From Sialis fuliginosa (lineage: Eukaryota > Arthropoda > Insecta > Megaloptera > Sialidae): a DNA stretch of 64,000 bases. Made by a program: the position numbers and the translations under genes. Under the pieces are notes generated by a model, which saw nothing but the letters and a program-made list of their open reading frames with translations, was not told the origin of the DNA and ran no database searches. The stretch is from the NCBI GenBank assembly GCA_961205875.1, contig OY540814.1:29518151-29582150 (forward strand). The letters run 5' to 3'. Of the stretch, positions 1 through 64,000 are shown piece by piece (the first letter of the stretch is position 1; each line of letters starts with the position of its first letter).

Positions 1-1856
1 TATTACAATTAATATCAGTGATAGAAACTTAAAATAAAATAAGTAAAGGATTTAATTATATTTTCTATCGTAGCTGTATTGAGTTTACTATTTAGCGTGG
101 CTTAACTCAAATGTAGCTTATTTGATTTAAGCTTTCCATCACCGATATATTATATATGTTTAAGAGGCAATCGGGATTATGATAATTTCTTATCATCGAA
201 GATTTTTGATAATCCATGTTTTTATGATTTCGATTATAATTGCACCAGTTGACTGATGAATATTTTTTTACTAAATATTTATTAAAAATGTTGTGAATGT
301 AATTTAAAATTGGATATTTTCAACAATGCTTTTTGGTGTAAAATTACTTAATTTTTTTGGGGATGTTTGTTTTTGACTGTTAGTCAATTATTTTATATGA
401 ATAATAGCATTTATTAAAGACATTATTGTACAATAACGTTGACATAAAAAAATTAACCGTTTTAGAACTATTTAATGAATTGAATATAAAAAAGTTCTTC
501 CTTTTTAAAAGAATAATACTTTTGTGATATTCTTATATGCAATAATCTTGTAAAAACAAACGTGTATATAAGAGTAATAAAAATATTAATTTATGATTAT
601 ATATGCTTTTTTGGTAATTTAACACCCCGTGGTATTTAGAGAAATTTCCACTTTGAAAATTTATCACTAAGAGGAGACTATAAAAAAAAATTATGTACAG
701 AATATACCGTTACCGACATCACAACAATCAAATATCACGCGTTGATGTGTTAGAATAGACCTAACCTAACATAACCTAACGAAAACTAACCAATCCAAAT
801 CTATTCAACTTGATTTCGCCCCAATTGATTGCAATTTTAAGGAACACAAGACAAATATACATATATTATTATTCTCCTTTGCCGCATTTTAAAATTTCTG
901 ACAGAACTAGACAATATGGCGATTAAATTTATGTCATTTTCAAAAAATAAAATACGGTTTTTTTTTATAAATCCTTCCCTCTTTTCGTAATGTAGGTGTT
1001 CTAAAGAATATAATAATAGTGATTCTGGAATATTTCATTCAGTGGAAGTCATAATGCCACGGTGTCCAACGATACCACTTTTTTTTATAGGTTATGTGTT
1101 TTTGCTCTGGTGCAAAAAGTATGAAATTGTCCTATTTTTAAGTAATTTTTTGCAGTGTTTTAAAACGTTCGTGGTTCATTTTGAAGATTTGTAAATTTAT
1201 CAATTAATACATACCAAAGAATCTTCTGAATGCAATCCTGGATTGTTGTATAATTGAAAAAGTATAGTTAATTAATAATTCTCAATAAAATCTATTGAGG
1301 ATTATTATTTTTACGTAATACATTGTTTTAAATTTGGGTATTAATTCAGGTAAATTGGGATTCAGATGTATGTTTATTTTTTTAAATAAGAAGCTATACT
1401 TTTTCAATTATTTATAAAATTGCAACGAGGTTTAGAATTTTGATGTTTATTTTTTCAGAAATAATGAATGTTTAATTAACAATGTGATGGTTTATGTAAA
1501 GTGACTGAAGTTTCCCAGTGCCTATTCATACACTTATTGTAAATAATTAATAGATATACCTTATCGTAAATAAAATGTGTAATATTTACAAAAGTTAGTT
1601 TTATTTTTAACTCCTCACAAAGTGTTATAAAATAATTACAATACAATACATTACTTTCAAATCAGATTTTCTACTTATTTTATTCATCCAATAAATTCAG
1701 GGAGACTTTATTAGACAATTTAGTTCTCCACAAAATAAAGTCCTGAAAAATCATTTTTCCTTATTTTAGGTTATAAACTAACTTATTTTATAACAATGGG
1801 AAAAATATTGAAATAGGCTTATGTCATTTTACACAATTAAATTCTCTACATTTTCT
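1..1856. other. AT-rich region without a recognised gene
   Basis: No open frame of useful length and no splice-linked coding block is visible. The stretch is strongly AT-rich. Around 740-785 it carries a short piece (GTTGATGTGTTAGAATAGA followed by CCTAAC units) that also occurs, reverse-complemented, inside the MITE at 36481-36841, so it is probably a relict of that family. A small foldback lies at 1250-1411. Confidence 0.6.
1250..1411. repeat. Small foldback with perfect 18-bp inverted ends
   Basis: The left arm ATAATTGAAAAAGTATAG (1250-1267) is the exact reverse complement of 1394-1411. A second, nested inverted pair (AATTCTCAATA with TATTGAGGATT) lies inside at about 1275-1307. Overall 162 bp. 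It looks like a small non-autonomous DNA transposon (MITE) but no clear target-site duplication is seen. Confidence 0.6.
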
Positions 1857-2337
1857 TCCAAAAAGTAGTTTTTGCAAATTATCTCGAAAACGTTTGATTT
1901 TATATAAAAAAGTTAAATGGCAATCTTGTAGAGAATTAAATTCTCTACATTTTCTCCCATAGGCGTCGGTTTCTACGATCAAAAGATTACGAGTTATAGC
2001 GCCGCAAAGTTTGTAAAAAGTAGTTTTTGCAAATTATCTCGTAAACGTTTGATTTTATATAAAAAAGTTAAATGGCAATCTTGTAGAGAATTAAATTCTC
2101 TACATTTTCTCCCATAGGCGTCGATTTCTACGATCAAAAGTTTACGAGTTATAGCGCCGCAAAGTTTGTATAAAGTAGTTTTTGCAAATTATCTCGTAAA
2201 CGTTTGATTTTATATAAAAAAGTTAAATGACAATCTTGTAGAGAATTCAATTCTCTACATTTTCTTCCCAAGGCGTCACTTTCTACGACCAATAATTTAC
2301 GAGTTATACCGCCGCAAAGTTTGTAAAAAGTAGTACT
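1857..2337. repeat. 155-bp tandem satellite, short array in the ABCF3 3' flank
   Basis: About three monomers. The landmark GCGCCGCAAAG (GCGCC changed to ACGCC-like in the last unit) recurs near 1999, 2154 and 2309, a spacing of exactly 155 bp. Each monomer contains a near-palindromic TAGAGAATTAAATTCTCTA. The monomers are the same family as the large array in ABCF3 intron 4 but carry the CGATCAAAAG variant and AAAAAAGTT rather than AAAAATGTT, so the two arrays are separate subfamilies. Confidence 0.9.
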
Positions 2338-2530
2338 ACAACATTTCTAATTGTCACCATGTTAAATTTCTTATGACTTAACCAACTTGGAATACATTGT
2401 ATATGAAATACGTCTAACCTGTTAGGAATAAGAAAACACCATGCATTTTGTATAAAAAAAACACTGTTTACTTTAAAAATATTTAATGATAAATATATAT
2501 TAACACGATATAAATAATTGCACCTATTTG

Positions 2531-5500
2531 TTACTTTGATTGAGCTTCGAGTAATTCCTTTTCTACGATGCGACGATATTCATCGAAACCTCCCTCGATG
2601 CTGTGAACTTCACCTTTATCACATATCCATAGTTCTTTACAAACCATGCGGATCAAACGTTCGTCGTGAGAAACCAGAATGACTCCGCCCTGAAACAAAC
2701 AATTACGTAAATTCTACGCACACGCAAAATAATCAAATACACTTACGTTATATTTCTGGATTGCTTTTCCTAACGCTTCAATACTCTCGATATCCAAATG
2801 ATTAGTCGGTTCATCTAACACTAAAAAATTTGGTTTCCCTAGACACATTCTGGCAAATGCCACTCGAGATTTCTGACCTCCGGATAAACTCGCAACCACT
2901 TGTAAAGCTAAATCACCAGAGATACCAAAACTTCCCAACTGTCTTCTGTATTCTTCAATCGGTTTACCTGTAAAATTAATCAATTTAGAATTGACTCTGA
3001 CAAGTTTTCAACACTCGGTAACGTACCCGGATAACTAGACTGCAGTAATTCAACTGAATTGACGTTCATCTCCAACTGATCGACGTGATGCTGGCTGAAG
3101 TACCCGAACTTGAGGTTACGATGCACGTGACGGGTACCTGAAGTCGGCGTTAAAAGACCCATAATAATCTTCAATAGCGTCGTTTTACCTGCTCCGTTGT
3201 CACCGACCTGAACAACAATAATCAATACATTGTAATAATAATAATAATTATCTTTAATACTATACTCACAATACATATCCTAGATTCAAGCATCGCGCTC
3301 AAGTTTACTTTCTTAAAGATTATCTTATCTTCACAGTAATGGAACGTGCATTCATCGAGCTGTAGAATCGGAGGCGACAGCGCCTCAGTCTCGGGGAATT
3401 TTAAAGTTACTTCTACTTCCTTTTCTATCGGTTTCAGTTCAGGTCTAAAAGTAAATTTATTATTATTTCGGTTTTATTTGCAACGTGCAAACATTACTCT
3501 TACAATTTCTCCAGCATTTTGATTTTAGATTGAACGGATGCGGCCCTGTTTGCGTTGTAACGGAACCGATCGATAAACTCTTGAACGTGAGCGCGGTGCT
3601 GCTGCTGAGCCTCGAATTCACGCTGTTGATTACGAAGTTTTTCTGTTTTGGTTTTTTCAAACTGTTCGTAATTTCCTCTGAAACATAAAAAAACAGTTTA
3701 GTTTTATATATACAACATTCAGATAATTACAAATTACCTGTAAGTATCGATTCGTTGCGAATGCAAATGCAAAATATCAGTAGGCACGGTATCGAGAAAG
3801 TTACGGTCGTGCGAAACAACCAACAGCGTCGTCGGCCAGTTCTGCAGATAATTCTCTAACCAAACTATAGCCTTGATGTCCAACATGTTAGTAGGTTCAT
3901 CGAGAAGTAACAGGTCAGGCCGTGAGAACAGAGCTCTGGCTAAAGCCAGCCTCATTCTCCACCCGCCAGAGAACATGCGCGTCGCCTGCGACTGCATCGC
4001 GCTGTCGAACCCCAATCCATTCAAGATGACTGAAGCTTTCGCCGGCGCTTTATCTGCTTCGATGGTTTGCATCTGCACGTAAATTTCAGAGAGTTCTGTC
4101 GATAGTTCTTGATCAGTTGATCTGCAAAATATATGAACCGTTTATTTTTTCTACTATCAAAAGATTACGAGCGCCGCAAAAATTGTAAAAAGTAGTTTTT
4201 GCAAATTATCTGGTAAACGTTTGTTTTTTTACAATCTTGTAGAGAATTTAATTCTCTACAATTTCTTCCATAGGCGTCGGTTTCTACGATTTAAAGTTAA
4301 CGAGTTATAGCGCCGCAAAGTTTCTAAAAAGTAGTTTTTTTATATTATCTCTTAAACGTTTGATTTTATATAAAAATGTTAAATGGCAATCTTGAAGAGA
4401 ATTAAATTCTCTACAATTTCTTCCATAGGCGTCGGTTTCTACGATTTAAAGTTTACGAGTTATAGCGCCGCAAAGTTTGTAAAAAGTAGTTTTTGCAAAT
4501 TATCTCGGAAACGTTTGATTTTATATAAAAATGTTAAATGACAATCTTGCAAAAATTAAATTCTCTACAATTTCTTCCATAGGCGTCGGTTTCTACGATT
4601 TAAAGTTTACGAGTTATAGCGCCGCAAAGTTTGTAAAAAGTAGTTTTTGCAAATTATCTCGTAAACGTTTGATTTTATATAAAAATGTTAAATGACAATC
4701 TTGCAGAGAATTAAATTCTCTACAATTTCTTCCATAGGCGTCGGTTTCTACGATTTAAAGTTTACGAGTTATAGCGCCGCAAAGTTTGTAAAAAGTAGTT
4801 TTTGCAAATTATCTCGGAAACGTTTGATTTTATATTAAAATGTTAAATGACAATCTTGCAGAGAATTAAATTCTCTACATTTTCTTCCATAGGCGTCGGT
4901 TTCTGCGATTTAAAGTTTACGAGTTATAGCGCCGCAAAGTTTGTAAAAAGTAGTTTTTGCAAATTATCTCGTAAACGTTTGATTTTATATAAAAATGTTA
5001 AATGACAATCTTGTAGAGAATTAAATTCTCTACATTTTCTTCCATAGGCGTCGGTTTCTGCGATTTAAAGTTTACGAGTTATAGCGCCGCAAAGTTTGTA
5101 AAAAGTAGTTTTTGCAAATTATCTCGGAAACGTTTGATTTTATATAAAAATGTTAAATGACAATCTTGCAGAGAATTAAATTCTCTACAATTTCTTCCAT
5201 AGGCGTCGGTTTCTACGATTTAAAGTTTACGAGTTATAGCGCCGCAAAGTTTGTAAAAAGTAGTTTTTGCAAATTATCTCGGAAACGTTTGATTTTATAT
5301 TAAAATGTTAAATGACAATCTTGCAGAGAATTAAATTCTCTACATTTTCTTCCATAGGCGTCGGTTTCTGCGATTTAAAGTTTACGAGTTATAGCGCCGC
5401 AAAGTTTGTAAAAAGTAGTTTTTGCAAATTATCTAATAAACGTTTGATTTTATATAAAAATGTTAAATGACAATCTTGTAGAGAATTAAATTCTCTACAT

Positions 5501-6996
5501 TCTCTTCCATAGGCGTCGGTTTCTACGATCAATAGTTTACGAGTTATAGCGCCGCAAAGTTTGTAAAAAGTAGTTTTTGCAAATTATCTAGTAAACGTTT
5601 GATTTTATATAAAAATGTTAAATGACAATCTTGTAGAGAATTAAATTCTTTACATTTTCTTCCATAGGCGTCGGTTTCTGCGATTTAAAGTTTACGAGTT
5701 ATAGCGCCGCAAAGTTTGTAAAAAGTAGTTTTTGCAAATTATCTAATAAACGTTTGATTTTATATAAAAATGTTAAATGACAATCTTGTAGAGAATTAAA
5801 TTCTCTACAATTTCTTCCATAGACGTCGGTTTCTACGATTTAAAGTTTACGAGTTATAGCGCCGCAAAATTTGTAAAAAGTAGTGTTTGCAAATTATCTC
5901 GTAAACGTTTGATTTTATATAAAAATGTTAAAGACAATCTTGCAGAGAACTAAATTTTTAATTGTATAATTCCATTAGTTTTTACATACCCGGCATTAAG
6001 TGCAGCTGTAATTTCTCTTTCCCGTTTTAACAAGCGCTCCCTGACTTCGTCGCACTCGAGGACGCTTTGTAAAGCCGGCGTATCGTCTCCCACCACCTCT
6101 TGTTCGACGTGAAGCACAGAGATGTGTGCTGGAATGCGTAGCTGACCGCAAGACAGCATGCGTAACAGAGTTGTTTTACCCAGTCCGTTACGACCTACTA
6201 AACCATATCTACGGCCAAATGCCAATACTAAATCAGCTCCTTGTAATAATATCCTGTCACCGTACGCGACGTCGAAGTTTTCAACTCGAATATCTTGCGT
6301 TCGATTAGTTCCCTTGGCTTCTAGTTTATTTTCCTTTTTACTCGTCACTTGTGAAGCAGTCGCTGATTCTAACTTTGGTACAACGACTGGTTTTTGTATT
6401 ATATCGTTTGAACGTTTTTCTTGTTTCTGTTGTAATTTAGCTTCTGCCTTTTCTAATTTCTTAGCATCTACTTTCTAAAATCAGTTATAATTTTATAATA
6501 TAAATATATACAATTTTTATAAAAAATATTCACCAAAGTATCGTCTCTCGTCATAACCCATATACTTTTAATATCAGTTACGTCGTTCTCTGTTCTTGCA
6601 GCTATTGACGCTAAATGTATCGGGGCATTTAATACTTTTGCTTCTCCATTTCGCATTTTTGTTGATCTATTAGGTTTTAGCATATTTAATAATTCTTCGC
6701 AAATATCTCTAGAAAAACAATGAGGTTAGAAACGGATCAATTATGAAAAAAATGTGATAGTACTTAATATCATCTTCAGATTTATTTGTTGCTATTTCAA
6801 ATAAAACTTCTCCGACTGCTTCATAGATTTCCTCACTGTTTTCGAAATCTTCTGCTCCATTTTCTAAAATACCTGTACAAAAAGTTAAAATATGTTTTCT
6901 ATGAAAACGCATTTTTTACTTACTTTCAACGTATTGCTTTAAATCATCATCGATCAATGGAAATTCATTTTTGATATATTCACTACATGATGCCAT
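2531..6996 (-). CDS. ABCF3: ABCF3, ATP-binding cassette subfamily F member 3 (GCN20-type)
   Basis: Ten exons on the minus strand: 6924-6996, 6764-6872, 6534-6708, 5990-6474, 3738-4121, 3504-3677, 3270-3444, 3027-3207, 2747-2967 and 2531-2689. All introns are GT-AG and phases match throughout, giving 711 residues plus stop; human ABCF3 has about 709. Two ATPase domains and no membrane segment are seen. Domain 1 has Walker A GRNGLGKTT (about residues 213-221), signature SGGWRMR and Walker B LLLLDEPTNMLD. Domain 2 has GDNGAGKTT (about 527-535), LSGGQKSR and FLVLDEPTNHLD. The ATG at 6996 has A at -3 and G at +4 and begins the family's N-terminal region. From family knowledge, ABCF3/Gcn20 proteins are cytosolic and linked to ribosomes and the GCN1-GCN2 stress pathway. 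The gene diverges from Rif1 at its 5' side. A variant poly(A) signal (ATTAAA, minus strand) may lie at 2482-2487. Intron 4 is mostly satellite. Confidence 0.96.
4143..5955. repeat. 155-bp tandem satellite filling ABCF3 intron 4
   Basis: About 11-12 monomers. The landmark GCGCCGC recurs at 4310, 4465, 4619, 4774, 4929, 5084, 5239, 5394, 5549, 5704 and 5859, spacing 154-155 bp. The first unit (from about 4143) is shortened to about 139 bp. Monomers differ by a few bases (TCTACG or TCTGCG; CTCGGAAACG, CTCGTAAACG or CTAATAAACG), and the unit at 4774 appears identical to that at 5239, three monomers away. The array occupies nearly the whole intron 4122-5989. Confidence 0.95.
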
Positions 6997-7615
6997 TATA
7001 ATTCAATTTGTAATAATTATTAATAATTATAATTAGAAAAACTTTCTGACAGACTTAAGAAACTGATCTGTCAATTAAGAGGTTTTTTTTTATTTTTGAT
7101 TTGGCATATGGCATATGCTCTCGACTTTAATTTTTGTCACGTTGGTTTCGAATAATGTGAAGTAGTAGCATATAGGGGGTGTATAAACAACACGGAAAGT
7201 GTAGGAAAGGAGTGAATGTTTATTTATTAATATTTAACTAATTTATAATTTATTAAATATACGATATAATTTATACATTATATTTAATTATATGATGAAT
7301 TATTACACCGCGGCTATACTAAAAATTAAATAATGCTTGTTATTGTGTGAAGGAATGACCTTTATACACGTATTGGAACAACTAGATCAAAAAAATTGCT
7401 GAAATCAATTTTCAAAAACCAAATTTTTCGTTTCCCGCCTTTTTACGCTCATAGATTAGTGACAGGTTATAAAATATAAGAAAAAATTGTATTTCGTATT
7501 TTACAAAACTCTTTAAAGTAGAAAATTAAGATTTTAATAAGTGTAATTTTAATAAATAAGTGGTCTTTTCTGCATAAGCTACAATTATTGCGCAATTTAT
7601 AAATTAGTGATTAAA
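6997..7615. promoter_or_regulatory. Divergent promoter region between ABCF3 and Rif1
   Basis: The 619 bp between the two divergent start codons contains no coding block and must hold the 5' UTRs and start regions of both genes unless distal non-coding exons exist. It is AT-rich with no convincing TATA box at a fixed distance. Shared head-to-head promoters are common for housekeeping genes; co-regulation here is an inference. Confidence 0.6.
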
Positions 7616-10600
7616 ATGGTTGATATACAAAAATATTTTGATAAACTTACAAAACCTGGAAGAACATTACAAGCAAACGATTGTAATAATATTTATACTC
7701 AAATAGAAAAGTCGATGATAAATTTTGTAAACTTAAATGGAGAAAACAGTTATCATAATTTCGAAGAAAACCTATTTAGAATTCTTCCTAATATCGAAAG
7801 AGATTTATCTAGGAATAATATTACAAAAATACCAGTGCTAAATATTTTAGAAATCATTTTAAAAAATAAACTATGCAAAGAGTACAACTATTACAACTTA
7901 TGTTCAGTTTTAATAAAATCATTGAATGTTTTGGAAAATAAATTTGATGAACAGCAACTGATAAAAATATTAAAAATACTTATACTTCTTGATAAAAACT
8001 TACTTTACGATACAATTAAAGCCAATATCGCTGTTATATCTTCATTTATCCATAATGTTTTAACAAGAAGTGATATATCTGATAAAAGTTTAACATGCAA
8101 TGTAAGTATTTTTCCAGTGAGAAAGTGTGTCAATTCAGATTGGAGCATTTCAGGGATTGATCAAATGATATCTTTCATTTCAGGTATTAAATTTAATTCA
8201 GTTTTCTATCGAAGGCTTGGACAAAATGGGGATAGCTAGCGTTGACACTTTGATAAGCATCAAAGATATTCACGAACAAGTCGTCTGTTCTATGTTTGAC
8301 AGTGAATATCCGCAATTACGTGAAGCTGCGATAAATGCTCTACTTGTTATTATACCGCATGTTTCAACATCTATGCATGTTGCCAGTCCATCTTGGGAGC
8401 AAGTTAAAAACAATATATCAAAAGTGTATGTATATTATCTAAATATCTACATAATTATAAAATTAAAACAAATTAAATTACAGATTTAGAGATGCGATGT
8501 TAGAATTACTGAAGAAAGGACACGTGCATTGGTACAGACAGTGGTGCACTATCGTACGGTTACTAGGAGTTGAACTGCATCGAGGGGCTCTGCTCGTTAA
8601 TCGGCTACTCAATGTCGTCGAACTGGCATTCAAAAATAACAATGATAACGTACGAATACTTGCGTTCAAATGTTGGCAGGAACTTCTTGAAAATTTTTGT
8701 TTAGACATTGAAGAATTATGTATGGGAAAACGTATAAGACTTTTAACAATACCGTTGAAAGCAAACAACTGTCGAAGTCAGAATGTTGCGCTACCTAAAT
8801 TCAACGTTTGGTGGTTATTAATCCTAAACATCACTCCTAAACATTCAACTGACATTGTAGATTCAGTATTTATCCCATTTCTTAGTTTTTGTTTCGGATC
8901 AATAGAAGATTCTTCGTTTTCTCCAAATAAATCGCCTGAAAAACTTAATTGGCCCGGTAGAAAATTTTCTTCGGTACTTGCTCCGTACTGCGTGGACGCT
9001 CTGATTCAGATCTTAGATTACGAACGAGGTGAATGTATTAAAGTGATAAAAATGCGAACCACGACGAAAATTTTAAATACGGAAATTTTCAATAAAGCTT
9101 ATCCGCATCTTATTAATTCCGTTGGTGAAGCTACTATTTTTTTAACAAAATGGAACGAAGAACCTACTGAAATTGTCAAGTCTTTATGGTCAGCTTTTGT
9201 CGGTCTCTTATCTGAAACTGAAAATGATTTGCAGGTGAAAATTTTCAACGAATTACGAACAGTGTTCAAAAACTTACTCAGCATGACATCGGTACATGAT
9301 AACGTTTATTATAACAACACGGTATGTGCGATTGCCGACGTCTTATTCGAAAATGAAAAACTGTACAAGAACTCTGAAGAATATTTAGATTTCACAAAAT
9401 ATTTTATCGACTTGGATTTGAAAATCACTTATAAAAACCTGCACAGGAGAGTACGGATCATTTTAAAGAAGAGCCACGATCTCAAAATATTATCAAAAGT
9501 AAACCTAATGCTCGCTGCAAAAATTGAGAATTCCTCTAATTCGCCGGCGGAAATCGGAGAAGAACTGATGAAAACTTTCATCGTTATAATTAAATTTATG
9601 ATGGATAACAAACACGGCGAATATGTATACGAAGTAATGAATTGTCCGTTCACTCATTTTGGTTATATTTCTGAGCAAACGTTTGAAATAGTTTTATCTA
9701 ATTGGTTTGAATTTTATAAAGTATTCTGCGGCGTTAATGCGGATATTCTTGCACAAACGTACATTTACATTGGAAATCAATACAGGAAAGAAACGTCAGC
9801 AAAAGGGAGAGACTGCATACTCACGATTATCAAGAAAATCATTGAAGACGTTCACACACTCGACAAAATAACGTACGTAACCGCCAGCACGTTGATATTT
9901 AATTTGCAAGTGTTAGAAGAACAGAAAGATCACGCGGCCCAATCGATTAAACTGTTGATTAAATTATTTGAATCGTGTCGGAAGAAGAAAGACGTTTTGT
10001 TCAATAGTTTAAAAACCTTATACGATAATAACTATTTTGATTTTGCACACGACGAGAATGATATAATAAAGTTTCTTAATATTTTAAAAAAAGTGGTACC
10101 GGTTTTAGAAAATTACCCGTGTAAATTTCTACTCAAGTTTATGAAAAGCTTGATGTTACATGATAATTATCGGGTAAGAGAAGCGGCTATTGCGGTAGGC
10201 GATTTGTGTATTGAAGCAGAAGATATATCGGCCGAAACGAAAAAATCTTTCCTGGAAACGAAACAAAAATCCCTTGAAAAAGGGAAGATTTGTTCAAAAG
10301 TCGAAAAGAACTCAAAGCCTAACGAGGTTGTGACAATATTCGGACAGAATGTTGAAACAGTATCTCCGGTACGAAGCAGAGGAAGTTTTTTGAATCAAAA
10401 ATCGTCTCCTAAAACCATTAAAGATATTCAATTAAAAAAACCATCAGTGGAAGACGATACAGAATTCGTTATCGTCGATTCAGAAAAAGTAAAACCGATT
10501 AAAATTGTGAAACGGAAGAAAAAAGAAACACCAGAGTTTATTCCAGCTTTGTATCAGGATATGTCTCAATCTCAGTCTGAATCTCAATCGCAGAGTTTAT

Positions 10601-13600
10601 TGGAGATGAATAAATCTACGATAGTTAAAAGCGATGGAATATCCGTTTCGAATAATTTTACATTTACCACCGACGGTAAAAATACAGAAAATGAAAAACC
10701 GGTTTTAAATGAAAACAATACAGTGAATGATGAAGCGGTCGAAGAAAAGAAAAGTAAACGTGTGATTAAAAGGAAGAACGATAAAAAAGATACAGAGAAT
10801 GATAAACCGACGGTTGTGAGAGAATTGAAACGCATCAAAATCGATTTCAGAGAATCAAAACTTGTATCAGAAAATAACAGAAAGCTTCGTTCAGGTCATG
10901 TTATACCAATGAACAAAAGCATTCCTGCTTTAATTAAATCAAAAAAGAACGAATCAACTGAAGAACATGATGAAACTAAAGGAATTGTAAAATCTGATAA
11001 CGAGAATACCCTATTGAATAAAAAGACAAATGTTGAAACTGTACAAAACGAAGAAGAAACGCAAGATGTGGCAATTGAAAAAAAAGATACAGAAGAAAAT
11101 AACACAGGCGAAATAGAGAATTTAGAATCTCAAGATGTTATCGAAAGTTCTCAGGAGTCTGTGTTGTCTTTGCTTAGCAGTAAAATGTTAAAAAAACAAT
11201 CGACAGATAAAACAAAAGAAGAATCTGTAACATCCGTTGAAACTGTAGAAACCGTCGATGAGATTCAAAAAGATAAAAATGTTGCTTCGAAATGTATTAT
11301 TGTTGAAATGGAGACACAATCTGCTCCGAATACATTCATTGAAACCGAGCCAATCATAGTTGAAATGGAATCTCCATCTATAACAGAAAGTACTGATATT
11401 GTGATAACCGAAACTATATCTATGTCAGAATCGATTATTTCTGAAATACCAACGCCTGTAATTTCAGAAACGGTAATAACAGAAGATGAAACAACGACGC
11501 AACCTATTTCAGAAACGCTTATAGCGGAAATAGAAGCTGATAATGATATGCCACTGACTCAACCTCTTACGGAAACTATACTAGCAGATATCGCAGCAAA
11601 AAGTGTTTCTGAATCTGACATGTTAACGCAACCTATTTCCGAGTCACTGATTGAAGAGATTGAAACAGATACGCCGCATCAGATGGAAGCAAAAGATTTT
11701 CACAATGGGTCTGATGACGATGAAGAAAAGTTAATAAATGATTCGTTTATTGAAAGAAAGAACCTAGATAACTCTGTACTTGCTACGAGTATTTTATCAT
11801 CCCCTGATAAAGACATTGATACCGAGGAAGCCCTGACACAAGAATTTCTAAGCAGCACTCTTGGAATATCTCCAATCAAATCCGATAAGAAAGTAGAGGT
11901 TTCAGATGCAGATAAAAAAGAGAATATAGATGTTCCGAAAGTAGCTTCACCTCAGCATAAATCGAGTCCGATGTTGCGACGTGCAACTAGTAGAGTACGG
12001 ACAACGGGTAGGTCAGCGCAGCTTCTGGGTCTGGTTCCAGGGGCTAAACAAATCAACACGAGAGTCGAAGGAACTGTGTTACAGCAAACAGGGCATGTTG
12101 AGTCACCGTCTCGGCCGAATACACGGAATATGAAAATACTTCTGATGGGGAAAATTAAAAATCACACAGGGAAGAACGATGATAAAAGCTTTTTGAGTAA
12201 GCTCGATACAAGCGAAGATTCAGATGAAGTTATCGAAGAACATTTGCCTGATACAAAGATGGAGCTGTTGAAGTTTGAGAAGGATTTGCCGTCGCCGTTA
12301 GCAAAACCTGGTGCGAGTATAATGAAGCGTAAGTGGATTTCTGAAGCTGATGATTTATCGCCGGTGGCAAAGGTTGGTTTATTACAGTTTTTTTAGGATA
12401 TAGAAAATTTATAATTTTCAGTATTTTAAAAACATTTTTTTTCGAGTTAAAATAAAATGTGGGGTTTTAAAATGTAGATCTCAATCAGTAGAATTTGACC
12501 CTTTTTTATCTAAGCCAAAAATGGTACTTTCAAGGGGTACCAAACCATTAATCTTACTCCCTCCCCTTTATTACGATTATTACTGGCTCAAAAATCTGAA
12601 AAAAATTTGTTACAGAGTTTTAGTGATTCTATCAATTTTAAAAAAATAGAGAGGGGGGGCATCATAGAGTTATTTTTTTAATTTCCATACTTAGGCATGT
12701 GAGGTATCAAAATGTAGATCTCAATCAGTAGAATTTGATTCTTCAGGCTTCTACAGAGTTTTATATAGTTATTTTTTATTTTCAGAGAAAGCGTGTTAGT
12801 TTTCACGACCCTCCTATATCGTGCAAGAAAGAATACCTTCCTGAAAACGAACCATTCCGCGTCCGTACTCGAGCAAAACGAATACAAATGAGCACGTACA
12901 AAGAAAACATTAATAAAAACGAAAATGACATAAACGAAATTACCATTGATATCGAACAACTAAACACTCAGAATATTAGTAGCGTAAACAGCATAGCGTG
13001 CTTCCCGACTTTGATCACTTGCGCGGATGAAATCGAGAAACTAAAATCATTCGTACCTGATTTCAAAATATCAGATTTTAACGAATACGCAATAAACAAG
13101 AATTTAAAAACTGTAGGAGACGTTGCGTCTCTTTCAATGAACGATTTGAATGATTTCGAAGACATATGTTCTTGGTTATACGCGTACGATATCAGTTTAA
13201 GAAATAGGGTTTCGGTAGTTGAATGTACTGCCAATGAAAATTCTGTTGCTAATAAATCAGTGATTGAAGAACACGTTTCTCAAACAGAAATAAATACTCG
13301 TGCTAAAAACGATAAGCCAATTAAAAGAATCACTCCTGTTAAAGTAGCGAGTCCAGAAAAAAAAGAAAAAACAACTAAAATGGACAGTCCTGTTAAAATG
13401 GATAGTCCTGTTAAAAAAACAGGTAGTCCTGCTAAATTGGACAGTCCTATTAAAATTGATAGTCCTGTTAAAACGGACAGCCCTATTAAAATGGACAGTC
13501 CAGTTAAAAACACATGCATTCTTACTAAAATGGACAGTCTTATTAAATTGGATAGTCCAGTTAAAAAAACAGACAGCCCTATTAAATTGGACAGTCCAGT

Positions 13601-14814
13601 TGAAAAAATATGCAGTCTTACTAAATTGGACAGTCCTATTAAAAGAAGTAGCCCAATCAAAACGAATGATTCTATTAGTTCTGTTAAAATGGACGTCCCT
13701 ACAAATATAGAAAATTTGAATGAAATCGATAAAAATATTGAAGAAGACGGTTCCAGCATTGTTGAAATAAAAAATGATTTTGAAGTTGGCAGTCCTGCGA
13801 ATATGGAAAGTCCAAAACCGAATATAACCAGGCAGTTTTTGGAAAGCGTGAGCGCTCAGAAGAGGCGGTTAAGTTTATCTAATTCGTTTGTTCTTTTGCC
13901 AGAAGAAACAAAGGCTGTGAATCTTGAAATTGTTCGGAAGAGTTTGACGGAGATTGTAAGAGAATGTCAAAAGGTAATTATTGTTTCATTTTTTCAGAAT
14001 TATTAAACTTTTAATTAGTTATCAATTAAAAGAAATTGTTATTTTTCTCAGTTGTGAAATATTCCAATAACTTTTGTAAAAATGATCGAAATAAAATTTT
14101 TCAAAAAGGAAATTAAAGCTTGAAATCTCTACTTTACAATTCATTAAAAAAAAATATTTTCATTTTCATCATAAAAAGTTACAGGTTGATAAAGAGTGCG
14201 TCGAAATATAAATTTTTTTTTTTAATTTAAAAAAAATCACAGCTAAATTTCCTCTATATAAATTGAAATCTTCAAATACCTTTTTTAACATTTCTTCTAC
14301 GTTTTTTTTTCAGAATGAATTAGTTCCTTCAATGGTTAGGTTCATCGTAGATATGATCGGGTTACAGCAACTTTGCAGTTCTTTATCTTTTGGAGTGGTT
14401 CATTTAAACAGCCACATGTCATGGGATAATATGATCACTGACATCATCAACACCATCGGCCTGGAAGAACTCTTAACTATCGTAACTACAAGCGATAAGA
14501 TCCCGTTAAATGTTATCTCCGACGGCTGTAACAAATTGATATCCCACGCGTTCAAAAACGACACAGCGTGCGAATGGTTCCACGTGTCAGATATATTAGA
14601 TGTGGTCGGCGAGAAGCTGAGCAACGATGAAAAAATGTTAAGTGATTGGTTACTTAAGTACCCGAAGATATCGATGAAAGCGAAACAGAAAAGTGATAGT
14701 GAAAACAGTGTATCTGAAGAAACGCTGAAAATGTTCCGACAGCTCGGTGATAGTTTACCGTCACAAGTGCTAATTAGTGAAACATGTGCTTTGATGAATA
14801 AAAAACATCAATAA
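7616..14814 (+). CDS. Rif1: Rif1, telomere-associated protein / PP1-targeting replication-timing factor
   Basis: Five exons: 7616-8101, 8184-8425, 8484-12372, 12786-13973 and 14314-14814. Phases match, giving about 2,101 residues. The second exon could instead start at 8202; both acceptors are in frame. Exon 3 holds the Rif1 N-terminal helical-repeat domain: the stretch around WYRQWCTIVRLLGVELHR and LPKFNVWWLLILNI aligns with vertebrate RIF1 (LHR.., LEVWW). A long charged, disordered middle follows. Near the end of exon 3 is SIMKRK (SILK-like, about residue 1521), and exon 4 opens with RKRVSF (RVxF class), the two PP1-docking motifs of metazoan Rif1. Exon 4 carries a KTVGDVASLS helical motif and then 12 SPxK sites (about residues 1726-1830). 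Exon 5 is the C-terminal domain. The ATG at 7616 has A at -3 and G at +4. Known role of the family: recruits PP1 to oppose DDK at replication origins and delays heterochromatin replication; also acts in double-strand-break repair choice. Confidence 0.95.
12373..12785 (+). other. Rif1 intron 3, carrying a dispersed short repeat
   Basis: The intron holds two copies of a motif, TGTAGATCTCAATCAGTAGA with flanks (about 12473-12500 and 12713-12740). The same motif occurs in diverged form at 33690-33960 in a patched-like intron. Reading through the donor adds only seven codons (VGLLQFF) before a stop at 12394-12396, so a retained intron would give a Rif1 lacking RVSF and the C-terminal domain. Confidence 0.7.
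13340..13665 (+). repeat. Coding 18-bp minisatellite in Rif1 exon 4 (DSPVK/DSPIK repeats)
   Basis: An imperfect repeat of about 18 bp encodes units such as MDSPVK, LDSPIK and TDSPIK. I count 12 matches to SPxK; two further units have decayed to SLIK and SPVE. The reading frame is kept even where spacing changes (KKTG, KNTCILT, EKICSLT inserts). SPxK is the full consensus for cyclin-dependent kinases and also resembles the S/T-P-K-K DNA-binding unit of histone H1 tails. Confidence 0.92.
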
Positions 14815-14823
14815 GTGTTGTTA

Positions 14824-14829
14824 AATAAA
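14824..14829 (+). terminator. Poly(A) signal of Rif1
   Basis: AATAAA begins ten bases after the Rif1 stop codon, so the 3' UTR is very short. Cleavage would be expected near 14840-14860, exactly where the element at 14858-15540 is inserted. Confidence 0.7.
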
Positions 14830-14857
14830 AGTTAAATTTAAAAAATGTCGTCCTACC

Positions 14858-15540
14858 CATAGACAGAGAATGGACCACGCATCTGATTCGAAAACAGTCG
14901 TGTCAAAAGAAAGAGAAACAGGTTTGGAATATACTTGTCCTTTTTTTAAACAGGAGTGTAACTATTCATTCTTGGTCCCAAACATTACAAATATTCATAG
15001 ATACATACAGGTTAAAATGCAAAAAATAATTAACGTTATAATAAAAATTTTATTTAAAAAAAAACGATTGTTGATTTCTAAATAATATTCATAGACAATA
15101 ATAGAAACAAATTTCATCAAAAGCATTGTTCATTTTTCATTCATTTTTCACCAATAATGTTTTTCATCTTCTTTAACTGGAAATCTGTGACAACAGATTT
15201 ATAATTAATTAATTACCGATAAGTATTATTGAAAATATCTTTTAGGATCTTTATCCAACCGCCACTTGCACACAAAACAAATATCAACCATTATAGTATG
15301 TTTATTGTTTATATTATTTACTTTTCTAATAAAAAACTTATTGCACAAGAATCACAAGATAGATATACAAAAATATATCTGACAGAAATACTACCCTGAA
15401 CTATAGTAAGCTACCAATCAGATTCTTAGAAAAAGATATAGATATATGTCCAAACTACACTTCATCTCTCTCTCACTTTTTGAACGAATGTTACACCATT
15501 GTGTTAATACAGAATGCGTTGTCCATTCTCTATGTCTGTG
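14858..15540. mobile_element. 683-bp DNA transposon with 8-bp target duplication
   Basis: GTCCTACC stands directly outside both ends (14850-14857 and 15541-15548), a perfect 8-bp target-site duplication. The ends are inverted: CATAGACAGAGAATGGACCA at the left and, reverse-complemented, CACAGACATAGAGAATGGAC at the right. The interior has no transposase. A 71-codon frame at 14870-15085 begins inside the left end and resembles nothing I know. CA-starting ends with 8-bp duplications suggest the hAT superfamily, but this is not certain. Confidence 0.8.
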
Positions 15541-15548
15541 GTCCTACC

Positions 15549-15977
15549 TTAAATTTTCTTAGTGGTTATAAGTTTTAAAAATAAAAATACTCTTTCTTTA
15601 TTGTGAAACATGATTTGGCAGAAGTTCCGTTTCTTTATATAGTTAGGTTATGTATTTATTTTATAACATTTTTATAATGTAAGGTTTTATTTTATAGTTA
15701 TTATTTTTAGCCTTTATATAGTTATTTAAATTGCAAAACAAACAAGATCAATTAATGAATAGTTTTTATATAATATAATGATAGAATATCATATTTGTGA
15801 TAGTTTGGTTTTGTTTGTTGAAGTAAAAAGGATTTTTTAATTTTATTTGTTGCAATTTTTGTTTACCATGACCTTTTTAATATTAATAAATATAATAATA
15901 TGTAAATGTTGATATATTGTTGTTTGTTCGCCCCCCATCAAGGAGAATTGAAAACAAAAACTGTTTACTGAATCTTC
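15549..15977. other. Intergenic AT-rich stretch between the two tail-to-tail genes
   Basis: No open frame, splice-linked coding block or clear repeat boundary was recognised here. Confidence 0.5.
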
Positions 15978-16192
15978 GGTTAATACGGAGAATATGGTGT
16001 GTTGTTTCACAATTATTTAATAAAAACAGTTTGTTATGGCGGAGATCCCCGTTTTTATACTATATTAACCCCCTTGCGCCCCAATAGATTGTCCTAAAGT
16101 GTATTTTATTAAAACATCAACTCTATTCTGAATAACTACATACGTTTTTTGACAGTTGTGACGTCGGGACACCCATATTCTTTGTATTAGCT
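15978..16192. mobile_element. 215-bp MITE, TIR family GG(C/T)TAATACGG, with target duplication
   Basis: The left end GGTTAATACGGAGAATATGG mirrors the right end (reverse complement AGCTAATACAAAGAATATGG). GAATCTTC flanks both sides (15970-15977 and 16193-16200). The right-hand part (CTATTCTGAATAACTACATA) matches the interior of the better-preserved copy at 36481-36841, so both belong to one family. Confidence 0.75.
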
Positions 16193-16200
16193 GAATCTTC

Positions 16201-19200
16201 TACTTGTTTGTTATACATACATTTCAGATCTCTCAAACTCCAAGCGAATCTCTTCCTGAAAAAAATTAATAAATATCTCAGAAACTATCCACAGACAGCA
16301 ATAGTTTCAGAATCATATAAAAAGTTTACTTTTTTTTAAATCTAGCGACTTCTATGATATCATTCAGTCTTGAGATTGTTTAATATCTGAAAAAATATGG
16401 ATTTTTAGGGAAAATATTTGGTACAAAAGTTTCAGGATTTCGAGGGGCAAAATCAATGGAGGTAACAATTTTGACCTTGAGTGGAGGTTTTTTTTTGGGA
16501 TCAACAAATTTTTTTCAAAGGAAATCTATTTATTTTTTTCAAGATTCGTATTTTGTCTGAAAGTTTTATAAAAAATTTAAATTTTACGATTTTTTTTTAA
16601 TTTTGCAACATTAAAAAAAAATTTTTGTTTTAAAAAAAATTATGAAATTATAAAAAATATATATTTTTAAACTGCATTTTTTCTCAAACATTTAAGATAA
16701 TAATTTCAAAATATTTTATCACAAAAAAATTTTTTTGATGTAAATTTTTTTTAAAAATTACGTTAAAATTGAAGTTTTTAAAAAAACTTTTCAGACAAAA
16801 GTTATTTCTATTTTTTTGCAAAATACAAATTTGCAAAAAAATAAATAAAGTTTCTATTTAAAAAAATTACATTTATTATTGGCCTCCCAAAGCAAAGCAC
16901 ACAGATCATTGTTGAAAAAATTTTTAGTTTATACCTGTGGTTTATACCAAATAAAAAATACCTGTTAGTAATTAAAAGTTAATTTATAATGTACCTAATA
17001 AAAAACTAATTTTTCAATAAAAAATTTATTTGTAATCTGTACAAAATAAATAATACAAATGAATATCGACAACATTTTTCTTTATTTCCTATATTATTTT
17101 AAATGGCATTAACTGTTTCAAATTCGATTTTGTTTAAATATCAAATTACCCATATTCAAAATCGAAATTGAAAACATTCAGAATTAATCAATTTTATTTC
17201 AGTATCGTTTTCCAGTCCAAGAAATACATATCATGCTAATTATGATAATTTTAGGTTAGGTTAGCTTTGAACTTGATAAATCGATTAATTCTAATTAGTC
17301 ATTCCATTTTATGTATTTTTCTTTATTCACCTAATACATCTCACTTTACTAAAATCAAAAAATTACACTTGTCAAAGAAATTAAAGGATTTTTCTCATTT
17401 TCGTAAAAAAAATCAATTTTGGTTTAAAAAAAAATCGAAAAAGTATTTTTTCAATGCTGAAAATTTAAGCTTCCAAACGCCATGTTTTAAAATTAGCTAA
17501 AAATTTTTTAAAGACATGTTAATTTCCATTTTGAAAAATTTGATTTTTATAAAAATTTAAAATTCCTTTAATTTTTCTGACGAGTGTATAAAAAAAAATT
17601 GAAATTAACATAAACATTACCTTAATTGGAAATTGTATCTAAATATATACACCATTGAATATAAATAAATAAGAAAGTCGTTCAATAATGAAGTAATTCT
17701 CCTAAACAGAAAAGGCATACATATGTACATAATTACGATAATTAAATAGAGGTAATTTATGGAATGTTTAAATAGCATCAAATTAACTGTTTTTTATTTT
17801 TATAGCAAATATCTATCCATTTTAAAAAGTGAGATTTAATATACATTTTTCATTTTATGTAGTAATTTTAAGGCACAACAGTATTAGAATATCGTCTTTG
17901 ATGTTACAATATCACTTGTGTGTCTTACGCTTTATACAAATATGCGTTTTTACTTATAAGATACAAAGTATAAATAATAGACGTACTAATTATCGCTATT
18001 TCTGTAAATTGTCAAAGATCAATTTTGTTCAGAACGCTTGTAGGGATTAATTAGAACACAAATTTACTTTAAAGAAAATAGTACACGCAAACTTTCAATT
18101 CACTGAATCATCATCAGGCAAAAAATATAGTAAATAATAATTAAATACAATCATAATAGAAAATAATTTAAATATGTATGTAATATCAGATTATGTAGCT
18201 AACCAATTTTAAAACATTGTGGAGTTATATAACATGTTCTTAAACATGTATTTTATTTTACTTCAATTGATAAAGTATTGGTGTGTATGAATTTTAATTT
18301 AATTTAATGATTTTGCCATTTTTAACTAAACATAACCTCACTTTAAGCATGACACATCTACTTGATAATCCTTACAAACTTTTCCAATTTCCAACAATCG
18401 TTTTTGTCGTATTTCTCCTCCAACAATAAGTAAATACAATATAAATCCAATTGTTATATCTTCAAACATAACCGCACTTTTGTATAAAGCTTTACTTTTT
18501 GTACATACCGAAGGAACACACGTTATAACTTAATGAATTTTAGGTTATATTGCTTCAGTGCGTACAAAGCTTCATGCCCAGGTACTAAGATGACCTTGTC
18601 AGGCGAGTAAATCAAAAGTTATACTAATATTAATATAATACAACTTTTGACCCACTCTGTATATTTTAAACTAAATATTACAACTCAAACGTGGTAAGTT
18701 ATAAATCGCCCATTGATTACTAATACTAAAACATAATATCCATTATTTTAAATAGGTTTCGTTGGTTATAGAAGTTTATATTTCTTCTACCGTCTATAAA
18801 ACTATCTTCTTATAATTTGGGCATCGTAAACAGTTTGTTTTTATATATATATATATATATATCTACATTTATACTCGTGTCGTATAATATAAAAATATCT
18901 GCATATCTTTTTCTAATATTATGTTTTAGATAAAAATATTAATAATTTGTACTTGTAAAAATTCATTATGAAACTATTAAATCAGACTAGGGATATTTTA
19001 AATTCAATGTATTCTATATTATTTTTATTAAGAGGTTACAAACCTTCAGAATTTTTTTTTTAAGAAATCTGGCTTGACAGACTTACCATAACATTACTTT
19101 ACAAGAATATTTAAAATCCATTGAAATTCAAAGAAGATATTACCCAAACCGTCAATTTTTTTTTTCAGCAGTCGTCAAACCTAACCTCAAAAAATGTAAA

Positions 19201-19436
19201 TACATTTTTGTCACGTTTGAAAATGTGTAACCTCTTATAAACATGATCAAATAATTATTTTACAAGTACAAAAAGTCAAACAACAAGTTCTTAAAAAATA
19301 ATGAAAATGAAACAAAGACTATAAATAAAAACTCATACTCACGTCAAACACTCGGTAATTTTTTTGGTAAATACATCTACGAAAAAGTACAGCAACCATA
19401 CGCATTCTAAAAATGAAACTAGCTAAACGTAAAACA
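16201..19436. other. AT-rich intergenic region with 3' flank of the patched-like gene
   Basis: Homopolymer-rich sequence around 16500-17000 has little structure. A dispersed repeat lies at 17222-17560. A (TA)n run is at about 18841-18861. A possible AATAAA for the patched-like gene (minus strand) is at 19024-19029, about 400 bp past its stop; this signal is short and may be chance. No coding block is supported. Confidence 0.5.
17222..17560. repeat. Dispersed repeat, inverted partner of 23215-23502
   Basis: From AATACATATCATGCTAATTA onward the sequence is a diverged reverse complement of 23215-23502, including the landmarks ATTCACCTAATACATCTCAC (tttattcacc vs taattcacc region) and CCATGTTTTAAAATTAGCTA. 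The two copies are about 6 kb apart on opposite strands. Confidence 0.75.
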
Positions 19437-22400
19437 TCACGGGTATCTTTCGGGCAAGTATTTATGATGCTGACTCAGATTGTGGTGCGAATGCGCGCGC
19501 CTCGGCTGGTGACGATACCAAGCTCTCTCCGCGTCCCTACCGTACAGATCTATCATGCACGGGGCTCTTCTCCACCCCTCCTCGTACCTACGACGCGTCG
19601 CGGCATCCTCTTCAAGAGCGCGCCTTCTCTGCGACTTGCTCGAACTAGATTCACTCGAATCCTCCCCCGACGTTCCGATTCCCAGGTCTTTATCCGACTC
19701 TCCGTACGCTTTGTACGCCTGGATGATGTTCTTGTGTATAGGTTTCGGAGGGAACGCGCTTCCATTCATCGTTAAAGTAGGATGGGGAATGCAGTAGGGG
19801 TGAGGGAATGCTTTTTGTACTGAAGACATTTTAACCAAGTCGGTTTCTTTTGATGGTTTCGCGTGATGAGGCCCGAATAAAGATAACAGCACAGGTAAGA
19901 GGAACAGTCCGTGGAGGGCTCCGAAGAAAATGACTAAGAATATCATTTTAAAGAACACGTGGAAAATGTAACTGTCGGCGAGTATTAGCGCAGAGACTCC
20001 GAGTATAGTACTGACAGATCCTTGGACTATGGGAAGACCTAAAGCATACAGGCATTCCTTGACGCGTTCCTCTGAAGTCTCTTTCTTGGAAGACATGTAC
20101 GCGTAGCAGATGTGTGCGGTGAAATCAACGGAGAAACCGATGCACATGATCAGATTGATCATAGAGATTGAATCCAAGTTGACGTCCCAGAGTGCCATGT
20201 ATCCAGCAACACCCATTTCAATGGACACGATGCTGAGAGCGACCCACACTCCGCATATCAGGTTCGGAATGAAGATGAACGATATCAACATCATTATGAT
20301 GGCACCAACCACCATAGCTTGTATTGAAGTCGGTCGTACGAGTTCAAACTGGAAAACAATTCTGTTGTTAGTAATTTAATTCGGTCTTTATTTTAATGTG
20401 AATTACCTGATCAAAAAATACAAAGTATGGATGGAAAACAATCACATTTAATGGTGATTGTTTGCAGATGTTACGTAGTGCTCGTACCATTTCTTTCTCG
20501 TGGTTAGTGTCGTTGATGTTGACGGCTTGAATTAAAAATCTCGATGCGACTATTTTCTTTCCAGTTTCATCAAACTTTACGTCAAGTGAAAACGGATTAG
20601 CCGGGAATAACCAGTACTGAAAAAATAAAAATAATCAATGTAACAACGGATGTTTAAAATAAAAATTATATTTAATTACAATCTTCCGAAGTTGGTGGGT
20701 AAACTGTAGCGATGCCTTCAAAAAATTTATTGATTTTATTATTTTTCTCATCTTTATTTTTACGATGCCACATATATTCTGCTAAATGTGTCGCGAGTTT
20801 CTTCTTTACACTGCAAGTTCCATCGTAACTAATAGAATGTTCACTGGCGGTCGGATCGACAAATTTCATATTGTGACTCGCGATTAAATTCACATATCCG
20901 GTATCTTTTAAACATCGATACGATTTCCAGCATTTTGACATTAAAATCGAATAAGGACGTATACAATGTTCAATGATATTCAGTAAACTATTTTTACTTT
21001 TGTTTTCCACCACTTTTATAAAACAATTATTAGTACCTCTTTCTATACAACCATATATCCACTGTCCGCCCTCCCGTTTAGTTTTATAATACTTTGATTT
21101 GCCAATTTTACCTTCATATATTTCAACTATTACGTCTTTACCACCAAGCATACAGGTTTCTTTTTTGCAAAGTTCCAGACATACTTCCCTACAGAAATTC
21201 TTCCAGTCTATCACAGTCTTATCACTTAGTTTTAATTCATTCATAATATAATCGTTTGATACCTTCTTGCACCACATATACGTCATGTACAAAATATTAC
21301 TTATACTTAGTTTACTTTCACTGAACCACGATCCCTTACGTATGGATCTTTTAACACGATGTTCATTCTTTCGACAGTACCACTCAAAACCGTCCATAAT
21401 TTCTTTTCGTGAAGTTAATTTCATCGCGTTACCACATTTAGGACATTTATACTGTGACGCAAGCATTCCTAATTCCATACACCATTTAATAACGCTTTTT
21501 TGACCCGCATTCTCTAAGTTTATCAAGAATTTTGAATTAATTTCCATTTTAAGGTATTTTTATACACTTATTTTTAAAAACACACGCAACGAGGTTAAAA
21601 CAGCGCAATTCTATTTAACACATGACGTTAATTTAGTTCATGCAGTACTCACGCTAGCGCTAGTATATCTGTGTTTTTACAGTCCCTGTAAGTCTGGCAG
21701 TAAACTCTCTGCTCATATCTTCTGATTTGGCAGTTTTGTAACATTTTATTATAACAAGAAAAAAAGTTGTATGGGTTGTAGGTACTAATAAAAGCTTTAG
21801 AAACATTTATATTTTATCAAAAATGTATTATTTCATTAAATAATTTAATTGTTTACACTAAAACTATAGCCAGACTCTGACAATAGGATCTATAATTTTG
21901 AAATTAACAACAATTGAATCAATTGAATCATATTTTAGAATCTGATTTCATTAAATAATTGAATAACAAACCTCTTTCAAAGCTGCAATGAAGTTTTCTT
22001 CTGTATCTATCGAGACATTCAAATAGTCCTGATTTCTTTCCATGTACTGGGTGAAAGACCGTAACCAGGACTCTGAATACAGTGGCGATGTTATGTACGA
22101 TGTATTCTCCAATGCCTGCATTACATCTTCAACTTGACTCTGTACAAGAGGTTCTGAATAATTGTGTTCTCCTGTAATTATAACCTATAAAATGATAAAT
22201 GTATCACATATTTGTAATTTGTATGACTCCTGCTAAAGAGTTTTTGAATTTACGTAATTGTTTTATAGGTATATTTGAAACACAATTTTTCGAATCACAA
22301 TTTTTTCGAAAAATTGTTCATTCGAAAAATTGTGTTTTGAAAAATTGAGTTTCGAAAAATTGTTTCGAAACATTTACACCAAACCTGTTTTATATGTGTG

Positions 22401-25400
22401 TGAAAGGTGGGGGGGGGGGGGGTAGCAAAATATAACATTGTTAAGCAGAGGTAAGAACCAATTTAAACAGAAAATACAATTAGTAGCAATGTTACAAACC
22501 CGTTTTATGTTGTTATCGCAAAAGGTGGCAGCACATATTATTTTACATTCTTATTTTGAAAACTACGTAAATGCGGCGAATGCTAATAATTTTCTTGTGA
22601 TTTCTCACTATTACAAAAAATGTTTACGATTTTTACGAAAGTAATAACATGAAGTCCTTGGTCCCGGCTTTAAATTTTGAAATAAAAAATACTCCTCTGA
22701 AACTTCGTGAGTGGATTCATTTTGGTGTAACCTACAACTTTTTTATCTTCGAAAATTCTCAGAATTGGGGCGTTTTTGATGTGGCATGCATCAAACATGT
22801 CAATTTAACGATAGTTATAGGAAATTTACGAACAACCCTTTCTTTTTTACTTGAATTATAAGATTTTATAATGCAAACATCGGGAAATATATTCACCTAC
22901 AAAAATATTGGGGCATTTAGCGGGACCTACACCCTCAACATGTCAAATTCATGATGTTATGTAATTTATAAATAACCGGCTGATTTTTGCACAATTGCTA
23001 GATAAATAATAGTCAAATGTTATGGTTATACTGGCCTACAAAAATCAAGGGTATTTTGCCCTGACTACGGCCTAAACATGTTTGACGCATTTCACATCAA
23101 AAACGCCCCAATTCTCAGAATTTTCGAAGATAAGAAAGTTGTAAGTTACGCCAAAATGAATCCATTTCAAAATTTAAAAAATTTCATGCCAAAAAATTAA
23201 AAATTTTTTTTTAACTTTGACTGTGTACATCGAATGTAAAATTTTTTTAGCTAATTTTAAAACATGGCATTTGGAAGCTTAAATTTTCAGCTTAAAAAAA
23301 TACTTTTTCGATTTTTTTGAACCAAAATTGATTTTTTTACGAAAATGAGAAAAAGCCTTTAATTTCTTTGACAAGTGTAGTTTTTTGATTTTAGTAAAGT
23401 GAGATGTATTAGGTGAATTAAGAAAAATACATAAAATGGAATGACTAATTATTAATTTACCTAAAAGTATCATAATTAGCACGATATGTATTTTAATGTA
23501 ATTTTTATTAAAGCCGGGATCGAGGACTTACCTGTATTCTATACGGGAACTCCCTAAAGAACTCGTCTTCGCGGTCAAAGAACGTGACGCTGTACGAGTC
23601 TGCCTTAGCGACACGCCTCCTCTCCAGGCCCTCCTTGATCCTGGTGAGTCCGAAGGCCGCGCCGGCCAGGTACGCGACGAACGCGACGAGTATGATCGCC
23701 TTGGCGGTGCGCGTGCACAGCGCCACGGCGGCCACGTCGCGGAACCAACGCATCGCCGCGTGCTCGCGATTGTCCGCCGGGTGGATTGGCGGGTCCGTCA
23801 CCTGGACCACGCCGCCGCTGGCGATGTTGGTCACCGCCGCTGTGCCGTTGCTAGTCGGTATCGCGACCGCCGCGTCCACGTCGTCGTTCTGGATGACACC
23901 GCCCGAGCAGAACCAACGATACAGTCTGGATTTTTCACCTAGAATTAGAAAATATTAAGCTGTTAGATTTTACCTGAATATCTAAAATTAAAAAAATCAG
24001 TTAAGGTCAAATAAGGACCTTTTTTATATTAAAAAGGCTATGTTAATGGTAAACTTTGGTTTATTATTAATCTAAAGAAGTATGAAAACCAACTTTTCTT
24101 AAATGATTTAAGACATTTAATAAGGCCACTTAACTAAATTAAACATTTTCAGATAATTATAATGTTATTTTGTATGGGAACTATGTTTTAATCAACATTT
24201 GGCGTAATAATTGCTTAATTACAGCTAATAAATAATCGATTAATAATTGCTACATCCATAACAGCTGCTAAACTCTCGCCAGATCACGTTATTTCTTTTT
24301 ATAGAACTATTAGTAAATAAAAATGACATACAAATCTAGAACAAAATATGTGATCATAGATTGTAATAAATAATAAAAAGTCCAGTCTTAAATTTGTTGG
24401 GCCCTTATTATCCCTAAGGTACTACGGTATATATATTTTTTTTATAAAACAAAAACTAAAAAACAATAGAAATTAACTTTTTACCATAATCGAACTATTA
24501 ACTGGTCATTGTCAAGTCTATAAGGATCCGAGTAATAACTGTTCAATTTATTAAAAAAAATAAAGCCACACTGATATTTTTTCTGTCGTAAAAAAATCAT
24601 AAGGAGTGACACTAATGTACAAAAAATAAATCCTATTGACTTTTTTTTGGGGGGCAGGTGGCCACTAACGATTCCCGCCCTAGGAGTCCCCCCCCCCCTC
24701 CCTGGCAATGGCCTCTTTATAACATTCGCACTGATTGCAACCCTATCGAAGTAATTTATCATTTATCGAGTTGATTTTTAAAGCAATGTTGTTACATAAC
24801 TGATATCCGGTGTTTTTTGGTTACGCAAGTGTTATCTAACGCCAGGCTGAAGACATCTCTGTTACACTTATTGATTGTGTGACGTTTGTGGGCTCGCTCA
24901 CCTACTTCCTAAACTTTCTCTCAAATATCCATAGGCCCGTACACTTATTGCGAACTATTATACACGGCTACATTAACACCGACCAATCGACTTCGATCAC
25001 TACTATCTTAAACTGAATCAATCAGAATTCTACTCAGAGCATAAGTCATTTTTTGGTTCAAATCAGTGTAATTTTTTAGTAAACTTTTTTTTTATCTTTA
25101 AATTTTTTGTCGATCAGTTAAGCCCGATTAAGCAAAAAATATGTTATGTTAATTTGTAAAAAAAATCCATTATTTGTTAGCTGCTAACTAACAAATACTT
25201 ATTTGGCAACCCAGAAAACCTTTAATAAGGTATTAGCTGAAATACTAACTAATCAACTTATTTTAATTTGTTCATAATAGGGGAAGGAGGTCTCGCCGGT
25301 CTTAGGGCATTTGATAGTCTTAAAGTTAATGATGTAAGCTACATTTAAAAAAAAATTGAGTCTGTAGGATCGCGCCAAGCTGAGATATGAATTATTCAAC

Positions 25401-28400
25401 TTATTTGTTAATTTATCAATTTTAATTGACATTTTCGGTGATTTTTAACATTTTTTTAGGGGGAGAGAAGGCGGAAAAATAAATCTCGCCCAGGACGCCA
25501 GATTTGTTAAGGTCGACTCTGTTACCAAAACGATTATTTAATTTTAAAAATTGATTAAATAAAATACATAAATATCGATTATCTATATTGAAATATGGTC
25601 GTGTGAAAGTAGCTCTACTCATTCACAAACACTAAACACTGTGTTTACTTTTTATTATGCATGGAATTCACTTTAATGGCAGGTATTGTTGTTACATAAC
25701 CTATAATATGTAACTATATTGGTTTACATATGTGAAATAGGATGCGCCGCGATATTCGAACGCTTTGTTTTTATATTTCCGCGATTTTTAGATCACTTTC
25801 TGATAGTTATTATGTTGCAATCTAGGTCGATCTTTTACCGTATTAGGGTCGAGCGGGATAAATATGAAGCATGGGGTAAAAGTGAAACAAGCTTGCAAAT
25901 AAAAAACTAATTTGTTTATAGGAGAATTATAAAAACTGACATCATCATTCAAGGTTTGTTAAAGCTTACTGAAAATATGAATCGCCTAATAAGTGATGTG
26001 TCACCCCTTCTACACCCTGTTAGTCAATGTCTGTTAGTTAATTCTTTGCACATAACTTTCTGTATAGCTCAGATATTAATTAAAGTTACAATTTCACATT
26101 GATATGCCACAAAGAAGATAAATCAAACTTGCCAAAGTAGCTTTTCTAGAAATATTTTCCATTAGAGGCCTGTTTCACTTTTTCCCAAATTAGAGGTTAA
26201 AAATGAAACACACTTTTTTTGATTTTGAAAGTCCGTGTTGTATCGTACAGTTCAAATTACGTAAGTATTTAAAATGGTTATTCAAAAGCGCATCTAGTAG
26301 AAATAATTAAAGTATGAATTTGTATCGTTAACTTTCAAAAAACATGAAAGATTTGTATTTTGTTTCACTTTTACTCATTTTACGTTACCATATTATTTTC
26401 AAATATTCAAGCTATGATATAAATATGTTTTTTATAAGATCACATATCTTTTATTGCACAGTTTTTATAATAGTATACCTATGGTTTATTATTCTGTGAT
26501 TTGAACCATTTACTTATGTAACAAAGTGGTAAGTTGGTACACTTGTCAAATATACAGCATCTGTACATGTATTCGTATGTAAGCCAATGTAAGCCGTAAG
26601 ATAAGAGTACGTAAGGTTCAATAAGTGTTCTTACAGTATTAATAAATGTATCTGTGTTTGTATTAGCTAATACAATTAGTGATTATAACAATAAAGTGTA
26701 ATTATACCACTCTTCAGGTTACAACAACCTATTTAAAAGCAGACCTTCTTGATAACACTAGGATGACGATCAGTTATAAAAATAGTCAAATGTCTTTATT
26801 AACAGTGTACCCACGTTTTGGTAAATTAGATCAAGGATAATAATCTTATCAAGTGAGCTAGATTTACTTTGACCCCGTATGGGGGTGTCTATTACTTCCA
26901 TGTTCTGACAAATCCCATTGACATTTTTCATATATTAAAAATTATTTAAAAATAAGGGAACCGTGGCCTTCCCACAAGGGGGCCGCGAAGAGCTGCAAAT
27001 ATAACAAATATATTATTGTTAAATACTACATATATATATTATGAATTGTACATCAGTGGCGAAGCGTCCATGGAAGCAGAGGAAGCAGTGCTTCCCTTAC
27101 TTTATGGGTTAATTAATACAAATCTGTGTTTTCAGTTAATAAGTAATTTAAAAATATTATTAGAATATTCATCTTTATGCGCAACTCAAACATTTAAACC
27201 AAAAATAGCATTTAATATTAATTTACAGGTTCAATTATAAAAGTATAATACCTCTACGTCTTATTTTCTTGTATTTTAGTCGATATTTGTATGACGAGTT
27301 AAAGTTCACTGCAGGAAATTTCACTAAAAAATTTCAAATTTTTGATTTCATTAAAAGTATGTTTATTGTATAGAAAATGACGTGAAAAGTTGTTTGTTTC
27401 AAACCGCAGGTCTGTATCTCAAACCGTTCTCGAGATATAGCCTCTCAAAGTTTTAGTTTTTTCAAATTTTTGGAGAAAAAAGGCCATAACTTTTGAACGC
27501 GTGATCGGAATTGATTTTAGTTGACGGATTTGAAATCAGCGTGTCAAAATCTATATAATGACATATATAATATCTTAAAACTCGAAAAAAAAAATTTCGC
27601 GAAAAATCGAAAAAATTCAAAGGGGTATACCTTAAAAAAATGTCGATTTTTGGCCAAAATTTTTTTGTCGAATTTTAAAGTATTATACATGTCATTACAT
27701 AGATTTTGACACGCTGATTTCAAATCCGTCAACTAAAATCAATTCCGACCACGCGTTCAAAAGTTATGGCCTTTTTTCTCCAAAAATTTGAAAAAACTAA
27801 AACTTTGAGAGGCTATATCTCGAGAACGGTTTGAGATACAGACCTGTGGTTTGAATCAAACAACTTTTCACGTCATTTTCTATATAATAAACATACTTTT
27901 AACGAAATCAAAAATTCGAAATTTTTTAGTGATATTTCCTGCAGTGAACTTCAACTCGTCATACAAATATCGACTAAAATACAAGAGAATAAGACGTAGA
28001 ATCATTTAGTTACTATATAAATATGTAAGAATTTATTAAAAAAAGTAAAAGCTTGAACTTAAGGTGTTTCATAACTAGTTTTTTTGTTAATAGGAGGGGG
28101 AGGATTGACAAAATATTAAAAAAAAATAATAAATTATTTCTTCAATTTCATCCAGGTTGGATTTTTTTAACTCAACTAGTTTTCTTTTTAAATAACGCTA
28201 GAAGGGTCTGAAATTATGGATGAAAAATGAATGTTCAATCGGGCACCATTTTTCTTTAAATGCCCCACCCTGTTTACTTTAGAATAAAATAAAACTGAAT
28301 TAAATCCAACAATTAGTTTTTGAGATAATAATTCCCAAAATTCACCGCTGGCTACTGACATATGTTCCCCCTTAATATCTGTTAGATTTTTGGGTCAAAC

Positions 28401-31400
28401 TCACTACGAAGACCTGCCAATCTCTTTTGCTTTCTCTACATTTATGAGATCTATAAGAGAGCTCTTATTAATAAATTTATTACTGAAACAATAGTTGACT
28501 CTGAAATAAAGTATATCTGATGTGACTGTATGACATTCATGTAACAGTCAGAGTTACTGACATTACCCCCCTCACCCCTTTCCCTAAATACACCGCCCAT
28601 CTTGTTACACCGGACTGTTACGTAATGGAACATTCTCCGATGAGAGTGAAAGTGACCTCATGATCGAATATGTCTAAGAATTACATATTTACATACAAAT
28701 AAACATACACACATGTGAGTGAATACTAGAGGGTGTACACATATACGTATACAAGGGCGTCTGTAAGAAAAAAATAGGGGGTTCATTTAAAAATGAAATT
28801 AGTCTTTATTAGTTTACTTGAAGCGATTATTTGTAAAAATTATTGATAAATAAAAGGTAAGTACCTATTTTACCTTGTCTCAGAGGCGTAACGTAAATTT
28901 CTGCCGTCCGGGGCAGATGGTAAAATATGTTTTATACTTTTTAGTAATTTTGATGACTTTTTTTGGTTGCTAACTCAAATTTTCCGTCCCCAATCCACTA
29001 ATTTTCCACCCTTAACAAACTGTCACCCGGGGCAAATTATTTTTGCTGGTTCCGCCACTCTATAGTTACGCCCCTGGTAAATGTACACACACACACAAAC
29101 GTAATAGTTACGTTGGTATGTCTCCGTACGTGATGTTTGCAGTTACGTAGACACTGTTTGTTTTCCTGGTGCAGAATGTAGTAATGAAGTGAAATGTGTA
29201 AAAGAAAGAAAACTGTTGCGATTTCATTATGAAATGGACTTTTCATGTAGCTACATAGATCTAATTATATAAATTTGACTTGGGGCAAGAAGATAATAAT
29301 AACATTACAAGTTTTAGGCTTCCACATATCAGAGGTTATTTTAAAAAAATTTCAACTGCAAGTACCTTTTTTTTTGCTTTACACTTTATATATTTCTCTC
29401 TTACAGATTATAATGACCTTTTTTTTGCTCCACACTAATGTCCGATATTATAAACGAGCAAAAAAAAATTGCTAGCTAGCAAGCACCTCCAAATGAGGTT
29501 TCTAACCTATCCGACAGTTCTCTTGAAGTTTCACGAAGTGTTTGACAAGTTTCGCGCACGCGTGGTATGCAAACACCAACGGTATTAAAGCAGTGGCGAT
29601 ATTACAAGTTTTAGAGATTAAAAAAAAAACAAATATTCATATTATGAAAAATAAAATCGCTCTCATTGTTAATCAGTAACGAGAAAACTGAAAACGCCTT
29701 TTATTTATATGTAATTATGAACCATACATAAATATGATATGTTTTGTGTTCTATACGAAATACTGAATTAGCACATACATGCTTTCTAAGTTTATAAAAT
29801 TAGGCATATTAATTACGAACTATGTAGGTATATAGAAGTCTTGTTACAGTTTTATGCACTTTGGAAAACCTTGTCCGAAATCTCCCCCCCCCCCCCCTCC
29901 CCCTCTCTTCTGACTGAGAACTGAAAGTGGGTTTGTGTATAACATTCACATTATTTATATGTATATAAAAGAATTTCATCTTTGGTAATGTGAAATATGA
30001 ACGAAACATTTTAAGAAACCTGATTCGAACGATTATGATTTTTGTAACTATTTATTAATTAAGATTGTATTATGATTAAAATTTATATTAGAAGTATCAG
30101 AATATGTAGATCAAGCTCAAATAATACATTTCTCATTTGTTGTTTTAGATTTTAAGTCGAAAATCTTAGTTTTTTTTGTTTACATGTATTTTTATAAAAT
30201 CTGCAGATCGATTCGATCATGCAGGTTATTAGATTTGAAAAAAAAGAAAAGTTGAAGGGGACCTTTGTCAATATTTAACACCCTCGAAACCGTCAATCTT
30301 TTGTTTTAAACATTTTTTTCTGATTTTTTTTATTTTGGAACTAATCTGCTGGAAAGTCTTGGTATAGAAAGATATTTACTACATACGCTGTCTATTTGTA
30401 TACCCTACAAAAGCTTCGAAATTACTGAACGGATTTAAATGAAACTTTTATTTTATTTTGTCAAGTATTAGTTCGTGCAGATTTTAGACCATATTTCATG
30501 ACATTATGACTTCCGGAAGGGGAACAAGTGCTCTATTTGCCCTCTTCTACAAAACATGGAATATTTTCAGGGTTGTGTTCAGTAAGTATAGTAATTACAG
30601 TAATAGAAAAATTGAATATTTTTTTATTTTCAATGTTGTTTCAGTCACAACAACTTATGTCGATAATGTAGGTACTTTCTTACCGGTAGGAAATGTCAAT
30701 TGAGTCAATTAATATCTGTCTATCAATGTTTTTACTTATAATAATTTTTGTATGTACAGTTTTTTTATACAATCAAATTGTAAAAAGTGTCTTAATATAT
30801 ATAAAAATTATCACTTGAGAACAACTTATCCGATTTACGTGGTTTCTTTTTTAATGCATAGGTACGTTCTCTGGCCAGGTTATAGGCTATATTTTGTTAC
30901 GTTAGGTAACATAACAACTAAGCAGTGACGATAATAGTAAATCAAGTCGGAAAATTATTTGTACTTTTTTCTTCTGATTCGTTTTTGTTAAGTAATTTAA
31001 GTGTTGATATGTTATTATACAATAATAACTAATCGTGTTTGTACTTAATTAAATCAACTATATTTTTCAAAAATCCTAGACAATAATTCGCGGGCCCAGC
31101 TAGTTATTAATATAATAAGCTAATACATTTAGGTCGTGGAACAGGAAATGACAGATTTGCGATTCGGATGTTTTACCAAGAGAAGACTTGTTTCCTGTTT
31201 GTAGACTTGATGGAAAAAAATATTTTCTTATAGGTACAAGTTTCTATATAGTTAATCTATATACATATAATAACATTTCCTGACTGATTCATCATCGCCC
31301 AGCCGAAACCCCTGGTCCTAGAAATGTGAAATTTTAAGGGTATATTCCTTTTATGACGTAACCACCCACTAAGAAAGGATTTTTCGATAATCAACCCCTA

Positions 31401-34400
31401 AGGGGGTAAAAGAGGGTGTAAAAGTTTGTATGGAAAAAATATTTTTTGGTCCTAGAAACGTGAAATTTTAAGGGTGTCTTCCTTTTATGACGTAACCACC
31501 CACTAAGAAAGGATTTTTCGATAATCAACCCATAAGGGAGTAAAGAGGGTGTAAAAGTTTGTATGGAAAAAATATTTTTTGGTCGGATTTACTTGAAACT
31601 TAAAATAAATACTCTTCAATACAAACAATGAAATACGTATTTCAGCATTTTCCAAAATTAAACCCTTAAATGGGGTAAGAGGGTGTAAAAGTTTGTATGG
31701 AAAAAATATTTTTTGGTCAGATTTACTTGAAACTTAAAATAAATACTCTTCAATACAAACAATCAAACACGTATTTCAAGCTTTTCCAAAATTAAATCCT
31801 TAAGAGGGTGCAAGGGGGTGAAAAAGTTTGTATGAGAAAAACATTTTTGTATTCACTCGAATGAAACTACACACAGATACTTTTTTCGATGTTTTTATAC
31901 TGTAGGTTATAACTATCTTGCATAGGAGCCGATATATTTACGATTTTGTATAATCAATAAAAAACAAATAAAGGAAAAATTAAATATTTCAGCCCATGTC
32001 ACGTATGGAGGGTTGTAATTAGTTTCGAAATCCACGCGAGCGAAGCCGCGGGTAGCAGCTAGTAGTTAATACTATAATAGAGGAAATAATAAATAATATT
32101 ATAAGTATTACAATATTATTTATATACGCCAGTGATTCTCAACCTGTGGGGCGCGTGATATAACTAAATGGGGGGCGCGAGCAAATCATAATAAAAAATA
32201 AAATACACGTTTACATTTACCTCCCCCCCCCCATTGCTTCCTTTTTAGTAAAAATAAGAAAAATCGAGACTCCCATGAATATTTTATGACTAATATCGAA
32301 AATTGTAAAAAAATATTAATTTTTCTGGTTTCACTGTAATTTAATAACTTTCTTTCTCTATAACCGGGAAGTTAAAACTGTTATAAGTAGGTAGGAGTAT
32401 AAATACATATAAATGTACATAATTTGAGTAAATATGGCGCCCTAGGCACGGGCCTACTGGGCTTTATAGGAAATCCGTTTCTATGTTTACGATAATAATA
32501 ATTTTCAATTATATAGATGGTAATTAGAAAGATATGGTATGATTACTTTATTTGATAACTTACCAGATTGTGAAACTGGTAGAACTTTGATGCAGATGAG
32601 TGAGTGAAGGTTTTTCTTCTCGCAGTATCCAGACACCGCCATGCAGCCTGCGAAGAACGTTAAATGCCAGACGAAAAGAAATAGAACAGCGAATCCTGCA
32701 AATGAAAAATACCTACATAATTAACGCATATATTATGTTTGTCAATTTTTTAAACCAAGTACTTAAAAAAAATGATTTGATTTTTTCGAAACCCTTGAAG
32801 GGGACCACCAGATCCTTGTCGCACCAATTTACTTAAAAAAAATTAGGGTCGACGGAAAACTAATAAACAAACGAGAAAAAAAAAATCTGCCAAGTAAATG
32901 CACAGTGCTTCCTCGTGCTAAATTCACCAAAGGTAGTTAATTATTCAACAATTTAAATAAGATAATTTCATATTTACCCCGCTCGACCCTATATCAAGTT
33001 CACCACGGAAGCCTTAAGGCTTGTAAAATAAAACTTTATAATATTAATATAGGCTAGTATAGAAAGTAAAACATATCTAAGGAGTTATGGATCATACTGT
33101 ATGTTACATATAGTACATAATTATGTAGGTACTAACTATTTCATTGTCAATTATGTATAATGTAATTATATAATTACGAATTAGTATATCTGTTGCTTCA
33201 AGATATGACGAGTTAACTATTCAAATTATAAAACTACCTACATTTGTTTCAAATGTAGAATGATTTTGCAACATTTGGTGTTTCCGTAGAACGCGCAAAC
33301 TAATCTAGATTTTTAGACGTATTTAATTTTTTTGGAGGTCGAAATCTATACACAATATTTAAATACCAACTATCACTTTCATAATAATAAAAATACAGGA
33401 TGTTTAACTCATTCGTTCTCGAGTTTTTTTTTTTGTTACCGATATTGCTGATTTTTAGGGTTCCGAAGAAACCCTATTAATCTCACTTTGTCGTCCGTCC
33501 TTTTCACTCAAAGCTAAATAGCTCGTAAACTATATAAGCTAGAAACTTGAAATTTTTACTAAACATGTAAAATGACACCCTCTAGTAAAATATGTACAAA
33601 TGTATTGAATAAATAATTTTTAACGGGGGGCAATAAGGAGCTAAAGCTAGGAATTTTTATTTTATTTTATACCAAGGTATGTGGCACGTTAAAATGTATA
33701 ACCAAACAAGCGGAATTTGACCCTTTTTCTATTTTTTTTCTAAATCAAAAATGGTGCCTGTAGGGGGCTTTAAAGCAAATCCAAAAAAAACAAAAAAATT
33801 GTATACCAAGACGTGTGGCATGTCAAAATGTACATCTCAATTAGTAGAACATGACCATATTTTTTATTTTATTTTTCCAACTCAAAAATGGCTCCTGTAG
33901 GGGGCTAAAAGCAGTATTTTATTTTGTCCACTCAATTAGTAGAACTTGACACTTTTTTATATTTTTTTATAACTTAAAAATGCACCTGTAAGTGACTCCA
34001 AACATTCTACGTATTTTACCAATTTTATTTCCGTTGCATTACTAAAATTTTACCCTGAACGTGTTTAAAGAAGTATAACTTCAAAAAATATCAAATGAAT
34101 TTTTTAATGGTAATTTTTGTAAAACACTGACCTGAATAAATGCAGAATATCCGGACTGAGGGGAAGGGGCTGAGAATACCGATCCAGAAGCTGATCATGT
34201 CTGTGACCGAGGTGATTGTGATAGACACCGCGGCTTCGCTCAGTGTCCGGCCCATGCGCTCCGGCACTGAAGCCGTGATGCTGGTACGTCTCCACGCGGC
34301 TAGCATTACGAATGTGTCGTCGATACCGATACCTGAAAAACGAACAAATTCAATTAGTTATTCGACGAGAATAAAAAAAATATATTAAATTATATCTACA

Positions 34401-37400
34401 TTAAGTACTTATGACGATGAAATCATTTATTTCGATAAGGATTAATGTTTTGCAGGTCATAAGTCCACGTAAACAAAACCCAATTATTTTTAATTTTCTT
34501 TGTAACATAAAAGCAGTCATTGTGGCTTACATACAAAAGTTAGATATATGGTGTCGCTGACTTTATTGTAGATCTTTTGATTCTACACAATTCTTTAATA
34601 CATTATTTTGTTCAATATTGAACGGTTTAGGCAGCGTATTGCAAAATATCGCGCCGACGGCAAAATTTTTTCCGACTTGATTTACTATTATCGTCACTGC
34701 TTAGTTGTTATGTTACCTAACGTAACAAAATATAGCCTATAACCTGAATTAAAAAAAACCACGTATATCGGATAAGTGAACTAACGGACAGACAGACAGA
34801 CAGAGAGACGTTGAGCTTTATATATATTAAGGATTAAGTGTTTAATTTTTGTATCCATACAAGAAAATTCCAAGCAATACTCTTTACCGCGAGATTGGAA
34901 CGTGACGTTCCAATCTCGCGGTAAAGCGCGCAAATGTATGGCTACCAATATTCATAATATGTATCATACGTGCATTGCATCGGTCTTTTATTTGATTTGT
35001 CCGAGACACGCACAATTACGTGTTGGATAAAGTAATTGTTGTAATGTAAAGACATTAAGTTGTTATGTATAATATACTCTATAAAACGATAGACAGGGTA
35101 ATTGTAGATATTGTACAATGGCTTTCTGAAGATGCCGCGTGTTTATTGTAATACATAGTGGCTGTTTTTTTATGTAAAGGATGTAGTTTTTACGCTCTCT
35201 TTGTTTATTTTAATGAATGTACTTAACATTTGAAAGGAAATGTCTAAATTGTTTTAATTTTAATATTTATTGCGAGGACAAAATTAAATGTAATGGAAAC
35301 TAATTTATTAAGAAATATACACTCATAAAATTAACCAAAAAATTACACAAATTACAGGATAATGCCAGTTGACAGTTAAAGATATATAAAAAAAAATTAT
35401 AAATGCGAAAGTAACAGTTTTCACAGTTTAATTGCTAAACCGATTTTGATGAAATTTGGCAAGGAGAAAACTTGCATCCTGAGGAAGAAAATAAGCTACT
35501 ACGGGTAACAGCTAGTAAAAAATAAATAAAAGATAGATAACAGGGGTCAAAACTGGTCAGTAAAATCAATTAAAGTCAGTTTTTTGAAAAAATGGTCAGT
35601 TTTGTCAGTTTTTTGGGTTTGGCACTCAAAGTTTTCACATCGGAGCCCTATTTATCGTGAAAAAACTCACGATTTGTTTTCATAACGACACAATTATCGT
35701 GAAAAATATATATTCAAATTATAAATAATTTTGTTTACTTATTTGTATTGTTTATTATCAAATTTTAGAAGGTATTTTATGACATAATTGTAACGTATGT
35801 ATATTTTATACACATTGTAACATATAAACAACATAATCTCACTCTTTCACTGGCTATGCCAAGTTCGGTGAGAAAAATTAACTGTAAAGTTTGTTACTTT
35901 TGTTATGAATATAATAAAAAGATGCTAAGGGTTGGCTATATGTCTTAACTCGGTTCAGATAGTCAGTAAAAGTCAGTATTTTTGAACATTGAACTTGTTT
36001 TGACCCTTGAGAGATAATTTAGAATAACTTACCAATCATAAGAAAAGGCGCCGCCAGATTGATTCCAATAAATTCAACCCCGAGATAGACGACGGCACCG
36101 AAAGCAGCGCACGTGCCCATCGCCGCGGAGACGTTACCTAGCAAGCCCAGCCACGGCTTGGCGCGTACCCAGTCCGACATGCAGCACGTGATTATAGAGA
36201 ACAGCGCCATCAGCAGGAATGTGCTGGCGAAGTAAGGCACGACGGCGCGCGTGTTGCGCTCCAGCTCGTGGTCGAGAGTGCGCGACGCGAACCGGGCTAT
36301 GGACAGCTGCTCGAACCGGCCGAACGCGTCCGCCCGACCGACGGCGTCCAGGAAGGCGTCTTCCCACGCGGAGCCTCTGGAATTATACAAATAATTGTAT
36401 TTAATTCAGGAACTTGAACCGGAATTTATTTATGATTCGAGTTCTACATATTGCAAACTATTTGGGTTCAAAAACCGTTTGGCTAATACGGAGACTCTGG
36501 GGGTCCTCTGTCAGAATTGTGAAAAATCACGTATATAGTTATTCAGAATAGGGTTGACGCGCATGCGTGACTAGATCAGTGTTAACAACTTTTATAAATC
36601 GCGCATTTTATAAAACGACTGGCCACGTTTAGCTGTGTTATATTTAATTATTTAGTTTAAGTTAGAGTAGTCCAGATAGATTGGTTCGTTTTCAGGTAGG
36701 GTTAGGTTAGGTTTATGAATTTCTGTTTATGCACTAAATAATATATTAACATAGATACAACATACTCGACTCTATTCTAACACATCAACACGTGACTTTT
36801 AGGGTTTTTGACAGAGGACCCCCAGAGTCTCCGTATTTACCAAACCGTTTTTTTAAGGGTTCGGGTTCAAGTTTGTAATTGAAAGAAAATTATTCTGTTA
36901 AATAAAAACATTTCCTGAAGAAAAAAAAAACATTAATAGTCATTAAAATATTGCTAAAAAAAAGGGCACAAAATAAAATTACATTTTAAAGATTGAAATT
37001 TCTATTTTTCAGATTTTTTTGCAAATTGAAATAAAGAAAGTAAAAAATATGTAAATTTAAATTTATTGGAGAAAAATATTAAAATATTAAAAACAATTTA
37101 GGTTCTACATGTTGCAAACTATTTGGGTTCAAAAACCGTTTTTTTAAGGGTTCAGGTTTGTAATTGAAAGAAAATTATTTTGTTAAAAAAAAATAAATTA
37201 TAATTAACAAATAAAACATTTCCTGAAGAAGAAAAAAACTAGTCATTAAAATATTGCTAGAAAAAAGGACACAAAATAAAATTGCATTTTAAAGATTTAA
37301 ATTTCTATTTTTCAGATTTTTTTGCAAATTGAAATAAAGAAAGTAAAAAATATGTAAATTTAAATTTATCAGAGAAAAAGGCTTTCAAAATTGCAATTTT

Positions 37401-40400
37401 TTGAGGTCAGCGAGATTTTTTTTTTGTTAATCGTTTTCAGTCGGTTAAATTACCTGGCGTCTTGTTTCCTAGTGTCTGCATTGACGAAGTACACAAGCTG
37501 CACAGAAGGTACACTGACTATCTGATCATCCCGTACCACAGATCCTCCGAAGTAGACGGGAAACGCATGAGCGTCCCAAGTCACTGGGTTGAACATCACC
37601 GGCCATGTTAGATTCAAATCACCGCGTTCTACCTGTAAACAAAACAAGATTCAAACATAAATACAAAAATATAAGGTACTTGCACCAGTTATGGCCGCTA
37701 TAAGAACAAGGTTTACTGTTTTTGTAATTGTTGATAATCAATTCATGTTACTAATAAAACAACTAACTCTTTATTTAATCAATTTAATTACCAAAGTCTG
37801 CAAATATAGTTTTTTAAATTATAGCCTTTTATTTTGTTTATGTTTTTTCTCCAGTAATGGATAAAGTAAAACCAGTAATGAGCACGCAGTGATGGACACT
37901 TGCTAATGATAAGTACTACGACACAAAATATATAAAAGAAAGAATCGTCAAATTTGAAACAATGTAATAATTAATAAATAAATTATATCAATAATTAGTT
38001 TAAATGTCCACCATTTTGACACCTATTGGCCGATTGTCATCAAATCACGCTGTAAGACAGTTAAATGTATATAGATTAATATTCAGAAATGGTAGTAATC
38101 AAATATCAACAGATATTTCTAATTCAGTATATTTAATTAAAAAATAACCATTACTGGGGTCATATCCAAGACTGGTGCCAGTACCTTATATGGTTGAAGA
38201 TTTTTAAAACTTGTTTATCTTTGTAAAGAACAATAGTAAATAAATGATTTACTTATTTTGGTCTTACGCGGAAAAAAACTTCATTATCTCGAGTCAAACG
38301 TTATAATCTCTTTTGTTTCTTTACCGATTAGTTCAAAAACCCGTAATTAGCTCAGAAAACCAAAATACATATTCAGTGACCCTTGACACAATCTCGTCAA
38401 GTTTCACTGTGTCATTATTATACAAATTTCAAAACAATTATTTTAAGTACAATCACACTAAAAGTGGCATGCGATATAATACACATATGACAATGATTTC
38501 TCCTCACATGTCACCTTAAATAACACAATTGTTTCACAATGTATAATTTTGTTTAAATATATAATATGAGACAAACATTTTCTCCAAAAATAATTCAGAT
38601 CGGTGCATTTTTACAGCAGTTATTGTGAATGAAAGAAAATTCTACATCCAGACACACAGTGAAATTTTTAATCCTCCCCCTCCTATTAACAAAAAAACTA
38701 GTTATGAAACACCTTAAGTTCAAGCTTTTACTTTTTTTAAATAAATTCTTACATATTTATATAGTAACTAAATGATTTTACGTCTTATTCTCTTGTATTT
38801 TAGTCGATATTTGTATGACGAGTTGAATGAAGTTCACTGCAGGAAATTTCACTAAAAAATTTCGAATTTTTGATTTCGTTAAAAATATGTTTATTGTATA
38901 GAAAATGACGTGAAAAGTTGTTTGTTTCAAACCGCAGGTCTGTATCTCAAACCGTTCTCGAGATATAGCCTCTCAAAGTTTTAGTTTTTTCAAATTTTTG
39001 GAGAAAAAAGGCAATAACTTTTGAACGCGTGGTCGGAATTGATTTTAGTTGACGGATTTGAAATCAGCGTGTCAAAATCTATATAATGACATGTTTAATA
39101 CTTTAAAATCCGACAAAAAAATTTTCGTCAAAAATCGACATTTTTTTAAGGTATACCCCTTTGAATTTTTTCGATTTTTCGCGAATTTTTTTTTTCCGAG
39201 TTTTAAGGTATTATACATGTCATTATATAGATTTTGACACGCTGATTTCAAATCCGTCAACTAAAATCAATTCCGACCACGCGTTCAAAAGTTATTGCCT
39301 TTTTTATCCAAAAATTTGAAAAAACTAAAACTTTGAGAGGCTATATCTCGAGAACGGTTTGAGATACAGACCTGCGGTTTGAAACAAACAACTTTTCACG
39401 TCATTTTCTATACAATAAACATACTTTTAACGAAATCAAAAATTCGAAATTTTTCAGTGAAATTTCCTTCAACTCGTCATACAAATATCGACTAAAATAC
39501 AAGAAAATAAGACGTAGAGGTATTATAGTTTTATAATTGAACCTGTAAATTAATATTAAATGTTATTTTTGGTTAAAATGTTTGAGTTGCGCATAAAGAC
39601 GAATATTCTAATAATATATTTAAATTATTTATTAACTGAAAACACAGATTTGTATTAATTTACTCATAAAGTAAGGGAAGCACTGCTTCCATGGACGCTT
39701 CGCCACTGATGTACAATAATATATTTATTTGTTATACTTGCAGCTGTTCGCGGCCCCCTTGTGGGAAGGCCACGGCTCCCTAGGGGGGCCGCAGCCCACT
39801 ACTTTTAGAAGTACTGGTATAGACCACACCGGCATAATATTTAGATACCAAAGGAGAACAGGTCAACAATTAATCCGACATACACAACGATTGTAGAGAT
39901 TGGTTAATGAGCTTAAGGTAGTTCCAGCATGAAATCACTTTTCGACAGATTTGGCCGAATTTTTTTTCTCGGGTTTATAACAACTTTATTTATGAATTCC
40001 TAAAATTTCATAATTTTTGGCCGTTTAGATCGCGAGATATTTAAAGACAAAGTTCGCGATTTTGAGGGTCATGTCCCATTTAAAGCATGTAAAATGTCCG
40101 GTCTCTCCAACTATTTTTTATTATATTAAAAAATTCACTCGACAGAATTGGAAAAAAAACTAGGAGAGTGTTGAGAAATGATTTTCGAATAAGTTAAAAA
40201 AATAAAAATAGCACCTCGCCGTTTTATTATCAAGATGTAATAATTAAAAAAATTAATTTTCGATCCATTTCCAACCTGTTCACTCAACAGATTATAGTGA
40301 TCTGGCAACGCTGTGCGCAACGCTCTCTGAAATAGTGTAGAATAAAAACGCGATACTATTTGTACATACTGAGACCATAAACAAAAATACATAAACACTC

Positions 40401-43400
40401 AGAGCAACGTTGCCAGATCACTGAAACTAACCATATGTAATTGTATGTGTGAATGTCTGTGTGCCGAGGCTTCTAAATTTTTATCTATAGTAAATTGTCT
40501 GATTATACTATACCACGCTGGAACTACGTTAAGTCGTGAGGTCACGAACTTACCGTGACTTTCACACAATATGCATCCATTCCGTGAGATCTGCATCCGC
40601 TAGTGTGTGTGTGTCTGTGTGTCTGTCGTGCGTGGACGCAGCGCGAATAGGTCACGGTTGCCGGGAGTTTGTAGAATTCTAGTGTGAGATTCAGATTTAA
40701 GGAAACGCTCGTGACAATTTGATTGCGCACATTTATACGAAACTGAATGTTGTAGAGATAGCGGTTTTTATCAATTATGCGCGAGCACGTTATCAACATT
40801 GAATGGGTAGCTTTTGATGATGAAAAGAACATATTTTTCCTGGCGTACATCCAAAAATTTTACACATTAATTGCGCTATTAAATTCTTCCATTTTGGGAG
40901 TATTTCAGATATAATGTGTTCTATTTTTAAACTTAATACGGTCGAAGGAGCATCTATTAAAAATAAAAGTAACTGTTATGGAACTTAAAATTATTTGCAA
41001 TCTGAATAATATATGTAAAAGTAAATAACCTAAAAATAAACCTTTTATATTTTTGTCTTAAAGTACTTTCATTTAGATTCGAGAAAGACTAACACCCGGT
41101 ATTACCAAGTTTAACTAACTAACTGTCGTATTATCAACAGAACCAAAGCATATTTAATTTAATTAAAGGGATTTTTAATTTTTACATAATTTATACATTT
41201 TGCACTGACAATGAGAACCTAAATATTGATTTAAATTACGTTAGTAATACAAATACACCAAATCTACTTTAAAGGAATATTTAGCACGCTAAAGGAGCAT
41301 TCAATTGGTTGATAAAACCGGGCATAAAATCCTTAAAAATGTTGTCAAAATTCATGTATCAATAAAATTCTTTAGAAATTATCAACTGTAATTTTTATGT
41401 TACCGTATTTATGGGTTGAGAGATGGAGGGCTAGAACTTTTATTAGCATAAATAGTACTATATAAGAAGCTTTCTAAGTGTGATATTATTTACCTCCTAA
41501 TATTACTAAGAAATATATAGTTTTACGTCAAAATACAAGATACTAATGCATATCATATAGTTATCTAGTTCTTGAATTAATAAATTGTCAATTATTGAAT
41601 TTGTAAACCTACAATTTAACTATTAGATATCTATCGTTAGTGAAACTGGGCATAAGTTTTGTGTATAGAAGGGTACTTTCTTTAACTTCAATTAGACTGT
41701 TTAATATTTGCAAATTTAGGTAATTAATAAATTTAACTTTTTTCGCTTGAAAGAGTTAAGCATACTTAATTAATGAACAATGAAAAATTTCAAGGAAGTT
41801 TATTAAATATATGTACCTACATAATACATCAATTGCTAAGCTAGATTAATTCCGGTCGAATGTCCTTTGAAAATATGATTTCTCAAACACAAATAAAAAG
41901 TATATAAAAGAAATAGTTGAAATAGAAATGTAATTAAATGTATGTCCACTCGAGGCAGTATTTTTTTCAAATGTTTAAAACTAACGCAACTATTGCAAAT
42001 AATAATTAATTATTTGTATCATTACCTTTTTAATTTATCGTGTGTTGCAAAAATTGTCACTTTTTTTTATTATTTTTATATTTTTTAATAAATCAAGGTT
42101 AGTTGTGTCCTTCCTTCCATCCCTTTCAAATATTTTTAAATTAATGACTTATTACGAACAAATGATGTATGTAAGGCTTAGGAAATAATTATTAAACCGT
42201 AAAAATATGCATTATAACTGATTAGGAAATATGTTTTTTAAAGAATATGTTAGATTTAGATTCCGTATTAAATTTCTTGCATGGGTTATAAATTTTTATA
42301 AAAATAAAAGTATTATTTTTCTTACATAGCAAACTAAGGTACTAGAACCAGTTTTTACCAATACCTCAATATTGGACACTTGTTTAATTAAATGTACTAA
42401 ATTAGTAACATTTGTTGATATTTGATTACTACTGCCATTACTGAATCATAATCTATAGACACTTAACTCTAAAACAGCTTAATTTGGTGATGATCGGTTA
42501 ATGGGTGCCAAAATGGTGGACATTTAAACTAATTATTAGTGTAATATATTTATTAATTATTATATTATCACAGCAACTGCAACACATTGTTTCAAATTTG
42601 ACGATTCTTTATTTTATAACTTTTGTATCGTATATTTATCATTAGCAAGTGTCCATCACTGCGTGCTCATTACTGATTTTACTTTAACCATTACTGGAGA
42701 AAAAACATAAACAAAATAAAAGGCTATAATTTAAAAAATAAACTATATTTGTGGACTTTGGTAATTAAATTAGTTAAATAAAGAGTTAGTTGTTTTATTA
42801 GTAACATGACCGAAAACTTACTGTTATAGCGGCCATAACTGGTGCCTTTACCTTATTAGATTTCTCTGTAGCAAATAAATCACCACGAATTCAATTGAAT
42901 ATTTTACTGGGAACTTCAAAAATACTAAACAAAACATAGGTATTGTTGTATAAAATAGAAGAAAGTAATTAAATACCTCGTTACCGGGTCCCAGACACTA
43001 ACTTGTAAACCCAAAACACATCCGGCCTTCCCACAACATCGTGACTCATTTACTTAATAATACAATCATTATCCGAATCCCAATCTTCGATGCAGGCTTT
43101 TGCCCCAGTTCAATAGACAAGTTCACTCAGGGATGTCAATTATTTACATTGATTTTGTTAACTATACTAACTTAACTCATTTTTATTTAATATTAAAATT
43201 TGCTAGGGAATTTTTTTTTCTATATAAAAACTTTTTAAGAATTTTTTTTTAAATCCTAAAAATTCTGAAAAGTTTTTAATAATTAAATATAACAGTTTTG
43301 CTTCCTCGCAATATCGAAGATACGAGAAGCTTTGTGATCGTTTCAGATTGAGACAAAAAAAATGTTCTCCGTGTCTGTCTGTCTGTCTGTCCCCTGAATC

Positions 43401-46251
43401 CTTGTCACACGCATAACTCATGAACCATTGAACCGATATTATTGAAACTTGGTCGGATGGTTGGGTCTGGCTTGAGGACGGTCTCATTTCAAAATCATCA
43501 AAATCGTATGTAATGGGGAGGGGTGACACTCCAAAATATTTATTTTTCAAGATATCTCAAGAACGACACATGTTACGTGAAAATTTTATAGAATATTTTT
43601 TGTAGAGCATTAAATTTCCTATAATATGGGTCTACATACGTTTGTTGTAAAATATTCCTTTACAAAGATTTATCTCAATTTATTTTAAAACTACGAAAAA
43701 ATTACTGGAATATCTCTAGGTGATATCATATCCTTTACATTTTCGGGTCAGAACTTGTGTGTTTGTTTGTTTGTTTGTATGTATGTATGTTGTGAATGTT
43801 GAATTTCTCTTCATTGTCAGTTGGAACGCAGTAAATGCCACCGACGCATTATTATAATTGCAGTATGTTTTATATTTCTGTCACTTTAATACATTTTCAC
43901 TTTCGACAATGAACACTTTACTGTTAATATAATTATTACATATACATACATGGATGACATGCTTATGAGAATAGCTGACAGATTTGTAAAATAAGAAGAA
44001 TTGCATCAAAAATAAATAGTCAAGTATTTTCACTGACCTGGTAACTTATATTTTATATAAAAGACATCTAAAATCTTTTATGATGTTATTGTTATTTATT
44101 AGAATAAATACATCTCCAAGATTAATGTGGGATTGTACAAATGTTACGGAAATATATTATATAATTATGTATATACATAATATAAGTAATTATGGTTGGG
44201 TTTAATTATATTTGTAGGTAATTAGTATAAACACCCGAACGCCCTGTTTCTCAGAGTAGTTTCTGTGTTCATGTAGATACCTAATTAGTAATTGACATAT
44301 TACAAATATCTGTGTCATTTCGTTTTTATTGTATTGTTTTACTCTCTGACATATTGTTATCAATTTTAAACAAAAGCGATATTAATGCCCGGTATTATAA
44401 AGAATTTGCTTGAATGCAAATACAAATTAACTCCCAGCTAACGCTATCTGCTAGATATTGTAATGTTTTGCTAAATAAATTAAACTGTAAGTTCAATTTT
44501 CCTTTAATTGGAACAGAAACGTACATTGAAATATAAATAGTTACAAGAAAACATCTGCCAAGTAAATGCACAGTGCTTCCTCGTGCTAAATTCACCAAAG
44601 GTAGTTAATTATTCAACAATTTAAATAAAAACCGATAGTGTTGAGATAAATTGCCTGGAATTGGTTAACCATTTAATTTTTATACAATTTTACTGAAAAA
44701 TATTAGTTCGAAATTTTTCTTAAGACGCACCTGATTATGTTTTCGTATATTTTTAATTTTTTGACAATTTCAATCTAAATCTAAAACACGAATTTTTAAA
44801 ATAAATTAAGGTAAATCTTTACAATATTATAGGAAATTTAATGCTCTACAAAAAATATTCTATAAAATTTTCACGTAACATGTGTCGTTCTTGAGATATC
44901 TTGAAAAAATGAATATAATTGGGGGGTCAGCGAGATTTTTTACTGTCAAATTCGTTTCCGGTGCTCAAAAATACGTAAGAAAAATATAGTTAGGTTAAGA
45001 GTACAATATATATTTTTTTGGTCGGCTTGTATAATTAATTTATAACAATTTACCTCTTCGATGATGTGGTCCAGGTTTAGGATGTCGTTAGTAAAGCATT
45101 CCCCATTCCACCTGGCACAGATATCTCTATAGGTGAAGTCCTCCTCGTCATAAGTGACGGTCGTGTTCTGTATCAAGTCATCTAGTTCCCTTAGCTCCCG
45201 GAACACATCTGTACGTAACATGTTCCTGTCTTGATTTTTTTTCGTCGTTACTATAACGCGTCCGAATCGACCTGAAAGACAAACAGATTAATTAAGAAAA
45301 AAAAACTTAAAATATAAAAAATAAAACTAACTTAAAAAAAGCAATCCTAAAAACATATCAGGGTGGTCCAGTTTAGGATACAGATATTTTAAGAGCTGAT
45401 TCCTTGGCTCATTGTGAGTAAAAAATTGTACGGGAAGGTGTGGTCTATCTTCACCACCCTCTGAGCTACAGGATGTTTACAAACTTCCTTCAGAGTTGTA
45501 CTTACAAACAAAGATTATCTCATAACTTCCTAAAAAACGTAACTAGAGCAACCACAGTGAGTCAGTTTCATAGACAATTAACTAAAATATGTTTCAGTAT
45601 TAACGTTATTGCTAGCCCTGTTTTCAGTTCAGAGTTATTGCTCATTAAAGTAAAAAATTATCATTTATTTTTTTGAAATTTTTTATGAAATTAAGTTAGG
45701 TCCAAACTTCGTAAGGTGAATTTGTTCGAAAATATTTAATGTACTTTGAAGAAAAATGTAGTGACAAAAATTCAACCAATCGCATCTAATTTACATTTTA
45801 GCTAAAGAAACTTGAAATGTGTATAATTGAATTTGAATATTAAAAATAAAATTCACCGTTACGTTGACACTAAACCAAGATTACCTAAGCAACATTTCTC
45901 TGTCGACTGGCTTTGAATTACAACAACAACATACCAACACATTACACAACAAGTTGTAATTCAAATGTACCAACCTGCTCGTGTGATACGGGCCACATTG
46001 AATCTGCTCGTGTAGTTGACTTTGAAGTTCTGCTCGACAAGCGATCGCTCGGCCTTGCCTTCGCCGCGCACCGGAGAGAACAAATACTCCGGGTCTATCT
46101 CGTACTTGAGTCTCTGGAATCCGGTGGCGCACAACAGGGTGAGGAGGATTGGGATGATTATAAAGTAACCGGGCTGCTTGCCGACCGTCAGACCCAACCG
46201 ATAGAAAGAGCGGACGAGTGCGTCGTCGACGCAACGAATTCCGCATGTCAT
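19437..46251 (-). CDS. Patched-related / PTCHD3-like sterol-sensing-domain transporter
   Basis: Ten exons on the minus strand: 45975-46251, 45054-45271, 37454-37632, 36033-36376, 34132-34332, 32564-32695, 23532-23938, 21972-22184, 20407-20616 and 19437-20348. All are GT-AG with matching phases, totalling 1,030 residues plus stop, usual for a patched-domain protein. TM1 is at about residues 29-47 (PGYFIIIPILL). The first luminal domain follows, then the sterol-sensing domain with GIGIDD in TM4 (exons 4-5 junction). TM7 (AIILVAFVAYLAGAAFG) is in exon 7. The second luminal domain spans exons 7-9. TM8-12 in exon 10 include GFSVDFTAH, the second RND GxxxD motif. An Arg-rich cytosolic tail ends the protein. 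The chosen ATG (46251) sits directly after a CAG acceptor; an in-frame ATG at 46269 is an alternative if that acceptor is unused. RND-family members export lipids or sterols using a cation gradient; the substrate here is unknown. Whether it is Drosophila Ptr's ortholog cannot be settled without a tree. Confidence 0.94.
20672..21547 (-). CDS. Merlin/ISXO2-type DDE transposase-like protein with altered catalytic triad
   Basis: One intact 291-codon frame inside patched-like intron 8 (20617-21971), same strand as the host gene. A zinc-ribbon motif (CPKCG at 35-39, then C58 and H63) and SIRKGSWF (68-75) are typical of ISXO2/Merlin proteins. The catalytic core is recognisable: VEIYEGKIGKSKY, QWIYGCIERG, SILMSKCWKSYRCL and SYDGTCSVKKKL. 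From family knowledge the acidic positions should be VEIDE, SDCW and an E in the NIES-like motif; here they are Tyr144 (codon 21118-21116), Lys205 (20935-20933) and Asp242 (20824-20822). Tyr and Lys cannot serve as metal ligands in the DDE mechanism, so transposition is very unlikely. I see no inverted terminal repeats or target duplication around it. A TATA-like TATAAAAATA lies close upstream (about 21555-21564). It is either a dead copy that happens to stay open or a domesticated protein. Confidence 0.85.
   Translation of the reverse strand: MEINSKFLINLENAGQKSVIKWCMELGMLASQYKCPKCGNAMKLTSRKEIMDGFEWYCRKNEHRVKRSIRKGSWFSESKLSISNILYMTYMWCKKVSNDYIMNELKLSDKTVIDWKNFCREVCLELCKKETCMLGGKDVIVEIYEGKIGKSKYYKTKREGGQWIYGCIERGTNNCFIKVVENKSKNSLLNIIEHCIRPYSILMSKCWKSYRCLKDTGYVNLIASHNMKFVDPTASEHSISYDGTCSVKKKLATHLAEYMWHRKNKDEKNNKINKFFEGIATVYPPTSEDCN
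22263..22385. repeat. Fragment of the GGTTTGGTGTA MITE family
   Basis: Several TTCGAAAAATTGT motifs in both orientations end in TTTACACCAAACC, the right end of the element at 47195-47759. It lies in patched-like intron 7, 80 bp upstream (in gene direction, before) of exon 8. A run of 14 or so G follows at about 22409-22422. Confidence 0.7.
22713..23163. repeat. Inverted repeat with about 88-bp arms in patched-like intron 7
   Basis: 22713-22800 and 23076-23163 are reverse complements with roughly nine in ten bases matching (shared CTCAGAATTGGGGCGTTTTT on the plus strand at the left). The spacer is about 275 bp. Probably a foldback-type element or two opposed copies of one repeat. Confidence 0.75.
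23215..23502. repeat. Dispersed repeat, inverted partner of 17222-17560
   Basis: Diverged reverse complement of 17222-17560; it ends about 30 bp before exon 7 of the patched-like gene and lies in intron 7. Confidence 0.75.
25362..25510. repeat. Dispersed repeat, inverted partner of 61763-61925
   Basis: Shares, on the opposite strand, ATCGCGCCAAGCTGAGATAT and the following sequence with 61763-61925. The partner begins CAGTGCCGGCC, a typical hAT-like terminus, so these are probably copies of a non-autonomous hAT element. Confidence 0.7.
26140..26380. repeat. Dispersed repeat shared with 56675-56895
   Basis: Shared landmarks include ATTTTCCATTAGAGGCCTGT and CCGTGTTGTATCGTACAGTT (CCATGTTG in the second copy). 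Here it lies before foldback copy A; at 56.7 kb it lies directly after foldback copy C. Confidence 0.75.
26954..28106. repeat. Foldback element, copy A (long inverted repeat)
   Basis: The core 27254-27999 is an almost complete inverted repeat with arms of about 365 bp around a centre near 27630 (start CTACGTCTTATTTTCTTG, end AATAAGACGTAG). The wider unit, shared with copy B, runs from AGGGAACCGTGGCC to GGGGGAGGATT and includes CAGTGGCGAAGCGTCCATGG at 27053. The mirrored short frames at 27521-27709 (plus) and 27544-27732 (minus) encode nearly the same peptide because of the palindrome and are not genes. Confidence 0.9.
28881..29076. mobile_element. 196-bp MITE with CAG(A/G)GGCGTAAC ends
   Basis: The left end CAGAGGCGTAACGTAA and the right end ATAGTTACGCCCCTG are inverted copies. 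The interior has no coding capacity. CAG-starting ends fit the hAT superfamily, but no 8-bp duplication is evident. Confidence 0.7.
30790..31107 (+). mobile_element. Non-autonomous Helitron (about 0.3 kb)
   Basis: It starts TCTTAATATATATAAAA and ends CGCGGGCCCAGCTAG followed by T, the TC...CTRR|T pattern of Helitrons. The base before TC is G, not the expected A. The interior (GTTACGTTAGGTAACATAAC region) matches the reverse-oriented copy at 34625-34834. Confidence 0.75.
31256..32062 (+). mobile_element. Non-autonomous Helitron with internal 134-bp tandem repeats
   Basis: TC at 31256 is preceded by A, and CTAG at 32059-32062 is followed by T, exactly the A|T insertion expected. The 5' end reads TCTATATACATATAATAAC; the 3' end reads GAAGCCGCGGGTAGCAGCTA with a GC-rich hairpin-prone stretch just inside. 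Four internal units carry AAAAGTTTGTATGGAAAAAA near 31416, 31549, 31683 and 31818 (spacing 133-135 bp). No Rep/helicase coding sequence. Confidence 0.85.
32133..32236. repeat. hAT-like terminus
   Basis: CAGTGATTCTCAACCTGTGG is the classic hAT-type end. A C-run follows at about 32222-32231. The other end was not located. Confidence 0.5.
32885..32960. repeat. 76-bp identical direct duplicate, copy 1
   Basis: Identical over 76 bp to 44552-44627, in the same orientation; flanks are unrelated. It begins ATCTGCCAAGTAAATGCACA and ends in TTTAAATAA. It lies in patched-like intron 5; the partner lies in intron 2. Confidence 0.9.
33660..33990. repeat. Three diverged tandem units of a dispersed repeat
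   Basis: Units of about 100-130 bp share GGCACGTTAAAATGTA-like starts, a T-rich run and CAAAAATGGTGCCTGTAGGG. The same motif set occurs in Rif1 intron 3. Confidence 0.6.
34625..34834 (-). mobile_element. Helitron fragment, reverse orientation
   Basis: Read on the minus strand it starts TCCTTAATATATATAAAGC and shares the GTTACGTTAGGTAACATAAC interior with 30790-31107. A GACA run (34790-34804) lies near its 5' end. The CTAG end is not recognisable. Confidence 0.65.
34882..34926. repeat. Perfect 45-bp palindrome
   Basis: Two 22-base arms (starting CTTTACCGCGAGATTGG) are exact reverse complements around a single G at 34904. It is GC-richer than its surroundings and lies in patched-like intron 4. 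Confidence 0.97.
35395..35515 (+). mobile_element. Helitron 3' end fragment
   Basis: Ends CTACGGGTAACAGCTAG followed by T, as in the Helitron ends at 32062 and 31107. The 5' limit is not clear. It lies in patched-like intron 4. Confidence 0.55.
36440..37385. repeat. Tandem duplication of about 280 bp, first copy interrupted by a MITE
   Basis: 36440-36480 joined to 36851-37075 matches 37107-37385 closely (shared GCAAACTATTTGGGTTCAAA and CAGATTTTTTTGCAAATTGA). Both lie in patched-like intron 3. Confidence 0.85.
36481..36841. mobile_element. 361-bp MITE with about 33-bp TIRs and 9-bp target duplication
   Basis: The left end GGCTAATACGGAGACTCTGG and the reverse complement of the right end, GGTAAATACGGAGACTCTGG, match. 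AAACCGTTT stands on both sides (36472-36480 and 36842-36850). The second copy of the tandem duplication has AAACCGTTT only once (about 37132-37140), which confirms the boundaries. Eight-to-nine-base duplications with GG ends are compatible with the Merlin superfamily, among others. Confidence 0.9.
37674..38186. mobile_element. 513-bp MITE, AGGTACTGGCACCAG family, TA-flanked (copy 1)
   Basis: TIRs AGGTACTTGCACCAG and (right, reverse complement) AGGTACTGGCACCAG, each bordered by TA. TA duplications fit Tc1/mariner-type elements. It lies in patched-like intron 2. Confidence 0.8.
38670..39782. repeat. Foldback element, copy B (opposite orientation to A)
   Basis: Reverse-complement counterpart of copy A, limits AATCCTCCCCCTCC and GGCCACGGCTCCCT. 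The palindromic core runs about 38779-39517. It lies in patched-like intron 2. Confidence 0.9.
42337..42853. mobile_element. AGGTACTGGCACCAG-family MITE, copy 2 (reverse)
   Basis: About 517 bp, opposite in orientation to copy 1, TA at both ends (42335-42336 and 42854-42855). TIRs are more diverged (AGGTACTAGAACCAG). Confidence 0.75.
43300..43700 (+). repeat. Dispersed repeat family R (about 400 bp), reference copy
   Basis: Begins GCTTCCTCGCAATATCGAAG, contains a CTGT run and the block GAACCATTGAACCGATATTA. Other copies or pieces: 44780-44925 (reverse), 46500-46800 (reverse), 48830-49290 (reverse), 52685-52945 (forward) and 58745-58832 (reverse). Short frames in several copies read a similar peptide on the reverse strand (..VQWFMSY..DKDS..DRQTD..). 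Confidence 0.8.
44552..44627. repeat. 76-bp identical direct duplicate, copy 2
   Basis: See 32885-32960; identical, same orientation, 11.7 kb away in patched-like intron 2. Confidence 0.9.
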
Positions 46252-46499
46252 CTGTTGAACAAAGAACATTTTGTTTATAAAATTGTGAATAAAATAAAAT
46301 AAAATAATGACAAAAAAAAAAAAACATTTTGTACATTAAACATAGAGCATGGTTAGAAAAAGTCACAAAACTATAATATAAATTTTAAACTAAATGAGAA
46401 TACGATTTTAATAATTATTTTCTACTTTTTTGTGATTTATTCTTGGCAGTCAACCTGTTAATAATTCGGGTAAGACATATACGGTTGTATGCCATTAGG

Positions 46500-46800
46500 G
46501 TTCCGTAATACGTGGAATGTCACCCCTTACCATTACTCACGATTTTGAAATGGGACCGTCCTCAAGCCAGACCCAACCATCCGACCAAGTTTCAATAATA
46601 TCGGTTCAGTGGTTCATGAGTTATGCGTGTGACAAGGATTCATGGGACAGACTGACAGACACGGAACGAAAAGTGTTTGTCTTGACTTAAAACGAAAAGA
46701 TCAATTTAAAATTTTGAAATCGGAGAACATTTTTTTGTCTCAATCTGAAACGATCACAAAGCTTCTCGTATCTTCGACATTGCGAATAGAGATATTAAAG
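46500..46800 (-). repeat. Repeat family R copy (reverse)
   Basis: Contains the reverse-complement block AATATCGGTTCAGTGGTTCA and ends near CTTCTCGTATCTTCGACATT. It lies 250-550 bp upstream of the patched-like start codon. Confidence 0.75.
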
Positions 46801-47194
46801 AATTATTTCCACTGTACTTACATATCTTAGCATGTCATTGAGGTAGCACAGAGTGATGTAAACTGGGACAGTGCGTAACAGCACGTTGTGTTATGTTAAA
46901 GCGGCACGCCACAGCACGCGTGTTATGCAACCGAGAGTACGCCGTTAGCATTCGCAACCACACTGCATGCTGGCGCGAATGTGTCAATAATAACCTAACC
47001 GAACATGGCGCGTGTTCGTGTCTATGTTGCTACAATAATCGGCTTATTGTTGATGCTAATACAAATCATTGTTATTGTTTTATTAGATAAATAACTTAAC
47101 CTTGCCGATTATAAATGTTTATATGATATATATGCAAATTGTTTAGAATATTGATAATGTAATTTAACTTAACAGGTGTCTATATCGATGGATA

Positions 47195-47759
47195 GGTTTG
47201 GTGTACATTTTTCGAAACACAATTTTTCGAATCACAATTCTTCGAATGAACAGTTTTTCGAAAAAATTAAGTTTTATACAAAATTTGATAAAGGTAGAAA
47301 TGAGAAAGAATAAAGAAAAAGCAAAACAATTTTACGCCCTGTTGTTCAAACTTTTATTTAGTAAATAAAATAAAGTAAAGTAATATTTGGACATTTTACG
47401 AAATATATTTAAGTTGTATTTGCATGTTTTTTGAAAGTTGGTTTATTAATAAATTCAATTTAAGCGATTTTCTTATGTTTTTTAAATCCCAATAAATGTT
47501 CTTTTTGACACGTATGTTATTATTAACATTAAACAAAATTAGTTAATTAATGAAAGGATTAGCCAACCCTCTCACAAACTGCATATGTACTAACATATGC
47601 ATGTATGTACCTAAATAAATTATATGGCTTTTTGTTTATTAAATATATCGTAAAATGTCCAAATATTACTTTACTTAATATTTTATTTACTAAATAAAAT
47701 TTGAACAATAAAATTTAAATTTTTCGAAAAATTGTGATTCGAAAAATTTACACCAAACC
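47195..47759. mobile_element. 565-bp MITE, GGTTTGGTGTA family
   Basis: Left end GGTTTGGTGTACATTTTTCG; right end, reverse-complemented, GGTTTGGTGTAAATTTTTCG. Both ends continue with TTCGAAxxACAATTTTTCGAA motifs. No clear target duplication. A fragment lies at 22263-22385. Confidence 0.8.
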
Positions 47760-48759
47760 ATGATTTAGTACAGTTTAATTTGGTATGTTTTTCTACGTAA
47801 TTGGTAACACTGGTAAATGTTTGTTAAGTAAAGTTTCGGAATAAATGTGTAAATAAATTAAAGTCTTTCTAAACACTGTAAATAGATTAAATTTCGGTTC
47901 GTTTAATATTTATAAGGCAAAGTTTATCAGAGCATTTCCTTCTGTACAAATACAATCAAAATATTGTTACTGATAAATATTCATAAGACAATTCCACTGC
48001 ATTTGGGTCAAAACTTGATTATTAAAATTATATCAGTTGAAAAACACTTATACTTATAGAATAATGAATCGAAATTAAATAAAAATAGTTGCATACTTAT
48101 ATCGTGTTTAGACCAAAATGACAAAACAGGAATTTAAAACACTTTGAATTAAAAAATGTATAGGATTTATTGCTGATTTGTCAATAAAATACCCTGTAAA
48201 AGGGGCATAAGAGTTAGGTATACACTATTCATTCTCAGTATTTCGTATAAGAAAGTCCAGTGGCACCCATGACAGTTTTTTTTATTAAAAGGACGAGAAT
48301 TATTCATTAAAACAATTATATTTATTAAAAAAATCTTTATAATTATAGGATTTTTTAAATATTTATGAAAATCGCACTTAATTAAAAGAAAAACATAATA
48401 ATTTTAAGCCATAAGTAAATACGGAAATTTATTAAAAACATAAGTGTACCTTACTAAACATCTGGTTTAAGTCAGATTACAAAACCAACCAATTAACAAA
48501 CTATCTATTATAAAAAAATATTTACTTATATGAATGATAATATAATTTAAATACTCGGAAATTTGCGTTTTTATTATTATTGTTTATGTTCATCGCAACT
48601 GATAATGAAAGTATCAGAAATAGTAAAAGATATCAACAGTTCAGAGGCCAATCATATGACATGTATTATAGTCATGAGTACATAATCAAAGAACACTTTA
48701 ATCTAATGTTTTAATTATTCTGTTTATATACATTCTTATCTACACATATTTATTATAAA

Positions 48760-49300
48760 GGAAATTTGTGGGTTTGTTATTATTTCGAAAACTACTGGAC
48801 CGATTTTTATCAAACCTACATCAACGTGGTCCTTGGAATTTCAGAAATTTATGTCCAAGAAAATATCAATTTAGAAAATAAAACACGAATTTTTAAAATA
48901 AATTGAGATAAATCTTTGTAAGGGAATATTTTACATCAAACGTTGTAGACCCATATTATAGGAAATTTAATGCTCTACAAAAAATATTCTTGAAAAAATA
49001 AATATTTTGGGGTGTCACCCCTCCCCCTTACAAACGATTTTGATGATTTTGAAATGGGACCGTCCTCAAGCCAGACCCAACCATTCGACCAAGATTTAAT
49101 AATATCGGTTCAGTGGTTTATGAGTTATGTGAGTGACAAGGATTCAGGGGACAGACAGACAGATACGGAACGAAAAGTGTTTTTCTTGACGTGAAACGGA
49201 AAGATCAATTTAAAATTTTGAAATCGGAGAACATTTTTTTTGTCTCAATCTGAAACGATCACAAAGCTTCTCGTATCTTCGATATTCCGAGGAAGCAAAA
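48760..49300 (-). repeat. Repeat family R copy (reverse, longest)
   Basis: Extends the family beyond the 43.3-kb copy on one side (GGGTTTGTTATTATTTCGAA). Contains GGACAGACAGACAGATACGG. Confidence 0.75.
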
Positions 49301-50179
49301 ATAAATATAATTTGCGATTGAACCAAAAATGTTTGAAAAAATTCGAACCACGAAAATTGCAATAAATACAAAACTATCACCTGAGTATAAATTTTTACAC
49401 TTTTTAAATAAATACTGTGCCGACAAAGGATGTAAAGTCAACTCAGTACGTCAATACCTAGGTTGAGGTAGGTATTTCTAATTTGTATACATAGTACATA
49501 TATTTACAGTGTCTCATTTGCATGTTTTGGCAATTTAAAAAAAAAAAAAGGTGTCGAAAATATAGGGAAATGTTTTCTATAGATCAGCGGTTATAATAGT
49601 TCATAACAGAGGAGTAATATCTGCCATGAGTGTCATGGGACTTTCTTATACGTAATACTGAGAGTGAATCTAAATAATTACATAAAAAACATTATTTCTG
49701 GCTAAATCATAAATGTTGGAAAAAAATGTATGGGGAATAAATTATAGATAATAACATACTTGACATTTTTTATCTAAAACATTTTTTCTTATTTCAAAAA
49801 TAATTCAAAAATCCAAAAATTTACAAGAGTAAACATCCGTTTTCAGTTATTACTTAAAAAAAATCACTTGTTATATAATGGAGAGAATAATATTACCTAT
49901 ATTATTCATTTTGTTCTATCTTGTTAGTTTGTTAGAAATATTTTAATAAACAAAGAATCACGTATAAGAAAGTCCTGTGGTTCCCAAGGCAGATTTTTTT
50001 TTCAATTCAATCTCGGCGAGTTGGGTATCAAATAAAAGCTGACAGTTCAATGAACTTTGTTAAAGAATTAAAAAGTATTTAGTCTCCAATAGTAATAATA
50101 GGGAAAATGCGAATTAATAGTTTGACGTATACAGTATCTGCATAAACATGTTTCCCTGTTACTAAATAACAATCGGGCA

Positions 50180-50420
50180 CACTCTCAAATGCATCATATT
50201 ACATATACATAACGGTACAGTGGGGTATGGGCTAGAGGCGGGCCCGCATTCCGCGACCCACATCCGTACAGATGTCCTCTCCGTGCACCGGAAGCTGCAC
50301 GACGCCGCTCGTAAAGTGGGGTGTATATTATATGTAGGTACTATACGCGAGTGTGATACCGCGCTCAATGATTAGGTGTCAGATGGAAGATGCTGCGCGT
50401 TCATCTAACATATCAACGGA
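50180..50420 (-). promoter_or_regulatory. GC-rich island, candidate promoter or 5' non-coding exon
   Basis: A compositional outlier about 4 kb upstream of the patched-like start codon. On the minus strand TATAATATACACCCCACTT is followed by GC-rich sequence with a possible start region about 30 bases on. No conserved coding frame. The assignment to the patched-like gene is inference from position and strand only. Confidence 0.3.
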
Positions 50421-51029
50421 TTGCTGTCGTGATGTTCTGTGTATAGACACTTCAGATGTGTAATTCATCAACGAATCGACTCGAGTCAGTATTTTAAAAA
50501 AGATTCGTTCTTTTTACTTTCTTATACTATCGTATATGAAATATACATAAGTATAGTGAAGCCGATTTTTTTCGAAATTTAGTTTTTGATGGATTTATCC
50601 ATTTTGACCTTCCCTGAATCCATTCTGACTATTTTCACCATGATGTCTGCGTGTCCGTCTGTCGGTCTGTCTGTAAGCGCTGTAACTCAAATACGACAAA
50701 TCGTAGAAGGCTGAAATTTTATATTTAAGATTAATTTTTGTCTGGGAAGAAAACGTCCTATTTTTAAATTGATGCGTAGGTTTATGCATCTAAGTAATAT
50801 AGTAAAATGAGTGTTAGTACTTCTAATAAACGCATTGTGTATCCATTGTCGATGTTATTGCAATATTTCTGTGTTAATGGTTTTAATAAGTCGAGTGAAA
50901 CTCGCATACATGTGTCTAAATTTCTCTAATTTGTAATCATACTTATAATTATAGTGTTTTATATATATACTGTTGTCTTTGCGAAATTATTCATACAATT
51001 TCTCAATTACATTAGTTTTTGTTTTATAC

Positions 51030-51215
51030 ATATATTCTACCAGTCTTGGATCATAACCCAGTGTTGAACTCTTATTTAATTAAATGTACTGAATTATAAA
51101 TATTTGTTGATTTTTAATTACATACTTACTGCCATTACTGAATCATAATCTATAGATATAAGTACACTTAACTGTAAAACAACTTAATTTGATGACAGTC
51201 GGTCAATGGGTGTCT
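51030..51215. repeat. Partial AGGTACTGGCACCAG-family MITE
   Basis: Shares TTTAATTAAATGTACTGAAT-type sequence and the CAATGGGTGTC block with 42337-42853; neither end is intact. Confidence 0.6.
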
Positions 51216-52684
51216 ATTTTCCATTTTGTTAGTCTATTTTCTCGTAATTAAGTGTTTTTCCCCCAGTCCCTTCAAAAACGTACTAACGAGGTTTTACTGT
51301 ATAAAAAATAACATTAGCCAAATAAATATTTGACCTTTCTTTTTTCATACAACGTATTAGTTTATTATTACAAGATTCGTGATTTTATATATCAGTAAAT
51401 CGCAAATAAATTAAGAAGAATTACAGATTTGGTAGTGTAATACATAGTTCATACAGGTTTTCAAAATATATATATTAAATATCAAACGGTTACATGAAGG
51501 AAATTACTTTCTAACATTTCATTGAATTAATAAGAACTAGTGAATTTTTACAGTTTTTTTTTGTAACGGTCTAGTCGTTGAACAGGTTTCTTCCTACTTG
51601 TTCTGACTATATATAATATATTTACAGATTATGGGTAAAGTACGTGTTGTTTGACCTAAAATAACTGCAAAGGTATCTCACACAGTGGGGTCTATTTATA
51701 TACCCATTTAATTGTACACATGCATTCAAAAATATTTCACAAAAAAATTAAATTTCATAATTAATTAAACAAATTTTAAAAAATCAGCAATTTTTCGACC
51801 ATCGCAGTGCGTGTCCCCTTAAATCATTTATATTTTACTTATAAAAAAAGCATTATAATTAGGTACGATGCAGATTACGACTGGATTGTTCAGGAAATTA
51901 AAAACTACACAGTGCAGTTTCTTAAAAAAAACGTTTAAAAAAACAGAAGATACAACTTTCATATATTTATTTTTATCTATAAATTTGATTGTATAAGTAA
52001 CAAGACTTTTTTTTAACAGTGTTATTAATGTTCATGATCCCTTATAAAATAGGGCATTGATTCTTAACGGAAAATCTTTACCTGGGGGGGGGGGGCATTA
52101 TTTATATATATGTATAGTAAGAAAGAAATACGCAATAATGTTGTTAATTGTTTACAATTTCTATCAATAAACAGATTTCTGCCTTGAAAATATTAAATTG
52201 AAATGAGTCAAAGACTTAAGCGACCCAGTCTCAGTCATTTAAATTCAACGAGTCATTGAATGATTCAGAATTCGATAACTGAATTATTTCAAATAACTTA
52301 AGTCACTAAAAATACTCCTTTTTCCCATCTCTAGTGCATATATCATAAAATGTTATGTTATTTATTAATTTATAAAATTAATTTTTGTATAGGTAGTTAT
52401 ATAAATTCATATATAAATGCATTAAATGCGAATACATACCTACATATATTATTTTCTCATTATAATACGTATATAACACATGTTTATTTCTAAATTATTC
52501 AGTGTGAAGTACCACATAAAATGAATTAATATATATGCTATTATTATCTCTAAAAATATGTTTTCAATTTCATGTTTATTTCACAACTGCAAAACAAACT
52601 TTCACCGAATACGAACCATTTCCATGAGTAACAAAATGTATTAATTTATTGCTACCCGCGACCTCGTCCGCATGGAATTTTTAT

Positions 52685-52945
52685 TTTGCTTCCTCGCAAT
52701 ATCGAAGATACGAGAAGCTATGTGATCGTTTCAGATTGAGACAAAAAAAATGTTCTCCGATTTCAAAATTTTAAATTGATGTCTGTCCCCTGAAACCTTG
52801 TTACACGCATAACTCATGAACCACTAAACCGATATTATTGAAACTTGGTCGGATGGTTGGGTCTGGTTTGAGGACAGTCCCATTTCAAAATCATCAAAAT
52901 CGTGTGTAAGGGGGAGGGGCGACACCTCAAAATATTTATCCAGTA
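52685..52945 (+). repeat. Repeat family R copy (forward)
   Basis: Starts GCTTCCTCGCAATATCGAAG like the 43.3-kb copy. Directly before it, TTGCTACCCGCGACCTCGTC (about 52650) resembles a reverse Helitron 3' end. Confidence 0.75.
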
Positions 52946-53970
52946 CTTTATTTTGACTTCTTCTAAAACAGATATTTTTATTATATTTAGTTATATTTAA
53001 ATACCGACGCCACTGGACATAATGTATATATTAATATAATAAATAGAAATATTTAATAATGAGTATCAAAATTATGCCATGTATTTTTGTGAAATAATTA
53101 GTATTTCGGTGCAATTAGGTGAAATCCATGTCAATTAATTAATATTTATTAAAATGTATATGAGATCAATATCGGCTTTTAAAATAGTTATTTAAATACA
53201 TGTATGTGTGTATTGTATTATTTTTGTAATGAATTACAATTAAAAGGTAAATTCTGTCCATTATAATAATATATTTTAATTGAAATATGAATTTTAGTTA
53301 TAATTACTCGTAAATTAAATTCTAAAGGTATGGTATTTTAGCAGCAGTAATTACATATGTTTTACATTATGATGTAGACAAAATGTATATACATTGAGAC
53401 ATACCAATTCTATATTAACTTATATCTACAAAAATATGTTAAAATTACAATTTCTTAAATCTTATCGAAAATACTAAATTGGTATTTTTATTTTAAGAAA
53501 TGTAAATACAATTTAATAATATAGTCTACGTTAGAATACAAATTAATAATTAAATTAAAATTTTTATATACTTACTCCTCTGCAATTATTTACAAATTAG
53601 AAATCTTTTTGAGCAAAACCATAAAACCGTTTACGACCGAAATCAAATACCAAAGGTCTATTTTTTCGAATATCATAAGCGCCAACTATATTATTTATAA
53701 TACTAAAAAAAAGTTCTAAATTTTTTTTATTATATGTCCCATAATTTGATACGACCCGGAAATATAACAGTAAAGCGGTATAAATAATTGTTATTTAATA
53801 ACTTATAACATTAATTATATTATTATAAAATGAATCACATATTATTAGCATTAATGGCTTCTTATTTGCATAATAAGTAAGTAACTGGGTCATCTTAACA
53901 ATAAACAAAATGAAAATTAGGAATTAGATATATCTGTTCATGCCTTTGTTATACTGACAACGTGTACACC

Positions 53971-54010
53971 AGTGGTTCCCAAACTTATTATGCCCACTTA
54001 GCAAAAACCT
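53971..54010. repeat. hAT-like terminus
   Basis: CAGTGGTTCCCAAACTTATT is a typical hAT-type end. The matching second end was not found. Confidence 0.45.
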
Positions 54011-54107
54011 TACCATAAACCCCTAAGTGAAAAAACTCTACACAACTATAATACCGACCATGAAAATTCAAACGTATGAAATCCAGAACAATCTCTAGAT
54101 GTTGATA

Positions 54108-54625
54108 AGGTACTGGCACCAGTTATGGCCGCTATAAGACCAAGGTTTACTTTGTTGTAATTCTCATCAACTCATGTTACAAATAAAACAACTAACTCTT
54201 TATTTAATCAATTTAATTATCAAAGTCCGCAAATATTGTTTGTTTTTTAAATTATAGCCTTTTATTTTGTTTAAGCTTTTTCTCCAGTAATGGATAAAGT
54301 AAAACCAGTAATGAGCACGCAGTAATGGACACTTGCTAATGATAAGTACTACGACACAAAAGAATTGTCAAATTTGAAACAATGTAAAGCAGTTGGTATG
54401 ATAATATAATAATTAATAAATAAATTATACCAATAATTAGTTTAAATGTCCACCATTTTGACACCTATTGGCCTCATGTGATCAAATCAGGCTGTAAGAC
54501 AGTTAAATGTATATAGATTAATATTCAGAAATGGTAGTAATCAAATATCAACAAATATTTCTAATTCAGTACATTTAATTAAAAAATGGCTATAACTGGG
54601 GTCATATTCAAGACTGGTATTAGTT
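54108..54625. mobile_element. AGGTACTGGCACCAG-family MITE, copy 3
   Basis: Left TIR AGGTACTGGCACCAG preceded by TA; the right end decays after AAGACTGGT. Same orientation as copy 1 and closely similar to it. Confidence 0.75.
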
Positions 54626-55685
54626 GCGAGCAAACTAATACATTACTGTACCGATTTCGATGTGATATTCCGGATTAACTTGAGGTTTGATATTAATGAT
54701 AACGTCACATTTACTTCAATTAATAATAATTAATTATTACAGAACCGATCTTATGTGGGTTTTATCTGTTATATAGTGCCAAATCAAAGTAGAGGCTGTA
54801 CCGGGCATTTGCCGATTTTGAAATAGACGCCCGAGCGAGGCTTAAAAAAATGTTTGCATCTAAAAAAAAAATGATAACATATTATTTATTACGTAGGACG
54901 TGTTTTCTGTTACAGATTTATTTACGTGACCTAAGCGTAATGGCCTGTAAGTACGACAACGAGCATTATTATATTCCAATTGCACAAATTACCGCGGCCA
55001 AGGTCAGAAAGTATCAAAAATTTCACTACCCATTTGTATGCGGGTAGCGAATTTTCACTGCGGTTATATTAGAGCGCGATACTCCACGCACAATCGCATG
55101 CGAAATTACGTAATTGTATTTATGTGTTTGAATGGAAATGTGTTTGATCGCGCCCGTTTGTATAAAGCCTCGGTGCTCTAATATCAACGTTATGCTATTG
55201 TGAATGTTAATTTATATTAATATTAATAAAATATTTAAGTGTGCTTAAGGCTTAAGTCCTTTTAGGGATCTGTTGAAATTAATTAGGATATGTTGAGGCA
55301 TGACAGACAGAAAAAATAGTTTGCAATTGATACTATGTCTGTCATTTAATGAAAATGGGGGAGGGGGGGTAATAACATGGTGCAAAAACGCGTTAAACAA
55401 AAATTGCTGGGATTGAAAAAAATTAGATATTTATAAAAAGTATAATAGGAAATTATGGAAGAAACGTTTAAAAAAATTGTATATGTTATCATGTATTTAT
55501 TTAGTTTACTAATTAACACGTCCTTTGGCGTGTTTTAGTTTTTTAAACAAAATATATACATATAGATGTTACGCATCAGACTAAAGGTTATGTTTTTTTA
55601 ATTAATATGTGTGAAAAACTAAGACTTTTTTAGTTTTCCTTCAGAACATTATGAATATTGTTTGATTATTGATAATAATAAACTG

Positions 55686-56667
55686 CAGTAGCGAAGCGTC
55701 CATGGAAACAGTGCTTCCCTTACTTTATGGGTAAATCAATACAAATCTGTGTTTTCAGTTAATAAATAATTTAAAAATATTATTAGAATATTCATCTTTA
55801 TGCGCAACTCAAATATTTTAATCAAAAATAACATTTAATATTAATTTACACGCTCAATTATAAAACTATAATACCTCTACGTCTTATTTTCTTGTATTTT
55901 AGTCGATATTTGTATGACGAGTTGAAGTTCACTGCAGTAAATTTCACTAAAAAATTTCGAATTTTTTATTTCGTTAAAAGTATGTTTATTGTATAGAAAA
56001 TGACGTGAAAAGTTGTTTGTTTCAAACCGCAGGTCTGTATCTCAAACCGTTCTCGAGTTATAGCCTCTCAAAGTTTTAGTTTTTTCAAATTTTTGGAGAA
56101 AAAAGGCCATAACTTTTGAACGAGTGGTCGGAATTGATTTTAGTTGACGGATTTGGAATCAGCGTGTCAAAATCTATATAATGACATGTATAATACCTTA
56201 AAACTTGAAAAAAATTTTTTCGTGAAAAATCGAAATCTTAAAAAAATGTTGATTTTTGACGAAAATTTTTTTGTCGGATTTTAAAGTATTATACATGTCA
56301 TTATATAGATTTTGACACGCTGATTCCAAATCCGTCAACTAAAATCAATTCCGACCACGCGTTCAAAAGTTATGGCCTTTTTTCTCCAAAAATTTGAAAA
56401 AACTAAAACTTTGAGAGGCTATATCTCGAGAACGGTTTGAGATACAGACCTGCGGTTTGAACAGTTCAACTTTTTACGTCATTTTCTATACAGTAAACAT
56501 ACTTTTAACGAAATCAAAAATTCGAAATTTTTTAGTGAAATTTCCTGCAGTGAACTTCAACTCATCATACAAATATCGACTAAAATACAAGAAAATAAGA
56601 CGTAGAATCATTTAATTACTATATAAATACATAAGAATTTATTTAAAAAAGTAAAAGCTTGAACTTA
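55686..56667. repeat. Foldback element, copy C
   Basis: Same orientation as copy A. The palindromic core is about 55877-56605. It is shorter at both outer ends and continues directly into the 26140-26380 repeat (here 56675-56895). Confidence 0.88.
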
Positions 56668-58128
56668 ATTCATTTTTCGAGAAATATTTTCCATTAGAGG
56701 CCTGTGTCACTTTTGCTGTTCACAGTTTTTGATTTTTAAAGTCCATGTTGTATCGTACAGTTCAAATGACGTAAGTATTTAAAATGGTTATTCGTAAGCG
56801 CATCTAGTACATATAATTAAAGTATGAATTTGTATCGTTAACTGTCAAAAAACATGAAAGATTTGTATTTTGTTTCACTTTTACCCCAGTTGACCCTATA
56901 TAATTTTCATAACTGACTGTAGTACATCTTAAACCCATCTTGTTTCACATACACCTATCTGTTAATTTTTCTACCCCAAACCAGTAACTACTTCATAATA
57001 TTTTGTAATAAAACTTACACTGCACGGGCTGATGGATTTCCGGGCCACAAGGAGACCCCCCCCCCCCTACCCCCTCCACACACAGCACTGTCCACATAAC
57101 TGGTGATTGTTTTGTCAGGTAATACTTTCTTACAATTTCATGGTTGTTAATTAATTTTTTTATGCTGTTATTTTACAAAAATCATCGTAATTATAAAGTG
57201 AGATATTTTTTTAAACAATTTCACTTGCATATGGCGAATTGTTTTATAGAAATATTTAATTGAAATGCGCATAATTATGTGTGGTTATTATTAAAAGATG
57301 AATGAACTTTTTAAGATACCTGAAATTAATTAAGTTATTTAAATAGTTGAAATGAAGATCGATTTATTTTCTAGATTTGACTTTCGAACGTATTATAAAG
57401 TAGCTAATAAAATTTGTTAGCTAACAAATACTTTCAACGGGGTATTAATTATTATCTATGGATTTTTTTTTGGAACTTAGATCAGTTAGTATGAAATAAT
57501 TTTCATAATATTACCACTGTTTCAATATCATTATACGAATATAATTTTTTAAGTAATCTTTGAAAGAACTGTAGAAAATTATTATTATTTTTTTAATAAT
57601 TCAACCGAATCTAAAGGATATATATGTATTTTATAATTATTTTATTTATTATTTCTAGCTACCATTTACAATTATTTAATGTTATTTTATATGTTTATCA
57701 TATTTTATGTCTCGTAGAAAAAAGTAATAGCCTTATTTATGGTACGTTTAAAAAAAAAGTAAACATAAGAATAATTTAATATTACTTAATATTAGGTTAA
57801 TGTTGCATTTTATCTAAAAATGACATCATGTTCTGTTTCATTAACTTTTTATCTCATAAGTTTATTGGAAAATCAGGCAATATTTCTAACATAAAGCTAC
57901 AAATATTATATTCTAGTTAATAGAGTTCAAAAGGTTTATATATATAAAATACGTTTATTATACAAAAAAACTAGGATGGTTAACGAAAAAATAATGGTAT
58001 ATTTTTTATAAAAAAAAGTCTATATGTAATTATTATAAAGTATAGTCAAATGATTAAGATTTTTTATTCTAATTGACTTTTAACCTGAAAAGAATTAATT
58101 TTCTTACTATTTAGGTGTGTATATATAT

Positions 58129-58260
58129 ACAGGTGTCCTTTAAGTCAGGACCTACTGAAATTTCTATTATTATTTTATACAACAATTTGAATAAATTATG
58201 TTATAAATTTTTGGACTATTATTTTTTCTTATAGTTACTGACTTACGGGACAATCTGTAT
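58129..58260. repeat. Short element with ACAGGTGTCC...GTCAG ends (copy i)
   Basis: ACAGGTGTCCTTTAAGTCAG at the left; GACTTACGGGACAATCTGTA at the right, an imperfect inverted pair. Two more copies lie at 59302-59421 and 63712-63947. Confidence 0.65.
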
Positions 58261-59301
58261 GTAAATTATGTTTTTATAAATTTGTCTGGGAAGATAACCT
58301 CCTATTTTTGAAAAAACGGAAGTTTATTTTTTCAATTTTTAATCGGTGCGAATTAGAAAATATTTTAGTTAAAAGTTGTAAAATTTTTTATTATTATAAT
58401 TTATGTTGTATTCATTAAAAAAGATAAAAAAATCGATAGTTTAAAATTATATCTCAAACGTTATTTTCCATAATTATATTTTATGTATTTCGTCAGTTAC
58501 CCTACCTGAAAAATAGTTTTATATAATTAGAAATACGTAATCTGTAATTTAACAGTATTACGTATAAGAAAGTCTAATGGCATCTTTTTTGTTTTTATTT
58601 ATTTTTGTATAGTTTTAAAGTAATGAAATTAATACAAGCCCTGACGTTACTAATCTGTGAGTCATTGGTGGGTTAAACATTTATTTTGATAAAAGCATCT
58701 AGTAAATGTTTTAGATACGACCCTGTCTAAAAGTTTATCACAATTTAAAATTTTGAAATCGGGTAACATTTTTTTTGTCTCAATTTGAAACGATCACAAA
58801 GCTTCTCGTATCTTCGATATTGCGAGGAAGCAATAACAGTACAATACCTACTGTAAGGTAAATATTTACATTTATGAGAGAGTTAATGGATGTCTTTTAT
58901 TCTTCTTCACTCATTATGAAATTGATAATTAACTATGTATATAATTAATATTAATGTTAATAATATTTACGCTGCTTAGGAAATTTGTAAGCATAAATTA
59001 GTAGGAAGTTTAAATTTATAAACTGACGCTACTTTCATATTGTATTAATTATTATAGTTATATTGTGATAGTAAATTACATGTTTCTGTATTGAATAATG
59101 TTGCAGTTTGTAAATTGAAAGATGATTAGATAAATAAACTCATTTTAATTAATTAATTTTTGTGTTGTTTATGTAACTACTAGCTTATTTATTGATTCTG
59201 TTATGAAATTTGGTTTGTAAATATTTAAGTTTTGCTGCTATGAGTGAATACGAAACTATATGTAGTAAAAATAAACGAAATATTCTTTAAATAATTTTTA
59301 T

Positions 59302-59421
59302 ACAGGTGTCCCGTAAGTCAAGACTCAAACCAAACAATTAATGCATACATTGTTGTATCTGCAATATAACTAAACAAAAAAATTAGAAATTCTTATGGGT
59401 CCGGACTTCCGGGACACCTAT
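59302..59421. repeat. Short element with ACAGGTGTCC ends (copy ii)
   Basis: ACAGGTGTCCCGTAAGTCAA mirrored by GGACTTCCGGGACACCTATA; about 120 bp. Confidence 0.7.
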
Positions 59422-59514
59422 AGTTAGTAAATGTTATATAAATTATTAGTACGTACTGAAATATAAGACGTTATAGTTGAATATGTGCAACTAATTAATT
59501 TTTAATTCAGTGTT

Positions 59515-59600
59515 GTCGTATGCGGTCTACGATTTTTTTTTATATGGCGTTATTTTAAATAAATTAAAAGAACAGAACACTCATGTAGACCGCATACGAC
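59515..59600. repeat. Perfect 16-bp inverted repeat with 54-base spacer
   Basis: GTCGTATGCGGTCTAC (59515-59530) and its exact reverse complement (59585-59600). Single copy in this window. Confidence 0.9.
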
Positions 59601-60274
59601 ATATATTTAATTTTAGTATTTTTGAGATGAAATGATATTTTTTAATTTTAATTTTAAACGAAACAGAACACGGAATTCCCCCCAACAGGTACGCCAATGA
59701 CATAATCGACAACCTGCATTAAGTCAAGGTGCTCAACGAACTGTACTTAATGGAATACATATAATTAATACATTATGAACATTTGACCGAATGGATTTCC
59801 AATAAAACCGCTACACAACTTAATATAATGCATGCCAATTAACTGCGAGATATGGCGAAATTATGTTTATATTATTGGCTGTCTCTTTCTAATACTCTCC
59901 CTCTTTATTTATTTATATCTATGACTCATTTGTTATAATTGAAGAAATGAAAAAATATTACAACTTAGTTCGATTTAAAATATTTCTAAAGTTACCCAAT
60001 AGTCAGCCTATAACACACCTAACCCTGCCGTACTTTTTTTAATCCTGCCTTGACAGACACAGATGCAACTTCCCATCCTATCTTTGTGTGTGTTTTTGGT
60101 TTAGTATGTATAAATCCATTAATAATAAGATCTCAAGATGCAGGGTATGATCGGTGAGCCGCCCAAAATATAAAATACGTTTTCAAAACAATTAAAATTA
60201 TAACCTAACATATGGTACTTAAAAAAATGTCAGAAAATGAACTGTGTAGATTTTAAATTACATGAAAAATAATT

Positions 60275-60590
60275 TAATGATTTTCTTTTTAATTTTCATA
60301 TCTTTAAATTAATATTTCTATGACAAATTGAAGTTTGATGCATGAGATATTACCCCAAAATTTTATGTTTTCAATTTTGATAAAAGTATGTTTTTTTATA
60401 TAGAAAAAAAGGTGAAAAATTTAAATTTTTTTGTATCTAAAAAAATTATAATAAAAATAAATATTTCGAAAACGGTTTGAGATACAGATCTTCGATTTAA
60501 ATATTTCAATTTTACACATTCTATTTAATAAACATATTTTTTTTATTTAAATGTCAAGATGCAAGATATTACAATTGAATTTGTGCATCC
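60275..60590. repeat. Diverged relative of the foldback arm
   Basis: TTTCGAAAACGGTTTGAGAT and CAGATCTTCGATTT follow the same order as in the foldback arms (CTCGAGAACGGTTTGAGATA..CAGACCTGCGGTTT), but only one arm is recognisable. Confidence 0.5.
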
Positions 60591-61026
60591 ATTATTATAT
60601 GCCAAGAAAGAAGAATTCTAAAATGAATTTATAAGTTCGTACAGTGAAATTAGTTTTAAAAGGCGTTGGAAGATGACGTCCTTAAACTAAATAAATAATA
60701 ATAAAATAAATAAATTATTAAAACAATAGCATTTAGATTATCTTCTTAATATATATATATGTACATATTTGTCCTCTATAACTACCTTTGCTTCTATGCA
60801 AAATACTGGCCTTATCTACTTTAACTATTTAGACATTTTACCTTGGTTTTAAGTTATCAAAATTTTCAAGATTTATTTTTAAATAGCTGTTACCCACGAC
60901 TTCGTTCGCGTAGAATTTAGGTTAGGTAGGAATGTCAGAAAATGAGAAAATTCACTCGACATAAAACCCATGAAGAAGAAGGTTAGGTAATACAGATTTG
61001 ATAGGTCGCGTGTACAAATGTTATAC

Positions 61027-61321
61027 ACTTATTTTTTTATATTATCATAGCAACTGCTTTACATTGTTTCAAAGACGATTCTTTCTTTTATATCTTTTGT
61101 GTCGTAGTACTTATCATTAGTAAGTGTCCATCACTGCGTGCTCATTACTGGTTTTTAAAAGGCTATAATTTTAAAAAAACTATATTTACGAACTTTGGTA
61201 ATTAAATTGATTAAATAAAAAGTTAGTTGTTTTATTAGTAACATGAGTTCATGAGAATTACTAAAAAGAAGCCCGAAGTAAACCTTGCTCTTATAGCGGC
61301 CATAACTGGTGCCAGTACCTT
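61027..61321. mobile_element. AGGTACTGGCACCAG-family MITE, truncated copy 4 (reverse)
   Basis: Only the part from ACTTATTTTTTTATATTATC to the right TIR CTGGTGCCAGTACCT followed by TA remains. Confidence 0.7.
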
Positions 61322-61762
61322 ATTCCATTATCGATTAATTTTGATAGTATGTATGTACTTATGTATTACAAAACAATGATGCCACGTTTGTAGGGAATGA
61401 GGTCAACAGACGTGTTACCGGGGTTCATCCCGTCCTTGTACAAAAACAACAGAAATAATACCGCGGCGTTCCATTGAGAAGTTCGATTTGTTATTAAAGA
61501 TATAACGGACCGGACCCGTTACACTCATTTACCGTTTACATATATACATATACGAGATGTGTGTAATTATGTTTTGTTTATTAAGGAGTAACTCGTTTTT
61601 TGTTTGAATTTGGGATGGAGATGATAGTGAGGTTAGACTGACACAAATTGTACAAAAATGTTAATATAAAAACAGTTAAATTTTCTTATGCCCGGTGTTA
61701 TAAAGAATTTGCTCGAGAGCAAATCTAATAACGCTACGTGCTAGGTATTAATCGTATATAAG

Positions 61763-61925
61763 CAGTGCCGGCCTTAGTAAATCTGGCGCCCTGGGCGAGA
61801 TTTATTTTTCCGCCTTCTTTCCCCCTAAAAAAATGTTAAAAAATCACCGAAAATGTCAATTCAAATTGATAAATTAACAAATAAGTTGAATAATTCATAT
61901 CTCAGCTTGGCGCGATCCTCAGACT
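61763..61925. repeat. hAT-like repeat, partner of 25362-25510
   Basis: Begins CAGTGCCGGCCTTAG; the remainder is the reverse complement of 25362-25510. Confidence 0.7.
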
Positions 61926-63711
61926 CTAACTTTATATAATTTTTACATAAACTTTAAAGACATTGAATTGTGTCAAATGTATATCATTCAAATATTTTTT
62001 ATCTTGTCAAGGCCCGGTCAAATTTAATGCGAATAATAAACTCATTCGGATTTGTTTTTGACCTTTGTTTGCCTGACATGCTAATTAAGAAAGATAATAA
62101 AATATACAAACCAAAATATTTTTTATTAAAATATAAATATTATAAAATCAGAATTTCATGAACTGTAATTTCCTTTTTGAAAGTAAACAAAAACAAAATA
62201 TACTGTGCTTATTTAAATTAAAATTCTTTATACATGCAATAAGTAGTTTTTATTTTAATGAAAATTTTCATTATAAAAATTATTTATATTTGCTACTAAT
62301 TTATATAAATTAGTTTCCTTCAAAGAAGAAAATGATCTTACAACAACCGGAAACGGATATCAATTTCGTAATTTTTCGAATTATTTCTGAAACAGCAAAC
62401 TAGAAAAAAGTTGTAGAGAATATTACCTATCTATTGTTAATTACATAGAATGAATTCAGGGAAAGTTAAAATGGATAATTCCATCAAAATTCGGAATTCG
62501 AAAAAAATCGGCTTAACAATACTTACTTATAAAGGGTGTCCTCTGGTTTTTGAAAATAAAATTCCCTGACTTTCCCTGACCACAGATTCTAAATTCCCTG
62601 ACCACTAGAGGCTCGGGGGTCCCGGGGCAAGGAAGTGATTGAGGGGCAAAAATAAAGTAATTAAAATCAATATAAGTAATAAGTATAACTGCCTTGGAAA
62701 AATTTTACTTTTTTATTAATATAAATATGTAACCTTCAGTGATTAAATATTCTGGAAAATATAAAAATGATTACACAATCAGGGCTGTCTTACGTGCACG
62801 TAATATGTAAATACGGTCTTACTTCTCTTGCAAGGCCTTTAAGGCTACAAAATGAGTACACAGACAATTTTAATAAATTTTGAAAAGAAAGATATTATGT
62901 GTGTCATCTTGTTTTCATTTTAAATAAATTCGCCAGTTTATTCATTGTGACAGATACAACCAATCATAAAGATTGTCCAACTCAAATCAAGAAAAAGACA
63001 GATTTACATTTCATTTCTACATTTATATATATAAGTTGCTAGCATCACTCTTGACTTCTTAAAAGAGCAAGATATACTGTTTTTTTTTAGGGTTTGATTG
63101 ATTTTGTAATTTTCATGTTACTAATAAAACAAGTACCTCTTTATTAAAATCAATTTGATAACCTAAGTCTGTAAATATACTTTATTTTTTAAATTATAAT
63201 TTATAAATTTCGCTAATATGACTGCTAAATCGAGTTTTATTGTCTACAAAAAATATTAATAATTAAAATTTGAAAGCATTCAAATTTTTATTGAAAAACT
63301 TATTTTTTCTAAAATAGTCACATACTTCAAAATCGTTCAAAAAATGTTTTATAAGGGGGGTCCCTCGATCACCTGCTGCTATAGTTACGGCCCTGAGAAA
63401 TTCAGTCAATAAGAACTTTATAGTTAATTAAATAACGGTTAAATAAATGTTTATATGCAAACTGCATTTTTAGCACTAAAATATCATTTATATGATTATG
63501 AATTATCAATTAAATATGCATCGCACGCCACTGATAACGCTTATATATACTGAACACATTTTTGCGATAGCATATTATGATCTATTTCCATTAATTAAAC
63601 TGTAACTTATAACGCTAATTACATATTTATATGATACATGATAGAGAAAAGTTGATTTCCAATATTGGAAAATTGTTATTTTACATTGTACCTATTTGTC
63701 ATTGATTTATA

Positions 63712-63947
63712 TACAGGATGCCCATCAATTTTGGTTAAATGAGAGAAATTACTATTTTTATATATCGTAATTTTATTTTCTGTCATTTCCGGTTCAGGCA
63801 ATAAAAAATAAAAATAACAGAAAATTATTAAATAACTTTTTTTACTTTGTTTTGTTGCAAAAGTTCATTTATTTTGTATTAATCTACGGAACTTCCTGCA
63901 ATATAATAAATAATATAAATGTGTTCTGACTTACGGGACATCCTATA
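63712..63947. repeat. ACAGG(T/A)GTCC-type element (copy iii)
   Basis: ACAGGATGCCCATCAATTTT at the left and CTGACTTACGGGACATCCTA at the right form imperfect inverted ends, similar to copies i and ii. Confidence 0.6.
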
Positions 63948-64000
63948 CATTAACAAAAAGTGTATGTATTATAATAAAGATTGTTTCAGTGAATACGGTA

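Follow-up and report, generated by a model that had tools for sequence, protein, structure and literature searches.

We describe an open reading frame (ORF) of Sialis fuliginosa that is homologous to Merlin (IS1595-type) transposases, has lost the acidic catalytic triad of these enzymes, and is nevertheless free of stops. It is a single-copy ORF, terminal repeats were not found around it, and its protein has been constrained over its whole history. We think it probable that the ORF was kept under selection after catalysis was lost, which makes it a candidate for domestication. The window, i.e. the whole stretch of 64,000 nucleotides that was analysed, corresponds to locus G000:C6:29518151-29582150, on a 29.6-Mb contig whose end is about 56 kb away. 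The features discussed below are collected in Table 1.

Table 1. Features of the transposase-derived ORF and of its host gene, in window coordinates
Feature	Position	Strand	Basis or remark
Merlin/IS1595-type transposase-derived ORF, 291 codons	20672..21547	-	open frame, PF12762 match, genome-wide translated search
Putative zinc ribbon, C35-x2-C38 ... C58-x4-H63	21359..21445	-	three Cys columns kept
Putative DNA-binding part, aa 56-129 (second ribbon half and helices)	21161..21382	-	fold model
Codon 144, TAT (Tyr), first catalytic position	21116..21118	-	D in bacteria and most genome rows
Codon 205, AAA (Lys), second catalytic position	20933..20935	-	D in bacteria and most genome rows
Codon 242, GAT (Asp), third catalytic position, conservative	20822..20824	-	E mostly in relatives
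Third motif block, aa 216-245	20813..20902	-	lineage-specific changes concentrate here
Phase-0 intron (GT...AG) of patched-like gene, holds the ORF	20617..21971	-	1,355 bp, same strand as host gene
Exon upstream of the ORF-bearing intron, ends ...NFIAALKE	21972..22184	-	upstream end approximate
Exon downstream of the ORF-bearing intron, begins YWLFPANPFS	20413..20616	-	downstream end approximate
Exon-bearing open stretch of host gene, Patched SSD	36022..36405	-	PF02460 42.5 bits, cutoff 23

The frame runs from ATG to TAA with zero internal stops. Its protein matched the Pfam family PF12762 (DDE_Tnp_IS1595) at amino acids 150–228 with an E-value of 1.1e-8 and 35.6 bits (cutoff 27), in agreement with a preliminary description of this DNA that had called it a Merlin/ISXO2-type transposase with an open 291-codon frame. 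The NCBIfam model NF033547 scored 35.2 bits, under its cutoff of 75. The window protein shares with Merlin/IS1595 transposases the domain match above cutoff, the order of the motifs and the RNase H fold, and its gene is likewise an intronless single ORF of the usual size. Unlike them, it carries Y, K and D in place of D, D and E, and neither terminal repeats nor near-identical copies were found. Foldseek against the PDB returned folds of transposases and integrases, though at low TM-scores (best row ISCth4, 0.39), with much the same outcome for the viral library, and a search of solved structures by protein sequence gave matches at chance level (best E 0.12). A viral or phage origin was considered and rejected, with no match among viral contigs and none among phages at E <= 1; the plasmid search returned a single weak match that covered 31% of the query at 26% identity. 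Scanning viral and prokaryote collections with Merlin queries revealed no animal relative. The contig collection yielded zero matches for L040, another Merlin-like frame of this genome, and three bacterial loci when alignment A2 was the query.

Catalytic positions were read from an alignment of the window protein with 57 bacterial IS1595-type proteins from 83 loci. The window protein stands without its Met both in this alignment and in the fold model, and the residue numbers there are one lower. The columns of Tyr144 and Lys205 are each D in 57/57 bacterial proteins, while that of Asp242 is E in 54/57 and D in 3/57. Among rows from the same S. fuliginosa genome with an aligned codon, position 144 is D in 8 of 10 (the rest M and K), position 205 is D in 12 of 13 (the rest E) and position 242 is E in 6 of 10 (the rest R, I, P and S); we read these exceptions as mostly out-of-frame or mis-threaded rows. 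Where relatives have the acidic triad, the window copy reads Y, K, D. Judged by the residues exchanged, the first two losses are radical and the third (E242D) is conservative. The earlier statement that all three catalytic positions are replaced is thus literally right, but weaker at the third, where a few bacterial proteins also have D. The triad codons are GAT, GAT and GAA in the nearest relatives and TAT, AAA and GAT in the window copy, so that Lys205 needs two base changes, as the same description had said. We also considered a shifted triad: E142 and E145 flank Tyr144, yet no D or E occurs within five residues of Lys205, which makes an alternative triad unlikely.

Outside the catalytic core, the cysteines of the putative zinc ribbon are kept, and the corresponding bacterial columns are nearly invariant (C35 in 57/57, C38 in 56/57 and C58 in 56/57). 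His63 would be the fourth zinc ligand. The preliminary description had the zinc ribbon kept; the three cysteines are, but a His stands at the presumed fourth ligand, and PF12760, the Pfam model of the IS1595 zinc ribbon, is not listed for the window protein at E <= 1. We took an N-terminal zinc ribbon as a trait of IS1595 groups other than IS1016, and the ribbon is absent from described Merlin elements according to passages of one paper (PMC8101967). The fold model places helices at H73-76, H81-92, H97-104 and H108-128. It leans to the fold of the bacterial relatives because these were used as its alignment, and its residues 227–244 have a pLDDT under 50. Identity to the nearest relatives is 57/82 over amino acids 56–137 compared with 56/101 over 138–245, a difference that is not significant (Fisher p 0.066).

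The ORF lies inside an intron of the host gene, as had been proposed. The label patched-like rests on one exon stretch with a PF02460 match, on the gene layout and on the reading of the preliminary description; five other host exon pieces, the flanking ones included, were scanned and none exceeded a Pfam cutoff. That ORF and host gene share a strand raises the possibility that the ORF is part of a host transcript, as an alternative last exon or within a retained intron. Its stop codon lies inside the intron, 55 nt from the splice acceptor, and these 55 nt contain neither AATAAA nor ATTAAA, which fits such a transcript. The ORF has its own ATG, however, with an in-frame TAA four codons earlier (the open stretch begins at 21559). 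An in-frame fusion of the upstream exon with the complete ORF is therefore impossible, and only a splice entering within the ORF could link the two in frame. We regard this explanation as very improbable.

The ends of a mobile element could not be recognised around the ORF. Described Merlin ends consist of repeats of 24–462 bp beginning with GG, next to 8–9 bp target duplications, according to the passages of PMC8101967. Repeats of this kind, beginning with GG and accompanied by an 8–9 bp duplication, were not found around the ORF. No terminal inverted repeats were convincing within 900 bases on each side or in 20400-22250, which bears out the earlier statement that none are visible; when the two flanks were compared, no inverted match was better than a 10-mer with an E-value of 0.61. 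Flanking repeats were also considered as transposon cut marks and rejected, being merely short, AT-rich inverted matches. The relatives gave no better definition of the ends, as the copies on C1 and C9 have about 1.4 kb in common with no clear terminal repeats. The 428-base upstream flank matched only itself in a genome search that skips common words.

Besides the ORF itself, the genome (392 Mb in 20 contigs) contains many Merlin relatives. Its mitochondrial contig has tRNA-Met directly before ND2, an arrangement that argues against a ditrysian moth or butterfly. Searching the genome in translation yielded 30 matches at E <= 0.001 from 37 candidates, and the PF12762 search gave 18 matches from 20 candidates, the window copy being included in both. 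The closest of the 29 other translated matches is a fragment with 68% identity over 87 amino acids. We found no near-identical mobile copies of the ORF, and the idea of many identical copies was rejected. A set of near-identical copies sharing the same changes, which the preliminary description had named as evidence against domestication, was likewise not seen among these 29. The nearest copies, in clusters at C1:19.01-19.03 Mb and C9:0.80 Mb, are broken: their matches change frame, and their mapped codons contain stops (2 in C1b, 7 in C1c and 1 in C9m). At the triad, C1b keeps D/D/E, C1c keeps D/D with the third site out of frame, and the pieces on C9 retain sites two and three. The relics of this subfamily thus have stops or frameshifts and keep the triad wherever it can be read in frame, and the window copy shows the reverse, a lost triad and no stop. 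A further broken fragment, C9far (C9, 841.7 kb), has no triad region and is joined to the window copy by the tree (99/98). Among the broken copies, the 3′ part of one is present three times at L035:5507-6599(-), with a spacing of about 365 bases and 97% identity. By eye, a segment common to L032:6360-7779 and L035:5373-8082 has edges resembling splice sites, starting TTTCAG/G and ending near GTAAGT.

Constraint on the protein was estimated from codon comparisons with the cluster. Codons were kept if at least three residues within four on either side were identical, which drops out-of-frame stretches and retained 259/276 mapped codons of C1b, 201/264 of C1c and 238/249 of C9m; since this filter favours conserved codons, dN is somewhat lowered. 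Between the window copy and C1b (259 codons) we counted 70/53/119 differences at codon positions 1/2/3, with NG86 dN of 0.28 and dS of 1.62. The corresponding dN/dS values were 0.30/1.73 for C1c, 0.32/1.97 for C9y and 0.30/2.58 for C9x, whereas for C9m the NG86 dS was saturated and the ratio could not be computed. The ratio is therefore 0.12–0.17 against four of five cluster rows, with dS near saturation. A composite of the relatives gave dN 0.28 and dS 1.98 over 278 positions, with 76/55/132 differences by codon position (chi-square 36, p 1.4e-8), i.e. an excess at third positions. Maximum-likelihood estimates of dS between the window copy and its relatives ranged from 2.4 to 15.8, which amounts to saturation. 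The broken copies compared with one another gave dN/dS values of 0.12/0.18, 0.08/0.17, 0.15/0.32 and 0.08/0.33. These results indicate that the amino acid sequence of the window copy has been under purifying selection over its whole history. Much of this constraint may stem from transposon life, and because dS is near saturation, selection before the loss of the triad is inseparable from selection after it. The dN/dS check that the preliminary description had proposed, run here against relatives in the same genome, thus returned a low ratio that spans the whole path and not the time after the loss alone.

Neutral decay was addressed with a bound. We calculated the chance, at any distance, that all three triad codons change residue while the other 288 codons stay free of stops, assuming a kappa of 2, sites that evolve independently and an initially active copy. 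Its maximum is 6.6e-5 under an AT-rich spectrum and 1.75e-4 under a flat one, falling to 1.9e-5 and about 3.1e-5, respectively, if 0.04 frameshifts per substitution are assumed. Multiplied by about 20 loci, the bound is at most 0.4%. Neutral decay is therefore very unlikely to remove the triad and leave the frame open, in line with the earlier remark that random decay usually brings stops. This bound, resting on assumed substitution and indel models, is the one argument for constraint after the loss of the triad.

The ORF could still be a neutral relic, a recently dead copy of an extinct Merlin subfamily, with a triad lost by luck before any stop arose. Merlin relics abound in the genome, an old dead family would also account for the low copy number and the absent ends, and most of the protein constraint could date from the transposon era, given a dS above 1.6 to the nearest relatives. 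Yet at no single age does the neutral probability exceed 1.8e-4. Absence of stops at P ~0.05 limits the unconstrained distance to about 0.05–0.07 substitutions per site, at which the loss of all three residues has a P of 0.002–0.004. The third motif also has too many changes for so short a time. At 90 sites that are alike in the cluster and in more distant genome copies, 30 are changed only in the window copy and 8 only in the cluster; 13 of 21 such conserved sites are changed within amino acids 216–245 compared with 17 of 69 in the rest of the protein (Fisher p 0.003, for a region picked post hoc). Close sister copies and terminal repeats, moreover, were not found. Taken together, we consider a neutral relic unlikely.

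We favour retention of the ORF after the loss of catalysis. A Merlin transposase gene would have inserted long ago into the intron of the patched-like gene and lost its ends, and its protein, which we presume to be expressed, would have been retained as a catalytically dead derivative. The domestication proposed in the preliminary description gains from the triad loss in an open frame, from the protein constraint and from the lack of near-identical copies; the constraint is not dated to after the loss. The protein would most likely work as a pseudo-transposase: DNA binding would persist through the zinc ribbon and helices, and the RNase H domain would act as a folded dimer or scaffold. It would then be a DNA-binding regulator or a competitor of active Merlin transposase and not a nuclease. 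As a structural guess, Lys205 could replace the missing metal ion beside Asp242.

A more specific proposal is a repressor kept by conflict, in which the dead transposase poisons the active one, either by binding to Merlin ends or through the formation of mixed dimers. Truncated P-element proteins poison active transposase in this manner. The apparent retention of the binding part without catalysis suits a repressor, and one open Merlin frame with an intact D, D, E triad does exist in the genome (L040:4763-5626(+), at C1:20.09 Mb). L040 is, however, merely 28% identical to the window protein, and the nearest relatives, whose ends such a repressor should recognise, are broken and have end sequences that could not be defined. 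We therefore hold this proposal to be quite improbable. Two broken copies, L044 and L045, are 90% identical to L040 and lie in segments of more than 3.1 kb that are 96% identical on different contigs; their homology to L040 covers the ORF and about 150 bases before it, and goes no further.

Retention after the loss of catalysis, which we favour for the window ORF, may have a parallel in the same genome. The frame at L043:4521-5441(+) (C1:46.2 Mb) is open over 307 codons, and its motifs VELKH, SRFW and VDRLW place K156, R204 and D239 at the triad. It matches no Pfam family at E <= 0.01 and is missing from the PF12762 genome list; its kinship to Merlin follows from a translated match (E 1.2e-13) and from the tree. 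There, away from the window copy, it groups with C14 copies (90/84 and 93/95), and its K/R/D frame apparently arose independently. The neutral bound for L043 is 5.8e-5 to 1.5e-4. Both proteins, Y/K/D and K/R/D, have a basic residue for the second Asp and an Asp for the third Glu, as if a positive side chain stood in place of the catalytic metal. Two further open Merlin-like frames on C7, L041:4669-5511(-) and L042:4619-5452(+), are 83% identical to each other and have short core deletions in common relative to L040. Their dN/dS is 0.098/0.504 over 277 codons, a ratio of about 0.19, and they score 26.2 bits (L041, just below the cutoff of 27) and 31.1 bits (L042) with PF12762. We tentatively raise the possibility, itself rather doubtful, that Merlin transposases became metal-free pseudo-enzymes more than once in this one insect genome, with the C7 pair as a third lineage beside the window copy and L043. 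The parallel K/R/D protein would allow one to test whether pseudo-transposases converge on a basic residue for the catalytic metal.

Catalytically dead domesticated transposases are known from other superfamilies, as in CENP-B-like, ZBED and THAP proteins. The window protein resembles these in having lost catalysis while apparently keeping a DNA-binding part; it belongs to a different superfamily and is a candidate for a host function. Within the Merlin group, passages of PMC8101967 describe immobile Merlin-like ORFs kept in protists (Stentor, Symbiodinium and Perkinsela), for which domestication was proposed, and several of those in Stentor and Symbiodinium are without a DDE motif. As far as these passages go, the protist ORFs are like the window ORF in their kept frames, in the absence of terminal repeats and, for some, in the missing DDE; the window ORF differs in being from an insect and in having same-genome relatives that decay the opposite way. 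Passages of PMC3558436 call IS1595-like transposases of the ciliate Oxytricha domesticated. These share with the window ORF the transposase family and a proposed use by the host, but their proposed role is in DNA rearrangement. Domesticated transposases are thus known and protist Merlin-like candidates published, and the window ORF adds one of that kind. Searches of openly licensed papers turned up no report of Merlin domestication in an insect. If our interpretation is true, the ORF is a case from animals in which the host has retained a Merlin transposase without its catalysis, and its relatives in this genome, decayed but with the triad, serve as a built-in control.

Some further observations concern the surroundings of the ORF. 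Within 21548-21700(-), TATAAAAATA stands directly before the ATG, and by eye a possible short intron (GTGAGT ... AG) lies upstream of it. An inverted repeat pair, 85% identical over 289 columns, lies at 17222-17510 and 23237-23493, in introns of the host-gene region. Finally, a run of DSPVKMDSPVKK-like repeats was seen within a long open frame at 13257-14006(+).
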